From Pyrinomonas methylaliphatogenes (GTDB taxonomy: Bacteria; Acidobacteriota; Blastocatellia; Pyrinomonadales; Pyrinomonadaceae): DNA of 64,000 bases. The notes under the pieces were generated by a model, which was given only the letters and a program-made list of their open reading frames with translations, had not been told where the DNA came from and did no database searches. The stretch spans positions 728,705-792,704 of the forward strand of contig NZ_CBXV010000008.1 of the NCBI RefSeq assembly GCF_000820845.2. The letters are read 5' to 3'. The translations under genes and the position numbers were made by a program. Positions 1-64,000 of the stretch are shown here, one piece after another; positions within the stretch are counted from its first letter, which is position 1, and the number at the start of each line of letters is the position of its first letter.

Positions 1-30
1 ATTCTGAATTTCGGCATAAAATGCTTTTCC

Positions 31-67
31 AAAAAGCGCGCAACCTTCGAGTTGCGCGCTTTTTTTG
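31..67 (+). terminator. Rho-independent terminator of a gene upstream of the window
   Basis: A perfect stem, AAAAAGCGCGCAAC (31-44) against its complement at 51-64, closes a six-base loop and runs directly into a T-tract (61-67). It would end transcription entering from the left edge, so the gene at 267 needs its own promoter. Confidence 0.85.
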
Positions 68-178
68 TCTCGAGAGAGGACGCTTGAATCTTCGATCTGT
101 ACTGAATTCGCCCGTGCACTTCCGAACGCGAAAGGGATTGTCGGCCAAAGCGACGGAATTTCGCGCGCGTCTCTTCGC

Positions 179-194
179 TGGCACGAGCGTTGCT
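179..194 (+). promoter_or_regulatory. Sigma-54 (-24/-12) promoter for the CsbD-family gene
   Basis: The sequence TGGCACGAGCGTTGCT matches the sigma-54 core consensus TGGCACGNNNNTTGCW at every fixed position, with correct GG-to-GC spacing. Transcription would start near 205, leaving a leader of about 60 nt before the start codon at 267. A search by eye found no second site of this quality in the window. The sigma-54 activator at 8277-9674 keeps an intact GAFTGA motif, so sigma-54 regulation clearly exists here. That this particular activator uses this promoter is not shown. Confidence 0.7.
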
Positions 195-266
195 CGGCCT
201 CTGATATGCTCTGAAAGATTCGCGTATGGATCTGAGGAGCGATCTTCATTCAAAGGGGAGACAAAG

Positions 267-479
267 ATGGGTTTACCGAACAAGGATGAGCTAAAAGGAA
301 AATGGGAGCAAGCTAAGGGCACAGTTAAGGAGAAGATCGGTCACGCGATGGATGATCGAGAACTGGAAGAAGAAGGGGCCGCTGAGCGCGCTCAAGGTGA
401 GGCGCGCGAAAGCTTCGGCGAAGCGAAGCGTAAAGTGGGCGATGCCGTCAAAGATCTCGGCGAGACAATACGTAAGTAA
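267..479 (+). CDS. CsbD-family small stress protein
   Basis: A 70-residue, highly charged, probably helical cytoplasmic protein. The opening stretch with NKDELKGKWEQAKG is the signature start of the CsbD family, small general-stress proteins of unknown biochemical role (B. subtilis CsbD is sigma-B controlled; E. coli YjbJ is similar). The length matches the family. The start at 267 is set by a strong purine-rich ribosome site (AAAGGGGAG) a few bases upstream; a longer frame reaching back to 21 has no ribosome site and would cross the terminator. The gene is monocistronic: a sigma-54 type promoter lies at 179-194 and a very strong terminator at 486-525. Confidence 0.88.
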   Translation: MGLPNKDELKGKWEQAKGTVKEKIGHAMDDRELEEEGAAERAQGEARESFGEAKRKVGDAVKDLGETIRK

Positions 480-485
480 TCCGAT

Positions 486-525
486 GCGATGGGCGGGAAG
501 CTTTCGTTCCCGCCCATCGCTTTTC
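486..525 (+). terminator. Strong Rho-independent terminator after the CsbD gene
   Basis: A 14-bp perfect stem (486-499 with 507-520) closes a seven-base loop and is followed at once by TTTT (521-524). It begins about 7 bp after the stop codon. Confidence 0.93.
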
Positions 526-582
526 TGCTGTCTTAGCGCGAGAATTCAACTCGCGAGGCGGCGCCACTCGAGCGCGTTGCGC

Positions 583-617
583 AAAAAAAATCGGAGGGGA
601 AAGTTTCCACCTCCGAT
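583..617 (-). terminator. Rho-independent terminator of the 646-1146 gene (minus strand)
   Basis: Read on the minus strand, ATCGGAGG (617-610) pairs with 597-590, and the stem is extended by GGAAA/TTTCC. A run of eight T (590-583) follows. It lies about 30 bp past the stop codon of the minus-strand gene. Confidence 0.88.
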
Positions 618-645
618 CAGCGTTTTAGCCGGTCGTCCGGCGCGC

Positions 646-1146
646 TCACTCTTGTCTTATGTGTTCTGCGCCTAGTTCCTCGAAAAGTTTTTCGAGTTGA
701 TCGGCATCTTCATCCGTTCGTGCCTCGACTCCCAGCAGAATCCCACCCTGGCGTAGACCTGCGTCGTAAACCTTAGCGCGATGCTCCGGGATGCCTGCGC
801 CGATGAGCGCACCGATCAATCCTCCGGTCGCTCCTCCGGCGCCGGCTCCGGCAAGGGCGGCAGCTAGTGGACCAGCGACGACGAGTCCGAGTCCGGGAAT
901 AGCGAGCGATGTGCCAACGGCGGCGATGGCCGCTAGCGCGGCACCGACGGCTCCGCCAATAGCTCCGCCGATTCCTGCGCCATCCGCAGCGTGGGTGCCA
1001 GTTTCGATGGCGAACTCTTTGCTTTTAGTCGCATCCGACATCAGAACGCTTATCTCATCGCGCGTGTATCCGCGTTCAGCGAGGATATTGACGACCGCTT
1101 CCGCCGCCGTGCGCGATTTGAAGAGTCCGGTTACAAGTTTGGCCAT
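646..1146 (-). CDS. YflT/general-stress-17M-like protein with a glycine-rich hydrophobic core
   Basis: 166 residues. The N-terminal part (LVTGLFKSRTAAEAVVNILAE..) and the C-terminal part (YDAGLRQGGILLGVEARTDEDAD) resemble the two halves of the general stress protein 17M (YflT) ferredoxin-like domain. Between them, residues about 57-120 form a glycine/alanine-rich hydrophobic segment like a glycine zipper, which suggests membrane association or oligomerisation. ATG at 1146 sits about 11 nt after GGGGGA; a GTG three codons earlier is possible. It diverges from the next plus-strand gene and is convergent with the CsbD gene, and it has its own terminator. A role in stress is inferred from the family. 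Confidence 0.72.
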   Translation of the reverse strand: MAKLVTGLFKSRTAAEAVVNILAERGYTRDEISVLMSDATKSKEFAIETGTHAADGAGIGGAIGGAVGAALAAIAAVGTSLAIPGLGLVVAGPLAAALAGAGAGGATGGLIGALIGAGIPEHRAKVYDAGLRQGGILLGVEARTDEDADQLEKLFEELGAEHIRQE

Positions 1147-1428
1147 GATCTTCACTGTCCCCCTTTACGGTATCGTTGTGCCTCGTTGTGAGCAAGCGTC
1201 ATGCCGCGATCGCCTCGCGCTCGCGGTCTTCAACAGAATCGCGCTTCTTGCGGCGGAGAGCGGGCCGGAGCAGATCGCGCGCCGAAACGCGGACGTACTG
1301 AAAGGGGACGGATCGTTTGAATTGAAGCCAGCGAAGGTTTCCGTGTTAACCTCTCCATCCGGGCTTTTTGTCGTGCGGATGCGTAAAATCCGCTGGCTCC
1401 TTCAAGCGAACGATGCGAGAGAGCGCTT

Positions 1429-2022
1429 ATGAGAAAAAGATCTTTCCTTATCCGCAGCATCTTCTTGGCGATTTGTTTGCTTATGACATCACTCACTATC
1501 GCCGCGCCAAAGTTGAGCGTCGATCAAGCGCGCCGCTTGATCGCGCGCGTCGCTGGGTTCGCCTTGAAAAATGACGATGTGCGAATTGAAAGCATCTCGA
1601 TGTTCGGGTCATCGGCGGTCGTGGAAGCCGAGATGCGGACCGCTTTTCGCTTCGAACATCGAGACGGTCGTTGGCGCATCGCCGAAATACGGGTTGGACC
1701 GGACCGATGGGAGGATGTCGAACTTTTCGCGCGCGCCCTCAATGCTGAAAAGCGCGAGCGGGCGCGCGCCGAACTCGAGACGATCGCTGCCGCTTTACGC
1801 GCTTTCCGCCGCGACCATGGCTTCTACGTCGTGGCGGACAGTCACGCCGTGCTCATCGATCATCTCAGTCCGCGCTACCTTTCTCGCGTCATCCGACTCG
1901 ATCCGTGGCATCGCGATTATCTCTACCGCGGGACGCGGGATGATTTCGAACTTCGTTCCGCCGGCGAAGATGGGCGCGCGGGCACGGAAGATGATATCGT
2001 CGTAAGCGCGCGTGGCAACTGA
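1429..2022 (+). CDS. Secreted protein with a C-terminal GspG-like (pseudopilin head) domain
   Basis: 197 residues. The start has a basic tip followed by a hydrophobic stretch (SIFLAICLLMTSLTIAAP), a typical signal peptide. Residues about 110-195 carry the hallmarks of the type II secretion GspG head domain: a helix ending AFRRDHGFY, then DPWHRDYLYR, then FELRSAGEDGRAGTEDDI, the usual calcium-binding C-terminal loop. The prepilin peptidase motif (G followed by F and a T/E start) is absent, so this is not an ordinary pseudopilin. Function unknown. A 34-bp gap separates it from the convergent LarA-like gene. A related C-terminal arrangement occurs in the protein at 20215-21135. Confidence 0.75.
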   Translation: MRKRSFLIRSIFLAICLLMTSLTIAAPKLSVDQARRLIARVAGFALKNDDVRIESISMFGSSAVVEAEMRTAFRFEHRDGRWRIAEIRVGPDRWEDVELFARALNAEKRERARAELETIAAALRAFRRDHGFYVVADSHAVLIDHLSPRYLSRVIRLDPWHRDYLYRGTRDDFELRSAGEDGRAGTEDDIVVSARGN

Positions 2023-2055
2023 AGGCGGGCGTCTGGAGTCACTGGACCGGTAGCC

Positions 2056-3339
2056 TCAATCATCAGGCGCGACGAGATAGAGATCGCGTCCGGCGCGCTC
2101 GACGATCAACGTGTTCGGATCGCCAGCGTAATCTTCGAGCCGAAACGAACGAGGGTCCATCCACCCCAAGCGAACGCGCGCGCAAGTTTCGCGGTCGATC
2201 GCCGAAGCGAGCGTGATCCGGTAGCGAGGGGCGAGGCGTCCGTTTTCATCGCGACGGCTCGCATAGACGACATGCGCTAGATGCGCAGCGACGCAGAGAT
2301 TGGCGCGCAGCTCTTCGGATCGCGCCACCATCTCTTTGACCTCTTCGAGCGGAGCATAGCCGTAACGCTCGATCAGGCGTCCATGCGTTGCCGAAAGGCG
2401 CTTCAGATGCGGCGCGTAGATGATCAGTTCGCCACCCTCTTCGATCACACCGCCCAATTTGTAGCTCGCCTTTCCGCCAACCCACATCTCATCGTAATGC
2501 TCATCGAGCAGGGCGACCACACGATGATAGCGTCGCCCGGTATATTTGATATGGAGTTGACGGCTGATGGCGGCGGATTGGCGGAAAGCGGCGCTTAGCT
2601 CGCCGGCAAATAGCGCGTGCGTGCGCAATCGCGACGTTTCGCGCGTCACGACCGAGTTGAAGGCGATCACGCGCGCTGGGATATGCGTTGCCGCAAGTTC
2701 GATCAAACGGCGCGTCGGCGTCTCGATCCGCCCGATCACGCGCTCGATCGTCGCAAGGGCGCCGAGCCAGTGGGTCAAATTAGTCAACTCGGGTCCTGCG
2801 ACGCCGGGGAAGAAGTACTTCGCGCCGCCCGCAAAGCCAGCGACTTCGTGCGGCACGGTCGCGCCGATGACCAGCACTATGTCATAGTTTCCCGGAGCGA
2901 GAAGTTTGTTGACGGAGAGCGCGACCGCTTCGGCGATCAGCCCTTGAGTCGCTTCCGCCACCTGTTCGGCGCTCAATTGCCCGATCGTAACTAGGTGCGC
3001 AGCATCATCCCAGCGATGATCGTAGATCTCGTTCAATCCGGGAAGGCCAAGCCCGGCTCCGAGCTTCGCGCGCTTCTCTTGCTCCGTCATCGGGCCGTGC
3101 GTCCCTTGAGCGATGAGGGCATCGAAACGTTTGACGCGAAGCGCCGAGAGGATCTCGGCGAGGATCGGGAAGAGAACATCCGTATTGTCGTCGCGCGTCT
3201 TGTCGGGCACGATGGCGAGCACGCGACTTTCGGGCGCGAGATCGCGCAGCGCGCTGGCGACAATGGCGCGCATCTCTCCTGCGGTGAGATCAAGCTGCGG
3301 CGCGCCTCGCCCGAATACAGAAGCCGTTTGCGGTTTCAC
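2056..3339 (-). CDS. LarA-like protein (nickel-pincer lactate racemase superfamily)
   Basis: 427 residues, close to the 424 of Lactobacillus plantarum LarA, which racemises lactate using a covalently bound nickel-pincer nucleotide. Residues matching the LarA site are visible: PDKTR (45-49), GTH (His81), His108 in YDHRWDD, and the block TVPHEVAGFAGGAKYFFPG giving His164 and Lys174 (Lys is the cofactor attachment site in LarA), with His190 following. The start is GTG, preceded by GGAGG. The cofactor-building genes larB, larC and larE are not in this window. LarA homologues act on several 2-hydroxy acids, so the substrate is open. Confidence 0.82.
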   Translation of the reverse strand: MKPQTASVFGRGAPQLDLTAGEMRAIVASALRDLAPESRVLAIVPDKTRDDNTDVLFPILAEILSALRVKRFDALIAQGTHGPMTEQEKRAKLGAGLGLPGLNEIYDHRWDDAAHLVTIGQLSAEQVAEATQGLIAEAVALSVNKLLAPGNYDIVLVIGATVPHEVAGFAGGAKYFFPGVAGPELTNLTHWLGALATIERVIGRIETPTRRLIELAATHIPARVIAFNSVVTRETSRLRTHALFAGELSAAFRQSAAISRQLHIKYTGRRYHRVVALLDEHYDEMWVGGKASYKLGGVIEEGGELIIYAPHLKRLSATHGRLIERYGYAPLEEVKEMVARSEELRANLCVAAHLAHVVYASRRDENGRLAPRYRITLASAIDRETCARVRLGWMDPRSFRLEDYAGDPNTLIVERAGRDLYLVAPDD

Positions 3340-3580
3340 TTTGACCTCCGAACTTGAGGATTTTAACCGTTCGCCCGCGCTTCGCCTAGGCGCGCGCCGT
3401 CCGAAAGCTTTGACGTTAATTTGACACTTGACGCCGAGATGACACCGACTCGCGCCAGCGCGCCGAAGCTGCGAGCGGAATAGCGTTGACCGGAAAGCTC
3501 ACGTCTTACGCCTCAATGGAACAGGAGTTGCATCCCTGATCCAGGACACTCGTGTCCATCTCGAAAGGGTAGGTTGAAAA

Positions 3581-4021
3581 ATGAAGCGATCGATCCTCTA
3601 CCTAGATGATGAAGTCGAATGTCTGGAGATCTTCAAAGAGATGTTCGGCGACGAATATGACATCCGAACGGCCTCCAATTTGAACGCGGCGCGCGCCGCG
3701 CTAGCCGAAGCGCCAGCCGATATCGTCATCAGCGATCAGCGCATGCCTGATATCGAAGGGACCGAATTCTTGCGCGAAGTGGCGGAGAAGTATCCGCTCA
3801 GCTATCGTGTGATGCTGACCGGTAGCGCCGTCGTCGGCGATGTCGTGCGCGAGATCAGCGAGGGCGTCGTCAATCTGTTCGTCTCCAAGCCTTGGACCGA
3901 ACAGAGCATGCGCCAGATGCTGGAGCGGGCGAGCGCATCGTTCGAATTGCGCTCCAAAGTCCATATGATGCGCCAGGGGCGCGCGCCGAACGAGAAGAAG
4001 GAAGTCCCCGAGCAATCGTAA
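3581..4021 (+). CDS. Single-domain response regulator (receiver only)
   Basis: 146 residues: one receiver domain plus a short charged tail. The acidic pocket is Asp9-Asp10, the phosphoacceptor Asp52 lies in VISDQRMPD, Thr80 in MLTG and Lys103 in VSKPW. The SDQRMP and KPW signatures are typical of receivers from RpfG-like or hybrid systems. There is no output domain, so it would act by protein contact or as a phosphate relay. Its cognate kinase is not adjacent. The upstream 240 bp, shared with the divergent LarA-like gene, show no strong promoter I can defend. Confidence 0.88.
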   Translation: MKRSILYLDDEVECLEIFKEMFGDEYDIRTASNLNAARAALAEAPADIVISDQRMPDIEGTEFLREVAEKYPLSYRVMLTGSAVVGDVVREISEGVVNLFVSKPWTEQSMRQMLERASASFELRSKVHMMRQGRAPNEKKEVPEQS

Positions 4022-4075
4022 GGGGCGGCGCGCCCGATCCTTTGCCGAAAGATCGCGCCCGAGGCGGACTGGCTT

Positions 4076-4813
4076 TCAGATCGCTTCGCCTTCCCCTTGG
4101 ACCGGTGAGGACCGCTCACCTTCGACCCACACCTCACCATCTTCGAACACCTCTTTTTTCCATATCGGCACGGTACGTTTGAGTTCCGCGATCGCCCATT
4201 CGCAAGCGGCGAAGGCGTCGCGTCGATGCGGCGCGCAGACGGCGATGCACACGCTCGTCTCGCCGATATTCAACCGCCCGACGCGATGCACGATGGCGAT
4301 GCGCTCAATCGCAAAGCGCGCATGAGCTTCGCGCCCGATCCGCGCCAGCTCGCGCAAGGCCATCGGCTCGTATGCTTCGTAGATGAGGTAGAGCGTGCGG
4401 CGGTTTCCGGTCCACTCGCGGACGTAACCGTCAAAGGTCACCGTCGCGCCGCACGTTCGCGGAACTACCTGTCGCGCCACTTCGCCGACATCGATCGGTT
4501 CGGTGACGATCGCGAAAAGATCGCCATCTGGGGCAGATGAACCGCCGCTCACAGGCGGAAAGACGGCCACCTCGTCGCCCTCGCAAACTTCGATCGCCTG
4601 GTCGAGCGGCACGTATTGCTGGTTGACGGCGAGCAGAAGCGAATGGGCGAAGCGGGCAAGCGAAGGGAATTCTCGCCGGATCAGATCGAGCGCTTCGCGC
4701 CCCGAGGTCTCTCTGGGGAGCCGGACGCGCGCTTCATCGCGCCCGAGGGCTTCGCGGGCGGCGCCGAAAAAGAGCACGCGCACTTCGACCGACGGACGCT
4801 CCACCTCACTCAT
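4076..4813 (-). CDS. MoaD-MoaE fusion (molybdopterin synthase, MoaX type)
   Basis: 245 residues. Residues 9-91 are a MoaD ubiquitin-like domain ending in PPVSGG (Gly90-Gly91). Residues about 98-240 are MoaE, with the conserved GYVREWTGNR, YEAYEPMALRE, HRVGRLNIGE, HRRDAFAA and VPIWKKE segments. The two proteins form molybdopterin synthase, which inserts two sulfurs into precursor Z. In separate MoaD the GG must be a free C-terminus for thiocarboxylation; here it is internal, so cleavage after GG is expected, as described for mycobacterial MoaX. Start at 4813 follows AGGGG. No other molybdenum cofactor gene is nearby. Confidence 0.9.
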   Translation of the reverse strand: MSEVERPSVEVRVLFFGAAREALGRDEARVRLPRETSGREALDLIRREFPSLARFAHSLLLAVNQQYVPLDQAIEVCEGDEVAVFPPVSGGSSAPDGDLFAIVTEPIDVGEVARQVVPRTCGATVTFDGYVREWTGNRRTLYLIYEAYEPMALRELARIGREAHARFAIERIAIVHRVGRLNIGETSVCIAVCAPHRRDAFAACEWAIAELKRTVPIWKKEVFEDGEVWVEGERSSPVQGEGEAI

Positions 4814-4932
4814 CTCAACCCCCTGCGCGCGGTTCCTCTGCTCTTGCCGCATTTGCTCAGTCGAAAACTCGTCGCCCCTCATCTGTGAGCCGAACGTCGC
4901 CCATCCTTTTCGCGAAATTCAGGTATCTTGCG

Positions 4933-5646
4933 TCATGGTTCTTCATACTCGAGTTTCTTCCCGCCGTGACCATTGCGTTTGGCGATCGCATGTAGACGCG
5001 CCCTCTCCTCATAGCTGCGCACCGCTTGCGCCAACATCTCGTGTAACCTCTCCAACCTCTTCAGCGTGGAGCGCAGTTCCAAAAGCTCTTGCTTGACTTC
5101 CCCCTCGAGATCGATGGCCGAGGCGATGAGAAACGATAGGCGTTCGGGATCGGTTTCGGGGATCTCCGTCAGCTCGCGCGCGCTCTCATCGTTGAGGATA
5201 CGCACCGCGCGCGCAATGCGCAGGAATAGTTCGCTGACTTCGCGCGCTCTCTCGCGCAGCAGAGCTTCGTCCTCTTCTTCATCGTCTTCGAAGAATTGGA
5301 CGCGCGCGATCAGATAGGGTTCATCGCTTTCCACGTACTCGATCGTTTGATAGCGGATCAGGCCGACCGTCAAGATGTTCGAGCGACCATCGGGCAACGG
5401 TTGCACTTCGACCACTTCCGCCACGCACCCGACGTGGCCGAGCGGCGGACGCGCATATTCGCTCGCGCTCGCTTCAAAATAGGAGACCCCAAAAAGATTG
5501 TTCGAAGCGCGCACATCGCGCAGCATTTTGCGGTAACGGGGTTCGAAGATGTGCAGCGGCAGCGGCGCGCCCGGAAAGAGCACGACCGGTAAGGGGAAGA
5601 GCGGGAGTTCATCAATCCCGCGGATCTTGTCGAAATGGCCGTTCAT
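4933..5646 (-). CDS. LON-domain protein (Lon N-terminal domain, no protease)
   Basis: 237 residues. The N-terminal 110 residues match the LON substrate-binding domain (ELPLFPLPVVLFPGAPLPLHIFEPRYRKML), as in the N-terminus of Lon protease. The remaining part is acidic then helical with a likely coiled coil (about 150-225). No AAA+ or Ser-Lys protease domain follows, so this is one of the stand-alone LON proteins, whose function is not established. It lies 119 bp from the MoaD-MoaE gene in the same direction. Confidence 0.85.
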   Translation of the reverse strand: MNGHFDKIRGIDELPLFPLPVVLFPGAPLPLHIFEPRYRKMLRDVRASNNLFGVSYFEASASEYARPPLGHVGCVAEVVEVQPLPDGRSNILTVGLIRYQTIEYVESDEPYLIARVQFFEDDEEEDEALLRERAREVSELFLRIARAVRILNDESARELTEIPETDPERLSFLIASAIDLEGEVKQELLELRSTLKRLERLHEMLAQAVRSYEERARLHAIAKRNGHGGKKLEYEEP

Positions 5647-5793
5647 GGTTTAAAGACGCGAGCGCTTCAGCGGATCTCGAAAAGGGGGGACGAGATCTTT
5701 CATCCGGCGAAGGCTGATCCTTCGCTCCTCGCCAAGCCGCAGAGGCAGACCGCCTTGCATCGAGGTCGGATAAACCTTCGAAGCCCCTTCGCC

Positions 5794-7110
5794 TCACACC
5801 CTAAGTTTAGCATCATCCTCGCTGTGCGCCTCGCAACGCTGCTCCTCTTCGGTCGGAGCCTCGAGTTGCTGCGCGATGAAATCGGCTATCGTTTCCGGCG
5901 CCGCTTCGGCCAGCGCGAGCCGCTTCGTCTCCATGATCATGGCTGCGATCGCAGGCGCGCGGTCGCGGTAACGCGCATCGCGTGCGATCAGATCTTCGAG
6001 GATGCGTCGCTCGCGTTCGTGGCGTGGCACGCTGGGATCGATCGAATCGCCGACTTGGTATTCGACCGGGACGGTCAGATTGCGCACGATAACGTGAAGC
6101 GCGCCGGTCATCTCCTGGATGAGATCGCGCAGCGTGGCGATCTCGAGCCGCGAACTTCTGAAACCGAGGCGCCCGCGCAAGGTCACCTCGACGATCGGCT
6201 TCAATTCGCCATCCTCGGGCGAAGAAGAGATCTCACGTTGAATCTTGTCGAGAACTTGCGTGCGCACACGTTCCGGTCCAGAAGAGCCCGAAACGTCGAT
6301 CCAGACACGCCGGATCGGACGCTGAACGTAATCGCGTATATGGCGCGCTGTAATCCCTTTGCCATCGTCAACCTCGACTAGGTAAAAGCCGCGCTCCTCT
6401 TGGTATTCGTCCACCGTACACGCCTCAAGCGAGCCGGGATTGAACGCCCAGTTGTCAAATTCGAAACGGCGATGCGTATGACCGAGCGCAACATAATCGA
6501 TGATCGCCTTCAGCTCGTTGAGGCGTGCAAACGACAGCGCCGGAATGGGGCGGTTGGTCTGCCCCTCGACGTCCGTGTGGAGCATCAGGATGTTGAAGCG
6601 CCTTTCGGAAATGAAAGGTTTGATCGCCTCCGCCAATCTCGGCAAGGCCGCATTGGTCGACATGCCGTACCAGTTCGATCCGAAAATGCGCGCGCCAGCG
6701 ATGTCAATGTACGAACCGCAGCACGCTTCATCATCCCAGGCGACGATCCTCATCTGCCCATCCTCGCCGCGCTGCGGTTCGAGCAGCTTCAAAAACCCCC
6801 ACTGCGATAGCGACCGCAACCAACTCGATCCCGAAAGCGCATCGCATTGATCGTGATTGCCTTCGATGGCCAAAACCGGAATGCCCGCCTCCTTCAGCAG
6901 TCTGAGCCCGGCGATGGCTTGATTCATCGTCAGCGGATCGACGCGCCGCACGTGGAAGAGATCGCCAGCGATGAGAACGAAGTCGGGCCCACTCGGCACG
7001 GCATGGCGTTCGATGACATCGTACCAAGCACGGAAAAAGTCGCGCGCGCGCTCTTCCAAATTGTAGCGACGACAACCGAGATGGATATCGGCGATGTGTA
7101 GGAATCTCAT
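5794..7110 (-). CDS. sbcD: SbcD/Mre11-type nuclease subunit
   Basis: 438 residues. The calcineurin-like phosphoesterase core is complete: DIHLG (Asp8, His10), GDLFH (Asp50), GNHDQ (Asn85-His86-Asp87), then MLHTD and ALGHTHRR further on. These residues bind two manganese ions. A C-terminal region of about 170 residues follows, as in SbcD, which caps the nuclease and contacts SbcC. The SbcC ATPase is not adjacent, although the two are usually neighbours. Predicted role: end processing and hairpin cleavage in double-strand break repair. There is no clear ribosome site before ATG 7110. Confidence 0.85.
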   Translation of the reverse strand: MRFLHIADIHLGCRRYNLEERARDFFRAWYDVIERHAVPSGPDFVLIAGDLFHVRRVDPLTMNQAIAGLRLLKEAGIPVLAIEGNHDQCDALSGSSWLRSLSQWGFLKLLEPQRGEDGQMRIVAWDDEACCGSYIDIAGARIFGSNWYGMSTNAALPRLAEAIKPFISERRFNILMLHTDVEGQTNRPIPALSFARLNELKAIIDYVALGHTHRRFEFDNWAFNPGSLEACTVDEYQEERGFYLVEVDDGKGITARHIRDYVQRPIRRVWIDVSGSSGPERVRTQVLDKIQREISSSPEDGELKPIVEVTLRGRLGFRSSRLEIATLRDLIQEMTGALHVIVRNLTVPVEYQVGDSIDPSVPRHERERRILEDLIARDARYRDRAPAIAAMIMETKRLALAEAAPETIADFIAQQLEAPTEEEQRCEAHSEDDAKLRV

Positions 7111-7304
7111 TTCGATCCGAACCGCTTAAACTGAGCCGAGCAGTTGCCAGGCCCGCGAAAGCGAATTATACGACATCGGGATGAAAGGAGGCGAGAAGTC
7201 GAAGTGCCGAAACGCCTTCATAAGCGGATCCGCCCATCGGCTAGAGGATTGGGAAGCGTGCACACTGCGCTAAAGACTGCTCAGCTCAAGTTGCCGGATC
7301 AACG

Positions 7305-7413
7305 CTTGAGATCTCCGCGATGGTTGGAATCGTCGCGCCAGACCGAGAAACTGGTCCACAAAACGATACCCTGTGCCTTGAAATCTTCGCAATGGTCGGA
7401 ATCGGCGCGTCGG
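7305..7413. repeat. Imperfect direct-repeat pair, 37 bp, period 72
   Basis: Unit 1 (7305-7341) begins CTTGAGATCTCCGCGATGG; unit 2 (7377-7413) begins CTTGAAATCTTCGCAATGG. About 29 of 37 positions agree, and the 35 bp between the units are unrelated. The pair sits 10 bp beyond the stop codon of the minus-strand response regulator (7423), in the 312-bp gap before sbcD. The rest of the gap (7111-7304) holds no gene or hairpin I can support. A third unit about 75 bp further left is too degenerate to claim. One of eight such regions in the window. Confidence 0.7.
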
Positions 7414-7422
7414 TCGGGAGCG

Positions 7423-7821
7423 TCAGTGCTCTGAGGCGGAGGTGGGCTTCTTCCGCGCGCACCGATGGACGGCCTGCAGCAGCTTCTCCACATCGAGCGG
7501 CTTTTTGAAGACGGCGAAAGCCCCCTTCTGCAGGCAGTGTCGTTGAATTTCAGGGTTGGCGATGGAGCTGACGACGAGGATTTGAGAGGAAGGTAGATTG
7601 TTTCTGAGCTGTTCGAGGATATACAACCCGATCTCGATCGTGCTGACGACCGGTGGCAAGCATAGGTCGAGAATCGAGATCTGAGGTTTGTGCTCACGGG
7701 CAAGGAGCAGGGCGGAAGCCAGATCGTTCGCCGTCAAGACCTCATATTCGTCGCACAGAACCCAAAAGAGCTGTTGCGAGACGGCCGCATCGTCATCGAT
7801 GATCAATACCTTCGGCTTCAT
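7423..7821 (-). CDS. Stand-alone receiver related to PrsR
   Basis: 132 residues, a receiver domain only. Phosphoacceptor Asp52 lies in ISILDLCLPPVVSTIEIGL, and the Lys pocket in FKKPL. The LxLPP followed by a short insertion and GL is not the usual MP loop. It is the arrangement seen in PrsR, the sigma-54 regulator linked to PEP-CTERM/exosortase systems, and is shared with the next gene upstream (DLHLPPATDSITEGL). It is therefore probably a paralogue of that receiver without the AAA+ and DNA-binding parts. ATG 7821 is fixed by AAAGGGAGG just upstream; a longer frame to 7911 lacks a ribosome site. Confidence 0.85.
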   Translation of the reverse strand: MKPKVLIIDDDAAVSQQLFWVLCDEYEVLTANDLASALLLAREHKPQISILDLCLPPVVSTIEIGLYILEQLRNNLPSSQILVVSSIANPEIQRHCLQKGAFAVFKKPLDVEKLLQAVHRCARKKPTSASEH

Positions 7822-7972
7822 CCTCCCTTTACCATCCCTTGCCCAGATCCACATGCGACACGCTCCTCTAGAATTTTTGGGACACGGCTTGATTCGCGCG
7901 TTCGGGATCATTCGCGGCGAAGCGATTCCCCGGCGATGACTCGAGCAATCGATATGCCGTGTGCTTTACGAG

Positions 7973-8069
7973 CGGCTCGCGCATCATTGAGCGTCGAAAA
8001 GCTCGTAGGCTTCGTTCACCCGCTGAATCGGGATCACCGGCTTGCGCATCGTTGAGCGTCGAAAAGCCC
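7973..8069. repeat. Direct-repeat pair A, 32 bp, period 65
   Basis: Units at 7973-8004 and 8038-8069 differ at 3 of 32 positions and share GCATC, TTGAGCGTCGAAAAGC. The 33-bp spacer has no similarity to the repeat and contains a small CCCG/CGGG hairpin. Pair B with a different sequence follows after 23 bp. Both lie in the 455-bp gap between two minus-strand regulator genes, downstream of the sigma-54 activator. Confidence 0.85.
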
Positions 8070-8092
8070 TCTCGCTAGCCGAAGTGGCAAGG

Positions 8093-8190
8093 GGGCGCGC
8101 TTGTTTCCGGTAACAACCGTCCACCGTTTCGCGGCGAGCGCGCTAGCTGCCCCGCGTAGGGCGCGCTTGTTTCCGGTAACAACCGTCCAC
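8093..8190. repeat. Identical direct-repeat pair B, 32 bp, period 66, with internal palindrome
   Basis: Units at 8093-8124 and 8159-8190 are identical over 32 bp; the 34-bp spacer is unrelated. Each unit contains the near-palindrome TTGTTTCCGGTAACAA (8101-8116 and 8167-8182), in which TTGTT/AACAA flank CCGG. This could be a paired protein-binding site. The remainder of the gap (8191-8276) shows nothing further. The unit size and spacing are the same as pair A, but the sequences are unrelated. Confidence 0.9.
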
Positions 8191-8276
8191 TCATGTAGAC
8201 AGTCCCGCGCCGGGTTGTCCACAAACGGCGACATGTTCAAAAGCGTTCAAGCTGAAGGCGGTCGGAGGAGGTGCGC

Positions 8277-9674
<1,398 letters not shown>

Positions 9675-9825
9675 GTCAACGACGTTCGATCTGCCGCTCT
9701 CGTCGCAAAAAGCTGGCGCGAGGCTGGATGCATCAAGCCGGACCGCCTCTTTGCGCCCAGCCGATGCGTCGGAACTTCGGTCTTTCGCGGAAAGGACGTT
9801 GAAGCGATGATCCGCTCGCGCTCTT

Positions 9826-11691
9826 TCAAACGCGCTCCTGATCATCGCTTGGCGAGGATGGTAACACGACCCGAAAGCGCGTGCCAACGCCCACGCGCGA
9901 TTCGACTTCGATGCGCCCGCCGTGCGCTTCGACGATTTCGCGACAAGTATAGAGACCGAGTCCGATGCCTTTGTCCTTCGTGGTGGCGAACGGGCGGAAG
10001 AGTCTGTTGCGGATGAACTCTTCGTCCATCCCGCGCCCCGTATCGGCGACGCTGAAGAAGACGTGGTCGCCTTCTTCGCCAGCCTCTATGGTCAATCTCC
10101 CGCCGTTTGCGCCCATGGCCTCCATCGCGTTGATGACGAGATTCTCGATGACCCTTTCGATCGCTTCCGCATCGGCCCGTATGGGCAAGGTCGCAGGCAA
10201 GTGGGTTTCGATCTCGTAGAGCGGCGCGGCGCGCTCCGCCGTCGCGTCCAACACGCGGCGAATCAGCGCGCACAGGTCCGTCGGCGCCCTTTTGCGTTGA
10301 AGTTCGATTTGCCGCGCTTCCGCCGGAGCGTTCAGCCGCGCGACGATGCGCCGCAGTTTGTCGGTCGCCTCGCGCAGCGAGATGACGGCATCTTGGCGGA
10401 ACTCCTCGCGGTGAAACTGCCGTTCCATATTGCGCACGAGCATCGAGAGCGAAGTGATGGCGTTCTTTAGATCGTGCGTCAACATGGCTGAAAGTCGCGT
10501 GAAAGCCTCGAATTGGCGCGCCTCCGCTTCGCGCGCGATCAGCTCGCGCAGTTGCTCCGACATGCGGTTGAAGCTATCGGCCAGCACGCGCGTCTCATCC
10601 TTCGCGCTAACTTTTATCCGCTGGTCCAGGTCGCCGCTGGCTATTGCCGCCGCGCCTTCCGCCACGCGCGCGATGCGCCGCGCCGTGCGGTTGATGATGA
10701 CGACGAGGACGGAGGCGGCGATGAACGCCAGCGCGAGCGATAACGTGATGCTCGTCAGGGCGGCGCGCTCCAAACGCATGAGCGCGCGCGATTCGTTCGC
10801 GCCAGTGATGACCGCAAGGCCAAGGGCCGTCGGGCGATAAGCGATGAGCCAGCGCGTTCCATCCGATGACCTATAACTTTGCGTCCCGTTGCCGGCTCCG
10901 AAGATCGCCTTTAAAAGCGGCTCGAATTCCGGCATCGCGCGCTTGACCGGTTGATATTTGAGCGAATCGTCCGTGTGGAAGAGGATCAATCCGGTGCGAT
11001 CGAGGACCATCGCCACGCGCAGCCCGCTGCCGGTTAGCTCCTCGCGCGCCGAGATCATCGCATCGGCTGCCGCCTCTTCGAAGATCGCGCTCAATTTGAG
11101 TTCAGCGACGAGCGCGCCGCGCGGTGCGTCGGCGGCAGGACCAGCGAGGAAGATCGGGATCGTGTAGCGGAGCGCTGCGCCATAGTTTTCGCGTTCGATC
11201 GGCGAGCGCAATACCACGGGCGCCTCGGTGCGCCAAACCCGCTCGTCAGCCTGCGCCGGTTCGAGTTGCGCTGTTTTGAAGCGAACCTCAGCGCGCCCGC
11301 CCGTTTGGAGGAGATTTTCGACGCGAAAGAGCGGGCGCTTGCGGGCGTCCAAACAGGTGATGGCGGCGTAGTAGCGCCGATAGTTGAGATAGAAGGCGCC
11401 GACGTCGTCGCGCACCGCTTCGGGGATTTCAGCCGGGGCTTGGGCCTTGCTCGCCGCGCGCACGTATTCGCGCAATGAGCGCAGGCGCGCCAACTCGTCG
11501 AGGTTAAGCTCGCGATCGGCGAGTTGGCGTTCTATGTTCTGCGCCATTCGCGTCGCGCTCGCCTGCGCATCGTCGAGCAGCAGGCGTTCGACCGTGCGCC
11601 GCCCGTTCAAATAGTTCGCCACGGCAAGCGCGAGCATGGGCGCGACGCCGCAGGCTAGGAAGACGAGCAGAAGTTTGGTCCTGATGCTCAC
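9826..11691 (-). CDS. Transmembrane sensor histidine kinase, PrsK-like catalytic part
   Basis: 621 residues. An N-terminal membrane helix (LLLVFLACGVAPMLALAVA), a large extracytoplasmic sensor of about 250 residues (Cache-like by layout), a second helix (SITLSLALAFIAASVLVVII), a HAMP linker, then MLTHDLKNAITSLSMLVRNM with the phospho-His, and an ATPase domain with N (NLVINAMEAMG), G1 (DTGRGM) and G2 (KGIGLGLY) boxes. The HDLKN dimerisation box resembles PrsK, but PrsK usually has a multi-helix membrane region and GAF domain, so the sensor part differs. GTG 11691 is preferred: AAGGGATT precedes it. It probably phosphorylates the adjacent sigma-54 regulator. Confidence 0.88.
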   Translation of the reverse strand: MSIRTKLLLVFLACGVAPMLALAVANYLNGRRTVERLLLDDAQASATRMAQNIERQLADRELNLDELARLRSLREYVRAASKAQAPAEIPEAVRDDVGAFYLNYRRYYAAITCLDARKRPLFRVENLLQTGGRAEVRFKTAQLEPAQADERVWRTEAPVVLRSPIERENYGAALRYTIPIFLAGPAADAPRGALVAELKLSAIFEEAAADAMISAREELTGSGLRVAMVLDRTGLILFHTDDSLKYQPVKRAMPEFEPLLKAIFGAGNGTQSYRSSDGTRWLIAYRPTALGLAVITGANESRALMRLERAALTSITLSLALAFIAASVLVVIINRTARRIARVAEGAAAIASGDLDQRIKVSAKDETRVLADSFNRMSEQLRELIAREAEARQFEAFTRLSAMLTHDLKNAITSLSMLVRNMERQFHREEFRQDAVISLREATDKLRRIVARLNAPAEARQIELQRKRAPTDLCALIRRVLDATAERAAPLYEIETHLPATLPIRADAEAIERVIENLVINAMEAMGANGGRLTIEAGEEGDHVFFSVADTGRGMDEEFIRNRLFRPFATTKDKGIGLGLYTCREIVEAHGGRIEVESRVGVGTRFRVVLPSSPSDDQERV

Positions 11692-11962
11692 AATCCCTTT
11701 TGCGCGGCGAGGATGGGTTCGAAAGGGGAACGCGGACAGCAAGCCCTGCCGTCACAAGCGTTCATAGAGAGCGGCTCCGCTTGACGGATTCAACCGCCAA
11801 AGGCCAAACAGGGATCGCGCTTTCGTCGAACGGGTCCTGAGAATCGCCCAACCCAACGCGACGATATCGCTGCCTCCCGTGACGATGCCGCGGTCCGAAC
11901 ACGAGCTTGGCGAAGACGAAACTGGGCTCTTGCGCTTCATGCTGTGACTTCGCTGGACCAGT

Positions 11963-12808
11963 TCAAGCGACGCGCGTGCGACCGAATTCGGCAAGCAGCG
12001 GTTGCAGCCTCTCGATCACAGCTTTGTGAAGCCGCCCGTTCGAGGCCACCAGCCCGTTCCTGTTCCATACGTCGGGCGTGTTGTAGCGCAGCGGGTAGCC
12101 CCACAGATCCGTCAACTCTCCGCCAGCTTCGCGCAGGATCGCTTCCGGCGCACATGTGTCCCACTGCTTCGAGCGCGACGAAAGATGGATGTACAGGTCG
12201 CATTCGCGCTCGACGATCAATCCGATCTTGACGCCGACCGAACCGCGCCGCGTTTCGGTCTTGATGCCGAGCGCTTGAATGACCCGATCCAAGCGCGGAC
12301 TGCGATGCGTGCGACTGGCCGCAAGCCGTGCCTCTCGCAAATCGCTCACGTCGGATACTTGCAGCCGCGTCGCCTCCTCTTCGGCCCTCTGGCGCCACGC
12401 CCCTTGACCGCACACGGCCCAGTAAAGGACGTCCACCGCCGGACGATAGACGACGCCGAGCGCTGGCGCGCCATCGATGCTCAGCCCGATGTGGACCGCG
12501 AAATCGTCATCGCGCGCGATGAAGCCGCTCGTCCCATCGAGCGGATCGACCATCCAGACGCGACTTCGCCCGAGCCGTCGCGCTGTGTCGGCGGTCTCTT
12601 CCGAAAGGATGCCATCATCGGGGAAGTTTTCGAGCAATCCGCGTACCACTATCTCGTTCGCCGCCGTGTCGGCTTGCGTGACCGGCTCTTCGATCTCGCC
12701 CTTGTGCGCGACTTCGAGCGGTCCGCCGTAATAGCGCATCGCCTCCTGCCCGGCGCGGCGCGCGAGCGCAATGGCGATTTCGAGTTCGCGTTCCAGATCG
12801 ACTGCCAC
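11963..12808 (-). CDS. CysQ/inositol monophosphatase-family phosphatase
   Basis: 281 residues with the three metal-site motifs of the family: SEET (Glu70 region), WMVDPLDGTSGF, and QWDTCAPEAILREAGGE. These bind magnesium or lithium-sensitive metal sites. The sequence around HKGEIEEPVTQADTAAN and the WDT(C)APEAI block are closest to CysQ, the 3'(2'),5'-bisphosphate nucleotidase that recycles PAP, but inositol or other sugar phosphates remain possible. GTG 12808 follows AAGGGCTGAG. The 271 bp between this gene and the kinase start (11692-11962) show only one copy of the CTGGWCCAG palindrome. Confidence 0.82.
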   Translation of the reverse strand: MAVDLERELEIAIALARRAGQEAMRYYGGPLEVAHKGEIEEPVTQADTAANEIVVRGLLENFPDDGILSEETADTARRLGRSRVWMVDPLDGTSGFIARDDDFAVHIGLSIDGAPALGVVYRPAVDVLYWAVCGQGAWRQRAEEEATRLQVSDVSDLREARLAASRTHRSPRLDRVIQALGIKTETRRGSVGVKIGLIVERECDLYIHLSSRSKQWDTCAPEAILREAGGELTDLWGYPLRYNTPDVWNRNGLVASNGRLHKAVIERLQPLLAEFGRTRVA

Positions 12809-13019
12809 GTCTCAGCCCTTTCTCGTCCTTCGGGTCTCCATCGCAAAAACTACCATAAAACTCCTTCCGGGCGAACGCGCGCGGGATCTCGGGCAGGAAT
12901 CCATGGCTCGATGCTGAATCTCCCGGATGATCTTCATCACACCTTTCGCTGGCCCGGTTGGCGATTAGGCGTCGCGGCGTTCTTGCTCTCTCCCCATCGG
13001 TTCGCGTGGTCCCGAAGCC

Positions 13020-13048
13020 TTGCCCCTTTCTCCGCAGGGGCATATAGT
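13020..13048 (+). promoter_or_regulatory. Probable sigma-70 promoter of the dienelactone hydrolase gene
   Basis: TTGCCC (13020-13025) and TATAGT (13043-13048) are separated by 17 bp. Transcription would start near 13055, giving a leader of about 38 nt. Predicted from pattern only. Confidence 0.5.
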
Positions 13049-13092
13049 TTCCGGCCAGAGATCTGAAACCACCGAAAAAGGAGTCTAGTCAT

Positions 13093-13905
13093 ATGGCTGG
13101 AGAGCGCAAAGGTGAAGTGACGCGTCGCGAGTTCCTCGAGCAGACGGCGCTTGGTGGGGCGAGCGTGCTCGCGGCGGAAGTCATACAGGCAGGGCAGACG
13201 AGCGCGAAGCTGCGCGGCGAGATGGTCGAGTACGAGAGCGGCGACCTGAAGATCCCGGCCTATCTTTCGCTACCGAAAAAGCAACCGGCTCCCGCCGTCA
13301 TGGTCATCCACGAAGTCTTCGGTTTGAACGACCACATCAAGACGATCGCCGACCGCGTGGCGCAGGAAGGCTATGTCGCTTTGGCGCCGAACCTGTTCGT
13401 ACGCGCGCCGGAGCCGCCGCCGCGCGATGCTTCGAATGTCGATGCGATCCGGCGGGCGGCCTCGAGCCTCGCGCCCGACGTTGCGGCACGCGATATGCAA
13501 GCGGGTTTGAACTTTCTCAAGGCGAAGAGGTTCGTCAAGCCGCGTTTCGGCTCCGTCGGCTTCTGCATGGGCGGCGGATTGTCCTACAGGCTCGCCGCTT
13601 CGGGGTATCCGGAGTTGGCCTGTGCCGTGATCTTCTACGGGCGGACGCCGCTGGAGCTGGTTGACAAGGTGACGTGCCCATTGCTCGGCATCTTCGGCGA
13701 GCTGGACCGGAGCATCCCGCCGCAGACGGTGCGCGAATTCGAAGAGGCCCTTCGTCGCGCGGGCAAGAAGGCGGAGATCAAAATCTATCCGGGGGCCAAA
13801 CACGGCTTCTTCAACGACACGCGCCCGGAGGTTTACGACGCGCAAGCGGCAGCCGACGCTTGGCAACGGACGCTGCGCTTCTTTCGCGAACATCTGGGCG
13901 CTTGA
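13093..13905 (+). CDS. Dienelactone hydrolase-family protein, Tat-exported
   Basis: 270 residues. The N-terminus TRREFLEQTALGGASVLAA is a twin-arginine-type signal, so the enzyme is probably folded before export to the periplasm. The alpha/beta-hydrolase core shows HEVFGLN, the nucleophile Cys in GFCMGGGL, the acid Asp in GELDRSIPP, and His in GAKHGFFNDTRPEVYD, the Cys-Asp-His triad of dienelactone hydrolases. The classical reaction opens dienelactone to maleylacetate in chloroaromatic breakdown, but many family members act on other esters. It stands alone between a promoter at 13020-13048 and a repeat pair at 14064. Confidence 0.87.
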   Translation: MAGERKGEVTRREFLEQTALGGASVLAAEVIQAGQTSAKLRGEMVEYESGDLKIPAYLSLPKKQPAPAVMVIHEVFGLNDHIKTIADRVAQEGYVALAPNLFVRAPEPPPRDASNVDAIRRAASSLAPDVAARDMQAGLNFLKAKRFVKPRFGSVGFCMGGGLSYRLAASGYPELACAVIFYGRTPLELVDKVTCPLLGIFGELDRSIPPQTVREFEEALRRAGKKAEIKIYPGAKHGFFNDTRPEVYDAQAAADAWQRTLRFFREHLGA

Positions 13906-14063
13906 GATGGCCGAATCATCATTCGCATTCAAGCTTTATAGGTGCGAGCGACTCCGCCAAGCTCAATCGTTGTCTTGATTGTCGGATGATTGAAGTTTAA
14001 GCGAGGCACGAATGAAATTGTCCCCTCGCGGCTGAAGTTTTGGGTGCCTTGGGCCCCGTGTCG

Positions 14064-14146
14064 AATATTGCTTGGAACTCGTGTGGGGAGTCAGCGTTTT
14101 TTACGTGGGAACAAACGAAGCCCCGTAATATTGCTTGGAACTCATG
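14064..14146. repeat. Direct-repeat pair, 20 bp, period 63
   Basis: AATATTGCTTGGAACTCGTG (14064-14083) and AATATTGCTTGGAACTCATG (14127-14146) differ at one base. CCCCGT precedes both, with a 3-4 base length difference. The pair lies in the 364-bp gap between the hydrolase (stop 13905) and the lipoprotein gene (14270). The flanking stretches 13906-14063 and 14147-14269 hold no gene or terminator I can support. Confidence 0.8.
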
Positions 14147-14269
14147 CGCCGAAGAGGCGGTGGCGCAACTGCCGAAGATACGCTCCTTGTTAAAAGGCCG
14201 GCCCCGGAATCTTTCAAAGCCGATTCCGGTATCCGCTGGACCGGCTATTCGAGGAGCATCATCAAACCG

Positions 14270-15949
14270 ATGTTGAAGGCAAGATCGTTCCGTTCTCTGC
14301 TCGCGGGCGGCTTATGCTTGTCGCTTCTCTTTTCGTCATGTCAACGGGAGGGGCGGCGCGGCGCGTTCGCCAACGAGGCGGAGCCGCGCTATGGCGGAAC
14401 GCTCATCGTCCCCATCTTCAGTTCGGCGATCACCCGCGCGCGGCTCGATCCGGTCGTTCCGAGCTATGAGCCCATCGCCACGATGATCTTCGACCGGCTC
14501 GCGGCCACCGAGGATCAGGCGGGCGAGCGCATCGTTCCGTCGTTGGCGGAGAGTTGGGAAGAATCGCCCGACGGACTTGTGTGGCGATTCCGTCTGCGCG
14601 AAGCGCGTTTTCAAGACGACGATTGTTTTGCGGGCGGCATCGGGCGCCGAGTCCGCGCCGATGATGTCATCTACTCGTGGCAGCGCATGATCCGCGCATT
14701 GCCGGCGGGGTACCACTACTTCGGGCGCTTCATCGCGGGCGCGCTCGAATATCGCGACGGACGCGCCGATGCGATCAGCGGCCTGCGCGCGCTCGATGAG
14801 CGCACGCTCGAAGTGCATCTGGTCGCTCCGTTCGTCGGCTTCATCCGCGCCGTGACGTGGTTCCCGACGAGCATCGTGCCGCGCGAGGCGGTGGAGCGTT
14901 ACGGCGAAGACTTCTCCAAGCATCCCGTGGGGACGGGAGCCTTCCGCTTGGTCGAGTGGGATGTGAACGGCGGGCGCATCACTTTGGCGCGCAATCCGAA
15001 CTACTGGGGGCGCGATCCGCAAGGGCGCCCGCTCCCCTATTTAAACGAGATCCGCTACGTGCTCTACCCAAATCAAACGACGGCTTTTCAGGCCGTCGTC
15101 AACGGCAGAGCGCACATGGCGCCGGTGCCCGCCGATCTGCTCGACAAGATAGCGGAGCGCGATTCGTCGGGCGAACTTCGTTTGCGCGACGAGTACGCTG
15201 CGCGCGATCTGCACTTGATCTCCTACAGATCTCCGGCGTTAGGTTATGGCCTCTACTTCAACATGGATCGGCGGACGCCTTTCACGCGCGACGTGCGGTT
15301 GAGACAAGCCATCGGATATGTCGTACGTCCGCCAGGCGAGTCGCCGTTACGCCCGTTGTTGCGCCCAGTGCCCGGCGTCCCGCCGCAAGATGACAAAGGC
15401 TTCTATTACGATCCAGAGCGAGCGCGGGCGCTTCTGCGTGAAGCCGGGTATCCAGAGGGGCATGGGCTTCCCGCGTTGCGCCTTCTGATCAACCCAGCGA
15501 CTAGGGTACAAAGCCTCGATTCGATTGAACGCGTTCGAGAGCTTGGGATTGAAGTCGAAGAGATAGTCGTAAACAGCATTGAGACGGAAGATTTGTTGCG
15601 CAAAGGGGATTACGATCTTTACATCGCTTCCGTCAGATCGTGGGGCGATCTTTATCCCGATGTTACGTCTCTCCTCGCGCGTTTCCTCTCCGCTGCGCCG
15701 CCTGAAGAGAATGCAGCGCGTTACCGTAACCCGCGCTTTGACGCTCTGTTTACCCGCATAATGGCCGAAAAGGATGAGAGCCGACGACACAGCCTCGTTC
15801 TACAAATGGAAGAGATGCTCTTGCAGGACGCTGTTTTCATCATGATTCGGACCTCGCTTCCGGATTATCAATACGTCGCGCTTCGCCGAGAGGCTCATGT
15901 AAGAGGCGACGGCAACATCAATTTCCGCACGACGTGGCTCGAGGTTTGA
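14270..15949 (+). CDS. Peptide/solute-binding lipoprotein (SBP family 5)
   Basis: 559 residues. A signal peptide ends in a lipobox (LLFSSC), so Cys anchors it to a membrane. The rest matches the extracellular solute-binding protein family 5 (DppA/OppA-like): RYGGTLIVPI, LAESWEESPDGLVWRFRLR, RRVRADDVIYSWQRM, HPVGTGAFRLVEWD, ARNPNYWG. It should present peptides or similar ligands to an ABC transporter, but no permease or ATPase is nearby, so it is an orphan here. The start at ATG 14270 keeps the signal peptide intact; a longer frame from 14135 would bury it and overlaps the repeat. Confidence 0.87.
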   Translation: MLKARSFRSLLAGGLCLSLLFSSCQREGRRGAFANEAEPRYGGTLIVPIFSSAITRARLDPVVPSYEPIATMIFDRLAATEDQAGERIVPSLAESWEESPDGLVWRFRLREARFQDDDCFAGGIGRRVRADDVIYSWQRMIRALPAGYHYFGRFIAGALEYRDGRADAISGLRALDERTLEVHLVAPFVGFIRAVTWFPTSIVPREAVERYGEDFSKHPVGTGAFRLVEWDVNGGRITLARNPNYWGRDPQGRPLPYLNEIRYVLYPNQTTAFQAVVNGRAHMAPVPADLLDKIAERDSSGELRLRDEYAARDLHLISYRSPALGYGLYFNMDRRTPFTRDVRLRQAIGYVVRPPGESPLRPLLRPVPGVPPQDDKGFYYDPERARALLREAGYPEGHGLPALRLLINPATRVQSLDSIERVRELGIEVEEIVVNSIETEDLLRKGDYDLYIASVRSWGDLYPDVTSLLARFLSAAPPEENAARYRNPRFDALFTRIMAEKDESRRHSLVLQMEEMLLQDAVFIMIRTSLPDYQYVALRREAHVRGDGNINFRTTWLEV

Positions 15950-15950
15950 A

Positions 15951-16051
15951 AATCGAACCGCGTAAGGTCGATCCGTAATGTGGCGTCAGGTAGTGAGGGA
16001 TCGCCGGAAGGGAATCGAACCACGAGAGAGCGATGCATAGTGTGGTGACGC
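15951..16051. repeat. Degenerate direct-repeat pair, about 37 bp, period 62
   Basis: Unit 1 (15951-15987) starts AATCGAACCGCGTAAGGTCG; unit 2 (16013-16049) starts AATCGAACCACGAGAGAGCG. About 27 of 37 positions agree, with matching ends (GTGG and GxC). Unit 1 begins 2 bp after the stop codon of the lipoprotein gene. No terminator is seen in the 200-bp gap. Confidence 0.6.
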
Positions 16052-16150
16052 TTATCCTTGCCCGTAGCGGGCTGCGACATTGTCACGATCTTTGTGAGAT
16101 TCGATTTGAACTCTAAGCTCTAAAATTCTGTCCGAGAAAGGAGAAAGACG

Positions 16151-16525
16151 ATGGCCGCAAGAGGTCGCAAGGAGTCTTTGCCTCGCAATCCGCAGAGGCC
16201 AGTGCCGCCGCGCGAAAAGCCGCCAAGAGGATGCATTGAGATTACCGATGAGCAGTTAGATGAGTACTTGAATAAAGCCACGCCAGAACAATTGAGGACC
16301 TTGCTCATCAAAGGATGGAACGCGGGCGCTTTCAGGCTTTACGTGAGAAGCGCTGAGGGAACCGAAGGTGCTGAGTTGGAGATCGACGACGTTCTCCCGT
16401 GGCCTCCTGGTGGCGGCGTTTCGAGCACAACCAGAGCGCTGAAGAAAAAGGCCGCCAAGAAGAGCACGAAGCGGATGACGGGCAAGAAGGCTAGCAAAGC
16501 GAAGAAGGCCTCGCGAAAGCGATGA
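16151..16525 (+). CDS. Hypothetical protein with lysine/serine-rich basic tail
   Basis: 124 residues. I do not recognise the family. Residues 1-27 are basic and proline-rich. Residues about 28-90 look like a compact acidic domain (ITDEQLDEYLNKATPEQLRTLL, then WNAGAFRLYVRSAEG and ELEIDDVLPWPPGG). Residues about 97-124 are a tail of Lys, Ala, Ser and Arg repeats (KKAAKKSTKR, KKASKAKKASRKR) like histone H1-type or nucleic-acid-binding tails. A strong ribosome site (GAAAGGAG) precedes ATG 16151. It ends at a shared hairpin with the convergent gene. Nucleic-acid binding is a guess from charge. Confidence 0.75.
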   Translation: MAARGRKESLPRNPQRPVPPREKPPRGCIEITDEQLDEYLNKATPEQLRTLLIKGWNAGAFRLYVRSAEGTEGAELEIDDVLPWPPGGGVSSTTRALKKKAAKKSTKRMTGKKASKAKKASRKR

Positions 16526-16533
16526 GAACGAAG

Positions 16534-16567
16534 GGGGCGTGTGGCTGTGAACGGCACCACACGCCCC
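16534..16567. terminator. Hairpin between convergent genes, probable bidirectional terminator
   Basis: An 11-bp perfect stem (GGGGCGTGTGG at 16534-16544 with 16557-16567) closes a 12-base loop. There is no immediate T-run; ATTTTT follows about 15 bp later on the plus strand. It sits between two convergent stop codons. Confidence 0.65.
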
Positions 16568-16595
16568 GCTCGGCCCTAGATTTTTCGAGAAGCGT

Positions 16596-16934
16596 TCAAT
16601 GCCGATCTTGGTCGTCGTGTTTCTGGCGATATATATCGCGACTCGCGCGATCTAATTCGCGCTCTAAGCGCAGGCGTTCGCGCCAAGTCAGCTCTCCACC
16701 GGATCGGCGTGCGCGCGCCTCGTCGGCGCGGATCGCGGCTTGTTCGGCAAAGAGTCTGGCCGTTTCACGGCGCGTCAACTCGCCGCTTCTGATGCCTTGC
16801 TCGATGCGCTCCTTCTGTCTCTGTTCGCGCGCGTTGATGCCGATATGACGGTTAGATCTACTCTGGGCCAGCGATGTCGATCCGAAAGCGGCGCAGAGTC
16901 CGACGAGCAATGTGCCAACGAATAGTCTTCGCAT
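16596..16934 (-). CDS. Small secreted charged helical protein with internal duplication
   Basis: 112 residues. A signal peptide (RLFVGTLLVGLCAAFGSTSLAQ) is followed by an arginine/glutamate-rich helical region. Two tandem units can be aligned: GELTRRETARLFAEQAAIRADEARARR and GELTWRERLRLERELDRASRDIYRQ, each starting with GELT. Proteins of this type are found in several Gram-negative groups, and I know of no defined function. AGGAGGAAGAA directly precedes ATG 16934, a very strong ribosome site, so good expression is expected. Confidence 0.8.
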   Translation of the reverse strand: MRRLFVGTLLVGLCAAFGSTSLAQSRSNRHIGINAREQRQKERIEQGIRSGELTRRETARLFAEQAAIRADEARARRSGGELTWRERLRLERELDRASRDIYRQKHDDQDRH

Positions 16935-17063
16935 TTCTTCCTCCTTAAGGTCGATTCTTCGTGCGGGGGAGAGGAAGCGTTCTGCCCTTTAAGACGGAGG
17001 GCGTCTCGTTTGGGTCGAAAAATTTTTCAAGCGCTGAGGCGGAGCGGTCAGTAAAACCGGGTT

Positions 17064-17140
17064 CGGTTCAATCCATCTAGCGTCTTCGCGCAATCGGTTG
17101 GCAAGCGCCGGCGCGCTCGGTTCAATCCATCTAGCGCCTT
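17064..17140. repeat. Direct-repeat pair, 23 bp, period 54
   Basis: CGGTTCAATCCATCTAGCG is exact at 17064-17082 and 17118-17136, and 22 of 23 bases agree when four more are included. The 31 bp between are unrelated. It lies 68 bp beyond the stop codon of the minus-strand HAD gene (17208), in a 273-bp gap with no other feature I can support. Confidence 0.85.
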
Positions 17141-17207
17141 CTCATCATTTCATCGATCGCAAATCAGCTTCGACCTACTCGCCGGCGCGCCGCCCAACGC
17201 TTGAAGT

Positions 17208-17921
17208 TCATAGACGGTCGAGCGTACGCACGAGAAGTTCGGGATCGGTCAAATCTGGAAGCAAGGCGTCCGGTTCGTGTGGTCGTAGATCGTCCGCCGA
17301 ATGGACGCGCCCCGTGGCGACTGCGATGACGCGCGCTCCGAAGTGGCGCGCCGCGGCGATGTCGTTCGGCGTGTCGCCGATGATGATGAACTGGTGTGGC
17401 GCGAGCCGTAGACCGAGATGGCGGTTTATCCTTTCGGCAGCGAGCGCGGGCAATTCACGCCGGTCGTCGGATTCATCGCCGAACGCGCCCGGAAGTTGAA
17501 AATAGCGGTCCAACCCGGCAACGCGCAGCTTCAGACGCGCTGCCGGTTCGATGTTGCCCGTAAGGAGCGAGGAGAGATAACGCTCTTCGCGCGCCAGCCT
17601 CTCCAAGCACGCGCGCGCGCCCGGCAGCGGTTGCCACGCGGCGCGCCCGTTCGCCACGCGCTCCATCTCAGCGATGTAGCAGCGGCGTATGTCGTCGAGC
17701 CGCGCGAGCACCTCTCGCGCGGTGAACCCGTGCTCGCGCAGCGCTTCGATGGCGATCTGCAGATCGGTCATGCCCGAAACGGTCATCTCGGGAAGTTTCC
17801 CGCATGTGCCGAAGACCTTTTCGAGCATCGGTCCCATGTACTGGCGGAAAAGACCATAGTGTGTGGCGCGCACGAGCGTGCCGTCTATATCCCATAGCAC
17901 GACGCGCAACTGTTCGGTCAT
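17208..17921 (-). CDS. HAD-superfamily phosphatase (phosphoglycolate phosphatase-like)
   Basis: 237 residues. Motif I is VVLWDIDGTLV, with the nucleophile Asp and the second Asp, a helical cap follows (about 20-100), motif II is LLTGN, and motif IV is FIIIGDTPNDIAAA. This is the Gph/PGP-like layout of subfamily I HAD phosphatases acting on small phosphorylated metabolites. The substrate cannot be read from sequence. ATG 17921 starts just before motif I but lacks a clear ribosome site; a GTG at 17984 preceded by GGAGA is a real alternative and would add 21 residues. Confidence 0.85.
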   Translation of the reverse strand: MTEQLRVVLWDIDGTLVRATHYGLFRQYMGPMLEKVFGTCGKLPEMTVSGMTDLQIAIEALREHGFTAREVLARLDDIRRCYIAEMERVANGRAAWQPLPGARACLERLAREERYLSSLLTGNIEPAARLKLRVAGLDRYFQLPGAFGDESDDRRELPALAAERINRHLGLRLAPHQFIIIGDTPNDIAAARHFGARVIAVATGRVHSADDLRPHEPDALLPDLTDPELLVRTLDRL

Positions 17922-18073
17922 AACGCGAGTCTCAAGGCGCGATTCTTTTCCCATCAATGAGGAAGATTCTGCTGGCGTGCCCACTTTCGATTCTCCGATA
18001 TGAGTTCGACGGTTTCAGCCTCGAAGTTTATCATTGATCGCCTCGTCGGGCGGCGGCCATCTCAGGTTTTAAG

Positions 18074-18574
18074 TTACTCGACGACGGCCAGCACATCGCC
18101 GGCGTTGACCGTCTCGCCTTCGCGCACGTTGAGCTCGACGACCGTGCCCGCTTTCGGCGCTCTCATCTCATTCTGCATCTTCATCGCCTCGACGACCACC
18201 ACGCCGGCTCCGGCTTCAACCTGCGCGCCGCGCTCGACGAGCACGCGAACGACTTTGCCGGGCATCGGCGCTGCGATCGAAGCTCGCCCAGCCGCTCCGC
18301 CCGCCGAGTTGGAAGCGCTTCGCAAACGGCGCGGGTCGCGCAACGTGATGGCATAATCCCTGCTGCGCAGGCTGACGCGAAACTGGCCGCGTGCCTCCTC
18401 GCGCACGCGACATTCGTAAACTTTGCCTTCATGGATCAAAAGGTAAACGCCCGCTTCAGGCTCGCTCGCCTCGAGCGCGTAGCGACGCCCGTCGAGCTCT
18501 ACGATGAACCGTTCGCCATCGCGCTCAATGTCAAGCGCGCGTTCCTGCCCTTCGACCTCAGCCAGAATCTTCAT
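18074..18574 (-). CDS. Biotin carboxyl carrier subunit
   Basis: 166 residues. The C-terminal 80 residues form a biotinyl/lipoyl domain with the biotinylation motif VEAMKMQNE (Lys132) and the PMPGKV entry. The N-terminal half resembles the linker region found ahead of BCCP domains in alpha subunits of acyl-CoA carboxylases and in pyruvate or oxaloacetate carboxylases. It follows the biotin carboxylase gene by about 60 bp, so the two form a split alpha subunit. The carboxyltransferase partner is absent from the window, which leaves acetyl-, propionyl- or methylcrotonyl-CoA, or pyruvate, as possible acceptors. Confidence 0.88.
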   Translation of the reverse strand: MKILAEVEGQERALDIERDGERFIVELDGRRYALEASEPEAGVYLLIHEGKVYECRVREEARGQFRVSLRSRDYAITLRDPRRLRSASNSAGGAAGRASIAAPMPGKVVRVLVERGAQVEAGAGVVVVEAMKMQNEMRAPKAGTVVELNVREGETVNAGDVLAVVE

Positions 18575-18636
18575 TCTCAACCGTTCGTCACCAAAATTCG
18601 CCGGACGGGCTCAGCATCTCGTTTCGGACGCCAAGC

Positions 18637-20151
18637 CTAGCGCGTGAACGCGATCCTTCCAGCCATGCGCCAAGCGCTGGTCGCGCTTCGTCCGTCGGTC
18701 TGCTCGAACCTCGTTTCCGTGCGCCGCTTCATGCTCGCCAGCGCCGCCGCGATGATCGCCATGTCACGCTCTGCGTCGCCATCAACTTCCGTTTGCGCTT
18801 CAGCGCGTCGGCGATTGAACCGTTCGATGAAGCCCGTATCGAGCCGTCCGGCGATGAACTCGGGATCGCGCACGACGGCGCGGAAAAAAGGCAACGTCGT
18901 CTTGATGCCTTCGATGACGTATTCATCGAGCGCGCGGCGCAGACGGTCTATCGCCTCGCCGCGCGTCCTCGCCCACACGGCGAGTTTGGAGATCATCGGA
19001 TCGTAGTAGATCGAAACCTCCGCTCCCGGATAGACGCCGCCATCATCGCGCACGCCCGGTCCGGTGGGCACGCGCAACTCCGCGATGCGTCCCGGCGACG
19101 GCATGAAGTCGTTCTCCGGATCCTCGGCGTAGATGCGACACTCGATAGCGTGACCGGTCCAGCAAACATCCTCTTGCGCGAAAGAGAGCGGCTCGCCGCA
19201 AGCGACGCGGATCTGCTCGCGCACAAGATCGATGCCCGTCACAAGTTCGGTCACGGGATGCTCGACTTGAAGGCGCGTGTTCATCTCCAGAAAGTAGAAC
19301 TCGCGCGTTTCGTCTGAGACCAGAAACTCGACCGTCCCGGCGTTGACGTAACCGGCGGCGCGCGCGATGCGCACGGCAGCTTCGCCCATGCGCGCGCGCA
19401 GATCAGGATCGCCGATCGGCGAGGGGCACTCTTCGATCACTTTTTGATGGCGGCGCTGGATCGAACACTCGCGCTCGCCCAGATGGACCACGTTGCCATG
19501 CTCATCGGCGAAGACTTGAATTTCGATGTGGCGCGGACGCGCCACAGCCTTTTCGAGATAGACTTGCGGATCGCCGAATGCCGAAGCTGCTTCCGATTGA
19601 GCTGTGGCGAAGGCTGAAGGGAGATCTTCCGCCGACTGGACCAGCCGCATGCCTTTGCCGCCGCCGCCCGCTGCCGCTTTGAGCATCACGGGATACCCGA
19701 AGCGCGCGGCCACTTCGCGCGCCTCTTCGAGCGAGCGGAGCGGTTCGGTCGTCCCCGGAACGATAGGCGCGCCGGCAGCTTGGGCGGCGCGCCGGGCGTT
19801 CGTCTTCGATCCCATCAGTTCCATCGCTTCGGGACGCGGGCCGATGAAGACCAATCCGGCATCGCGCACGGCGCGGGCGAATTCGGCGTTTTCGGCGAGG
19901 AAACCGTAGCCCGGATGGATGGCTTCGGCACCGCTGCGGCGCGCCGCTTCGATGATGCGGTCGATCTTGAGGTAGCTTTCGATCGAAGGCGCCGGTCCGA
20001 TAAGGTAAGCTTCGTCGGCCAAGCGCACGTGCAGGGCGGTGCGGTCGGCTTCCGAATAGACGGCAATCGGCGAGATCCCAAGCTCGCGGCACGCGCGCAT
20101 GATGCGCACGGCGATCTCACCCCGATTGGCGATCAGGATCTTTTTGAACAT
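18637..20151 (-). CDS. Biotin carboxylase subunit of a biotin-dependent carboxylase
   Basis: 504 residues, slightly longer than AccC (about 450) because of a C-terminal tail. The opening MFKKILIANRGEIAVRIMRA, AIHPGYGFLAENAEFA, the ATP-grasp loop KAAAGGGGKGMRLV, and the catalytic block EFLVSDETREFYFLEMNTRLQVEHPVTE are all intact. It carboxylates biotin with ATP and bicarbonate. The carrier gene follows directly. The length and split gene pair fit acyl-CoA carboxylases of the propionyl/methylcrotonyl type at least as well as AccC. Confidence 0.92.
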   Translation of the reverse strand: MFKKILIANRGEIAVRIMRACRELGISPIAVYSEADRTALHVRLADEAYLIGPAPSIESYLKIDRIIEAARRSGAEAIHPGYGFLAENAEFARAVRDAGLVFIGPRPEAMELMGSKTNARRAAQAAGAPIVPGTTEPLRSLEEAREVAARFGYPVMLKAAAGGGGKGMRLVQSAEDLPSAFATAQSEAASAFGDPQVYLEKAVARPRHIEIQVFADEHGNVVHLGERECSIQRRHQKVIEECPSPIGDPDLRARMGEAAVRIARAAGYVNAGTVEFLVSDETREFYFLEMNTRLQVEHPVTELVTGIDLVREQIRVACGEPLSFAQEDVCWTGHAIECRIYAEDPENDFMPSPGRIAELRVPTGPGVRDDGGVYPGAEVSIYYDPMISKLAVWARTRGEAIDRLRRALDEYVIEGIKTTLPFFRAVVRDPEFIAGRLDTGFIERFNRRRAEAQTEVDGDAERDMAIIAAALASMKRRTETRFEQTDGRSATSAWRMAGRIAFTR

Positions 20152-20214
20152 GGCTTAAAACGCCTCTCGTTCTGACTCTTTGCTCGAGCGCATGAGCGAA
20201 GACGCCTGGCGCGC

Positions 20215-21135
20215 TCATTTCAGTTTCGCCTTCCGGTTCGCGTTCGCAAAGACGCTGGCGGATTTGACCGAACGCGCATCATTGACGATGACGCCATCCC
20301 GTATCAACCGATCGTCATCTGTGCCGTAGATACCATCGGCGCCAGGCCAGAGCAGTTCGTAATCCGTGAAGGAGACGGTCTCCAGCCCATCCGAGACGGC
20401 ATTGTCGGTCTCAGGACGAGCAGCGACCGGACGGAGGCGCGCGCCGCTTCGTGCAGGTCGCGTTTTAAGTTGCGCCGCTTGAACCGAACTCGGCATATAG
20501 CTCGCTGTGTTCAATTGCGCGAGCAGTTTGGCATTCGATCCGTCTGGATCGGGAAGCTTGCGCAGGTCGTCGAGCGAAGAGGGATAGGTCCCGTAACGCT
20601 CGCGGTATTCGAGCAGCATTCGGTGCGCGCCGTAAAGAAGAGCGTTGGCCGCTGCCTCGCGCGCGATCCGGCGTTGTTCCAAGAGTTCCGGGATGAAGAA
20701 CAAGGCGAGGGCGAGATTGGCTGTGAGGGCGAGAGCCGAGAGAGCTAATCCGCATCGCGCGAAACGAAGCCAGAGGAACCTTTCCGGCTCGCGTCGCACG
20801 CGCCGAAAGAGTTTCGCGCTGGTCCAGAAGGTGATGAACGATAACGGCAGAAGCAGATGTTTCGTCCGCCACGCGGCGGTCGTTGCGGCGGAAAATAGCT
20901 CCGCCGGACCGTGCGGCCAGAAAGCTCCGCGCTTGTAAAGTTCAAGGCCCACCGCGGCTAAGGAGCCGAGCGTCAAGAGCAATCCGGCCAGCCCGATGAA
21001 AAGCGTGTGGCCGAATGCGGGCAGCTCCTTTTCCGGGGGTGGAAGCGGTGGCCCGACGGGGCGCGCGCCGCAGCTAGCGCATCCGTCTTCGAGTTTGCCG
21101 AAAAGTTCCGCGCCACAGCAGGGACAGATCTTCAA
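20215..21135 (-). CDS. Zinc-ribbon membrane protein with GspG-like C-terminal region
   Basis: 306 residues. An N-terminal zinc ribbon (CPCCG, CASCG), three predicted membrane helices (about 42-65, 90-110 and 130-155), then a soluble part with LLEYRERYGTYPSSLDDLRKL and ELLWPGADGIYGTDDDRLI. The last two segments copy the GspG head pattern (a helix ending YGxYP and a D/G-rich calcium loop). Function unknown; export is implied for the C-terminal part. Translation appears to begin at TTG 21135: an in-frame stop lies 9 bp upstream and GAGG is well placed. Confidence 0.72.
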   Translation of the reverse strand: MKICPCCGAELFGKLEDGCASCGARPVGPPLPPPEKELPAFGHTLFIGLAGLLLTLGSLAAVGLELYKRGAFWPHGPAELFSAATTAAWRTKHLLLPLSFITFWTSAKLFRRVRREPERFLWLRFARCGLALSALALTANLALALFFIPELLEQRRIAREAAANALLYGAHRMLLEYRERYGTYPSSLDDLRKLPDPDGSNAKLLAQLNTASYMPSSVQAAQLKTRPARSGARLRPVAARPETDNAVSDGLETVSFTDYELLWPGADGIYGTDDDRLIRDGVIVNDARSVKSASVFANANRKAKLK

Positions 21136-21228
21136 CTTTCAAAACCTCGCAGTCTCTGTATCGAAGAGCTCGCCTTTGATGCCGAACCTTCTCGCTTCGA
21201 CCTTGCGGATCGAGGGTGCGCCTCGCGC

Positions 21229-21936
21229 TCAACTCGAAAGCTGCGCTTGATGCGTCGCTTTCGAGGCCGCTGATTTCGCGGGACCCTCTTCGACGCCGTT
21301 TTGCGCCCGCTCCGCTTCGACCCGTTGCACCTCGCGCCACGTGTGATACATGCGGTGCACAAAGGTCCAGAACGAGCCGATCGCCAACACCCACAAGACC
21401 GCGGGCATGCGATTGAGCAGCGGATGGGTCGAGCCCGGATGCGTCGTCAGCGCGCCGATGATCAGGAGCACGACGCGCTCCGGACGGCGCAAGAAACCGA
21501 CATCGCATTTGGGGATCAGACTTTCGGCGCGCGCGCTCGTGTAGCTGACGAGCACCGATCCGATCATGGCGGCGCCAGCGAGAAAGACGTTGAGCGTCGA
21601 GTGGAACTCCGTGTCGCGCGCGTAAAAGACCATCAGCCCGACGAAGATGACCATATCGGAGAGGCGGTCGAGCGAAGAGTCGAGAAAGGCGCCAAAGCGC
21701 GTCACTCTACCGGTAACGCGCGCCACCTTACCATCGAGCATATCGAAGAGGTTGGCGACGATCAGAATGATCCCGGCCCAGAAAAATTGGCCGAAGCCGA
21801 AGAGCAATCCGCACAGGACGTTGATCGCCACGCCCGTCACCGTCAGCAGGTTAGGGTTGATCGAAGAGCGCGCGAGCGCTTCGACCATGGCGTTGATGAT
21901 GCGACTGGCTCCGCGTCCGATGCTGGCACCAAACAC
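21229..21936 (-). CDS. CDP-alcohol phosphatidyltransferase family protein
   Basis: 235 residues, integral membrane. The full active-site motif D-x2-D-G-x2-A-R-x8-G-x3-D-x3-D is present as FDMLDGKVARVTGRVTRFGAFLDSSLDRLSD. The enzyme transfers a CDP-linked diacylglycerol or similar group to an alcohol in phospholipid synthesis; phosphatidylglycerophosphate, phosphatidylinositol-phosphate or related products are possible. The GTG start (21936) follows AAAGGGGACAGG. It is only 15 bp from greA in the same direction, so co-transcription is likely. Confidence 0.88.
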   Translation of the reverse strand: MFGASIGRGASRIINAMVEALARSSINPNLLTVTGVAINVLCGLLFGFGQFFWAGIILIVANLFDMLDGKVARVTGRVTRFGAFLDSSLDRLSDMVIFVGLMVFYARDTEFHSTLNVFLAGAAMIGSVLVSYTSARAESLIPKCDVGFLRRPERVVLLIIGALTTHPGSTHPLLNRMPAVLWVLAIGSFWTFVHRMYHTWREVQRVEAERAQNGVEEGPAKSAASKATHQAQLSS

Positions 21937-21951
21937 TTCGGCCTGTCCCCT

Positions 21952-22464
21952 TTAGCTCGATTCGCCGTCACGCGCGGCCTTTTCCGCCAGTTCGTCGTGC
22001 AGCGTTTTGAGTTGGAGAATTTCGAAACGGCGCGGTCCGGCAGGCGTTTGCACCACGACTTCATCGCCTTCTTCACGCCCCATCAAACTCCGCCCGACGG
22101 GCGAAGTGGTCGAAATCAACCCGGCCTGCGGATCGCTCTCTTCCGGCGTCACCAAGCGATAGGTGATCGTCTCGCCGCGCTCTTTGTCCAGAAGCACGAG
22201 CGTCGAACCATATGCGGCGCGATCGCGCGGCACTTGCGCTAGATCGATCGACGCGATCTGGCTTAAACGCTCACGCAGTTGCGCGATGCGCGCTTTGACC
22301 ACTTGTTGGCGTTCGAGCGCCGCCTTGTACTCGGCATTCTCGCGCAAATCCCCATACTCCCGCGCGCGTTTGATTTCGCGCGGCAGATGGATGCGCAATT
22401 CCGTCTCCAACTCTTCCAGTTCCGCTTGTAACTTCTTCTTAATCTCTTCCGTCACCCTGATCAC
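21952..22464 (-). CDS. greA: Transcription elongation factor GreA
   Basis: 170 residues with the GreA layout: an N-terminal antiparallel coiled coil whose tip carries the catalytic acidic residues (EYGDLRENAEYKAA), and a C-terminal FKBP-like domain (TTSPVGRSLMGREEGDEVVVQTPAGPRRFEILQL). It inserts into the RNA polymerase secondary channel and stimulates cleavage of backtracked RNA. The length is slightly above the usual 158. GTG 22464 is the apparent start, with a second GTG three codons on. Confidence 0.93.
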   Translation of the reverse strand: MIRVTEEIKKKLQAELEELETELRIHLPREIKRAREYGDLRENAEYKAALERQQVVKARIAQLRERLSQIASIDLAQVPRDRAAYGSTLVLLDKERGETITYRLVTPEESDPQAGLISTTSPVGRSLMGREEGDEVVVQTPAGPRRFEILQLKTLHDELAEKAARDGESS

Positions 22465-22575
22465 CTCGTCCTAAATCTCGCTGAAAAGTTCAGGATATTT
22501 CAACCGGCTGGAAAAGGCGCGTTAAAGCCCACTCGTAAATTATACCGAGCACGCGCCGCTTGGGAAAGCAGCACA

Positions 22576-23709
22576 TCATGCGCCGACGCTTTGCCGATGG
22601 TGTTTCACCTCATCAGGTGAGCCGAATGAGATGCCGACATCGCGCGCCGTGCGCACGAGTTGGCCATCGGGCGGAACCGTTTTGATATTGCTGATCGCTT
22701 CCGCCAACGGGACGGTGACGATCTTCGCCGCCTGCAGCGCGACCATCACGCCGCGTTCGCCGTTCATCAGCGCGCGGACGGCGTTGGTGCCGAAACAGGT
22801 CGCCAACATGCGATCGAAGGCGTTGGGCCGCCCCCCTCGTTGCAGATGGCCGAGAACGACGCAGCGCGTCTCTTTGCCCGTCAACCTCTCCAGGCAATCG
22901 CGGCAGTATAGACCGATGCCGCCCAAGCGCGGCGCGCGGTGGCGATCGCCTTCATCCTGATAGATCTGCTGCCCGCCGACCTCGCGCGCCCCTTCGGCAA
23001 CGACGATGGTGCTGAATTGCGAACCGCATCGCTCGCGCTCCATGATCTTCTCCGCGACCACTTCCATCGAAAAGGGTATTTCGGGGATTAAGATGACATC
23101 GGCACCGCCAGCGATCCCCGAATGGAGCGCGATCCAACCCGTATGCCGCCCCATCACCTCGAGCAGCATCACGCGATCAAGCGACTCGGCGGTCGTGTGC
23201 AACCGGTCGAGAGCCTCCGTGGCGATGTCGAGCGCCGTGGCGAAACCGAAAGTGAGTTCCGTACAGGCGAGGTCGTTATCAATCGTCTTGGGCACGCCGA
23301 CCACAGGCACGCCCATCCGAGCGAATTCGGCGGCGATGGTCAGCGTCCCCTCGCCGCCGATCACGATCAGCGCATCGATGCCGAGCTGTTCAAGATTGGC
23401 GAGCGCTTCGCGATAGAGCCAATCGGGTTTGATCTCCCGCCCGCTCTCATCGCGCTCGACGAAGCGGCCTGTATTGCGCGTCCCGAGGATCGTGCCGCCG
23501 CGCGGCAATAGGCCGCGCACATCTTTCGACGTGAGTTCGCGCGTGCGCGTCGCGCCGAGCAGACCCTCGAAACTATCCTCGATGCCGATCACGCGCAACC
23601 CATATTCACCGATGGCCGTTTTGACGACGGCGCGGATGACGGCATTTAGCCCTGGCGCGTCGCCGCCGCCCGTGAGCAGTCCGATCGTCCGAACCAGGCT
23701 GTTCATCAT
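22576..23709 (-). CDS. pfkA: 6-phosphofructokinase (group III type)
   Basis: 377 residues. LLTGGGDAPGLNA (ATP/PPi loop), VVGVPKTIDNDLACTELTFGFATAL (catalytic region) and VMGRHTGWIAL (substrate) are intact. The phosphoryl-donor position reads GGEGTL with Gly; in PPi-dependent relatives this position is Asp, so ATP is the likely donor. The E in GGEGT and the length point to the group III branch seen in actinobacteria, chloroflexi and acidobacteria rather than the E. coli PfkA branch. It catalyses the committing step of glycolysis. It lies 111 bp downstream of the GreA gene start on the same strand and is transcribed towards it. Confidence 0.92.
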   Translation of the reverse strand: MMNSLVRTIGLLTGGGDAPGLNAVIRAVVKTAIGEYGLRVIGIEDSFEGLLGATRTRELTSKDVRGLLPRGGTILGTRNTGRFVERDESGREIKPDWLYREALANLEQLGIDALIVIGGEGTLTIAAEFARMGVPVVGVPKTIDNDLACTELTFGFATALDIATEALDRLHTTAESLDRVMLLEVMGRHTGWIALHSGIAGGADVILIPEIPFSMEVVAEKIMERERCGSQFSTIVVAEGAREVGGQQIYQDEGDRHRAPRLGGIGLYCRDCLERLTGKETRCVVLGHLQRGGRPNAFDRMLATCFGTNAVRALMNGERGVMVALQAAKIVTVPLAEAISNIKTVPPDGQLVRTARDVGISFGSPDEVKHHRQSVGA

Positions 23710-23882
23710 CTTTTCGATGAGCGTTCACCCCGAACTACGATTTCAGAAGCCTACTCTTAAAGCGGCGAGCTTTCAAGAAGTATTCGAGACGTAAACCCGC
23801 AGAATCGCAACGCCGCCGTCTCTTTGATGTCCGTTGGCGGCGATTGGCGCGCTCCGGTGGCGTCGGGCATAATCGCAGGTTG

Positions 23883-25052
23883 ATGGCACAGGGCGGGACG
23901 ATCATCATCTCTCCGCGCGGGGCGGCGCTTGTACGGGCCGGCCATCTGTGGGTTTACCGTAGCGAGCTGCGTAAGGTCGAAGCTGAAGGCGGAAGCGTCG
24001 TCCGAGTTCGCGACGAGCGCGGGCGTTTCATCGGACGGGCGCTTTACAGCGACCGGTCGGAGATCGCGCTGCGCCTTCTGACGATGCGCGATGAGGAGAT
24101 CGATCGCGCTTGGTGGCAAAAACGTCTGCGCGCCGCCATCGGACGACGGGCCGGCTTGGAGCGCGCATGCGATGCTTTCCGTTTGGTCTACTCGGAGGGC
24201 GATCTGCTTCCATCGCTCATCGTCGATCGCTATCGCGATCTGCTCGTCATGCAGACGCTCGCGCAAGGGACCGAACGCCTCAAATCGCTCTTCGTCGAAC
24301 TTTTGGTCGAAGAGCTCGCGCCGCGCGTTATCATCGAACGGAACGACGTGCGCGTGCGCGAACTCGAAGGGCTCGACCAGCGCGCAGGCGTGCTCTATGG
24401 CGAGGCGATGGATAGCATTGAAATCCTTCAACACGGCGTTCGCTTCCGCATCCTCCCGCTCAGCGGACAAAAGACGGGAGCCTTTCTGGACCAGCGCGAA
24501 AACCACCTCGCCGCGCGCCGCTACGCGCATGGACGCGCGCTCGATTGCTTCACTTTCAACGGCGCGTTCGCGCTCCACATGGCTCCGGCATGTGCGAGCG
24601 TTCTCGGCCTAGACATCTCGGAAGAGGCGATCGAAGCCGCGCGCGCGAACGCTGAGTTGAACGGTTTGCGCAATGTCGAGTTTCGCGTCGCTAACGTCTT
24701 CGACGCGCTGCGCGAATTCGAATCGCAGGGCGAACGATTCGATACGATCGTGCTCGATCCGCCCGCGTTCGCCAAAAACCGCGCGAGCGTCCCGGCTGCG
24801 ATGCGCGGTTACAAAGAGATAAACTTGCGCGCTTTGAAACTGCTCAACGTCGGCGGCGTCCTGATCACGTGCACTTGTTCTCATCACATGACAGAACATC
24901 TTTTCCTCGAAATCATCGCTGATGCGGCGGCGGACGCCCGGCGCCGCGTGCAGATCATAGAGAAGCGAACGCAAAGCAGCGATCATCCGGTGCTCGTCGG
25001 CGTGCCCGAAACGCTCTACCTAAAATGCCTCATCTTGCGCGTCATCGAATGA
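23883..25052 (+). CDS. RlmI-like class I SAM-dependent rRNA methyltransferase
   Basis: 389 residues. An N-terminal PUA-like domain (ISPRGAALVRAGHLWVYRSEL), a middle region (ALYSDRSEIALRLL), then the Rossmann methyltransferase: TGAFLDQRENH, LDCFTFNGAFALHMA, and FDTIVLDPPAFAKN with the catalytic DPP motif. RlmI of E. coli makes m5C1962 in 23S rRNA, and this family member probably does the same or a similar reaction. The start at 23883 keeps the PUA domain and has CAGG upstream. Confidence 0.9.
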   Translation: MAQGGTIIISPRGAALVRAGHLWVYRSELRKVEAEGGSVVRVRDERGRFIGRALYSDRSEIALRLLTMRDEEIDRAWWQKRLRAAIGRRAGLERACDAFRLVYSEGDLLPSLIVDRYRDLLVMQTLAQGTERLKSLFVELLVEELAPRVIIERNDVRVRELEGLDQRAGVLYGEAMDSIEILQHGVRFRILPLSGQKTGAFLDQRENHLAARRYAHGRALDCFTFNGAFALHMAPACASVLGLDISEEAIEAARANAELNGLRNVEFRVANVFDALREFESQGERFDTIVLDPPAFAKNRASVPAAMRGYKEINLRALKLLNVGGVLITCTCSHHMTEHLFLEIIADAAADARRRVQIIEKRTQSSDHPVLVGVPETLYLKCLILRVIE

Positions 25053-25062
25053 GCGTAGAAAG

Positions 25063-25231
25063 TGGGGCTGAGATGATCTCGTTGGTGCGGGATTCGTCCG
25101 ATGACGTGTAGGTCGGCGACTGGCGGAATCGGGCCAAGGCGACTTCGGTTGTGCGGGACTCGTCTAATTCCTGATGCTGCGCGACGAGCGCGTTATTCGG
25201 CCAAGGCGACTTCGCTTGTGCGAGGCTCGAC
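25063..25231. repeat. Three-unit direct-repeat array, about 35 bp, period 66-67
   Basis: Units at about 25063-25098, 25130-25164 and 25197-25231. Units 2 and 3 share GGCCAAGGCGACTTCG and TTGTGCG and agree at 29 of 35 positions; unit 1 is weaker, sharing GTGCGGGATTCGTC. Spacers of about 32 bp are unrelated. The array begins about 11 bp after the stop codon of the methyltransferase gene. A weaker pair (CGGAGCRAACTG at 25286 and 25345) lies further on. The rest of this 377-bp gap (to 25429) shows no gene or terminator. Confidence 0.75.
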
Positions 25232-25429
25232 CGCGACACGCCCTTTCTCCGTTCGCAATGATTCCGAGCGCTCGCTTACTCGGGTCGGAGCGAACTGGTG
25301 GAAAGAGCTCTCGGTCCGCACACAACAACTTTGGCGACTAGGCGCGGAGCAAACTGAGTTACCCGCAGGCTGTCGCGATTCGAAGCGCTGAAAGGATTTT
25401 GTCTTCGGAGCCATTTTTGCTAGTCTGCT

Positions 25430-26131
25430 GTGGACGAAGAGAACTCGCTCGGAGAGAGATTTTTCGAAGTGTATCCGGCAGGCAACCTTTTCATCCCGGC
25501 ACCGCATGGGCGTTTGGAAGCGATCCTGAAAGAGCCGCGCCCGCAGACGCGCGGCGCCGCCCTCGTCCTTCATCCGCATCCGCAGCATGGCGGGACGATG
25601 CACAACAAAGTCGTCTTTCGCGCGGCGCGCGGTTTGGAGGATGCCGGTTTCGCTACACTGCGCATAAACTTTCGCGGGGTCGGACAGAGCACGGGCGAAT
25701 ACGGGTATGGGATCGGGGAGCAGGAGGATGCGCGCGTCGCGCTCGACTTTTTAGCGGACAGGTATGCCGCTCTGCCGTTGATCGTGGCCGGTTTCTCTTT
25801 CGGCTCCCGCGTCGGATTGGAAGTCGGTTTGCGCGATGACCGCGTGCGCGCGCTCATCGCCATCGGAACGCCGGTCAACATGTACGACTTTTCGTTCCTG
25901 CGCGCGTGCCGCAAACCGATCCTCTTCGTGCACGGCGAACTGGACGAATTCGGCAGCGTCGAAAGTTTGCGGTCGTTGGTCGCCGAACTGCCGCTAGAGG
26001 CGCATGCTCAGCTCAGGGTAGTGCCGGGCGTCGGCCACTTCTTCGACGACAAAGTCGATGAGGTGCGACGCATCATCGCCGCTTGGGCTGCGCGTCAAGG
26101 TGCGGAGCAGGTCGTCTCTCCGCCCGTTTGA
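25430..26131 (+). CDS. Alpha/beta hydrolase (serine-dependent, YbbA-like small esterase)
   Basis: 233 residues. The oxyanion-loop block LHPHPQHGGTMHNKVV, the nucleophile elbow GFSFGSR, an acid in HGELDEFGS and the final His in GVGHFF give a complete Ser-Asp-His triad. Proteins with the LHPHPxxGGxMxNxVV block are short cytoplasmic hydrolases of unknown substrate. The start is GTG 25430 with no obvious ribosome site, so the true start is uncertain. The 3' end overlaps the convergent fadD gene by 37 bp. Confidence 0.83.
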   Translation: MDEENSLGERFFEVYPAGNLFIPAPHGRLEAILKEPRPQTRGAALVLHPHPQHGGTMHNKVVFRAARGLEDAGFATLRINFRGVGQSTGEYGYGIGEQEDARVALDFLADRYAALPLIVAGFSFGSRVGLEVGLRDDRVRALIAIGTPVNMYDFSFLRACRKPILFVHGELDEFGSVESLRSLVAELPLEAHAQLRVVPGVGHFFDDKVDEVRRIIAAWAARQGAEQVVSPPV

Positions 26132-27993
26132 TGGACGCCGTCTTCGGCATAAATCCGCTCGATCACATCGCGATACTTTTCGTCGATCACACGGCGTTTG
26201 ATCTTAAGCGTCGGCGTCAGTTCTCCGCCTTCGATGCTCAGTTCGCGCGCGAGCAGCGCGATGCGTTTGACGCGCTCGTACTGCGAAAAATCCTGCATCA
26301 AGCGATCGACTTCTCGCTGGACCAGCGCGACGATGCGCGGATCATGCGCCAGTTCCTCATCGGTCTTTTGGTCCACCGCCATCCCCTTTTCGGCGGCGAA
26401 GGAGCGCAACTTCTGCCAATCTGGAACGATGAGCGCGGCGGGGAAACGGCGCCCATCGCCGACGAGCACGGCTTGACTGACGAGCGGGGATTCTTTCAAC
26501 TTCTGCTCGATCGGTTGCGGCGCGATGTACTTGCCGCCCGAAGTCTTGAAAAGCTCTTTCTTGCGGTCGGTGATGATCAGGAATCCATCCCGGTCGAGCA
26601 TGCCGACATCGCCCGTTCTGAACCATCCATCTTCGGTGAAGGCGGCGCGCGTCTCTTCCGGCTTGTTGTAATAGCCGCGCATGACGTTCGGCCCGCGCAC
26701 TTCGATCTCGCCATCAGCCGCGATGCGCACTTCGACGTTTCTGATCGGTCGGCCCACCGTGCCGATGCGATTGGCCGAGAGCGTGCAGACGGAGATGACG
26801 GGCGAAGTTTCGGTTAGGCCATAACCTTGTAAGATCGTCAGTCCCGCGCCGGTGAAGATGTAGCCGAGTTCGGCGGGAAGCGCCGCGCCGCCCGAGACGA
26901 AGTAGCGCAGCCTTCCGCCGACCGCCTCTTTCCATTTCGAAAAGACGAGGCGCGACGCTAGACGGTGCTGCAGGGCGAGCGCGAACGGTACTCTCTCGCC
27001 GCCGAGCGTACGTTTGGCCCACTCCTTGCCGACTTCGATGGCCCAATCGAGCAGCTTCGCCTTGATCGGTCCGCCTGCGGCGGCGCGCTCGCGTATGCGC
27101 GCGTACATCTTCTCAAACAGACGCGGGACCGCAGCCATCACCGTCGGGCGGACCTCGCGCATGTTCTCGGCGAGCTTTTCGATCGACTCCGCGTAGTAGA
27201 CGCTGACGCCGAAATGCACATAAACGTACATCAAGAGCCTCTCGAAGACATGCGACAGCGGCAGGACTGAAAGGGCGACATCTCGTTCGTTCAAGCGCAA
27301 CTCGACGCAACTGTCAAGCAGATTCGAGACGAGATTCATGTGCGTGAGCATCACGCCTTTCGGCTCGCCCGTCGTCCCGGAAGTGTAGATCAACGTGGCG
27401 AGATCATCCGGGCGCACGGCGCGGGCGCTCTCTTCAACAAGATGCGGCCGCTCTTCGAGCAACGCGCGCCCGCGCTCTTCCAGTTCCGCCAGCGTCATCG
27501 CGCCCGCTTCGCGCGCTCCTTCCGGATCGAAGAAGATCACGCGCTCCAATGTCGGGCATGCGCGCACCTGCTCCGCGATGCGCGCGAAGGAAGCGCGATG
27601 TTGGATGAACAACGCGCGCGCCTGCGCATCGTCGAGTATGTAACGGACTTGCGCTGGAGCTTGCGTCGGATAGATGGGCACGTCTGTCGCACCGGCAAAT
27701 TGGCAACCGGCATCAGTAATGGTCCACTCGGGACGATTCTCCGAAAGAAGGGCGACGCGGTCGCCGCGACGTATGCCGAGAGAGCGAAGTCCAGCGGCCA
27801 CTCTGTGCGCGCGCGCGATAAACTCATCGGTCGAGATCGCGTGCCAGCGACCATCCCTTTTGTAATTGAGCATGTCCGGCTTGCGCACGTTGCGCGCGGC
27901 GCGTTCGAAGACTTCGACGAGCGTCGCCGGCTCATCCGGCGAAAGCGGCGTGCGCACCGGTTGCGCGATCTTGCTTTGCATCAGGGATGACAT
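26095..27993 (-). CDS. fadD: Long-chain acyl-CoA synthetase (FadD-like, FACS)
   Basis: 632 residues. The AMP-forming signature LIYTSGTTGEPKGVMLTHMN, the A5 motif GYGLTETSP, and GWFRTGDVG followed by ITDRKKELFKTSGGKYI (A7-A8-A10 motifs) are intact. The length and the mid region match long-chain acyl-CoA synthetases of the FAA1/FadD15 type. It activates fatty acids with ATP and CoA for degradation or lipid use. ATG 27993 has GAGG 7 bp before it; a GTG 12 bp earlier is possible. Its tail overlaps the hydrolase gene on the opposite strand by 37 bp. Confidence 0.92.
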   Translation of the reverse strand: MSSLMQSKIAQPVRTPLSPDEPATLVEVFERAARNVRKPDMLNYKRDGRWHAISTDEFIARAHRVAAGLRSLGIRRGDRVALLSENRPEWTITDAGCQFAGATDVPIYPTQAPAQVRYILDDAQARALFIQHRASFARIAEQVRACPTLERVIFFDPEGAREAGAMTLAELEERGRALLEERPHLVEESARAVRPDDLATLIYTSGTTGEPKGVMLTHMNLVSNLLDSCVELRLNERDVALSVLPLSHVFERLLMYVYVHFGVSVYYAESIEKLAENMREVRPTVMAAVPRLFEKMYARIRERAAAGGPIKAKLLDWAIEVGKEWAKRTLGGERVPFALALQHRLASRLVFSKWKEAVGGRLRYFVSGGAALPAELGYIFTGAGLTILQGYGLTETSPVISVCTLSANRIGTVGRPIRNVEVRIAADGEIEVRGPNVMRGYYNKPEETRAAFTEDGWFRTGDVGMLDRDGFLIITDRKKELFKTSGGKYIAPQPIEQKLKESPLVSQAVLVGDGRRFPAALIVPDWQKLRSFAAEKGMAVDQKTDEELAHDPRIVALVQREVDRLMQDFSQYERVKRIALLARELSIEGGELTPTLKIKRRVIDEKYRDVIERIYAEDGVHQTGGETTCSAP

Positions 27994-28263
27994 GACGCGC
28001 CTCACACTCCAATCGAAGATCGATCAGCAAATGGCCATGCCTTACGCTCGACGAGCGCCGTTCGATCTGCGCGCCCTATGTTCTGGTCCAGGCTGACCGC
28101 CATCCCATCGGCCCCAAGCGATCGGACGGCGCCGCCCGTCAAAATCACCGTTCTGCGCCTCGGCTTCAGGACCTCTTTGAGAACTCGCGAATCGCGCCCG
28201 CCACATCAGAACAGGGTTCGCGCGAAAGTTACGGCATCATTCGCACTAGGGCGGTCGCCCCTT

Positions 28264-28875
28264 CTATTGCGCGCACACGCCGTTCAAGAAAACATCCAGC
28301 ACGTGATCGGCCATCGGCGCGAGTTTGTATCGCTTCTTCGATAGTATCCAGTTGGTCGCCATCTCGTCGAGCGCTCCGAAGAAGATTTTTGCCGCTATCT
28401 TCGCGTTCAAATCGGCGCGGAAGATCCCGGCCCTCTGCCCTTCTTCCAGAACTTCGCGGATGATGCCGAGGTATTCGGCCAGCCCGGCGGCGGAGAACTC
28501 TTCCATGAACTTGATCGAGCCGCGAAGCTCGACTTGAAAGACGACCGCTAGATCGCGATCCGCGCCCAAGCGTTCGAGATGAAGCCGCGCGATGCGGCGG
28601 AGCTTCTCGCGCGGATCGCTGATCTCGGCCAATTGCTGTCGTCCTTCGGCGATCGCCTCTTCCATCGTGCGATCGAAGATGGAGTGAAGGATCTCCTCCT
28701 TGCTGCGAAAGTAGAGGTAGACGGTCCCGTCGGCCACGCCCGCCGCGCGCGCGATGTCGGCGACCTTCGCGTTGAAATATCCGTAGCGAGCGAACACGCT
28801 GGTGGCGGCGCGCAGGATGGCTTCGCGCTTGTCAGCAGCAGCCGGACGCTGCGGTAAAGATCGAACGGTGCTCAT
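28264..28875 (-). CDS. TetR-family regulator, FadR(YsiA)-like
   Basis: 203 residues. An N-terminal helix-turn-helix (KREAILRAATSVFARYGYFNAKVADIARAAGVADGTVYLYF) and a ligand-binding part with RSKEEILHSIFD and VVFQVELRGSIKFMEEF, typical of the FadR branch of TetR that binds long-chain acyl-CoA and represses fatty-acid degradation genes. A matching operator lies 11 bp upstream of its start codon (28886-28911), so autoregulation is likely. fadD lies just downstream on the same strand (270-bp gap), which fits the proposed role. Confidence 0.88.
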   Translation of the reverse strand: MSTVRSLPQRPAAADKREAILRAATSVFARYGYFNAKVADIARAAGVADGTVYLYFRSKEEILHSIFDRTMEEAIAEGRQQLAEISDPREKLRRIARLHLERLGADRDLAVVFQVELRGSIKFMEEFSAAGLAEYLGIIREVLEEGQRAGIFRADLNAKIAAKIFFGALDEMATNWILSKKRYKLAPMADHVLDVFLNGVCAQ

Positions 28876-28885
28876 GATCTAGGAC

Positions 28886-28911
28886 GCTGGGTGAATGATG
28901 GTTCACTCAGC
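28886..28911. promoter_or_regulatory. Probable FadR/TetR operator
   Basis: An imperfect inverted repeat with core TGAATGATGGTTCA (28892-28905) and outer arms GCTG/CAGC. The TGAAT...TTCA pattern resembles the site known for Bacillus FadR-type TetR proteins (TGAATGAMTANTCATTCA). It sits 11-36 bp upstream of the regulator's ATG, placed to block its promoter. Confidence 0.65.
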
Positions 28912-29031
28912 GGCGTCTAGACTATCGCGCTTTTCGCCGATGCGCAACGGCGGGACAGGCTTTTGCATGGGTTTGAATCAAGACCTCTGGCGGTTGAGGA
29001 AGCGAAGGCAGCTCTGGAGCTTGGCGATTGG

Positions 29032-29114
29032 CGGAGGGGACAGGACTCGAACCTGCAAGCCCTTTCGGGCGGCGGTTTTCAAGACCGCTGCATTACCAAT
29101 TATGCTACCCCTCC
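29032..29114 (-). tRNA. tRNA-Ser (anticodon UGA)
   Basis: 83 nt on the minus strand, class II. The acceptor stem is GGAGGGG/CCCCTCC, the D stem GCAT/ATGC, the anticodon stem-loop GCGGT-CTTGAAA-ACCGC with anticodon TGA, a 15-nt variable arm with GCCC-GAAA-GGGC, and the T arm GCAGG-TTCGAGT-CCTGT. Discriminator G; CCA is not encoded. The surrounding 432-bp gap (28876-29307) also holds the TetR operator and the tRNA promoter. Protein reading frames here are artefacts of the tRNA. Confidence 0.95.
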
Positions 29115-29127
29115 GCACCGAAGTTCT

Positions 29128-29157
29128 TTTATAACGCAAAGGATGGTCGTCTCTCAA
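29128..29157 (-). promoter_or_regulatory. Sigma-70 promoter of tRNA-Ser
   Basis: Read on the minus strand: TTGAGA (29157-29152), an 18-bp spacer and TATAAA (29133-29128), 14 bp before the mature 5' end of the tRNA. Confidence 0.7.
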
Positions 29158-29307
29158 CCCCCGCCCACCTCTCTTTGATGTCAGCCAGCCGCGCGAGGAT
29201 CAGCTCGGCGCGGCCCTTCTTTTTTCGCCATCGCCGCTTCTGATCTCGCAAGATTGCAGCTGGCGGTTTTCCGCGCGAAGCGAGAAGCGCGGTATGATTC
29301 TGAGTTT

Positions 29308-31293
29308 ATGGGCGAGGCTTTAACTTTGTTGCAGGATCTGCTCGTGCTGCTTTTGGCCGCCGTGCCAATCGCTTTTCTCTTCAGGCGGCTCAATCTGCCA
29401 GTCATCGTCGGTTTCATGATGGCCGGGGTGTTGATCGGCCCTTACGGCTTGCGTTTGATTCGCGAGCCAGCGGCCATCGAAGCTTTGGCCGAAATAGGCG
29501 TCGTCCTTCTGCTCTTCAGCATCGGGCTCGAATTCTCCCTGCGGAACATCATCGAGATGCGGCGCGCCGTGCTGTTAGGCGGCGGATTGCAAGTCGGAGC
29601 GACGGCGCTCGCCACCGCGCTTATCACTGCGCTCGCTGGGCGCTCTTGGGGACAGGCCATCTTCTTTGGATTCCTTTTCGCCGTCTCGAGCACGACCATC
29701 TTGCTGCGCAGCTACGTCGAACGCGCGGAGATAGATGCGCCGCATGGGCGCGTCGCCGTCAGCATCTCGCTCTTTCAGGATTTGAGCACGGTGCCGATGA
29801 TGTTGCTGATCCCAGTGCTTAGCGGCCAGGGGGGCGCGTCTTGGCCACGGATCTTCTCGCGACTCGGGATCGCTCTGTTAGCCATCGCCGCCATTATCTT
29901 CACCGCGCGCGCCGTCGTCCCGTTCCTCTTACGCCACATCGTCGCGCTCAGGAGCAGCGAAGTCTTCATCATCTTCATCGTGCTTGTTAGCTTGGGCACT
30001 GCGTGGCTGACATCGGAGATCGGGCTGTCGCTCGCGCTCGGCGCTTTCATCGCCGGACTGGTCTTATCCGAATCCGAGTATAGTCATCAGATCGTCGCCG
30101 ACGTGCTGCCCTTCCGCGACGTGTTCAACAGCATCTTCTTCATCTCGATCGGCATGTTGCTATCACTGAATGCGTTGCTGGCCGATTTTCCAATCGTCCT
30201 GTTATGGACGGCGGCGCTCATCTTCGGGAAGGCGGCGCTTGCGTTCTTCGCCGTGCGCGCGCTCGGGCGTTCGACGCGCATCGCGGCGATGACCGCTCTG
30301 GGATTGGCCCAGACGGGCGAGTTCTCTTTCGTCCTCGCGCAGGCTGGCTATCCGCAAGGCCTATTGTCGGAGATCGATTATCAACGTTTCATCGCCGCGT
30401 CTATCATCTCGATGGCCACTTCGCCCTTTTTGATCAACGTCGCGCCGCGCCTCGGTTACGCTTTGCAGTCGCTCATCAGATCGCGCGAGCCGGAAGATGA
30501 AGAGGCCGGCCCGAACGAGGCCGAATTGCCGCGCGATCACGTCATCGTCGTCGGCTACGGTTTGAACGGGCGGAATCTGGCGCGCGTTCTGCGCCGCACG
30601 GGGATCCCTTACATCGTCGTCGAGCTCAATCCCGAAACGGTGCGCGAAGCGGCGGCGCAAGGCGAACGGATCATCTACGGCGATGCGACGCGGCGCGAAG
30701 TTCTGCACCGCGTCGGAGCGGAGCGCGCGCGCGTCCTCGTGCTGGCGATCTCCGACCCGACGGCGACGCGCCACGCCGTGCAGCTTGCGCGTCAACTCAA
30801 CCCGCGGCTTCACATCATCGTCCGCACGCGCTACATGATCGAGCTTCCGGAGCTGTTGCGCTTGGGCGCCAATGACGTGATCCCGGAAGAGTTCGAAACG
30901 AGCATCGAGATCTTCTCGCGCGTGTTGCGCGAGTATGGCGTCGCGCGCCACGAAATACAGCAGCATGTCAACGAGATCCGCCGCGAGGGCTATCAGATGC
31001 TCCGTTCGCCGTCGCTCCCTGTGATCGAGGCGGGCGAGTTGGCGGAAGCGTTGAGCTCCGCCGCGACGGAGACGATCTTGATCGAAGAGGGTTCTCCCGC
31101 TGTGGGGAAGAGTCTCGGCGAATTGGACCTGCGAAGGACCACTGGAGCGACCGTCATCGCGGCCATTCGCGACGGTCAGACGGAGATCAATCCCGGTCCA
31201 GAATACGCGGTCAACGTCGGAGACGTGCTGGTTCTGCTCGGCAACCCCTGGCAGATAGCGCGGGCCATCGAGATTCTCGACGAAAATCGATAA
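29308..31293 (+). CDS. CPA2-family cation/proton antiporter with TrkA domains (Kef-like)
   Basis: 661 residues. The first 390 residues are a multi-helix antiporter core (Na_H_exchanger type) with LPVIVGFMMAGVLIGPYGL, LLLFSIGLEFSL and LGLAQTGEFSFVLAQ. Residues about 410-530 are a TrkA-N nucleotide-binding domain (VIVVGYGLNGRNLARVLRRTGIPYIVVELN) and the last 90 residues a TrkA-C domain (GELDLRRTTGATVIAAIRDG). This is the KefB/KefC and YhaU-type plan: K+/H+ or Na+/H+ exchange gated by a cytoplasmic ligand. ATG 29308 precedes the first hydrophobic helix. No glutathione-linked KefF/G is adjacent. Confidence 0.9.
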   Translation: MGEALTLLQDLLVLLLAAVPIAFLFRRLNLPVIVGFMMAGVLIGPYGLRLIREPAAIEALAEIGVVLLLFSIGLEFSLRNIIEMRRAVLLGGGLQVGATALATALITALAGRSWGQAIFFGFLFAVSSTTILLRSYVERAEIDAPHGRVAVSISLFQDLSTVPMMLLIPVLSGQGGASWPRIFSRLGIALLAIAAIIFTARAVVPFLLRHIVALRSSEVFIIFIVLVSLGTAWLTSEIGLSLALGAFIAGLVLSESEYSHQIVADVLPFRDVFNSIFFISIGMLLSLNALLADFPIVLLWTAALIFGKAALAFFAVRALGRSTRIAAMTALGLAQTGEFSFVLAQAGYPQGLLSEIDYQRFIAASIISMATSPFLINVAPRLGYALQSLIRSREPEDEEAGPNEAELPRDHVIVVGYGLNGRNLARVLRRTGIPYIVVELNPETVREAAAQGERIIYGDATRREVLHRVGAERARVLVLAISDPTATRHAVQLARQLNPRLHIIVRTRYMIELPELLRLGANDVIPEEFETSIEIFSRVLREYGVARHEIQQHVNEIRREGYQMLRSPSLPVIEAGELAEALSSAATETILIEEGSPAVGKSLGELDLRRTTGATVIAAIRDGQTEINPGPEYAVNVGDVLVLLGNPWQIARAIEILDENR

Positions 31294-31464
31294 GGGGGCA
31301 TCGGTCGAACAGATGGCAGAGAGCGGGGAGAGGCGCTTGGCCAGCTTGCCCCGCGCAAGTCGAACGCGGCTCGCGCGAATCGCAGACCGAGGCGAGCTTC
31401 GGAAGCGTTGCTTCTAGATCGCCGATCGATGACTATCTGTCGGGGCGAAGTCGGCGTCGCTCGT

Positions 31465-34400
31465 TCAAGTCGTCAGCCTCCTGTAAATGGCGGGCAAACG
31501 TTCGGGCAAGGAGAGCACGTCGTCGATGATCGTGTAGCCGACTTCGCCGTAAAGATCGCGCAGTTCGGCTTCCGAGTCGCGGTCGATCGTGATGCAGAAC
31601 GGGATGATCCCGGCCATGCGCGCTTGGCGCAAAGCCTCGCGCACATCATCGCGCGCGTAACGCGCGTCGCCGTAGTCATGATCGTACGGTCGCCCGTCCG
31701 AAAGGACGATCAGAAGGCGCGTGCGCGCTTCGCGGCGCGCAAGTCGCGCCGTCGCGTGGCGGATCGCCGCGCCCAAGCGCGTGTTGTGCTGATAGGTGAT
31801 GCCGCCGATACGCCGTTCGATCTCTTCCGTGAATCGTTCGTCGAAATCCTTGACGACGTAGAATTTCACGTTGCGCCGTCCCTCGCTCGTAAACCCGTAG
31901 ATGGCGTAGGCGTCGCCTACGGCTTCGAGCGCTTCGCTCATCAGAATGAGCCCCTCTTTCTCGATATCGATGATGCGGCGGCCCGGGTGCGTATAAGGTT
32001 GCAGCGGATTGCGCCCGATGGTGCGCGCCGTCGAAGATGACTGGTCCAGCAAGAAAGAGACGGCGACGTTGCGCTCGCGCCGCAAACGCTTCGTGTAGAT
32101 GCGCTCGGATTGCTGGCCATCGGCGCGGCGGTCGGTCACGTAATCTATCACCGCATTCAAGTCGTATTCTTCGCCGTCGAGTTCGCCACGCACGCGACGC
32201 AGCCCTTCCGGTTTCATCAACTGGAATTGATTGCGGATGGCCGAGATCAACCCTCGGTAACGCGAGCGCGTCGATTCGACGAAAGAGCGATCGCCCGTTT
32301 TGACGCTCTTCTCGATGACGCGGCACCACGCTACGCGATGGTCCATCAATTCGCGATCCCATTCATCGTAGAGGTAAGCGGTCTCGCCCGGCTCGAGCGG
32401 TTGTTCGGGCGCCTCCGCGCTGGTCCATCGCTCCGGCCCATCGAGCGCGTCGGCCTCTTGTTCGAGGTTTTCGAGCGCCCACGCGCTGAATAACTCGCGC
32501 GCTTCGCGCTGCCGCTCGCGTTCGCGCGGCGTCGCCTCGCGCGCTTCGCGCGCTCGTTGATCGCGCCCCGAATCACGCCCTTCGGTTTCATCGTTCGCCT
32601 CGCCCTGCTGCGAAGAGTCTTCGGGCGCCACTGAACGGAAGAGCGCATAGACGCGGCTCGTCGCCATCAGCGTATCGGCGACCGTAACCGTTGGGCCGGT
32701 CAAGTAGTCGGCGACGATGCTCTCCAGTTCGCTGACGATCTGACCGTAGAACTGACGCGCATCATCGCGCGCGCCGCCACAAAGTGTGATCTGAAAGAGC
32801 AGTTCGAAGGGGATAATGTTGATCGGCAGATCGGCGATGCGCGGGCGCGTTGCGCGCAGATGTTCGCGCACGAGATCGAGATCGCGTGCCAAGCCGCGGT
32901 ACTTGCGCCGCAAGAGCCGATCGATGCGCCCGTTCTCCAATGTCGAGAAGATCCGCGTCGCGAGCGCTTTCTGCGGAAAGAGGGCGAGCACCGCGCGATA
33001 GTCGCCATCCTCCGGCAGCGCACGCCGTCGCTCGCGCAGCAGGCGCGCCTCCTCTTCGGGCGGGAGCGCCGCTTCGCCTTTGGTCGGGTCGTTGATGTAG
33101 CCGTTGAGCGAAAAAGCGTCGAGCGCATCGACATTTTCCGGCGCATAAAGCTCTGCGATCGATTCGTAGGCGGCGCGCAATTCGGGCGTGCCGCGCGCGT
33201 GCGTGCCGAACTCTATCTGACCGGCAGCGTGCGCGGCCAGAACTTTGTAGAGGCGGAAATTGAGCGCTTCGGTCTCAAACTCGGCGACGTTCGGCGGCAG
33301 ATGAATCGTCCGTCCGTCGTTGATGCGCGCTTCGTTGCTTGCGTGAACGAGCGGCGCGATCTCGACTTCGCGCCCCGTCAAGGCTTCGACGTAAAGGCGC
33401 AGCGTCGCCGCGACCTGCTCGAGCGTCAGTCCGGCGCCGGATCTGAGCGCCTCGTTGCTCTGGCGCGTTTCGAGCGCATAGTAGCTGCGACGCGCTTTAG
33501 CGTCCGCCTCGCGCCGCAGTCCCTCCGCCGCCCACGCTTCGAATTGCTCGAGCGTCGAGGAGCGGAGAGCTGAGGGGGCCGAACGGAAACAGGCGATGGC
33601 CGCCTCGGTGTCAGCCTGGGCGACTTGTCGCGCCGCAGCGATGATACGCCGCAGAGTCTCCGGCCCCGCCGCATGCTCGCGCAAAATGGTCCGCGCGATC
33701 TCCGGGCCAACGCGCGCCAAAGCGATGGCTGAGGAACTCGAATGCTCGCCGACGATCCTCAGAAGGCTGGTCCAGTCGGCGAAGGTTTCGGGCGCGAGAC
33801 GCAGCAATTCGCTGCCGGCGGCGAAAGCGCGCAGAGCCACCGCTCCGCCGTATTCCAACATCCTTTCCGTGTGCCGGAACAGTCTATGCGCCTCTTCAAA
33901 GCTCAGGCGGTCGAGGCCTGTTGGAAGAAGAGCCCAAAAGTCTGCGGCGATGCCGCCAGCCCGGGCGGCGAGGGATGCGGCTAGAGCGATCGCTTCGCGC
34001 ATGATCTCATGGCGTGACGCGCCGAACTGATCGACTCGCCCCGCCACTTTTGCCGCTCGGTCGAGAAAATCGGCGCTGTGTTTGGCTGATCGCCGCGCGA
34101 TCTCGAGCGCTACTTCTAGGATCCCGCACAGCTCTTCATCGCTTTCGACCAATTGCCGTAGCGCCGCCGTTCGCCGATAGGTCGAAAGCGCGATCGAGCT
34201 AGAGAGCGCCATCTGTCGCAGGCAGATCTGAAAGGTGAGCTTGCGCGCGTCGCTCCTAAGCTCGGCGAGGTGCGCCACGCCTTGCGCGAAGAAGCTCTGT
34301 CCCGCCTCATGATTGGACATCGCTAAACGCCTGCCCATCTCGCCCCACGCGCGCAGTTCTTCCGCTTCGAGATGCTGTGCCGCTTCGGGGGCCGCGCGCA

Positions 34401-34599
34401 GGAACTCGGCGCTCGCGCGCAAGCTGATCATGGCGAGCGCCGCGCTCACCTCCACCGCAACGCGCGCGCGATCCGCGGGCAGACTGCGCAAACGGCGCAG
34501 TAGCTCGACGAACCGCTGCCGCTCGTTCGGATTGGCGATGGCGCGCAAGCGTTCGCGCCAATCCTTGCTGAGCGGACGTTCCTGCTCGGTTTCGAACAT
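31465..34599 (-). CDS. Large VWA-domain protein, NorD/CbbO/CoxE-like
   Basis: 1,044 residues. Residues about 1-620 are almost entirely helical with no known catalytic motif. A linker of about 90 residues is rich in Glu, Arg and Asp. Residues about 840-1040 are a von Willebrand A domain with a complete metal site: [11 protein letters not shown] (DxSxS), [10 protein letters not shown] (Thr) and VLSDGRPYD (Asp). Such proteins pair with MoxR-type AAA+ ATPases as metal- or cofactor-inserting or assembly chaperones (NorQD, CbbQO, RavA-ViaA); a MoxR gene lies upstream on the same strand. Much longer than NorD. ATG 34599 is preceded by AGAAGG. Confidence 0.85.
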
Positions 34600-34676
34600 G
34601 TAGCCTTCTTCGCGTTCGTCCACCGCTTAATTCTTAGATGCTCAAAGGGGCTTCAAGCGACCCCTTAAAACCGAAG

Positions 34677-34704
34677 CGCCCGAACCCTGGCGCAGATTCG
34701 GGCG
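34677..34704 (-). terminator. Probable terminator of the 34733-35308 gene
   Basis: On the minus strand CGCCCGAA (34704-34697) pairs with 34684-34677 around a 12-base loop, and CTTCGGTTTT follows. A second smaller hairpin (AAGGGG/CCCCTT) lies just beyond. If active, it would limit read-through into the VWA gene. Confidence 0.6.
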
Positions 34705-34732
34705 ACTTACGATCATCGTTTTGCGCTCACGG

Positions 34733-35308
34733 TCAACCGATGAACATCTCCTCTTCGCCGTAGGATTGATTGATCGGCTTCGGCGTCGGCGCCGTGAGGA
34801 CTTCCAGCCCGCGCCGGATGCCGGCCATGATCGCCGCAAGCTCGCGCGCCGGATCGACGATGCGCGATTGAATGAAGCGCGTCGTGGCGACGACCTGCGC
34901 GTGCGTTTCGTCTATTGAGCGACTGATCATTTCGACTTTGTCACGCGCCGTCTCGACCGAATGGCTCACCAGATCTCTGATCTCACGCATCTCGTCGCGG
35001 ACGATCGCCGTCGACTCGGAAAGGTGCAACGCAGCGGTTGAGAGGTGGCCCGACATCTCTTGAATCTGCCCGGCGATCTCGCGCCCTTGCGCCGTCATCT
35101 TTCGCACCTCTTCGCTCAATGCCGACAGGCGTTCGAGCATCGGCTCGACGCGCTTTTCGACCGCCGCCACCGTGCGCGAGATGCGCCCGATCGCCACGGC
35201 GATGAACAGGATCGTCAAAGCGATGATGACGAACGAAGCGGCGATGATGACCAGGATCCAGAAGAGCGGATCGTCGGTGCTGATTTGCAGAGCGAGTAGA
35301 CTACGCAC
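34733..35308 (-). CDS. Single-pass membrane protein with coiled coil (DUF948/YtxG-like)
   Basis: 191 residues. One membrane helix (DPLFWILVIIAASFVIIALTILFIAVAIG) near the N-terminus, then a long helical region with heptad-like spacing (about 40-170). The order helix-then-coil and the phrase RTVAAVEKRVEPMLERLSALSEEVRKMT resemble DUF948/YtxG proteins, which often sit beside YtxH genes, as here. Function not established. GTG 35308 follows GGAG. Confidence 0.75.
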   Translation of the reverse strand: MRSLLALQISTDDPLFWILVIIAASFVIIALTILFIAVAIGRISRTVAAVEKRVEPMLERLSALSEEVRKMTAQGREIAGQIQEMSGHLSTAALHLSESTAIVRDEMREIRDLVSHSVETARDKVEMISRSIDETHAQVVATTRFIQSRIVDPARELAAIMAGIRRGLEVLTAPTPKPINQSYGEEEMFIG

Positions 35309-35402
35309 GGCTGACTCCGGTTTCCTTATTGATCACATGGCTCGAGGCCATGAAACCAACCTCCTCGAAGCGAAAGCGCGAGCCGAAAATGGGCCCTTGC
35401 CC

Positions 35403-35789
35403 TTACGACTCGGGCTCGAAAGCGCCGGATAGTTCCGTTCGGCGCTTCTCTTCGACGTAGGCTTGTTTGCCAGCCTCGATGGCCGCCGAGATCTGTTCCC
35501 CTTTGCGCGCTGCCGCTTCGCGGGCGGCTTCGGCCAGCTCGCTCGCTTTCTGCGCCGCCGTCGAATAGTACTCGCCCGCTTTGGCTCCGAGTTGCGCGGC
35601 GGCTTCGCGCGTGCGGTCAACGCCTCGCCGCGTCGCATCGGCGAGGTCGCTGCGGAGTTCGCGCCCCGGTTTCGGGGCGAATAGCAAGGCGATGATGGCT
35701 CCGATGGTGCCGCCGATCAGAAAATATGTCAGCCGCGTCGAAAGCTCCGTTCCCGTCTCGGCGCGAGTGATCGGTTCTTGTGCGCTCAT
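35403..35789 (-). CDS. YtxH-domain membrane protein
   Basis: 128 residues. LTYFLIGGTIGAIIALLFAPKPGRELRSDLAD is the YtxH signature: one membrane helix ending in LFAPKxGxELR. It is followed by an alanine-rich amphipathic helical region (about 50-115), LEA-like. The ATG at 35789 is well placed behind AGGGGGGAGAG; a longer frame is less likely. Small YtxH proteins are often stress-linked and function is unknown. It is transcribed from the MoxR side of the cluster. Confidence 0.85.
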   Translation of the reverse strand: MSAQEPITRAETGTELSTRLTYFLIGGTIGAIIALLFAPKPGRELRSDLADATRRGVDRTREAAAQLGAKAGEYYSTAAQKASELAEAAREAAARKGEQISAAIEAGKQAYVEEKRRTELSGAFEPES

Positions 35790-35940
35790 TGGATTCTCTC
35801 CCCCCTGAACGTTAGTTGTCCTCAAAATTGGACCGAAAAACAACTATAGCAAATGGCCCTCGCGACGGGCAAGGAGCTTAAATTCGAACGCTCTTCGAAT
35901 GTGAGCGAGGAAGACGAGGTTCGGCTGGGTTCGGTGGCGA

Positions 35941-36762
35941 TCAGATCACCGTCGTGATGATCTCGCGTATGCTGCGTTGCAGATCGCGATCGTCCGTGAT
36001 CGGAAAAGCGAGCGCGACTTCGGCGGCGGCGATCGGCGCAATGCCGCGCGCGATGAGCTGCGCCGCGTAAATCAGCAGGCGAGTCGAAACCCCCTCTTCG
36101 AGACCGTGACCGCGCAAATTTCTGACCTTCTGCCCGATCAGGACGAGATCGCGCGCCATCTCGAGCGAGATGCCGCCTTCGCGCGCGACGATCTCGGCTT
36201 CGAGTTCGGGCGGCGGATAGTCGAATTCGATCGAAACGAATCGTTGGCGTGTCGATTGCTTCAGGTCCTTGAGGATCGATTGATAGCCGGGGTTGTAGGA
36301 GACGACGAGCATGAATTCGGGCGGCGCTTCGAGCAACGTGCCGCGCTTTTCGATCGGAAGCCTGCGCCGATGATCCGTCAGCGGATGGATGATGACCACG
36401 GTGTCTTTGCGCGCTTCGACGACTTCGTCCAAATAGCAGATGGCGCCGTAACGCACGGCGGTCGTCAGCGGTCCATCATGCCAGACCGTCTCTTCGCCTT
36501 CGAGCAAGAAGCGACCGACCAGATCCGTCGCCGAAAGGTCCTCGTGGCAGGCGACGGTGATCAGCGGACGATTGAGCCGCCAGGCCATGTATTCGACAAA
36601 GCGCGTCTTGCCGCACCCAGTCGGCCCTTTAAGCATCACGGGCAATCGCGCATGATAGGCCGCTTCGAATAGCTCCGTCTCGTTGCCAACCGGAAGATAG
36701 AATGGCTCGTCCGTGATGCGGTACTCTTCGATCGCGCGTTCGGTTAAAACTCTTTCGGCCAT
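35941..36762 (-). CDS. MoxR-family AAA+ ATPase (CbbQ/NorQ-like)
   Basis: 273 residues. Walker [11 protein letters not shown], Walker [10 protein letters not shown] (Asp-Glu), sensor 1 VVSYNP and an arginine-finger stretch ([11 protein letters not shown]) are intact. The short form with FYLPVGNE and a C-terminal lid ([14 protein letters not shown]) is typical of CbbQ/NorQ, which remodels a target with a VWA partner. The partner candidate is the VWA protein two genes downstream. ATG 36762 with GGGCGAAG is preferred over much longer frames to 37056 that enter the mnmA promoter region. Confidence 0.9.
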
Positions 36763-36937
36763 CTTCGCCCAGCTTGAAAAGACACCCTCGCGGGCTGACG
36801 TTTCATCCCCCTTTGAGGTATCCTTTAGCGTAACGCATTCGTCGCGAACTCGAACGGCTACATGATGCATCTTAACACTCGGCATCATCGGCGGCAAACG
36901 GACCGACGGAATCTGATTTAAGCGAACGGAAGGCAAT

Positions 36938-38050
36938 ATGAAGATCGCAGTGGCCATGAGCGGCGGCGTCGATTCCTCGACGGCAGCCGCGCTTCTGCTC
37001 GAAGCCGGGCATGAAATCGTCGGCTTCACGATGCAGTTATGGGACCAGCGCCGCAACCCGGTTTTCGATGAGAACGGCGAGCCGCTGCCTTCGCGCTGCT
37101 GCTCGCTCGACGATGTGTACGACGCGCGGCGCGTGGCGCAGGAGCTCGGCTTCCCGTTCTACGTCCTCAACCTCGAACGCGAGTTCGAGCAAGAGGTGGT
37201 CCAGCCGTTCGTCCAAAGCTACTTGGACGGCGAAACGCCCATCCCATGTGTGGCTTGTAACAGCCGATTGAAGTTCGCCGCGCTCGATCGACTGGCCCAG
37301 AGTTTGGGCTGCGAGCGTGTGGCGACGGGGCATTACGCTCGCGTGCAGTTTGACGAAAGAAGCGGGAGATATCGGTTGTTGCGCGGGCGCGACCGGCGCA
37401 AGGATCAATCCTATTTCCTCTGGGAGTTGACGCAAGAGCAACTTGCGCGCGCCATCTTCCCGCTCGGCGAGATGACCAAAGATGAGGTGCGCGCCGCCGC
37501 GCGGCGTTTGGGTCTGACCGTCGCGGAGAAGGCCGAATCACAGGAGATCTGTTTCGTGCCGGATGGCGATTACGCTGGCTTCATCGACCGTTATCTGGAA
37601 ACGGAAGGGCGCGCCTCGCCTCCGGCTGGCGAAATCGTCTCCACGCGCGGTGAGGTTCTGGGTTCGCACAAGGGGCTTCATCATTACACGGTGGGCCAGC
37701 GGCGCGGCCTCGGCATCGCGCACAATCGCCCGCTCTATGTGGTCGCCATAGATGCGGCGCGCAATCGCGTCATCGTCGGCGAAGATCATGAGCTGCTGGC
37801 CAGAGAGTTCACCGCGGCGGGCGTCAACTGGGTGGCTTTCGCTGAGCCGCGCGAAGCCGTGCGCGCCGAGGTGCGCGTCCGTTACCGACACGAAGAGGCG
37901 CCCGCGACGATCGAGATGATCGGCGAAAGACGCGCGCGTATCCGTTTCGATGAGCCACAGCGCGCCATCACGCCCGGACAGGCGACGGTCTTCTATCGCG
38001 GCGAAGAGGTCTTGGGCGGCGGTTGGATCGTGCGCGTCAAGCGCGACTGA
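36938..38050 (+). CDS. mnmA: tRNA 2-thiouridylase MnmA
   Basis: 370 residues, normal length. The PP-loop [14 protein letters not shown], the catalytic cysteines in TPIPCVACN and [12 protein letters not shown], and [14 protein letters not shown] are intact. It adds the 2-thio group to U34 of tRNA-Lys, -Glu and -Gln. GAAGG precedes ATG 36938 by 4 bp. It diverges from the MoxR gene and ends at an inverted repeat (38044-38094). Confidence 0.95.
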
Positions 38051-38094
38051 TATTCAGTCGTTCGCGATAAAGAAGAGCCCGCGCTTTGGCGGGC
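38044..38094 (+). terminator. Tandem hairpins after mnmA, probable terminator
   Basis: The stop codon is inside the first stem (CGACTGA/TCAGTCG, 38044-38060). A second stem (GCCCGC at 38077-38082 with 38089-38094) follows, then CTGAACTTTCTCTC. The T-tract is poor, so efficiency is uncertain. Confidence 0.55.
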
Positions 38095-38205
38095 CTGAAC
38101 TTTCTCTCCGTCGCTTGCGTAAATACACTAAAGCTTCCCTGAACGAGCGGCTGGGATGGCGTGGCTTCGAATCTTTCAGGGAGCAGATCTCACCTCTAGA
38201 TCAGG

Positions 38206-40023
38206 ATGGCAGACCGTATGGCTATGTCGAACGCTCGTAAGATCGCGCTCATCTTCGCCGGCCTGTTGCTGGCGCTTTTCATCGCCGTTTTTGCCGGCGT
38301 CTTGGCCCTCTATTTCGCGCTCAAGCCGGGCGAGCCGAGCATTGCGCCGAATAGCGTGCTCGTTCTGCGAGTGAGCGGCGATCTGCCAGATTACGTCGCC
38401 GAAAGCCCGATCCCCTTCAATTTGCCGCGCGGCATCTTCGGCGGCGAGGTCCGGTCGCTTACCGATCTGCTCTGGCAATTGAAGAAGGCCAAAGTTGACC
38501 GCCGAATCGGCGGTGTGTTGTTGGAGATCGGCGATGTCGGTGCCGGATGGGCCAAAGCCGATGAGATACGCGATGCGATCGCCGATTTTCGCCGGTCGGG
38601 AAAACCGATTTACGCTTATCTCACCTACGGGGCGAACAAGGAGTACTACATCGCTTCGGCGTGCGAGCGCGTTTACGTCGCTCCGGTCGGCGATCTGTTC
38701 ATCAACGGCCTAGCGGCCAACGCCATCTTTCTGCGCGGCGCGCTCGACAAACTCGGCGTTTATCCGGATTTCTATCAGATAGGCAAATACAAGAACGCGC
38801 CCGATCAGCTTACTCGCCGAGAGATGTCCGACGCGCAGCGCGAGGTGATCAACTCTCTGCTCGATGATCAATTCGCGCGCTACATCAACAACGTCGCCGC
38901 AGCGCGCAAACTCGCCCCCGAAACCGTGCGCGAATTGATCGATCAAGCGCCGTTGCGCGCTGAACAGGCCAAACGGGCCGGATTGATCGACGGGACGGCA
39001 TATCGTGAGGAAGTCGAAAATGAATTGAAACGCCGACTCGGGTATAGAGATGCGGAGAGGTTGCGCATAGTCAAGGCATCGCAGTACAAGCGGATCGAAC
39101 CGGAGTCTCTAGGTCTGAACAGAGGCGAACGCATCGCCGTCATCTACGCTTCGGGCGCGATCGGACCGGGGCGATCGAACAACTCGCCTTTTGGCGAACA
39201 GAATGTCGGCTCTGAGACGATGGTCCGCGCCATCGACGAGGCGCGCGATGATCGGACGATTCGGGCCATCGTCGTGCGCGTCGATAGTCCGGGCGGTACG
39301 GTTTATGACTCCGATTTGATCTGGCGCGCGCTCGAAGAGGCGAAGAAGAGGAAACCGGTCGTCGTCTCGATGAGCGACGTGGCCGCCTCGGGCGGCTATT
39401 ACATCTCCGCTGGAGCCAATTCGATCGTCGCGGAGCCTTCGACCATCACCGGCTCGATCGGCGTCTTCGCCGGCAAGCCCGTGCTTAAAGGGTTCTATGA
39501 TTGGATCGGGGTCAACAGCGAATGGATCTTGCGCGGTCGTTACGCCGGAATCTTCCGCGAAACGGAACCTTTCACGCCGGAAGAGCGCGCTAAGTTCGAA
39601 GAGCTTGTGCGCAGCTACTACTACAACGAGTTCGTCCCAAAGGTCGCGCAGGGGCGTCACCGCGATCCCGAGTACATAGATTCGATCGGACAGGGGCGCG
39701 TTTGGAACGGCGCGCAAGCCAAAGAGCGCGGATTGGTGGACGAGTTCGGGGGGCTCGATCGGGCCATCGAAATCGCCAAGCAGCTCGCCGGAATCCCTTC
39801 GGATAAGGGGATCCAGCGCGTCGTTAAACCCGCACCGCGTTCGCTCTTCGAACAGCTCTTCGGCGGCGATGAGGCGATGGGAGAAGACGAGGCGCGCTGG
39901 CAAGCTGCGCTCGCCTCGTTGCCTGAAGATTTACGGCGCGCGTTGCAGACGCTTCATCTCTTCGAGCGTATAAGGCGCGGCGAATTGATGGCGCTGCTGC
40001 CGTTCGACCTCAAAATCGAGTAA
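38206..40023 (+). CDS. sppA: Signal peptide peptidase SppA, 67K type
   Basis: 605 residues, the long (two-repeat) form of SppA. An N-terminal membrane anchor (ALIFAGLLLALFIAVFAGVLALYF). The catalytic dyad can be placed: Lys196 in QIGKYKNAPDQ and Ser395 in AASGGYY, 199 apart as in E. coli SppA (209 and 409). SPGGTV and IGVFAGK flank the active site. It degrades cleaved signal peptides on the outer face of the membrane. ATG 38206 has a weak ribosome site; an ATG at 38224 is also possible. Confidence 0.92.
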   Translation: MADRMAMSNARKIALIFAGLLLALFIAVFAGVLALYFALKPGEPSIAPNSVLVLRVSGDLPDYVAESPIPFNLPRGIFGGEVRSLTDLLWQLKKAKVDRRIGGVLLEIGDVGAGWAKADEIRDAIADFRRSGKPIYAYLTYGANKEYYIASACERVYVAPVGDLFINGLAANAIFLRGALDKLGVYPDFYQIGKYKNAPDQLTRREMSDAQREVINSLLDDQFARYINNVAAARKLAPETVRELIDQAPLRAEQAKRAGLIDGTAYREEVENELKRRLGYRDAERLRIVKASQYKRIEPESLGLNRGERIAVIYASGAIGPGRSNNSPFGEQNVGSETMVRAIDEARDDRTIRAIVVRVDSPGGTVYDSDLIWRALEEAKKRKPVVVSMSDVAASGGYYISAGANSIVAEPSTITGSIGVFAGKPVLKGFYDWIGVNSEWILRGRYAGIFRETEPFTPEERAKFEELVRSYYYNEFVPKVAQGRHRDPEYIDSIGQGRVWNGAQAKERGLVDEFGGLDRAIEIAKQLAGIPSDKGIQRVVKPAPRSLFEQLFGGDEAMGEDEARWQAALASLPEDLRRALQTLHLFERIRRGELMALLPFDLKIE

Positions 40024-40061
40024 GCGAGAAGCTTTCCGTGGCTGCCGCCCCTTTGCGGAGC

Positions 40062-41366
<1,305 letters not shown>

Positions 41367-41495
41367 CTACCTTTTGAAGTGTGATAGAAATTGTCGCCTT
41401 TTGGTCAGAAAGAAAAGTTCAAGCTAACCGACCGGGCACGGAGTGTCAAGAACGCGCCGCGCTTCGGCTCGGTCGCCTTTCGGAGCAGAGCGAGC

Positions 41496-42368
41496 ATGGC
41501 AATCAAGGTTCGTAAAGCGGTCTTCCCGGCAGCCGGATTGGGCACGCGCTTTCTGCCCGCCACCAAAGCTTCTCCCAAAGAGATGCTTCCGCTCGTCGAC
41601 AAACCGCTCATCCAGTACGTCGTCGAAGAAGCCGTCGCTTCAGGGATCGAATCGATCATCATCGTCACGGGACGCGGCAAGACGGCCATCGAAGATCATT
41701 TCGATATCTCTTTCGAATTGGAGCAGCTCTTACGCGAGCGCGGCAAAGAGGAGTTGCTGCGTGAGGTGCGCGCCATCTCCGACATGGCGCGCATCAACTA
41801 CGTGCGCCAACGCGAAGCTCTGGGCCTGGGCCACGCCATCTTGCAAGCGCGCGATTTCGTCGAGAACGAACCGTTCGCCGTCATGCTCGCCGACGACATC
41901 GTCGATGCGGAGGTTCCGGCGCTGCGCCAAATGCTCGACGTGTATGAGCGGTTCGAAGCCCCCGTGCTCGGCACGATGCGCGTCGCGGGCGAAGCCATCT
42001 CGCGCTTCGGCGTGCTCGACGCCGAAGAGATCGAAGAGGGGGTCTATCGCGTGCGCGACATGGTCGAAAAGCCGCCATTCGACGAAGCGCCGTCGGATCT
42101 TGCCATCGTCGGGCGCTACATCCTGACGCCGGACATCTTCGATGAGATTGAACGAACTCAACCAGGGGCGGGCGGCGAAATACAGATCACCGATGCCATG
42201 CGCGCGCTTCTTCGCCGCCGCCCGTTTTACGCCGTCCGTTTCCGCGGCACGCGCCATGACGCGGGCGATAAGTTAGGTTTCCTGATCGCCACGGTCGAGT
42301 TCGCCTTGAAGCGACCGGATCTTGCTCCAGAGTTCAAGGAGTACCTGCGCTCGCTCAAGCTCGATTGA
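41496..42368 (+). CDS. galU: UTP-glucose-1-phosphate uridylyltransferase
   Basis: 290 residues. KAVFPAAGLGTRFLPATKASPKEMLPLVDKPLIQYVVEEA is diagnostic of GalU, followed by GLGHAILQARDFV and the GAGGEIQITDAM segment. It makes UDP-glucose for envelope polysaccharides and sugar-nucleotide metabolism. ATG 41496 matches the family N-terminus. fabG follows 85 bp downstream. Confidence 0.95.
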   Translation: MAIKVRKAVFPAAGLGTRFLPATKASPKEMLPLVDKPLIQYVVEEAVASGIESIIIVTGRGKTAIEDHFDISFELEQLLRERGKEELLREVRAISDMARINYVRQREALGLGHAILQARDFVENEPFAVMLADDIVDAEVPALRQMLDVYERFEAPVLGTMRVAGEAISRFGVLDAEEIEEGVYRVRDMVEKPPFDEAPSDLAIVGRYILTPDIFDEIERTQPGAGGEIQITDAMRALLRRRPFYAVRFRGTRHDAGDKLGFLIATVEFALKRPDLAPEFKEYLRSLKLD

Positions 42369-42453
42369 AAGCGGGCGGAAGGGCCGGGTTCTCCCGCGAA
42401 GGGCACGTCGAAAGCGAGAAGAGCGTCAAGTTCGGATCGAGGGATCTTCGAAG

Positions 42454-43218
42454 ATGACTGAAACTGCACACAGACCGTTCGCCAAAAAAGCGGCCATCGT
42501 CACCGGCGCGACGCGCGGCATCGGGCGCGCCATCGCGCTGGAGCTTGCGCGCCGCGGAGCCGATGTCGCCTTCAACTACGCGCGCAGCGCCGGAGCCGCC
42601 GAAACTCTGAAGTCCGAAATCGAGGCCATGGGCGCGCGCGCCTTCGCCGCGCAGTGCGATGTCGCGCAGACGGAAGCCGTCGCCGAGATGGTCAAGCAGG
42701 TCAAAGAGGCGTTCGGGCGCATAGATTTTCTCGTCAACAACGCCGGCATCACGCGCGATCAGTTGATTCTGCGGATGAAGGAAGAGGATTGGGATGCGGT
42801 CATCGACACCAATTTGAAAGGCGCGTGGAACTTCGCGCGCGCCGCGCTGCGCTACATGCTGCGCCAGGAAGAGGGCGGCTCGATCCTCAACATCAGTTCG
42901 ATCAGCGGGCTCGTCGGCATGGCCGGGCAAACCAACTACTCGGCTTCCAAAGCCGGCATGATCGGTTTGACCAAAGCGCTCGCCAAAGAGGTCGCCAGCC
43001 GCCGCATCACGGTCAACGCGCTCGCGCTCGGGTTCGTCGAAACCGACATGACCGAAGCGCTCGCCGCCGAGTACCGCGAGAAGATGCTCGCTCAGATCCC
43101 GCTCGGGCGCTTCGCCACCGCTGATGAAGTGGCGCGCGTCGCTTGCTTCCTGCTGTCGGAAGACGCCCGCTACATCACAGGCCAAGTCATTCAGGTCGAT
43201 GGCGGATTGGCGATGTAG
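42454..43218 (+). CDS. fabG: 3-oxoacyl-ACP reductase, SDR family
   Basis: 254 residues. NADPH-binding motif VTGATRGIGRAIA, NNAGITRD, the catalytic Ser (NISSISG) and YSASKAG (Tyr and Lys), and the C-terminal QVIQVDGGLAM. These are the FabG hallmarks. It would reduce 3-oxoacyl-ACP in fatty-acid elongation, although other SDR oxidoreductases look similar and no other fab gene is adjacent. A repeat pair begins 5 bp after its stop codon. Confidence 0.9.
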   Translation: MTETAHRPFAKKAAIVTGATRGIGRAIALELARRGADVAFNYARSAGAAETLKSEIEAMGARAFAAQCDVAQTEAVAEMVKQVKEAFGRIDFLVNNAGITRDQLILRMKEEDWDAVIDTNLKGAWNFARAALRYMLRQEEGGSILNISSISGLVGMAGQTNYSASKAGMIGLTKALAKEVASRRITVNALALGFVETDMTEALAAEYREKMLAQIPLGRFATADEVARVACFLLSEDARYITGQVIQVDGGLAM

Positions 43219-43222
43219 CGGC

Positions 43223-43320
43223 GGATCACATCTACCTTCGTTCGCCATCGAAGACGGGCTCGCAATATTTCTTTCGAGTTGGCTCTTCGGGATCCCATCT
43301 ATCTTCGTTCGCCATCGAAG
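43223..43320. repeat. Direct-repeat pair, 31 bp, period 67, second unit inside a gene end
   Basis: Units at 43223-43253 and 43290-43320 agree at 29 of 31 positions (GGATCMCATCTAYCTTCG then TTCGCCATCGAAG). Each holds a small hairpin CTTCG/CGAAG. The 36-bp spacer is unrelated. Unit 1 starts 5 bp after the fabG stop codon. Unit 2 covers the last seven codons and stop of the convergent acyltransferase gene (43299). Confidence 0.85.
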
Positions 43321-44312
43321 CGCAATCCTTCACCGATCCGAGGTGGGGTGGGGCTTTCTGTCAAGCGAAATGATAGGAGCGCTTTCTGGTCCAGCGCGTA
43401 AAGATCCGGTTCGCCGGGCGGGCGTGTGTGCCAGCGTTTATGTACCCAGAGCCACTGTTCCGGATAAGAACGAATACAACGTTCGATGATAGCCGAAAAT
43501 CTTGCCGTGTTCTCTTCAACGTCGCGTTTTTCATCGCCCGTTAAAATGAGCTCGACCGCGGGTTCGATGTGGATGACGCAACGTCGTTTGGTCCGGTCCC
43601 AAACCGCATAAACCGGTAAGACCGCTGCCCCCGTGCGTATGGCCAGCGTCGCTACTCCCGTCGTGGTACAAGCGAGTTGACCGAAGAAGGGAACGAAGAC
43701 GCCTTCATGCGGTTGAGTGTTTAAGTCGGCAAGTATCCCCAGCGTTCCACCTGAGCGCAGAACGCGCAGCGCGGCGCGTGCCGCCGTGCGCTTATCGATC
43801 GTTCGATTGCCGAAGCGCGTGCGCACGCCATCGACGAAAGCTTCGAGGCGCGGATTGTCCAATCGGCGGACGATGATGTGCTGTGGGAAACCGAAGGCTG
43901 CGCCAGCCAGACTCATCAACTCCCATGGTCCTAGGTGCGCGGTCAGGAAGATGATCCCACGCCCGCGCGCGCGCGCAGCCGCGTAATTTTCTAGCCCCTT
44001 CATCTCGACATAGCGCCGCAAGGTTTCAGGTCGCGCGCGTCGTAGATGGCTGAACTCTCCGAGCTGTCGTCCTAGGCTCACGAATGAGGCGCGCAAGATG
44101 CGCCGTCGCGCGCGATCATCGAGTTCGGGGAAAGCTATCAGCAGATTGCGCTCGCCCGTGCGACGTAGCCTTCGCGCCAGATGGAAAGCGAGATGGCCAA
44201 GCAGAGAGCCGATCCGAACGGCTAGGGGGCGCGGCAAAATCTCCAACGCGGCGAGGATCGCGCGCGCCGACCAGTATTCGATGGCGATTCTCGTGGCGCT
44301 CGGCTTGCTCAT
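43299..44312 (-). CDS. Lipid A biosynthesis-type (LpxL/HtrB) acyltransferase
   Basis: 337 residues. A short N-terminal membrane-associated helix, then the acyltransferase fold with HLGPWE (the H-x4-E catalytic pair), RLDNPRLEAFVDGVR and GGTLGILADLNTQPHEGVFVPFFG. Members transfer acyl chains to lipid A or to glycolipids. The C-terminal 40 residues beyond WVHKRWHTRPPGE are unusual and end within a direct repeat unit, so the extension may be the result of a repeat insertion. The order of neighbours gives no pathway clue. Confidence 0.87.
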   Translation of the reverse strand: MSKPSATRIAIEYWSARAILAALEILPRPLAVRIGSLLGHLAFHLARRLRRTGERNLLIAFPELDDRARRRILRASFVSLGRQLGEFSHLRRARPETLRRYVEMKGLENYAAARARGRGIIFLTAHLGPWELMSLAGAAFGFPQHIIVRRLDNPRLEAFVDGVRTRFGNRTIDKRTAARAALRVLRSGGTLGILADLNTQPHEGVFVPFFGQLACTTTGVATLAIRTGAAVLPVYAVWDRTKRRCVIHIEPAVELILTGDEKRDVEENTARFSAIIERCIRSYPEQWLWVHKRWHTRPPGEPDLYALDQKALLSFRLTESPTPPRIGEGLRFDGERR

Positions 44313-44450
44313 GACTGACTCGAAGGCAAAGTGTAACTTGCGCTCGTGCGATAGGCCAAATCCGCTCTCGCGCGATCCTCTTCCGTTGCACGATCGCTCT
44401 TAAATAGTCCGCCGAATCGATGATCTCGCTCGCAGAAGCGGAGGGATCTT

Positions 44451-45188
44451 TCATCCCCAGAGTTTCCCGATGTAGTGGTCGAGCATACGACACCACCACG
44501 GCCAATCGTGGCTTACGTCGTGTCCCCAGACATCGAGCGTGTGAGGGATCGCTTTGGCGCTCAGGATCTCAGCCAAAAGGCGGCTGCGCTCGGGCGCTTC
44601 GAAAGCCCCTTGTCCGGTCAAGATGTAGATCGCATCGGCGCTTCGCAGAAGCGGCAAGTAGTAATCATCGTTCAAGTTAGGCAAGTATTCGACCGGATTG
44701 TTGAAGTAGACGTTATCGTCATGATAACCATCGAAATAGGGACTGATGTCATATGTGCCGCTCATGGCGATCGTGCCGCGGACGTGATCGGGATGGCGAA
44801 AGTAGAAGTTGGCGGCCAAGTATGCGCCGAGACTCGCTCCGGTCGTCACGGGGCGCGCTTGGTCATCGCCCACATCTTGGCGGATCAGAGGCAGGACCTC
44901 TTGCATCAAGTATCGGTCGTAGCGCGTCAGATATTCCGCTTTGGTAGCCGGCGGAGCGTGATGATTAAGGAGACTCTGGCGATTGACGCTGTTGATCGAG
45001 TAGGCGCGCACACGGCCCGCTTCGAGATGATGGCGAATCGCTTCGATCAACCCGAAGCGCTCGTACTCGAGATAGTCCGCCGCCGCGGTCGGGAACATAA
45101 GGAGCGGATAGCCCGCATGCCCGTAAGCGACAAGCGGCATCTCTAATTGCAGATTCGGACTGAACCAAGAGGTGACTCGGCGCTCCAT
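44451..45188 (-). CDS. Esterase (PF00756-like alpha/beta hydrolase)
   Basis: 245 residues. The nucleophile elbow is TTGASLGAY (Ser), and the final acid/His region is GHDVSHDWPWWCRML. Aromatic-rich strands (YDRYLMQEVLPLIRQDVGDD) match the esterase D/S-formylglutathione hydrolase-like PF00756 family with no signal peptide. It is cytoplasmic; the substrate is unknown. It is not co-directional with an obvious partner. Confidence 0.82.
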   Translation of the reverse strand: MERRVTSWFSPNLQLEMPLVAYGHAGYPLLMFPTAAADYLEYERFGLIEAIRHHLEAGRVRAYSINSVNRQSLLNHHAPPATKAEYLTRYDRYLMQEVLPLIRQDVGDDQARPVTTGASLGAYLAANFYFRHPDHVRGTIAMSGTYDISPYFDGYHDDNVYFNNPVEYLPNLNDDYYLPLLRSADAIYILTGQGAFEAPERSRLLAEILSAKAIPHTLDVWGHDVSHDWPWWCRMLDHYIGKLWG

Positions 45189-45266
45189 AATCAGTCAAAC
45201 GCGCGCGGCGTTTTTGCCGCCAATCATCGCGCAAATCGCTGCGCGAAAGCAAGTTAGAGTCGTAAC

Positions 45267-45296
45267 TTGACGCTCCTGCAACCCATCTGCTATAAA
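45267..45296 (+). promoter_or_regulatory. Sigma-70 promoter of tRNA-Asn
   Basis: TTGACG (45267-45272) and TATAAA (45291-45296) with an 18-bp spacer. Initiation near 45303 precedes the tRNA by about 22 bp. Confidence 0.75.
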
Positions 45297-45324
45297 ATTT
45301 GCGCCTTCAGCGAAGAGTTCTTCT

Positions 45325-45399
45325 TCCGCAGTAGCTCAATGGTAGAGCATCCGGCTGTTAACCGGAGGGTTGTAGGTTCGAGTCCTACCTGCGGAGCCA
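45325..45399 (+). tRNA. tRNA-Asn (anticodon GUU)
   Basis: 75 nt including an encoded CCA end (45397-45399). Acceptor TCCGCAG/CTGCGGA, D stem GCTC/GAGC, anticodon stem-loop TCCGG-CTGTTAA-CCGGA with anticodon GTT, variable loop GGGTT, T arm GTAGG-TTCGAGT-CCTAC, discriminator G. It is followed by its own terminator. Confidence 0.97.
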
Positions 45400-45406
45400 A
45401 GTTTCA

Positions 45407-45442
45407 AAGACGGGCGGCCAAGCGTTGCCCGTCTTGTTTTAT
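45407..45442 (+). terminator. Terminator after tRNA-Asn
   Basis: A 9-bp stem (AAGACGGGC at 45407-45415 with 45427-45435) closes a GGCCAAGCGTT loop and is followed by GTTTTATT. Confidence 0.85.
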
Positions 45443-45463
45443 TAGCAAACCGGCTCGCGTGAC

Positions 45464-46105
45464 ATGCGCCGTTTGAACCTTCCGAAAGTTTATCCGATAA
45501 CCGATCGCTGGCTTTCCGGGTTGCCGCACGCTGAACAGGTCGCGCGTCTCGTGGCAGGCGGCGCGCGGCTCGTCCAATTGCGCGAGAAAAGGCTTCCGGC
45601 GTGCGCCTTTTACGAAGAAGCTGTCGAAGCTGTGCGGATCGCCAAAGCGCGACAGGCGCGCCTCATCATCAACGATCGCGCCGATCTAGCGTTGGCAGTT
45701 GGCGCCGATGGTGTGCATCTCGGGCAAGACGATCTGCCGCCCGAAGCGGCCCGCCGTCTTCTCGGCGAAGAAGCGATCATCGGCTTTTCGACTCACAACG
45801 TCGAACAGGCGATCGCCGCCGCGCATCTTCCAATCGACTATCTGGCCATCGGCCCGATCTTCCCAACCTCATCGAAGGAGAATCCTGACCCGGTCATCGG
45901 TCTCGACGGACTGCGTCGTGTGTGCGCAAGCGTGCGCAAGATACGCGACCTGCCCATAGTTGCTATCGGCGGCATCAGCGAAGAGAACGCGCGCGCCGTC
46001 ATCGAAGCCGGAGCTGATGCGGTAGCGATCATCAGCGCGCTCATCGCTGAAGCTGAAGGGATAGAAGCGCGGACGAGAAGACTGATCGGCTTGCTCAAAG
46101 GATAG
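45464..46105 (+). CDS. thiE: Thiamine-phosphate synthase
   Basis: 213 residues, family-typical length. VYPITDRW, VQLREKRLP, LIINDRADLALAVGADGVHLGQDDLP, STHN, and IGPIFPTSSKENPDPVIG with AIGGI are all ThiE motifs. It joins the pyrimidine and thiazole moieties to form thiamine monophosphate. No TPP riboswitch is visible before it, and no other thi gene is adjacent. The start is uncertain by a few codons. Confidence 0.94.
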   Translation: MRRLNLPKVYPITDRWLSGLPHAEQVARLVAGGARLVQLREKRLPACAFYEEAVEAVRIAKARQARLIINDRADLALAVGADGVHLGQDDLPPEAARRLLGEEAIIGFSTHNVEQAIAAAHLPIDYLAIGPIFPTSSKENPDPVIGLDGLRRVCASVRKIRDLPIVAIGGISEENARAVIEAGADAVAIISALIAEAEGIEARTRRLIGLLKG

Positions 46106-46204
46106 GCCCGATGGCAGCTCGAGCGGACGAAGATCTTGATCTGTTGAATTCAGCTCACGAAGCTCGTCCGACGGGCAGATAAAGCCCATCCATTTGATGT
46201 CAAA

Positions 46205-46720
46205 CTACGTTCGCACTGCGCGGATGATCTCATCGGCTAACGCCTCGCAGCTTTTGCCTTCGACTTCGACGCGCAACGTGGCGAGCGCGTAAATCTCGCG
46301 CCGTTGTTCATAGAGTCGGCGTGCGCTCTCGAAATCACGCGCCAACGGGCGCACCACATCCGTCTTGAGGATTCGCTCCCAGCATAGCTCGAACGGCGCA
46401 TCGAGCCATACGGCGATGTAGCCTTTCTCGGCGAGCATCGCGCGATTGCGTTCGATGGTCCAGGCCCCGCCGCCAAGAGCGATGATCTGAGCTTTCTCTT
46501 GAGCCAGAAGCTCTTCGAGCGCGCGCGATTCGATGGCGCGAAAGCGCGCTTCGCCTTCACTGGAGATGATCTCGTGAATCGCTCTCCCATCCCGCGCGAC
46601 GATGTGGCGGTCGAGATCGACCGCTTCACACCCGAGCGCGCGCGCGAGCGCTTCAGCGACTGAAGTCTTACCCGCCCCCATGAAGCCGGTTATCGCGATA
46701 CGCGGGAAAAGCTCTTTCAT
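46205..46720 (-). CDS. aroK: Shikimate kinase
   Basis: 171 residues. P-loop TGFMGAGKTS (12-20), the shikimate-binding Asp in VDLDRHIV, Arg in ARFRAIES and the lid GGGAWTIERNRAML. It phosphorylates shikimate in the route to chorismate. Its ATG overlaps the aroA stop codon in an ATGA junction, so the two are translationally coupled and co-regulated. Confidence 0.95.
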   Translation of the reverse strand: MKELFPRIAITGFMGAGKTSVAEALARALGCEAVDLDRHIVARDGRAIHEIISSEGEARFRAIESRALEELLAQEKAQIIALGGGAWTIERNRAMLAEKGYIAVWLDAPFELCWERILKTDVVRPLARDFESARRLYEQRREIYALATLRVEVEGKSCEALADEIIRAVRT

Positions 46721-48027
46721 TCGCTTACCGCTTCGAGGAGATCGAAGAATTCGGGGAAAGAGACGGCGACCGATGCTGCTCCGGAAAGCTCCGAAGCGTC
46801 ATCCGCTGTCAGCGCGGCGACCGCGAAGGCCATCGCGATACGGTGATCGCCGTATGATTCGAGGTGCGCCGCGCGCAAGCGGGCTGGACCAGCGACGCGC
46901 AGGCCGTCGGGCCTCTCTTCCACTTCGGCTCCCATCGCGCGCAGATTCTCCACGGTCGTGCGGATGCGGTCCGATTCTTTGACGCGCAACTCCGCGGCAT
47001 CGCGAATCTCGAGGCCGCCAGCCACCCGCGTGCCGACGACGGCGAGCGCCGGCAACTCATCGATCAATTCGGCAGCGAGCGCGCCGCTGATGATGTTCGC
47101 TCCATTCGCTGTCGGCTTGAGCCGTTCGACGCCGCGCACGCGCAGATCGCCGATCTCTTCGTTGCACTCGACGCGCGCTCGTTCGATCTGAATGTCGGCG
47201 CCGAGCTTTTGCAGAAAACCGATGACCGAAGCGCGCGTCCGGTTCAATCCAACCTCTTCGATGACGAGCTCCGAACCCGGAAGCAGAGTCGCCGCAGCGA
47301 GGAAGAAGGTCGCCGATGAGATGTCTCCCGGAATCGAAATGTCGCGCGCCGAAAAGCGCTTCGGGCCGTGAAGGGCGATGAGCCGCACGCCGCCTTCTTC
47401 GCGCTCTTCGACCGGCACTCCGAACCAGCGGAGCATCCGTTCCGTGTGATCGCGCGTATGCACGCGCTCGCGTATTCGCGTGCAACCCGCGGCTTGCAAG
47501 CCGGCGAGCAGGACGCATGATTTGACCTGTGCGCTGGCGACGGGAGGCTCGTAATCGATGGCGCGTAACGGTCGCTGGCCATTGACGGTTAATGGAGCAT
47601 GACCTTCTTGCGAGCTGAGTTTAGCTCCCATCAACTCCAGCGGTTCGATGATCCGCCGCATCGGACGGCGGCTCAGCGACTCATCGCCCGTCAATGTCGC
47701 GGAGAAAGTTTGTCCGGCGAGAATCCCGGCAAGGAGTCGCATAGTCGTGCCGCTGTTACCGCAATCGAGGGCGCTTGATGGCGCGCTTAGATCTCCACCG
47801 CGCCCTTCGATCACCACCGTGGTCCCATCGCGTTCGACGCTTACGCCAAGCGCGCGCAGGCAATCGAGCGTCGAGGCGCAATCGGCACTCGTCGAGAAGT
47901 TGGATAAGAGCGAACGCCCTCGGGCCAGCGCCGCGATCATCGCGGCGCGATGCGAGATCGATTTATCTCCTGGCACCCGTAGGCGCCCCTGCAAACTTTT
48001 TCGGGGGATGATCTTCATCGTCTTCAT
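46717..48027 (-). CDS. aroA: EPSP synthase (3-phosphoshikimate 1-carboxyvinyltransferase)
   Basis: 436 residues. GDKSISHRAAMIAALA, LDCGNSGTTMRLLAG, DESLSRRPM, ESYGDHRIAMAFAVAAL match the AroA catalytic and substrate-binding segments, including the Lys of the N-terminal DKSISHR and the RxxGNSGT loop. It condenses shikimate-3-phosphate and PEP. Alternative ATG three codons in (48018). It precedes aroK on the minus strand with a 4-nt overlap. Confidence 0.95.
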   Translation of the reverse strand: MKTMKIIPRKSLQGRLRVPGDKSISHRAAMIAALARGRSLLSNFSTSADCASTLDCLRALGVSVERDGTTVVIEGRGGDLSAPSSALDCGNSGTTMRLLAGILAGQTFSATLTGDESLSRRPMRRIIEPLELMGAKLSSQEGHAPLTVNGQRPLRAIDYEPPVASAQVKSCVLLAGLQAAGCTRIRERVHTRDHTERMLRWFGVPVEEREEGGVRLIALHGPKRFSARDISIPGDISSATFFLAAATLLPGSELVIEEVGLNRTRASVIGFLQKLGADIQIERARVECNEEIGDLRVRGVERLKPTANGANIISGALAAELIDELPALAVVGTRVAGGLEIRDAAELRVKESDRIRTTVENLRAMGAEVEERPDGLRVAGPARLRAAHLESYGDHRIAMAFAVAALTADDASELSGAASVAVSFPEFFDLLEAVSE

Positions 48028-48128
48028 CGCCAACGGACGAAAGGGTTATTTTACACGGAGACGGGGCGGTTAGCGACCCATCAGAAGAACGCCGCCCCGC
48101 AATTCATCCATTCTTGACAGGTGCGCTG

Positions 48129-48617
48129 ATGGCGTGTTACTACCGAGGCTTCGAAATTGTGTGGCTGAAAAGCGACGTCGGGAGACGGCACGACATCTTT
48201 GTGACCGGAGAGAAGACTCAACTGAAGATCCCAAGCCGCATCGATATGATCGATCGGGCGGCATCGCTCGCTAATGAGATCGCCACACGCTGCGGTTTCG
48301 ATGCGGAATCGATCTTCGGCATCGAATTGGCTGTGCGTGAGGCGGTCAGCAATGCGGTCGTCCACGGCAATCGCGAGGATGAGAGTAAGATCGTCGAAGT
48401 CGCGTTCACCGATGCAGTCAACGCGCTGACGATCACGGTGCGCGATTTCGGCGCGGGATTCGATCCCGAGTCGGTCCCCGATCCGACCAGAGAGGAGAAC
48501 CTGTTGAAGCCTTCTGGGCGCGGCATGTTCTTCATGAGGACGTTCATGGATGAAGTCATCTGGCAACACCATCCGGAAGGCGGGACGATCGTTCGCATGA
48601 CTAAACGGCGCTCTTGA
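48129..48617 (+). CDS. RsbW/SpoIIAB-like anti-sigma factor serine kinase
   Basis: 162 residues. A HATPase_c_2 domain with the N box [17 protein letters not shown]1 [10 protein letters not shown] and G2 SGRGMFFMR. This family binds a sigma factor and phosphorylates its STAS antagonist. The STAS partner is 29 bp downstream on the same strand. ATG 48129 is favoured over an upstream TTG, with AGGTG nearby. No sigma factor gene is next to it, so the target is unknown. Confidence 0.88.
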
Positions 48618-48646
48618 TTCACACCTTGGCTGTAAGGAGAACTGCT

Positions 48647-48994
48647 ATGGCTGAACTGACCATCAAAGAACGTCAAGCTGGGGACGTCACGATCCTCGAT
48701 CTAACGGGCAAGATAACGATCGGCGAAGGCAGCGTCGCTTTACGTAGCGCCATTCGTCGGCTGCTCGCCGAAGGCAAGAAGAAGATCCTGCTCAATCTGG
48801 GCGGAGTCAGTTACGTCGATTCGAGCGGCATCGGCGAGTTGGTTTCAAGCTACACGGCAGTGAACAAAGAGAACGGCCAGTTGAAACTGCTCAATTTGAC
48901 GCAAAAGATTCAAGACCTTCTGGCCATCACGAAGTTACTTACGGTTTTCGATGTCTACGACGATGAGGCAGCGGCTTTAGAGAGCTTTTCATAA
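48647..48994 (+). CDS. STAS-domain anti-sigma factor antagonist (RsbV/SpoIIAA-like)
   Basis: 115 residues. A single STAS domain with the phosphorylation motif [11 protein letters not shown] (Ser59) and the N-terminal [17 protein letters not shown]. It would release the sigma factor when unphosphorylated. A strong AAGGAG sits before ATG 48647. It forms a unit with the upstream kinase. Confidence 0.9.
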
Positions 48995-49187
48995 AGAGCG
49001 CGCCGGATTGGGCCGTCCGTTCGCGTGCGAGGACGCGGGCGGGCGGCGTTCGATTAAAAGGGAGCTTGCGCTGTTCCCATCGGCGGTTTAAATTCGGACG
49101 ATTAGGCTACGGCGAATCGGCGCCTCGGATGATTTGAAAGCGGTGACGGGACAAAAATGAGGTGTGCCACGAAAGCGTCATCGGGCG

Positions 49188-50195
49188 ATGACCAAAGATG
49201 CCACAACCGTAGATCGCTTGCGACGCGCGATCTTCGCGCTTAGCCTCTTCCTCCTGCTATCGGCCTTTTTCGCCTTATGGATCGGTTACAAGCCGCTGAC
49301 CTTAGCCGCGCTTCAACATGATGAAGCGACGCGCACGCTCTTTTTCCGTCTTCGGCTCCCGCGCGTTCTGATGGCGGCGACCGTTGGCGCATCGTTGGCC
49401 ATCGTCGGGGCCGCGTTGCAAGCCCTTTTTCGCAACCCTTTGGCGGAACCGTTGACGCTCGGCGTATCGGGCGGCAGCGCCCTCGGAGCCGGAATAGCTT
49501 TGGCCTTGGGCTGGGGGACGCGCGTCGGCGGAGTCCCGCTCGTCTTCCTTTCGGCCTTTGCGGGCGCGTTGCTTTCCATTTGGCTCGTCTATCGCCTTGC
49601 GCGTTCTGGGACGATCATCCTTCCGGGCGCGCTTCTACTTGCTGGCGTCGTCGTCAACCTCATCTCGGCTGCCGGTGTCGTCATCATCCAGTACGTCGCC
49701 GATTTTTCGCGCGCGTTACAGATCCTTCGGTGGAGCATCGGCACGCTCGACATCGTCGGTTTCGATCTTCTCGTCCGTATGCTCATCTTCCTCATCCCCG
49801 GATGGATTGCGCTTCTTTCGCTAGCGCGGGACCTTCACCTGATCGCCGTAGATGAGGAGGTCGCCGCCAGCCTCGGCATTGACGTTCAGCGCAGCGAACG
49901 GATCGTCTATCTCGTCGCTTCGTTGATCGTCGGCGTCAGCGTCGCCGTCGGCGGGACGATAGGTTTCGTCGGATTGATCGTCCCTCATGCGGCGCGCTCT
50001 TTGTTTGGCGAAGATGTGCGCGTCGTTCTTCCCTGTTCGTTCATTTTGGGAGCGGCCTTTTTGATGATCGCCGACGCGATCGCGCGGAGCGCGCTCGGCG
50101 CAGGCGAACTGCCCGTCGGCGCGATTACGGCGTTGGCCGGTGGCCCAGTCTTCCTCTGGCTGCTGCGTAAGCAGCAGCGCGACGCCGCGATGTAA
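49188..50195 (+). CDS. BtuC/FecCD-type ABC transporter permease
   Basis: 335 residues, about ten membrane helices. Family motifs: FFRLRLPRVLMAATVGASLAIVGAALQALFRNPLAEPLTLGVSGGSALGAG, and GGTIGFVGLIVPHAARSLFG near the end, the cytoplasmic loop that contacts the ATPase. It imports vitamin B12, haem or iron-siderophores. Neither the ATP-binding nor the binding-protein gene is adjacent. A PduO-type adenosyltransferase gene lies two genes downstream, which tilts toward B12, but weakly. Confidence 0.88.
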   Translation: MTKDATTVDRLRRAIFALSLFLLLSAFFALWIGYKPLTLAALQHDEATRTLFFRLRLPRVLMAATVGASLAIVGAALQALFRNPLAEPLTLGVSGGSALGAGIALALGWGTRVGGVPLVFLSAFAGALLSIWLVYRLARSGTIILPGALLLAGVVVNLISAAGVVIIQYVADFSRALQILRWSIGTLDIVGFDLLVRMLIFLIPGWIALLSLARDLHLIAVDEEVAASLGIDVQRSERIVYLVASLIVGVSVAVGGTIGFVGLIVPHAARSLFGEDVRVVLPCSFILGAAFLMIADAIARSALGAGELPVGAITALAGGPVFLWLLRKQQRDAAM

Positions 50196-50326
50196 GCGGA
50201 AGGCTTCGCTCTGAAAGCGAGACGCGCCGCAGTCCGGTCACGATCGCTCCGCCGACGAATTTCGGCGATGCGGCTTCGTGTGATATTTTGAAGTTCGATT
50301 CATCCGTTGGACGAGGGGGAAGCGCC

Positions 50327-50941
50327 ATGCGAACTTTCCGCCGCGCCGCGATCCTGGTTCTATTGCTTTGCGTCGGTTCAACGGCTCAACAGACGACGCG
50401 CGCATCCGCGCCGGTTGCTAACGCTAATGCATCTGTTCGTGAAGCCACACACGATCTGCCGAATTTCGCGCGAGTCGATGAGCATCTTTACCGCGGCGCG
50501 CAACCGACGGAGGACGGCTTGCGGAAACTCAAGGCGATGGGGATCAAAACGGTGATCAATCTGCGCGATGATGATGAGCGGGCGGCGCGTGAACGAGATC
50601 TGGTCCAGGCGCTTGGCATGCGCTACTTTAACGTGCCGATGAGAGGTCTCAGTCGTCCGACCGATGAGCAGATCGCGCGCGTGATCGCGCTCATCGACGC
50701 CCCTGAAAACTGGCCGGTCTTCATCCACTGTAAGCGCGGCGCGGATCGTACGGGAACCGTCATCGCCTGTTACCGCATCGCCCGACAGGGATGGAAGGCT
50801 AAGGAAGCGATTGCCGAGGCCAAACGGTTCGGGATGAGTTTCTTCGTTTTCGCCATGCGCGACTACATCCGCGATTACGAGAGACGTTGTGGGCAGGCGA
50901 ATTGCGTGGCCGCGACGTCTAAAATGGCAACGCAGCACTGA
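50327..50941 (+). CDS. Secreted dual-specificity/tyrosine phosphatase-like protein
   Basis: 204 residues. A signal peptide (AILVLLLCVGSTAQQ) and the Cys-phosphatase P-loop IHCKRGADRTGTV (Cys135, Arg141). The early part LPNFARVDEHLYRGAQPTEDGLRKLKAMGIKTVINLRDDDE is the hallmark of the DSP-like family with YRGAQP, which includes bacterial phosphatases on small or protein substrates. Export points to a periplasmic role. Strong GAGGGGGAAG precedes ATG 50327. Confidence 0.88.
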   Translation: MRTFRRAAILVLLLCVGSTAQQTTRASAPVANANASVREATHDLPNFARVDEHLYRGAQPTEDGLRKLKAMGIKTVINLRDDDERAARERDLVQALGMRYFNVPMRGLSRPTDEQIARVIALIDAPENWPVFIHCKRGADRTGTVIACYRIARQGWKAKEAIAEAKRFGMSFFVFAMRDYIRDYERRCGQANCVAATSKMATQH

Positions 50942-50972
50942 CGATCGCGAGCGTACTTTATGAGGAGGAGCG

Positions 50973-51551
50973 ATGGGGAGCATTTCGACTGAGCGCGGTG
51001 ATTCGGGCGAAACGAGTTTGATCGGCGGCGCGCGCGTCTCCAAAGCGAGTCTGCGCGTCGAAGCCTATGGCACGATCGACGAGCTCAACTCCATGATGGG
51101 ATTCGCGCGTTCGATCTGTGAGGATGAAGAGGTGCGCAACTTGACGCGCGAGATCCAGCGCGAACTCTTCGCCGTCAGCGGTTCGATCGCTAATCCCCTG
51201 GGCCACCTGAAAGAACCGCCCTACATCACCGAAGAGATGATCGCCCGCTTGACCGAACACGTTCATCGAATAGAAGGGATCGAGGGGATCCTCGCCGACT
51301 GGTCGCTTCCGGGAGAACATCGCGCCGCCGCCGCCTATGATGTTGCGCGCACGGTTTGTCGTCGTGCTGAACGCGCCGTCGTCCGTTTGGCCGAAGCGGG
51401 AGAACCGGTCGATCATCGCGCCATCGCTTACCTGAATCGCCTCTCGGATCTTTTGTGGTTGCTCGGTCGCTTGCTCGAATTGCGGGCTGGAGTGAACGCG
51501 CGGCTGCGCGATGAAGAGCACGAAGGGCCACGCTGGTCGCGCGCATGGTGA
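50973..51551 (+). CDS. PduO-type corrinoid adenosyltransferase
   Basis: 192 residues. The ATP-binding start TERGDSGETSLIGGARVSK, VEAYGTIDELNSMMG, RTVCRRAERAVV and YLNRLSDLLW match PduO/MMAB. It converts cob(I)alamin to adenosylcobalamin. A strong AGGAGGAGCG precedes ATG 50973. With the BtuC-like permease nearby it suggests B12 salvage. Confidence 0.93.
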   Translation: MGSISTERGDSGETSLIGGARVSKASLRVEAYGTIDELNSMMGFARSICEDEEVRNLTREIQRELFAVSGSIANPLGHLKEPPYITEEMIARLTEHVHRIEGIEGILADWSLPGEHRAAAAYDVARTVCRRAERAVVRLAEAGEPVDHRAIAYLNRLSDLLWLLGRLLELRAGVNARLRDEEHEGPRWSRAW

Positions 51552-51583
51552 GATGGACTAGCGGTTGCGAACGAGCGAAGCCT

Positions 51584-52744
51584 TTACGGTATCTCTCCCC
51601 GCATCTTGCCGTGGTGCGGCACCCTCTCGACGTTCGGATGCTCTACCGGTGCGGATGGAGTCATCGGAGCGACCGTGGCGGGCGCGGCTTCGGGCTGACG
51701 ATGATGCGGACGAAGATCTGACGGATGGTCCGCCGGGTGATTTTCAAACCAGCGATCTATATCCATCTTCCTGATGAGAAACTCGCGATCGAAACGTTGC
51801 GGGTTATGCCTCTGTTCCAGACCGCCGGCCGCCGGTTGCCTGGAAGGGGCGATCGCCTGATGGTCCCTTACTGGTCCGGTCCCGTAGACCGGATTTCTCG
51901 CCGGCGGATCGGGACGAAAATAGTACCAAGGGATGCCGAAGCCGTTGCGGTAGCTCAACCCATATGGCGATGACCATGAAGAATAGAAGGGCAGGAAGGT
52001 GTAGCAGCTGAGCGCGCTATCGAAGACCCACAAGCCAAAGTACGGCGCGCGCCCATAACCCCAGGCCCCATCGTTACGAAAGCTCCGGAAGACCGATTCG
52101 ATCGTCCGATCTGATAGGCGGCGATTGGCCGCGGCCAGCAGTTCGGCCCGCTCGCGACTCCAGAGATCGAAGCCATCCTGAGCTTTCTTATCGAACTTAG
52201 TCGGTTTGCTCATCCCGCTGGCCAGCTTCTCGCCTCCTTTGACCTTGATTCCGTTGACCGATAACTGCCCTTTGTAAACCGCAACTTCGGTCTTGCCATC
52301 GCTGGCGACATCTATGCGGTAAAGGCCGTTGCGGTCGATCGTGAGCTCAGTTTGCGGAGTTTCGATGAGCATCTGCAAGCGAGCGCCGGAGGCCCCCGTC
52401 GCCTCGACGATGGCGCTGCCGCGGATCAATTTAAGGCGCAGATCGTCGAGCGAAGCGTTGACGAGTTGCACCTCGGAGTTTTCGGCGATGCGGAGGTAAG
52501 ATCCCGGATTGAGCAACAGCTCGATGCGCCCATCGGTTCCGGTTTGTACTATGTCGCCCGCATCGAGCGAAGATTGCGCGCGAATCGATTGCCAGACGCC
52601 CGCCCGCTGATGGCGAACCTCCCCGGAGACGAAATTGACATATCCGGCTTTGGCCGAGATCACGTACAACCCGCCATTTTGTGCATAGCCGATGGCTTCG
52701 CACCAAAAGAGGGCGAGAATCAGGATAAAGATCCCACCTCTCAT
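51584..52744 (-). CDS. Secreted FecR-domain protein
   Basis: 386 residues. A signal peptide (IFILILALFWCEAIGYA). Residues about 30-190 are a FecR-like beta-rich domain: VSGEVRHQRAGVWQSIRAQSSLDAGDIVQTGTDGRIELLLNPGSYLRIAENSEV. The C-terminal 200 residues are Tyr/Gly/Pro-rich with no recognised domain (WYYFRPDPPAR, HPADHPSDLRPHHRQPEA). FecR domains can bind peptidoglycan or polymers and sense signals; no ECF sigma or TonB receptor is adjacent, so this is a secreted form of unknown function. Confidence 0.82.
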   Translation of the reverse strand: MRGGIFILILALFWCEAIGYAQNGGLYVISAKAGYVNFVSGEVRHQRAGVWQSIRAQSSLDAGDIVQTGTDGRIELLLNPGSYLRIAENSEVQLVNASLDDLRLKLIRGSAIVEATGASGARLQMLIETPQTELTIDRNGLYRIDVASDGKTEVAVYKGQLSVNGIKVKGGEKLASGMSKPTKFDKKAQDGFDLWSRERAELLAAANRRLSDRTIESVFRSFRNDGAWGYGRAPYFGLWVFDSALSCYTFLPFYSSWSSPYGLSYRNGFGIPWYYFRPDPPARNPVYGTGPVRDHQAIAPSRQPAAGGLEQRHNPQRFDREFLIRKMDIDRWFENHPADHPSDLRPHHRQPEAAPATVAPMTPSAPVEHPNVERVPHHGKMRGEIP

Positions 52745-52926
52745 CGCCTCGTTCCTCCTCGTCCGTCTCGGGCGATGGAATTATACGCCTCGACGCGATG
52801 CTTGGGAAGAGCTTGCGTGTCGATCCCGGTTGCTTCTAGTTGTGGGCCTTTCGTAGTAACATTGTGGTTCCATCGCCGGCACGCGCTTTTACGAAGATCT
52901 CCATGATTTGGGTTTTATCCGAAACG

Positions 52927-54789
52927 ATGCACCAACATCATCTGTCTCTGCTCGTCTTCCTGTTGCTTTTGCTTATCGTCTCCTCTTCCGCTAGATCGCA
53001 GGGCGCGCCTCGCCGCACGCCGCCGGAGATCTCTTTCACCGTTTCGATGCCGCGCCCTTACACGCATCTATTCGAGGTCGAGATGCGCGTTCGATTGGCC
53101 GAGCCGCGAGCGCAGACCGATCTGGTCATGCCCGTGTGGACCCCCGGCTCTTATTTGATCCGTGAGTACGCGCGCCACGTGCAAGATTTCTCTGCGGAAA
53201 CGCCTGCGCGTGCGCTCGCGTGGCGCAAGGTGACAAAGAACACTTGGCGCATCGATACGGACGGGGAACGCGAGTTCATCGTCAGATATCGGGTTTATGC
53301 GAATGAGCTTTCCGTGCGCACCAACGAATTGAACGACCGTCACGCTTTCTGGAACAATGCCGCGCTGCTTATGTACATTGACGGTTATCTCGATGCGCCG
53401 GCGACATTACGCATCATCCCTTACGGCAACTGGCGGATCGCGACTGGGCTTCCGCAGCTTGACGGTCAAGCGAACGTCTTTCGCGCGGAGAACTTCGACA
53501 TCCTCTACGATTCGCCCGTGCTCGTCAGCGACTTCCACACGATCGAATTTCAGGCGCGCGGTGTGCCGCACCGCATCGTGATCGATGGCGAAGGCAACTA
53601 CGATGCTGAACGAATCAGACGCGATGCGCAAAGGATCGTCGAAGCGGCGATCGAGATGATGGGCGATGTTCCGTATCGCGACTACACCTTCCTTCTGATG
53701 CTCGCGCCGACCGGCGGCGGCGGACTCGAACATTTGAACTCCTCGGCGCTTATCTGGCGTCGGTTCGGATTCCGTCCAGAGAAAGACTATCGCGATTTCC
53801 TTGCGCTCATGGCCCATGAATTCTTCCATCTGTGGAACGTCAAGCGCATCCGCCCCGACGCGCTCGGCCCATTCGATTACACGCGGGAGAATTACACGAA
53901 ACTGTTGTGGGTGGCTGAAGGATTGACGAGCTATTATGAAAACATCCTTCTGCTTCGCGCTGGGCTCATCTCCGATCGAGATTACCTTCAGATGTTGGCC
54001 GAGGCGATCAAGAATCTGCAGAGCACGCCGGGGCGATTGGTGATGAGCGTCGAAGAGGCGAGCTTCGACGCTTGGATCAAGTACTACAGGCGCGACGAGA
54101 ATTCCGTCAACTCACAGGTCTCCTATTATGACAAGGGCGCATTGCTCGGAGCGCTCCTCGATCTGGAGATTCGGCGGCGGAGCGACGGGCGCCGCTCGCT
54201 CGATGACGTCATGCGTTATCTTTACGCGGAGTTCTACCGAAAAGGGCGCAATTATACGCCGGAAGATTTCGCGCGAGCTTGTGAGTTGATGGCTGGAGCC
54301 AGCCTCGCTGAATTCTTCGAACGTTACGTGCGCGGGCGCGATGAGTTGCCTTACAATAACGTGTTCGAGGCGGTCGGATTGCAGTTGCGGACGAAGTCTG
54401 AAGATCCGAATAAACCGCCCAAAGCTTATCTCGGCGCGCAACTCGCTCAAGAAGGTGAGCGCCTGATGGTCCGTGCCGTCCGCGCTGGAACTCCGGCATA
54501 CGATCAGGGGTTGAATGCCAACGATCAAATCATCGCGCTCGATGGCAAGCGCGTCGATCTGGCGTCTTTCAACGCGCGACTCGAAGAACGTCGCCCGGGT
54601 GAGATCATACGTCTGACGCTTTTCCGCGCGGACGATCTACGCACGTTGGAGATCAAACTCGGGGCGGAGCCGGATGACGATTACCGCCTCGTCCCGGTCC
54701 AGTCGCCGACCGAGGCGCAGCGGCGTCTTTATCGCGCTTGGCTCGGCGCGCCCTTTCCACCGCCCCTTCAGCAGAAGACGGGCGAATAG
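52927..54789 (+). CDS. M61-family (glycyl aminopeptidase-type) metallopeptidase with PDZ domain
   Basis: 620 residues. A signal peptide, a beta-rich N-terminal domain, then the zinc site HEFFH with a downstream Glu in EGLTSYYEN, as in M61 peptidases. Residues about 500-600 are a PDZ domain (KAYLGAQLAQEGERLMVRAVRAGTPAYDQGLNANDQIIALDG). Secreted or periplasmic; the substrate preference for Gly/Ala is family knowledge. The start is uncertain (ATG 52903 is also in frame). Confidence 0.9.
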   Translation: MHQHHLSLLVFLLLLLIVSSSARSQGAPRRTPPEISFTVSMPRPYTHLFEVEMRVRLAEPRAQTDLVMPVWTPGSYLIREYARHVQDFSAETPARALAWRKVTKNTWRIDTDGEREFIVRYRVYANELSVRTNELNDRHAFWNNAALLMYIDGYLDAPATLRIIPYGNWRIATGLPQLDGQANVFRAENFDILYDSPVLVSDFHTIEFQARGVPHRIVIDGEGNYDAERIRRDAQRIVEAAIEMMGDVPYRDYTFLLMLAPTGGGGLEHLNSSALIWRRFGFRPEKDYRDFLALMAHEFFHLWNVKRIRPDALGPFDYTRENYTKLLWVAEGLTSYYENILLLRAGLISDRDYLQMLAEAIKNLQSTPGRLVMSVEEASFDAWIKYYRRDENSVNSQVSYYDKGALLGALLDLEIRRRSDGRRSLDDVMRYLYAEFYRKGRNYTPEDFARACELMAGASLAEFFERYVRGRDELPYNNVFEAVGLQLRTKSEDPNKPPKAYLGAQLAQEGERLMVRAVRAGTPAYDQGLNANDQIIALDGKRVDLASFNARLEERRPGEIIRLTLFRADDLRTLEIKLGAEPDDDYRLVPVQSPTEAQRRLYRAWLGAPFPPPLQQKTGE

Positions 54790-54806
54790 CTCGGAGCGTT
54801 CCGGTT

Positions 54807-55583
54807 ATGAGCGAGTACCAATTCATCCGCTTCCGAATCGAACAGCAAGTCGGGCGCATCACGCTCGCCCGCCCGCCGCTCAACGTCTTTCACATCCCGA
54901 TGATGAAGGAGATCGGAAAGGCGCTGGACCAGTGCATGGGGCAGCACGATATGGTGGCGATCCTTTTCGACTCCGCGCCCGAGTGTCGCGCTTTCAGCGC
55001 CGGAGTCGCGGTTGAAGACCACAAGGCGGAGACCGTCTATCAGATGCTCGATTCGTTCCACAACATCTTCCGTACCATCGAACAGATGGCCAAGCCGACC
55101 GTGGCCATCGTCGACGGGGCGGCGCTCGGCGGCGGCTGTGAACTGGTTCTAGGGTGCGACATCGTCGTCGCCAGCGAGCGGGCGCGTTTCGGCCAACCGG
55201 AGATCAAGCTCGGCGTCTTCCCGCCGATCGCGGCGATCCTCATGCCGCGGATCGTCGGCGAAAAGCGCGCGCGCGAACTGATCTTGACCGGCGAATTGAT
55301 AGATGCGGCGGAGGCCATGCGCCTAGGGCTCATCAATCACCTCGTGCCGTCTGAACAACTTGAGCAGAAGGCTCAAGAAGTGCTCGATAAGCTGCGCGAA
55401 CTCGCCGCCCCAGCCCTCGAAGCGGCGCGCCGGGCGATGGACGTCGCGCGCGGGCAAACGCTCGAAGCTGCGCTCGGCAAAGTCGAAGACATATATCTCA
55501 ACGAACTCATGAAGACGGCGGATGCGCATGAAGGCATCGCCGCTTTTCTCGAGAAGAGAAGACCGCGCTGGCGCCATCGCTGA
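54807..55583 (+). CDS. Enoyl-CoA hydratase/isomerase-family protein (cyclohexadienoyl-CoA hydratase-like)
   Basis: 258 residues. The crotonase fold: RPPLNVFHIPMMKEI, DGAALGGGCELVLGCDIVVAS (oxyanion hole), FGQPEIKLGVFP. The segment FSAGVAVEDHKAETVYQMLDSFHNIFR resembles the benzoyl-CoA pathway hydratase Dch rather than plain FadB-type hydratases. No benzoyl-CoA reductase genes are in the window, so general beta-oxidation use is as likely. ATG 54807 is 18 bp after the peptidase stop codon; co-transcription is likely. Confidence 0.85.
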   Translation: MSEYQFIRFRIEQQVGRITLARPPLNVFHIPMMKEIGKALDQCMGQHDMVAILFDSAPECRAFSAGVAVEDHKAETVYQMLDSFHNIFRTIEQMAKPTVAIVDGAALGGGCELVLGCDIVVASERARFGQPEIKLGVFPPIAAILMPRIVGEKRARELILTGELIDAAEAMRLGLINHLVPSEQLEQKAQEVLDKLRELAAPALEAARRAMDVARGQTLEAALGKVEDIYLNELMKTADAHEGIAAFLEKRRPRWRHR

Positions 55584-55727
55584 TATCCAAGGCGCCCTTT
55601 TGACATCTTCGCATTGCCGGCTATCATACCTTGTTGCTTGCGCCCCTCGCTCTTTTTCCGCGCGTCAAAAGATCTGAGGGAAGTAGGCGACGACGCGACA
55701 AGTCACTTGAATCTTAGAGGCACGAGG

Positions 55728-56909
55728 ATGATGTTGCAGTGCTTGGCGTTCGTCCTATTATCTCTCATCTTCCTTTCGGCCCTCGGATGCAACGTCGAGG
55801 TCAATGACGGCGATCTCAATCCTCTCCCGCGTTCTTTGCGCGATGTGCCAGCGGAGCGTTTAGCCTACCGCTTCACGCCCGATGTCGAAGCGCCGTTCGG
55901 AGCGGAGAACGGGCGCGCGGCAAGCGAAAAGCTCGAGGCGATAAGGCGCGATTTCGAGACGCGCCGCACGGATGATGCTCTGCTGCGCACCGTCCTGTCT
56001 CCGGATGGCCAGCGCGCTTTAGCGCTTTATGCGACGAGCGAGACGCCCGAGGGAGCGTTTCGCATCGATCTCTATGCGGCGGATGGCAGATTCTTGCGCA
56101 ACATCTTGCCGCTCGATCTCATCGGAGCCTTCCCACAATCGGTCGCTTGGTCGCCCGATGGTCAAACGATCGCGTTCATCGGACGGCGCAACCCTTCATC
56201 CCAAGAGACCCCGCCCGCCGCGACGCCCGAAGCAAGTCCAACTCTGCCTGTCCCTTCGGGCACGGTCGCGCCTCTCATCCCATCTGTGCCGACTTTCAAT
56301 ACCGAACAGATCTACGTCTGTGATCGCGACGGCTTCGCCCTCCGTCCGCTCACGACGCGCGAGGGACTGATCTACTTTTACCTCGCATGGGCACCCGATG
56401 GTCACGCGCTCGTCGCTCTGGCGTGCAAACCATACGAGTTCGATCTACGCCTCAGCGAAGGGAAGCCGACGGCGGGGCGCCCGCGCTTGGTGATGCTCGA
56501 TGGGCAAGAGCGTTTGCTCGACGACCGATTGACCGATGTATTGCCCGTTTGGTCTCCGGATTCGTCGAAGGTCGCTGCGGCGTTCGACACCGAAGCGATG
56601 ATCTACGATGCGGCTTCCGATCATCCGACACAAGCGAGCATCCCGTTGCATGAAGACCTACTCGCCGCTTCCGTGCGTTACGACTTAGAGCGCTTGAAAC
56701 CGGAATCGAACGGCAACACGGTGAACGCCGGTTCGGAAACCAACGGCGTCCCTCTCTCTTTCAATCCGATCATTCGGCTCGAGTGGCCGCAGCCTGAGAG
56801 GCTTTATTTGCAAACCGGATTCTTGCGCGTTTACGAGAACGAGACGGTGACCAACTATCTGCGTTGGCACGCGCTCGATCTCCGTCCGCAGGTCGCATCG
56901 CGCAAATGA
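55728..56909 (+). CDS. WD40-like/TolB-type beta-propeller lipoprotein
   Basis: 393 residues. A signal peptide with lipobox LSALGC. The rest shows repeated propeller-like units: VLSPDGQRALALYA, VAWSPDGQTIAFIGRR, LAWAPDGHALVALA, VWSPDSSKVAAAF, each with the SPDG turn of PD40/TolB blades. A Pro/Thr-rich linker lies at about residues 165-195. Anchored outside the cytoplasm; probably a scaffold. Function unknown. AGAGGCACGAGG precedes ATG 55728. The last codons run into a repeat unit. Confidence 0.82.
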   Translation: MMLQCLAFVLLSLIFLSALGCNVEVNDGDLNPLPRSLRDVPAERLAYRFTPDVEAPFGAENGRAASEKLEAIRRDFETRRTDDALLRTVLSPDGQRALALYATSETPEGAFRIDLYAADGRFLRNILPLDLIGAFPQSVAWSPDGQTIAFIGRRNPSSQETPPAATPEASPTLPVPSGTVAPLIPSVPTFNTEQIYVCDRDGFALRPLTTREGLIYFYLAWAPDGHALVALACKPYEFDLRLSEGKPTAGRPRLVMLDGQERLLDDRLTDVLPVWSPDSSKVAAAFDTEAMIYDAASDHPTQASIPLHEDLLAASVRYDLERLKPESNGNTVNAGSETNGVPLSFNPIIRLEWPQPERLYLQTGFLRVYENETVTNYLRWHALDLRPQVASRK

Positions 56910-57060
56910 CGGCGCGAAATTCTTAAGGAAGTGGTGGCACAGGGAGCGTCACAGTGCAAAGGATGGCGCGAAAGATTCTGAAGGTCCAGTCTTCGGCCAA
57001 TTCTATGGCATCATGATGATGTCATAGTGCAAGGGATGGCGCGAAAGATTTTGAAGGGGC
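56908..57060. repeat. Direct-repeat array, about 38 bp, period 73, with a weaker first unit
   Basis: Units 2 (from 56948) and 3 (from 57021) share GATGGCGCGAAAGATT and TGAAGG and agree at about 34 of 38 positions. A weaker unit 1 (GGCGCGAAATTCTTAAGG, from 56911) overlaps the last codons of the beta-propeller gene and is 54 bp before unit 2. Spacers are unrelated. It fills the gap between two convergent genes. Confidence 0.82.
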
Positions 57061-57083
57061 GCCCCCTTCCGAGAAGCGCCCCT
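57055..57083. terminator. GC-rich hairpin, probable terminator between convergent genes
   Basis: AGGGGCGC (57055-57062) pairs with GCGCCCCT (57076-57083), an 8-bp perfect stem with a 13-base loop. On the minus strand it is followed by TTCAAAATCTTTC. It would end the outer-membrane protein gene. Confidence 0.5.
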
Positions 57084-57097
57084 CGTCGCTTGCGGGA

Positions 57098-57790
57098 TTA
57101 GCGGAAGACGACGCCGAAAGAGAGTCTGAGATTGTCTTGCCGTTGACCGATCAACCTCTGCGGCTGAATGAGGCCGGCGCCGTTTAGAACATTGACCGAA
57201 CGGTCTTGGAGGAAGATCGGGTTGTAGTCGATCTGCAAGACGCGCAAGTCGACGCGATTGCTGAGGCGAACATCAAGCCCTCCGCCCAGAGCCATCGCGA
57301 AATCGTTCGCGCTCGTTTGCAGCGTGTTCCGCTGTGAGCTGCTCCCGAGCGTAAGTTGCTGTTCTGCGTCGAAGCGCGTGTTCGCAAGCCCGAAGAGTGC
57401 GCGAACGAACGGGGAGAGGCGGCTATCGTTGACGAATTTAAATGTCGGCCCAACTAGTGCGCTGCTGATGCGCGTTTCGAAATTACCGGTCCCATTCGAC
57501 AGCGTCAGCGCCCTGTCATTCTGGTTGAAGGAGAAGTCTCCGGTAATGCCGAAACGCGGCGTGATGAATCTGGTGACGGACGTATCAATGCCATGAACGC
57601 CGGCTCGTTCGCCGAACTTCGGATCGCTGAAGGTGTTGTCCTGCAGATTGGGCAGCCCATCGGCTCTGAGGTAGGAATAGCCGATGAAGAACTCCGTTCG
57701 AGGCTTGTTATCGGCTCGACTCGCGCTTTGAGCAAAGGTCACAGGGACGAGAAGAAGCGAAGAAAGGACTAACAACAAAACCCTTCGCAT
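57098..57790 (-). CDS. Outer-membrane beta-barrel protein
   Basis: 230 residues. A signal peptide (VLLLVLSSLLLVPVTFAQ) and alternating amphipathic strands ending in LRLSFGVVFR, a typical final barrel strand with aromatic residue. The sequence resembles small OmpA-like or opacity-type porin barrels (EFFIGYSYLRADG, GGLDVRLSNRVDLRVLQIDY). Eight strands are plausible by length. Function unknown. A 10-bp inverted repeat (57868-57877 and 57922-57931) lies in its upstream region. Confidence 0.8.
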   Translation of the reverse strand: MRRVLLLVLSSLLLVPVTFAQSASRADNKPRTEFFIGYSYLRADGLPNLQDNTFSDPKFGERAGVHGIDTSVTRFITPRFGITGDFSFNQNDRALTLSNGTGNFETRISSALVGPTFKFVNDSRLSPFVRALFGLANTRFDAEQQLTLGSSSQRNTLQTSANDFAMALGGGLDVRLSNRVDLRVLQIDYNPIFLQDRSVNVLNGAGLIQPQRLIGQRQDNLRLSFGVVFR

Positions 57791-58039
57791 AGACGTACCA
57801 CTTTCCTCCTGCAAACTGCTTGAAGTTTGCCGGAAGCCATCTCCGCCCGCACCACAGCTGAGCCCTTCCCCTCATCTGAAAGGCGGTGGTCCGGTCGGAG
57901 CGGTTCTCGGCAGATGCTTGTAGATGAGGGGATCGCTACGGTTGGTTGCTCGCTGGGCTGAGTTAAGGCGATTAAATTTTTCTCATTCGAAGATAGGGCG
58001 CGAACCGTGCGCGGCGATGGGTGAGCGAGGCGAAATCAC

Positions 58040-59728
58040 CTATAATTTTTTGACGATGACGAGCGTGATGTCATCGGTTGCCTGCGCGCCTTGGGTAAAG
58101 CGTGAGAGCGCGCCTTCGATCTGATCGCGCAACGCGGCGGCGGGAAGATGATTGTTTTCGATGACGGTTCGAGTGAGTCGGTCGAGGCCGAACTCTTCGC
58201 CCTGGGCGTTGCGCGCTTCGGAGATCCCATCCGAGTAGAGGATCAGCGCATCGCCATCTTTCAATTGGGCCGATCCGCTGACGAAACAGGCCTCTTCGAA
58301 GATGCCGAGCGGAATGCCGCTCGCGGCGAGCAGTTCCGTCTCGCCCGAAGCGCGCGCAAGAAGAGGCGGGTTGTGCCCGGCATTGACGAAAGAGAGTTGG
58401 CCTGTCGAAGGCTCTATCTCGGCGTAGAAGAGCGTCACGAACCGGTTCGAAGGGATGCACATGGTCAAATAGCGATTGATCTCTTTAACAACTTCGACCG
58501 GCGATTCGTGCAAGAAGACGTGAGCGCGAACCGCTGCGTGGAGCGACGACATCAACAGGGCTGCGCTTGTCCCTTTACCCGACACGTCGCCTAACACGAT
58601 CACCAGTTTGCCATCTGGCCGCTCGATGAAATCGTAATAGTCGCCGCCTATTTCGTAGCATGGGAAGCTTATGCCTTCGAGCTCATACCCTTTCACGCGC
58701 GGCGGCGCGGCGGGCTGAAAGCTCTGTTGGATTTCGCGCGCGAGTTGTAGTTCTTGTTCGAGGCGTTGACGTTTGATCTGCTCTTCCGCCAAGCGCGCGT
58801 TCTCGACGCGAATGGCGGCGACCGAAGCGAGCGTGGTCAGGATCTTCAAATGATCTTCCGTGAAGCGGACCTCTTGCAGAGGAGAATCGGCATAGACCAT
58901 GCCGAAGATGCGATCCTCGACGCCGAGCGGCACGGCGAGGACAGAACGAATGCCGCGGACGGTCGTCGTGTGCGCGAAACGTGGGTCGTGTTCAGCATCG
59001 GAAGTGAGGACGGAGCGCCCGCGCCCGATGACCTCATCGACTACGGAGCGGCTGATGCGGAATTCGCCGACTTCGCCTCGCCGCTCGCGCGTCTCCGCGA
59101 CGCGCACTTGCAACTCCCCTCCGTCCGAATCGCGCATCATGATCATGCAGCGGTCCGCGGGAACCGCTTCGAAGACGAGCGAAGCGACCTGGTGCAGGGT
59201 CTCATCGAGCGTCGCTGAGGCTAGCAGCGTAATGCCGACTTTGCTGATCAGCGCGAGCAGTTCCCCTCGCTGTACCTCGTGGCGATCTTCCTCTCTCTTC
59301 TGCGCGCGTTGACGGCGGGCCGCCTCGATGGCTTCGAGTAGGCCTGAGGTGGTGCGATCCGAAGATGAGAGGCTGATCGTGGCTTCGGGAAGATAGGCTC
59401 GGGCCTCTTCGTCGATCGCGAGGGCGGACGTTCTGCTCGTTTCGTCGCGAAACTCGATCTCGGTCTCTCCGATGCAGATGATGCCGCGATCGGAAAGGGG
59501 CACGGGGCCGGCGATGCGCACGCCGGCGTAGTAAGTGCCGTTGGCCGAATTCAAATCGCGCAGCAGGTATTGATCGCCCTCACGCCGGATCTCGGCATGT
59601 ACGCGCGAGGCGAAGGGATCAGCTAGACAAAGGTCGTTTCGCGCCGAACGGCCGATGGTGATGCGCACGCGATTCAGTTCGAACCGCTCAGGTGCTCGCC
59701 CCAAGTATCTGATGATGAGCTCTGGCAT
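58040..59728 (-). CDS. FHA-GAF-PP2C phosphatase (SpoIIE-like)
   Basis: 562 residues. An FHA domain (residues about 20-90: ITIGRSARNDLCLADPFASRVHAEI, LNSANGTYYAG) at the N-terminus, a central GAF domain (about 175-315, LLASATLDETLHQVASLVFEA), a short coiled coil, and a C-terminal SpoIIE/RsbU-like PP2C (EGISFPCYEIGGDYYDFIE, LVIVLGDVSGKGTSAALLM, ILYSDGISEARN). Metal-binding Asp residues of PP2C are present. It removes phosphate from Ser/Thr, typically STAS antagonists or kinase targets. Last gene of a five-gene operon. An alternative GTG start lies at 59737. Confidence 0.9.
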   Translation of the reverse strand: MPELIIRYLGRAPERFELNRVRITIGRSARNDLCLADPFASRVHAEIRREGDQYLLRDLNSANGTYYAGVRIAGPVPLSDRGIICIGETEIEFRDETSRTSALAIDEEARAYLPEATISLSSSDRTTSGLLEAIEAARRQRAQKREEDRHEVQRGELLALISKVGITLLASATLDETLHQVASLVFEAVPADRCMIMMRDSDGGELQVRVAETRERRGEVGEFRISRSVVDEVIGRGRSVLTSDAEHDPRFAHTTTVRGIRSVLAVPLGVEDRIFGMVYADSPLQEVRFTEDHLKILTTLASVAAIRVENARLAEEQIKRQRLEQELQLAREIQQSFQPAAPPRVKGYELEGISFPCYEIGGDYYDFIERPDGKLVIVLGDVSGKGTSAALLMSSLHAAVRAHVFLHESPVEVVKEINRYLTMCIPSNRFVTLFYAEIEPSTGQLSFVNAGHNPPLLARASGETELLAASGIPLGIFEEACFVSGSAQLKDGDALILYSDGISEARNAQGEEFGLDRLTRTVIENNHLPAAALRDQIEGALSRFTQGAQATDDITLVIVKKL

Positions 59729-59775
59729 AAGGTGCACGTGATCATCCTCAGCGGCGCTTCGCGGGAGGTGGCCTC

Positions 59776-61230
59776 TCAACGCTGCGGCGCAAACCCGCGG
59801 CGCCGATCATATTCTCGCCCGAGAATCTCTTCGTAATGCCGCGCTTGGGCGGCGGTGCGTCCGCCGCCAGCGCGCGCCAGTTGAAAGTAGTAGAGCGCCG
59901 AAACCAATTCCGCGCGGGACAGCGAACGCGGATCACGCCCTTCGGCGATGCTCAGCCCCAAGTAGTAGTAGGCGTCGGCGATCCCGCCGCGACTTGCGGC
60001 GCGGAACTCTTCGAGCGCTGCCGCGCGATTTTGCCCCCACAGTTGGACTCCGCGTTCGAAACGCTCGCGCGGCGAAGGCGCAGCCGGCGAAGCGGAGGTC
60101 GGCGGTTGTGCCGCCGGCGCCGGACCAGGTCCTGGTCCAGTCCGGGCCTCATCGGTTTGAGGCGATCGTTCGCTCGGAGTCGGCGAACCGCTCGCTGCGG
60201 ATGGTGAGGCGGACGTGTTCGGCAGCAGTTCGCTCAAACGCCTGCGCGCTTCGCTCGCGATATTGCGCATGGGCGAGAGCAGCAGGCTCTGTAGCAACGT
60301 GCGCGCTTCCGCGGAGCGTCCCGAACGAAGCAACGCTTCGGCCCAGCGCAAACGGACGGCATCCTCGCTGCCCGTCGGATCGACGGCGAGCGCGAAAAGC
60401 TTGCGGTAGCTTTCAGCCGCTTCGGCGTACAGCCCTTCATCCATCTGCGCATCGGCCAGCGCGCGCCAGGCGGCCCGGTCGTTCGGATCGTTAGCGACTG
60501 CCGCGAGGAAGGCGTTGATCGCCTCTTTGCGCGCTCCTGTGGTCAGGAGCGCATTGCCGAGCTTTCGGTAGGCGTTCGCGTTTGTCGGATCGAGGGCGAC
60601 CGCTTCGCGCAGTCGTGCGATGGCGGCATCGATCTGTCCGGTCGCAAGCAATACATCCGCTTCAGCCATCTTCGCTTCGGCGGCAGCGCGCGCATCAGCC
60701 GTGGGCGTCGGCGGTATGGCGACCTCCTCGACGGGCTGCGTGCGAAATGAGCGCAGGGCGATGTACCAGGCCGAAATGATCGCGACGATGAGGATCGTCG
60801 CCGCGCAAACGGCGAGGACGATCCACCATCGCACGCTCTTCCTTCGAACGCTCGGTTGAGGCGTTTCGAGCGCGACGACCGGGCGCGCGGCGCCCGATTC
60901 GAAGTTCGGAAGGGCGGGCGATTCACTAGCGGCCTCAGAGCTCAAGGTGGCGGCTGGTCCGGTGGGAAGATCCGCAGCGCCCGCCGGTTTGCGCGAGACG
61001 ACCGTCTCGGTCTCATCGAGCATGCCGTTGGTCGAAGCGCCCGAAGGGCGGTTCAGGAGATCTTCGACCTCGGTTGAGTCCATGCGCGTCGTCTGAAGCT
61101 CGGTTTGCTCCTCGTGCGTGAAGGAGGTCGTCGCGCTTGAGACCGGATGCAGTCGTGCGCCGCAGTAGCGGCAGAAACGCGCCTCAAGATTGGCCGTCGC
61201 TCGGTTGCATTGTGGACAGTAGCGTATCAT
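59776..61230 (-). CDS. Zinc-ribbon, single-pass membrane TPR protein
   Basis: 484 residues. An N-terminal zinc ribbon (YCPQCNRA, FCRYCGARL), a disordered Ser/Thr-rich part, one membrane helix (WWIVLAVCAATILIVAIISAWYIAL), then several TPR units in the middle (AIARLREAVALDPTNANAYRKLGNALLTTG and NDPNDRAAWRALADAQMDEGLYAEAAESYRKL), a Pro/Ala/Ser linker and a Sel1-like C-terminus. ATG 61230 overlaps the RDD stop codon by ATGA. It probably scaffolds signalling in the same operon as the FHA kinase. Confidence 0.85.
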   Translation of the reverse strand: MIRYCPQCNRATANLEARFCRYCGARLHPVSSATTSFTHEEQTELQTTRMDSTEVEDLLNRPSGASTNGMLDETETVVSRKPAGAADLPTGPAATLSSEAASESPALPNFESGAARPVVALETPQPSVRRKSVRWWIVLAVCAATILIVAIISAWYIALRSFRTQPVEEVAIPPTPTADARAAAEAKMAEADVLLATGQIDAAIARLREAVALDPTNANAYRKLGNALLTTGARKEAINAFLAAVANDPNDRAAWRALADAQMDEGLYAEAAESYRKLFALAVDPTGSEDAVRLRWAEALLRSGRSAEARTLLQSLLLSPMRNIASEARRRLSELLPNTSASPSAASGSPTPSERSPQTDEARTGPGPGPAPAAQPPTSASPAAPSPRERFERGVQLWGQNRAAALEEFRAASRGGIADAYYYLGLSIAEGRDPRSLSRAELVSALYYFQLARAGGGRTAAQARHYEEILGREYDRRRGFAPQR

Positions 61231-61712
61231 CGTTCGTTGAATCGACGCGCATATTCTGGCGCGATGCATACTTCGGTCCGCGCGATCAGATCGTGAAGCG
61301 CGCGCCCGTGTGGATCTAAGAGCGCGAGGAGAAATCCGCCCCCCAGAAGCAGCAGCGATATCGGATAGCCGATAAAGTGGCGCAGGAAGGCCCGCCACAA
61401 TCCGAGCGACTCTCCATCGGGCCTTTCGATGCGCAGCCCGGTGGCCCACTTGCCGAAAGTGGAACCGGTAAGCCCGGCGGCGACGACGAAGTTTAACAGA
61501 GCAGCCGCGATCGCCAAAAGGTAGCCGAAAGTCTCGATCGTGCTCCCGAAGAAACGGGCGCCGCCGCCGAGGAGTTGCGCGACGAAGGTTGAGGCGGCGA
61601 GCAAACTGACGACCAACGTGTAGTCGAGCAAGAGGGCCCCACAGCGTAGGGCGAAAGGCGCATGGCGTGTATGCACATTCGCGGAGCGTTTTTGCTCGAC
61701 TCGCGTCGTCAT
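61227..61712 (-). CDS. RDD-family membrane protein
   Basis: 161 residues. Three to four hydrophobic segments with the RDD family signature at the first helix (ALRCGALLLDYTLVVSLLAAS). RDD proteins are small membrane proteins of unclear function, some linked to osmotic or Na+ handling. It sits between a kinase and a TPR membrane protein, with close spacing and an ATGA overlap to the latter, so it probably belongs to the same signalling complex. Confidence 0.82.
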   Translation of the reverse strand: MTTRVEQKRSANVHTRHAPFALRCGALLLDYTLVVSLLAASTFVAQLLGGGARFFGSTIETFGYLLAIAAALLNFVVAAGLTGSTFGKWATGLRIERPDGESLGLWRAFLRHFIGYPISLLLLGGGFLLALLDPHGRALHDLIARTEVCIAPEYARRFNER

Positions 61713-61718
61713 CCTCGA

Positions 61719-63284
61719 TCATCCGAGCAAGAAGTGGAGCGTCGTTTCGCCAAGCCTCAGTTTATCACCATTGACCAATACGCGCGGCTGATGCGGCGCC
61801 AGACGGATGCTCTCGTTGATGATCGTGCCGTTGAACGATCCCAGATCTTCCACCAGATAGGTATCGCCTTCGCGCCAGATGCGCGCGTGACGGCGCGAAA
61901 CTTTAGTGCGCGGATCGAAACGCGACAGATCGATGTCGGGAAAGATGTTTGACTGCGGATCGCTCCGCCCGACGAGGTAACTCTCCTTGCTCAACTCGAA
62001 CATCGCATCGAGTTCCGTCGTCCCAATGACGATCAGCTTCGCCGTCGCCCGATTCGCTGGCGCGCCGACGATCGGTTGACGCGCGCCGCAGTAGACGCAA
62101 AACAGATCTTCCGCTGCGATCCGATTGCCGCAGAAGCCGCAGTAAACGAGTTCGACCGCCGCTTGCGCGGCGATCGCTGGCCCGTAACTGACCGCGCCGA
62201 CGCGCAGCTTCTCCAGGTGATTGATCAGCACGTCGCGCATCTCGGCTGCCGAACGATACCGATCTTCCGGTTGATACTCGACGGCGCGCATGACGATCCG
62301 CTCGATCTCTTCAGAGAGCGCCGGATTGATCTGTCGCGGACGCGGATTCTTCGTCCAATCGAAAACCAATAACGGTTTCTCCTGCGGGTCGGTTCCCGTC
62401 AGCAGGTGGAACATCGTCGCGCCGAGGCTGTAGATATCTGAACGCGGTTCGACTTTGCCGCCGAACAGTTCGGGCGGCGCATAGCCCATCGTGCCGACCG
62501 CCGTTACGCCCTTCTCTTGCGGCGCGACCCAACGCGCGATCCCGAAATCGATCAGCATTACGCGCCCCGACGCACCATCGATCATGACGTTGGCGGGTTT
62601 CAGGTCGCGATAGATGATGGGCGGTTGCCGCCCGTGAAGATAGTCGAGCACATCGGCGATCTGGATCGCCCATTCCGTGACGAGCCTCTCTTCGATGCGC
62701 CCGCCCGGCGTGGACCGCAAACGCGAGAGAAGATCGCCGCCCGAGATGTATTTCATGACGAGGTAGAAACGGCCCGCCGTCTGATCGTAGAAGTAGTCGT
62801 AGATGGTCGGGATCGAGGGATGTTCGAGCGAGGCGAGGAGCATCGACTCGCGGCGAAAATCGTTGATCGCCTTCTCCTGCTGTAGCTCGTCGAGCTGAGT
62901 TTGGATCATCTCCTTGACGGCGCGCGGCGCATCGCCCAAGTTGCGATCTTTGGCCAGATACACCGCCCCCATGCCGCCGCCGCCGATGCGCCGCACGATC
63001 TCGTAACGCTGATTGAGAAGCGTGCCGGGTTCGAGCGGCTTGTTCAGCGGGCGCCGCCCGCCAGTCGTCCCCAAAGGGCGATCCGACCCTTCGGGCCGCG
63101 TTTTGCGCGGCGCATCGCCCTTGGCATCGGTCCGCTTGTGGGGTTCCGGCCCCGAGACGACCAGCGAAGGCGGTGAGACTGAGATCGTCGCGTTCGCCAT
63201 TGAGTTCGGCTGCGCTGCGCCGCAGTTGCCACAGAACCGATCATCGGGCGCAACGGGCGCGCCGCATTGGAGACAGCGTGACAT
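61719..63284 (-). CDS. Zinc-ribbon Ser/Thr protein kinase with C-terminal FHA domain
   Basis: 521 residues. An N-terminal zinc ribbon (RCLQCGAPVAP, FCGNCGAAQ), a STPK kinase domain (about 88-345) with IGGGGMGAVY, the conserved Lys, YRDLKPANVM (the His of HRD is Tyr, a common variant) and DFGIAR, then a second zinc ribbon (YCGFCGNRI, FCVYCGARQ), and a C-terminal FHA domain (YLVGRSDPQSNIFPDIDLSRFDPRTKVSRRHARI, LGSFNGTIIN). The FHA binds phosphothreonine, probably from its own or the partner kinase's action. The upstream gene has a similar zinc-ribbon plus FHA plan. Confidence 0.93.
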   Translation of the reverse strand: MSRCLQCGAPVAPDDRFCGNCGAAQPNSMANATISVSPPSLVVSGPEPHKRTDAKGDAPRKTRPEGSDRPLGTTGGRRPLNKPLEPGTLLNQRYEIVRRIGGGGMGAVYLAKDRNLGDAPRAVKEMIQTQLDELQQEKAINDFRRESMLLASLEHPSIPTIYDYFYDQTAGRFYLVMKYISGGDLLSRLRSTPGGRIEERLVTEWAIQIADVLDYLHGRQPPIIYRDLKPANVMIDGASGRVMLIDFGIARWVAPQEKGVTAVGTMGYAPPELFGGKVEPRSDIYSLGATMFHLLTGTDPQEKPLLVFDWTKNPRPRQINPALSEEIERIVMRAVEYQPEDRYRSAAEMRDVLINHLEKLRVGAVSYGPAIAAQAAVELVYCGFCGNRIAAEDLFCVYCGARQPIVGAPANRATAKLIVIGTTELDAMFELSKESYLVGRSDPQSNIFPDIDLSRFDPRTKVSRRHARIWREGDTYLVEDLGSFNGTIINESIRLAPHQPRVLVNGDKLRLGETTLHFLLG

Positions 63285-63315
63285 GTCTTTGCCTGAAGAC
63301 GGGGTCCAGCAAGCT

Positions 63316-63837
63316 TCAATCGAACTTGATCACATGAAAACGCAAGAAAGTCTTCCCGACGATGATCTCGTCACCGTCATGCAATGGGATACGCTCGCCG
63401 GGAAGCAATCTCCTCCCGCGATTGATGAACGTCCCGTTCGTCGAACCCAGATCTTCGATGAAGTAGGAGGAGCCTTCGCGCCAGATGCGCGCATGACGAC
63501 GCGAGACCTTGGTCTCCGGATCATAGGCGTCAAGATCTATGTCGGGGAAGATCCCGTTATCCGCATCCCAACGGCCGATCTGCGCTTCGTCCGCATCGAT
63601 GAAGAACTCCTTCCCTGCCGCGCGCCCCCGTTCGATGACGAGTTTGGCGTGCGGCTCGCTCATCCCGCTTCGCGACCAAAGCTCAAACGGTGGGCCAGTC
63701 TTTCGGGCGCGGTCGCGCTCGATTGGCCCGAACGAAGATGGCGCGCGCGCGGATTCTTTCAGCAGCAGCATCCCGCACTCATCACAATATTGCGATCCAT
63801 CGAGGTTTTCCGTGCCGCAGCGGGCGCAGGTGATCAT
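63316..63837 (-). CDS. Zinc-ribbon FHA-domain protein
   Basis: 173 residues. A zinc ribbon (CARCGTEN, CDECGMLL) and an FHA domain (AQIGRWDADNGIFPDIDLDAYDPETKVSRRHARI, LGSTNGTFIN) very like the FHA of the next gene, including the SRRHARIWREG stretch. It has no catalytic part, so it may tether phosphoproteins. It is the first gene of the operon; the start is taken as ATG 63837 since the upstream TTG lacks spacing. Nothing is seen between it and the window end. Confidence 0.87.
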   Translation of the reverse strand: MITCARCGTENLDGSQYCDECGMLLLKESARAPSSFGPIERDRARKTGPPFELWSRSGMSEPHAKLVIERGRAAGKEFFIDADEAQIGRWDADNGIFPDIDLDAYDPETKVSRRHARIWREGSSYFIEDLGSTNGTFINRGRRLLPGERIPLHDGDEIIVGKTFLRFHVIKFD

Positions 63838-64000
63838 AAGGTCATTCAACCCCCGCTTGAATTTAGGGGAAGAGTCGAGTCACGAACGCTGACCAGCGCC
63901 CGTTTCTGTGCATTCTAGCGCGAAACCGAAACGCGCGCCAGCCTCTTCGCCCTCTTCTCGGTCGGCGGCCTAAATATTGCGCCGCTTGGAGATAGGTTGG

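Follow-up and report, generated by a model that had tools for sequence, protein, structure and literature searches.

Repeat pairs scattered through the genome of Pyrinomonas methylaliphatogenes as probable products of off-target CRISPR spacer integration

Two repeat pairs in a single intergenic gap

The window analysed here, a 64,000-nucleotide stretch of the Pyrinomonas methylaliphatogenes genome, contains a gap of ~455 nt flanked by two minus-strand genes, one for a receiver-domain protein (probable start near 7821) and one for an NtrC-type response regulator (8277-9887). Two pairs of direct repeats, A and B, adjoin one another in this gap, as an earlier note on this DNA had placed them. In pair A, assigned to the minus strand, the copies at 7973-8002 (leader-distal if read on that strand) and 8038-8067 are identical at 28 of 30 positions and enclose a spacer-like insert of 35 nt (8003-8037), giving a period of 65. 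Pair B, assigned to the plus strand, consists of copies at 8093-8124 and 8159-8190, identical at all 32 positions, around a spacer-like insert of 34 nt (8125-8158), with a period of 66. Both periods and the identity of the B copies agree with the earlier description, while the repeat of A, previously put at 32 nt, measures 30 nt. The copies are read here as target-site duplications, for the reasons developed below.

The repeats of A and B are unrelated in sequence, as had been recognized before, and neither was found again elsewhere in the genome with up to three mismatches. Two other explanations were rejected for this site. A functional CRISPR array does not fit, because each repeat is unique and there are no cas genes near A or B; an operator pair would need one recognition sequence at several promoters, and these repeats occur nowhere else. 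An Rfam scan of the window returned two tRNAs and nothing else. In other family members, the corresponding gap is ~115-200 nt shorter, a difference that would fit the lack of both units (65 and 66 nt); it comes from arithmetic on BLAST coordinates and not from an alignment of the empty site, and no close strain showed an empty site. In the sister Pyrinomonas genome (G001), the matches to the receiver gene and the NtrC gene lie on two separate short contigs.

The stretch between the copies of A, formerly taken as mere spacing, proved to be inserted DNA. All 35 nt are found, without a mismatch, in a gene for alcohol dehydrogenase that lies on a different contig (G000:C1:191649-191685), and the match extends to 37 nt when 2 nt of the repeat are counted. 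A fragment of remote origin between two copies of a local sequence is what an insertion that duplicates its target site looks like. Among the inserts found elsewhere in the genome (see below), one agrees at 30 of 31 nt with a gene whose product is receptor-like; no closer source copy was found in the genome. Nothing matching insert B turned up in the rest of the genome, viral contigs gave no exact match to it, and its matches to phage records are all non-significant. Three young inserts were likewise not found in viral contigs, three inserts searched singly in the genome gave no second copy with up to three mismatches, and most inserts have no chromosomal source in the ~0.93 Mb searched, about a quarter of the genome.

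The inserts also share no sequence among themselves. This bears on the idea of a small mobile element or dispersed repeat family, which would account for many insertions between direct repeats. Since the inserts are unrelated to each other and only ~36 nt long, there is no element there to be mobile, and we regard this explanation as refuted for practical purposes.

The population of pairs across the genome

Pairs A and B belong to a much larger set. In sampled stretches of the same genome totalling 864 kb, about a quarter of it, 59 mutually unrelated pairs were found (period 58-78, repeat 24-42 nt), or about one detectable scar per 15 kb; extrapolation to the whole genome gives ~250 pairs. 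In 464 kb of the genome the periods show a sharp peak at 65-67, and an order-2 Markov resample of these 464 kb contained no pair with a period of 60-75 where the real sequence contains dozens, so that chance is excluded. Among the 59 pairs, the commonest repeat is 30 nt and the commonest insert 36 nt; mean repeat identity is 0.947, and 11 pairs are identical. Repeat lengths span 24-40 nt, a wider range than in the genome's own CRISPR arrays. Periods of 65-68 account for 30 pairs and those of 71-74 for 15, which makes two modes; three pairs have a period of 69 and none has 70.

The window itself holds at least three further pairs besides A and B, with periods of 67 or 73 (no strand assigned). 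Two have 31-nt repeats and a period of 67, one at 25132-25229 with a 36-nt insert and one at 43223-43320 with an insert of 35-36 nt, the latter at the junction of two genes. The third, at 56948-57057, is intergenic and of the longer class, with a repeat of 37 nt, an insert of 36 nt and a period of 73. A weaker candidate at 17063-17141 (25-nt repeat, period 54, insert 29 nt; also without strand) lies outside the main length classes.

The central proposal of the earlier note, that length and spacing rather than sequence are what is conserved, thus holds genome-wide across the sampled pairs. It had allowed that A and B might descend from one sequence that later diverged. The two are unrelated, and dozens more unrelated pairs share their dimensions, which argues against such a common origin.

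The pairs avoid genes. Open reading frames (ORFs) cover 92% of the sample, yet in 35 of the 59 pairs ORF coverage is below one half, and only a few pairs are set deep within ORFs of at least 200 codons; coding tandem repeats make up two or three of the 59. At four sites outside the canonical array there are chains of three copies with two inserts, as if the unit had acted as an array.

A mostly intergenic location would also be expected of conserved regulatory sites, for instance paired binding sites ~6 helical turns apart that serve a looping or dimeric regulator. The gap with A and B adjoins regulator genes, and both B copies contain the near-palindrome TTGTTTCCGGTAACAA (14 of 16 positions), confirming what had been seen there; as the B copies are identical, it counts as a single occurrence. 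The repeats of different pairs have no sequence in common, those of A and B do not recur, whole duplications of ~30 nt with abrupt edges are unlike binding sites, and insert A derives from a gene. Regulatory sites are therefore a highly unlikely explanation. The suggestion that a protein binds the B palindrome, or that small RNAs arise from the region, is likewise unsupported, the palindrome being unique to B and lacking from the other pairs; the interpretation in the earlier note as a whole is partly supported.

Resident CRISPR systems, edge motifs and relatives

The abundance of CRISPRs in P. methylaliphatogenes K22 was remarked on in its genome paper (PMC4644332), and two systems are relevant here. 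A type I-B/III-B locus on contig C9 encodes Cas6, Cmr proteins, Cas8b, Cas7, Cas5, Cas3, Cas4, Cas1b and Cas2, the last adjoining Cas1b; its array has a 30-nt repeat and units of 65-68 nt (30+36). On contig C5, a protein of the Cas4g/Cas1g type (650 bits, above cut-off) is encoded together with a type I-G array of 49 repeats, whose repeat is 35-36 nt and whose units are 70-75 nt (35-36+36; mode 72-73). Both cas1 genes score above their subtype cut-offs. The two period modes of the scattered pairs equal the unit lengths of these two arrays. The I-B leader of the genome ends CCTAGGGGG, followed by GTTTTAATCGG, and the I-B junction of the sister genome reads CAAGGGGGGGGGCTTAATC; the leader-repeat junctions, marked by a slash, are AGGGGG/GTTTTA for I-B and GATGCT/ATTTCC for I-G on contig C5.

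Several other repeats were seen around these loci. After the I-G array on contig C5 (L033, 6080-6390 and 6749-7170) lies a dense cluster of further pairs together with a three-copy chain, AATTTTCAACCTATAATGGAAGAAATAG; this cluster may represent another degenerate array or a place where ectopic integration is frequent. Beyond the I-B leader on the same contig (L143, 700-2013), spaced repeated motifs, CCGTCCCACCCACACTTGTACGACAGC and GGCTTTGTCGCCACATGAAGCA..GTTGTCGAA, have CRISPR-like spacing and differing sequences. A second I-B-type repeat group, with 1-3 mismatches in each repeat, lies at G000:C5:2138-2741 on the minus strand, in the orientation opposite to the main array. On contig C9, a repeat pair of period 74 (L035, 1155-1270) is found inside the cas operon, between cas1b and cas2.

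The scattered pairs might, in principle, be degenerate ends of old and formerly canonical CRISPR arrays, as the extra degenerate repeat groups beside the I-G array (L033, 6080-6390) would suggest. The pairs sit at dozens of separate sites, and their repeats resemble neither canonical repeat nor one another, fitting no single ancestral repeat past the first few nucleotides. This origin is very improbable for the set of pairs.

The pair edges were compared with the leader-repeat junctions. At these edges, G is enriched at positions -3 to +1 and T at +3/+4, as at the I-B junction. The mean best match to AGGGG/GTTTT is 4.27 of 10 at pair edges and 3.22 ± 0.15 at random sites, with shifted sites scoring 3.05-3.59; taking the better of two edges inflates the observed scores, and the controls were scored under the same rule. 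Permuted motifs reach the edge score in 0.5% of cases (p = 0.005), and a local displaced control gave p < 0.001. The outer edge of pair A at its second copy, AGAGG/GCTTT on the minus strand, matches the I-B junction at 8 of 10 positions. Pair B matches at 3 of 10 at the called boundary and begins in a G-run, CAAGGGGGCGC, with CAAGG just before its first copy.

The two length classes differ in the junction that their edges resemble. The short class scores z = 6.3 against the I-B junction and 1.1 against the I-G junction of contig C5, whereas the long class scores 4.7 against the I-G junction and 2.5 against the I-B junction. Permutation of the class labels gave p = 0.0013, and the result was unchanged when coding repeats and linked pairs were dropped (p = 0.0010); the C5 junction was scored in two registers, of which only one gave a signal, so that these p-values are somewhat optimistic. 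Two integrases that each measure length in their own way and favour their own targets would leave such a split.

The distribution among relatives is also informative. Family members without cas1 have no such pair in the 351 kb sampled, and the other Pyrinomonas genome has about six in ~49 kb of readable sequence. In 775 kb from other genera with cas1, six candidates came up; at least two are of low complexity, and most of the others are in a single genome, G039. Since these genera are nearly free of pairs, Cas1 is not sufficient, and a factor particular to Pyrinomonas must make integration lax or its products tolerated.

The pairs of G039, which represents a cas1-positive genus of the same class, lie at L187 17177 and 17336 and at L186 8111. 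They have periods of 73-74 and are identical at 32/32 and 35/35 positions, and two of them share a contig with cas1; they possibly reflect the same process at a low rate. In the sister Pyrinomonas genome, a 63-nt unit in three tandem copies was noted near the NtrC homologue (L011, 2755-2931).

Error-prone repair and template switching during replication are known to leave templated inserts between flanking duplications. Copying of filler DNA together with a local duplication, at a break or a stalled fork and with no Cas proteins involved, could accordingly produce a structure such as pair A, whose insert copies a remote gene. Processes of this kind would not be expected to give periods confined to narrow classes that coincide with the unit lengths of the two CRISPR arrays, nor class-wise edges resembling two different leader-repeat junctions, and the lack of pairs in the cas1-less relatives speaks against them too. 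We consider repair or template switching unlikely, if less so than the other alternatives.

Proposed origin and comparison with known systems

Pairs A, B and their like are very probably products of off-target spacer integration by Cas1-Cas2. In the mechanism that we propose, a captured DNA fragment of ~36 bp would become attached to both strands of a chromosomal target through staggered attack, the outer edge of that target being similar to a CRISPR leader-repeat junction. Gap filling would then duplicate the ~30-bp (or ~36-bp) target and leave a repeat-insert-repeat structure, a one-spacer 'neo-CRISPR' unit. Pair A would have captured a fragment of the host's own alcohol dehydrogenase gene, and pair B DNA that had no significant match in the searches above. 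The 66-nt units would be the work of Cas1b-Cas2 of the I-B/III-B locus, and the 72-73-nt units that of Cas4/1-Cas2 of the I-G locus.

The features expected of a neo-CRISPR unit can be compared with what was found. A duplication of repeat length surrounds an insert of spacer length in both pairs (30+35 nt in A, 32+34 nt in B), and an integrase is encoded in the genome. Insertion of DNA from elsewhere is seen for A and for one other insert. The leader-repeat-like edge is a property of the population, being clear in A (8 of 10) and limited in B to the G-run. A dependence on Cas1-Cas2 would agree with the lack of pairs in the cas1-less relatives, but the cas1-positive genera outside Pyrinomonas are also mostly free of them.

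The units themselves are presumably non-functional scars tolerated between genes. Some could conceivably be expressed and used, so that, for example, an RNA from A that matches the host's alcohol dehydrogenase gene would alter its expression; we think this very unlikely, but if it were true, new RNAs with regulatory or immune roles would have their origin in off-target integration.

If the proposed origin is right, CRISPR adaptation would be a major source of intergenic mutation in Pyrinomonas, with each scar adding ~66-73 bp; the machinery that keeps a record of viral infections would seem, at the same time, to mutate its own genome steadily. Hundreds of integration sites of two integrases would then be available in one natural genome, and could reveal target preferences, the geometry of completed integration and decay over time without experiments. 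The proposal bears on the birth of new CRISPR arrays, several sites having already reached three copies, and on why other cas1-positive genomes keep integration specific. Many of the 'two-repeat, low-evidence' CRISPR calls made in such genomes would, on this view, reflect genuine integration and not noise.

Off-target integration itself is known, but its scale (~250 per genome by extrapolation) and the fingerprint of two integrases in a natural genome appear, from a literature search, to be new. Nivala, Shipman and Church (2018; Nat Microbiol 3:310) reportedly name a few natural cases.

One comparison is with the canonical I-B/III-B and I-G arrays of the same genome, with which the pairs share unit length, insert length and edge motif. 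Unlike these arrays, the pairs each have a repeat of their own, usually hold one insert per site, are spread chromosome-wide and lack adjoining cas genes or a leader. Cas1-Cas2 joins spacer-sized fragments to both ends of the repeat, and its off-target sites favour G and look like leader-repeat junctions (Kim et al. 2019, PMC6895254). These off-target sites were seen in vitro with the type II-A Cas1-Cas2 of Streptococcus thermophilus and resemble those described here; the products are probably half-site events on plasmids, whereas Pyrinomonas shows completed duplications in a natural chromosome, attributable to types I-B and I-G. In Escherichia coli, overexpressed Cas1-Cas2 integrates at non-array sites, as later papers relate (Nivala et al. 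2018, via PMC11788318 and PMC9456107). By these accounts, the resulting neo-CRISPR loci, like the pairs described here, consist of spacer-sized DNA at chromosomal sites that resemble the CRISPR locus, with the target duplicated; the E. coli loci arose under overexpression, as so related, while Pyrinomonas carries ~59 natural pairs in 0.86 Mb that are attributable to two integrases.
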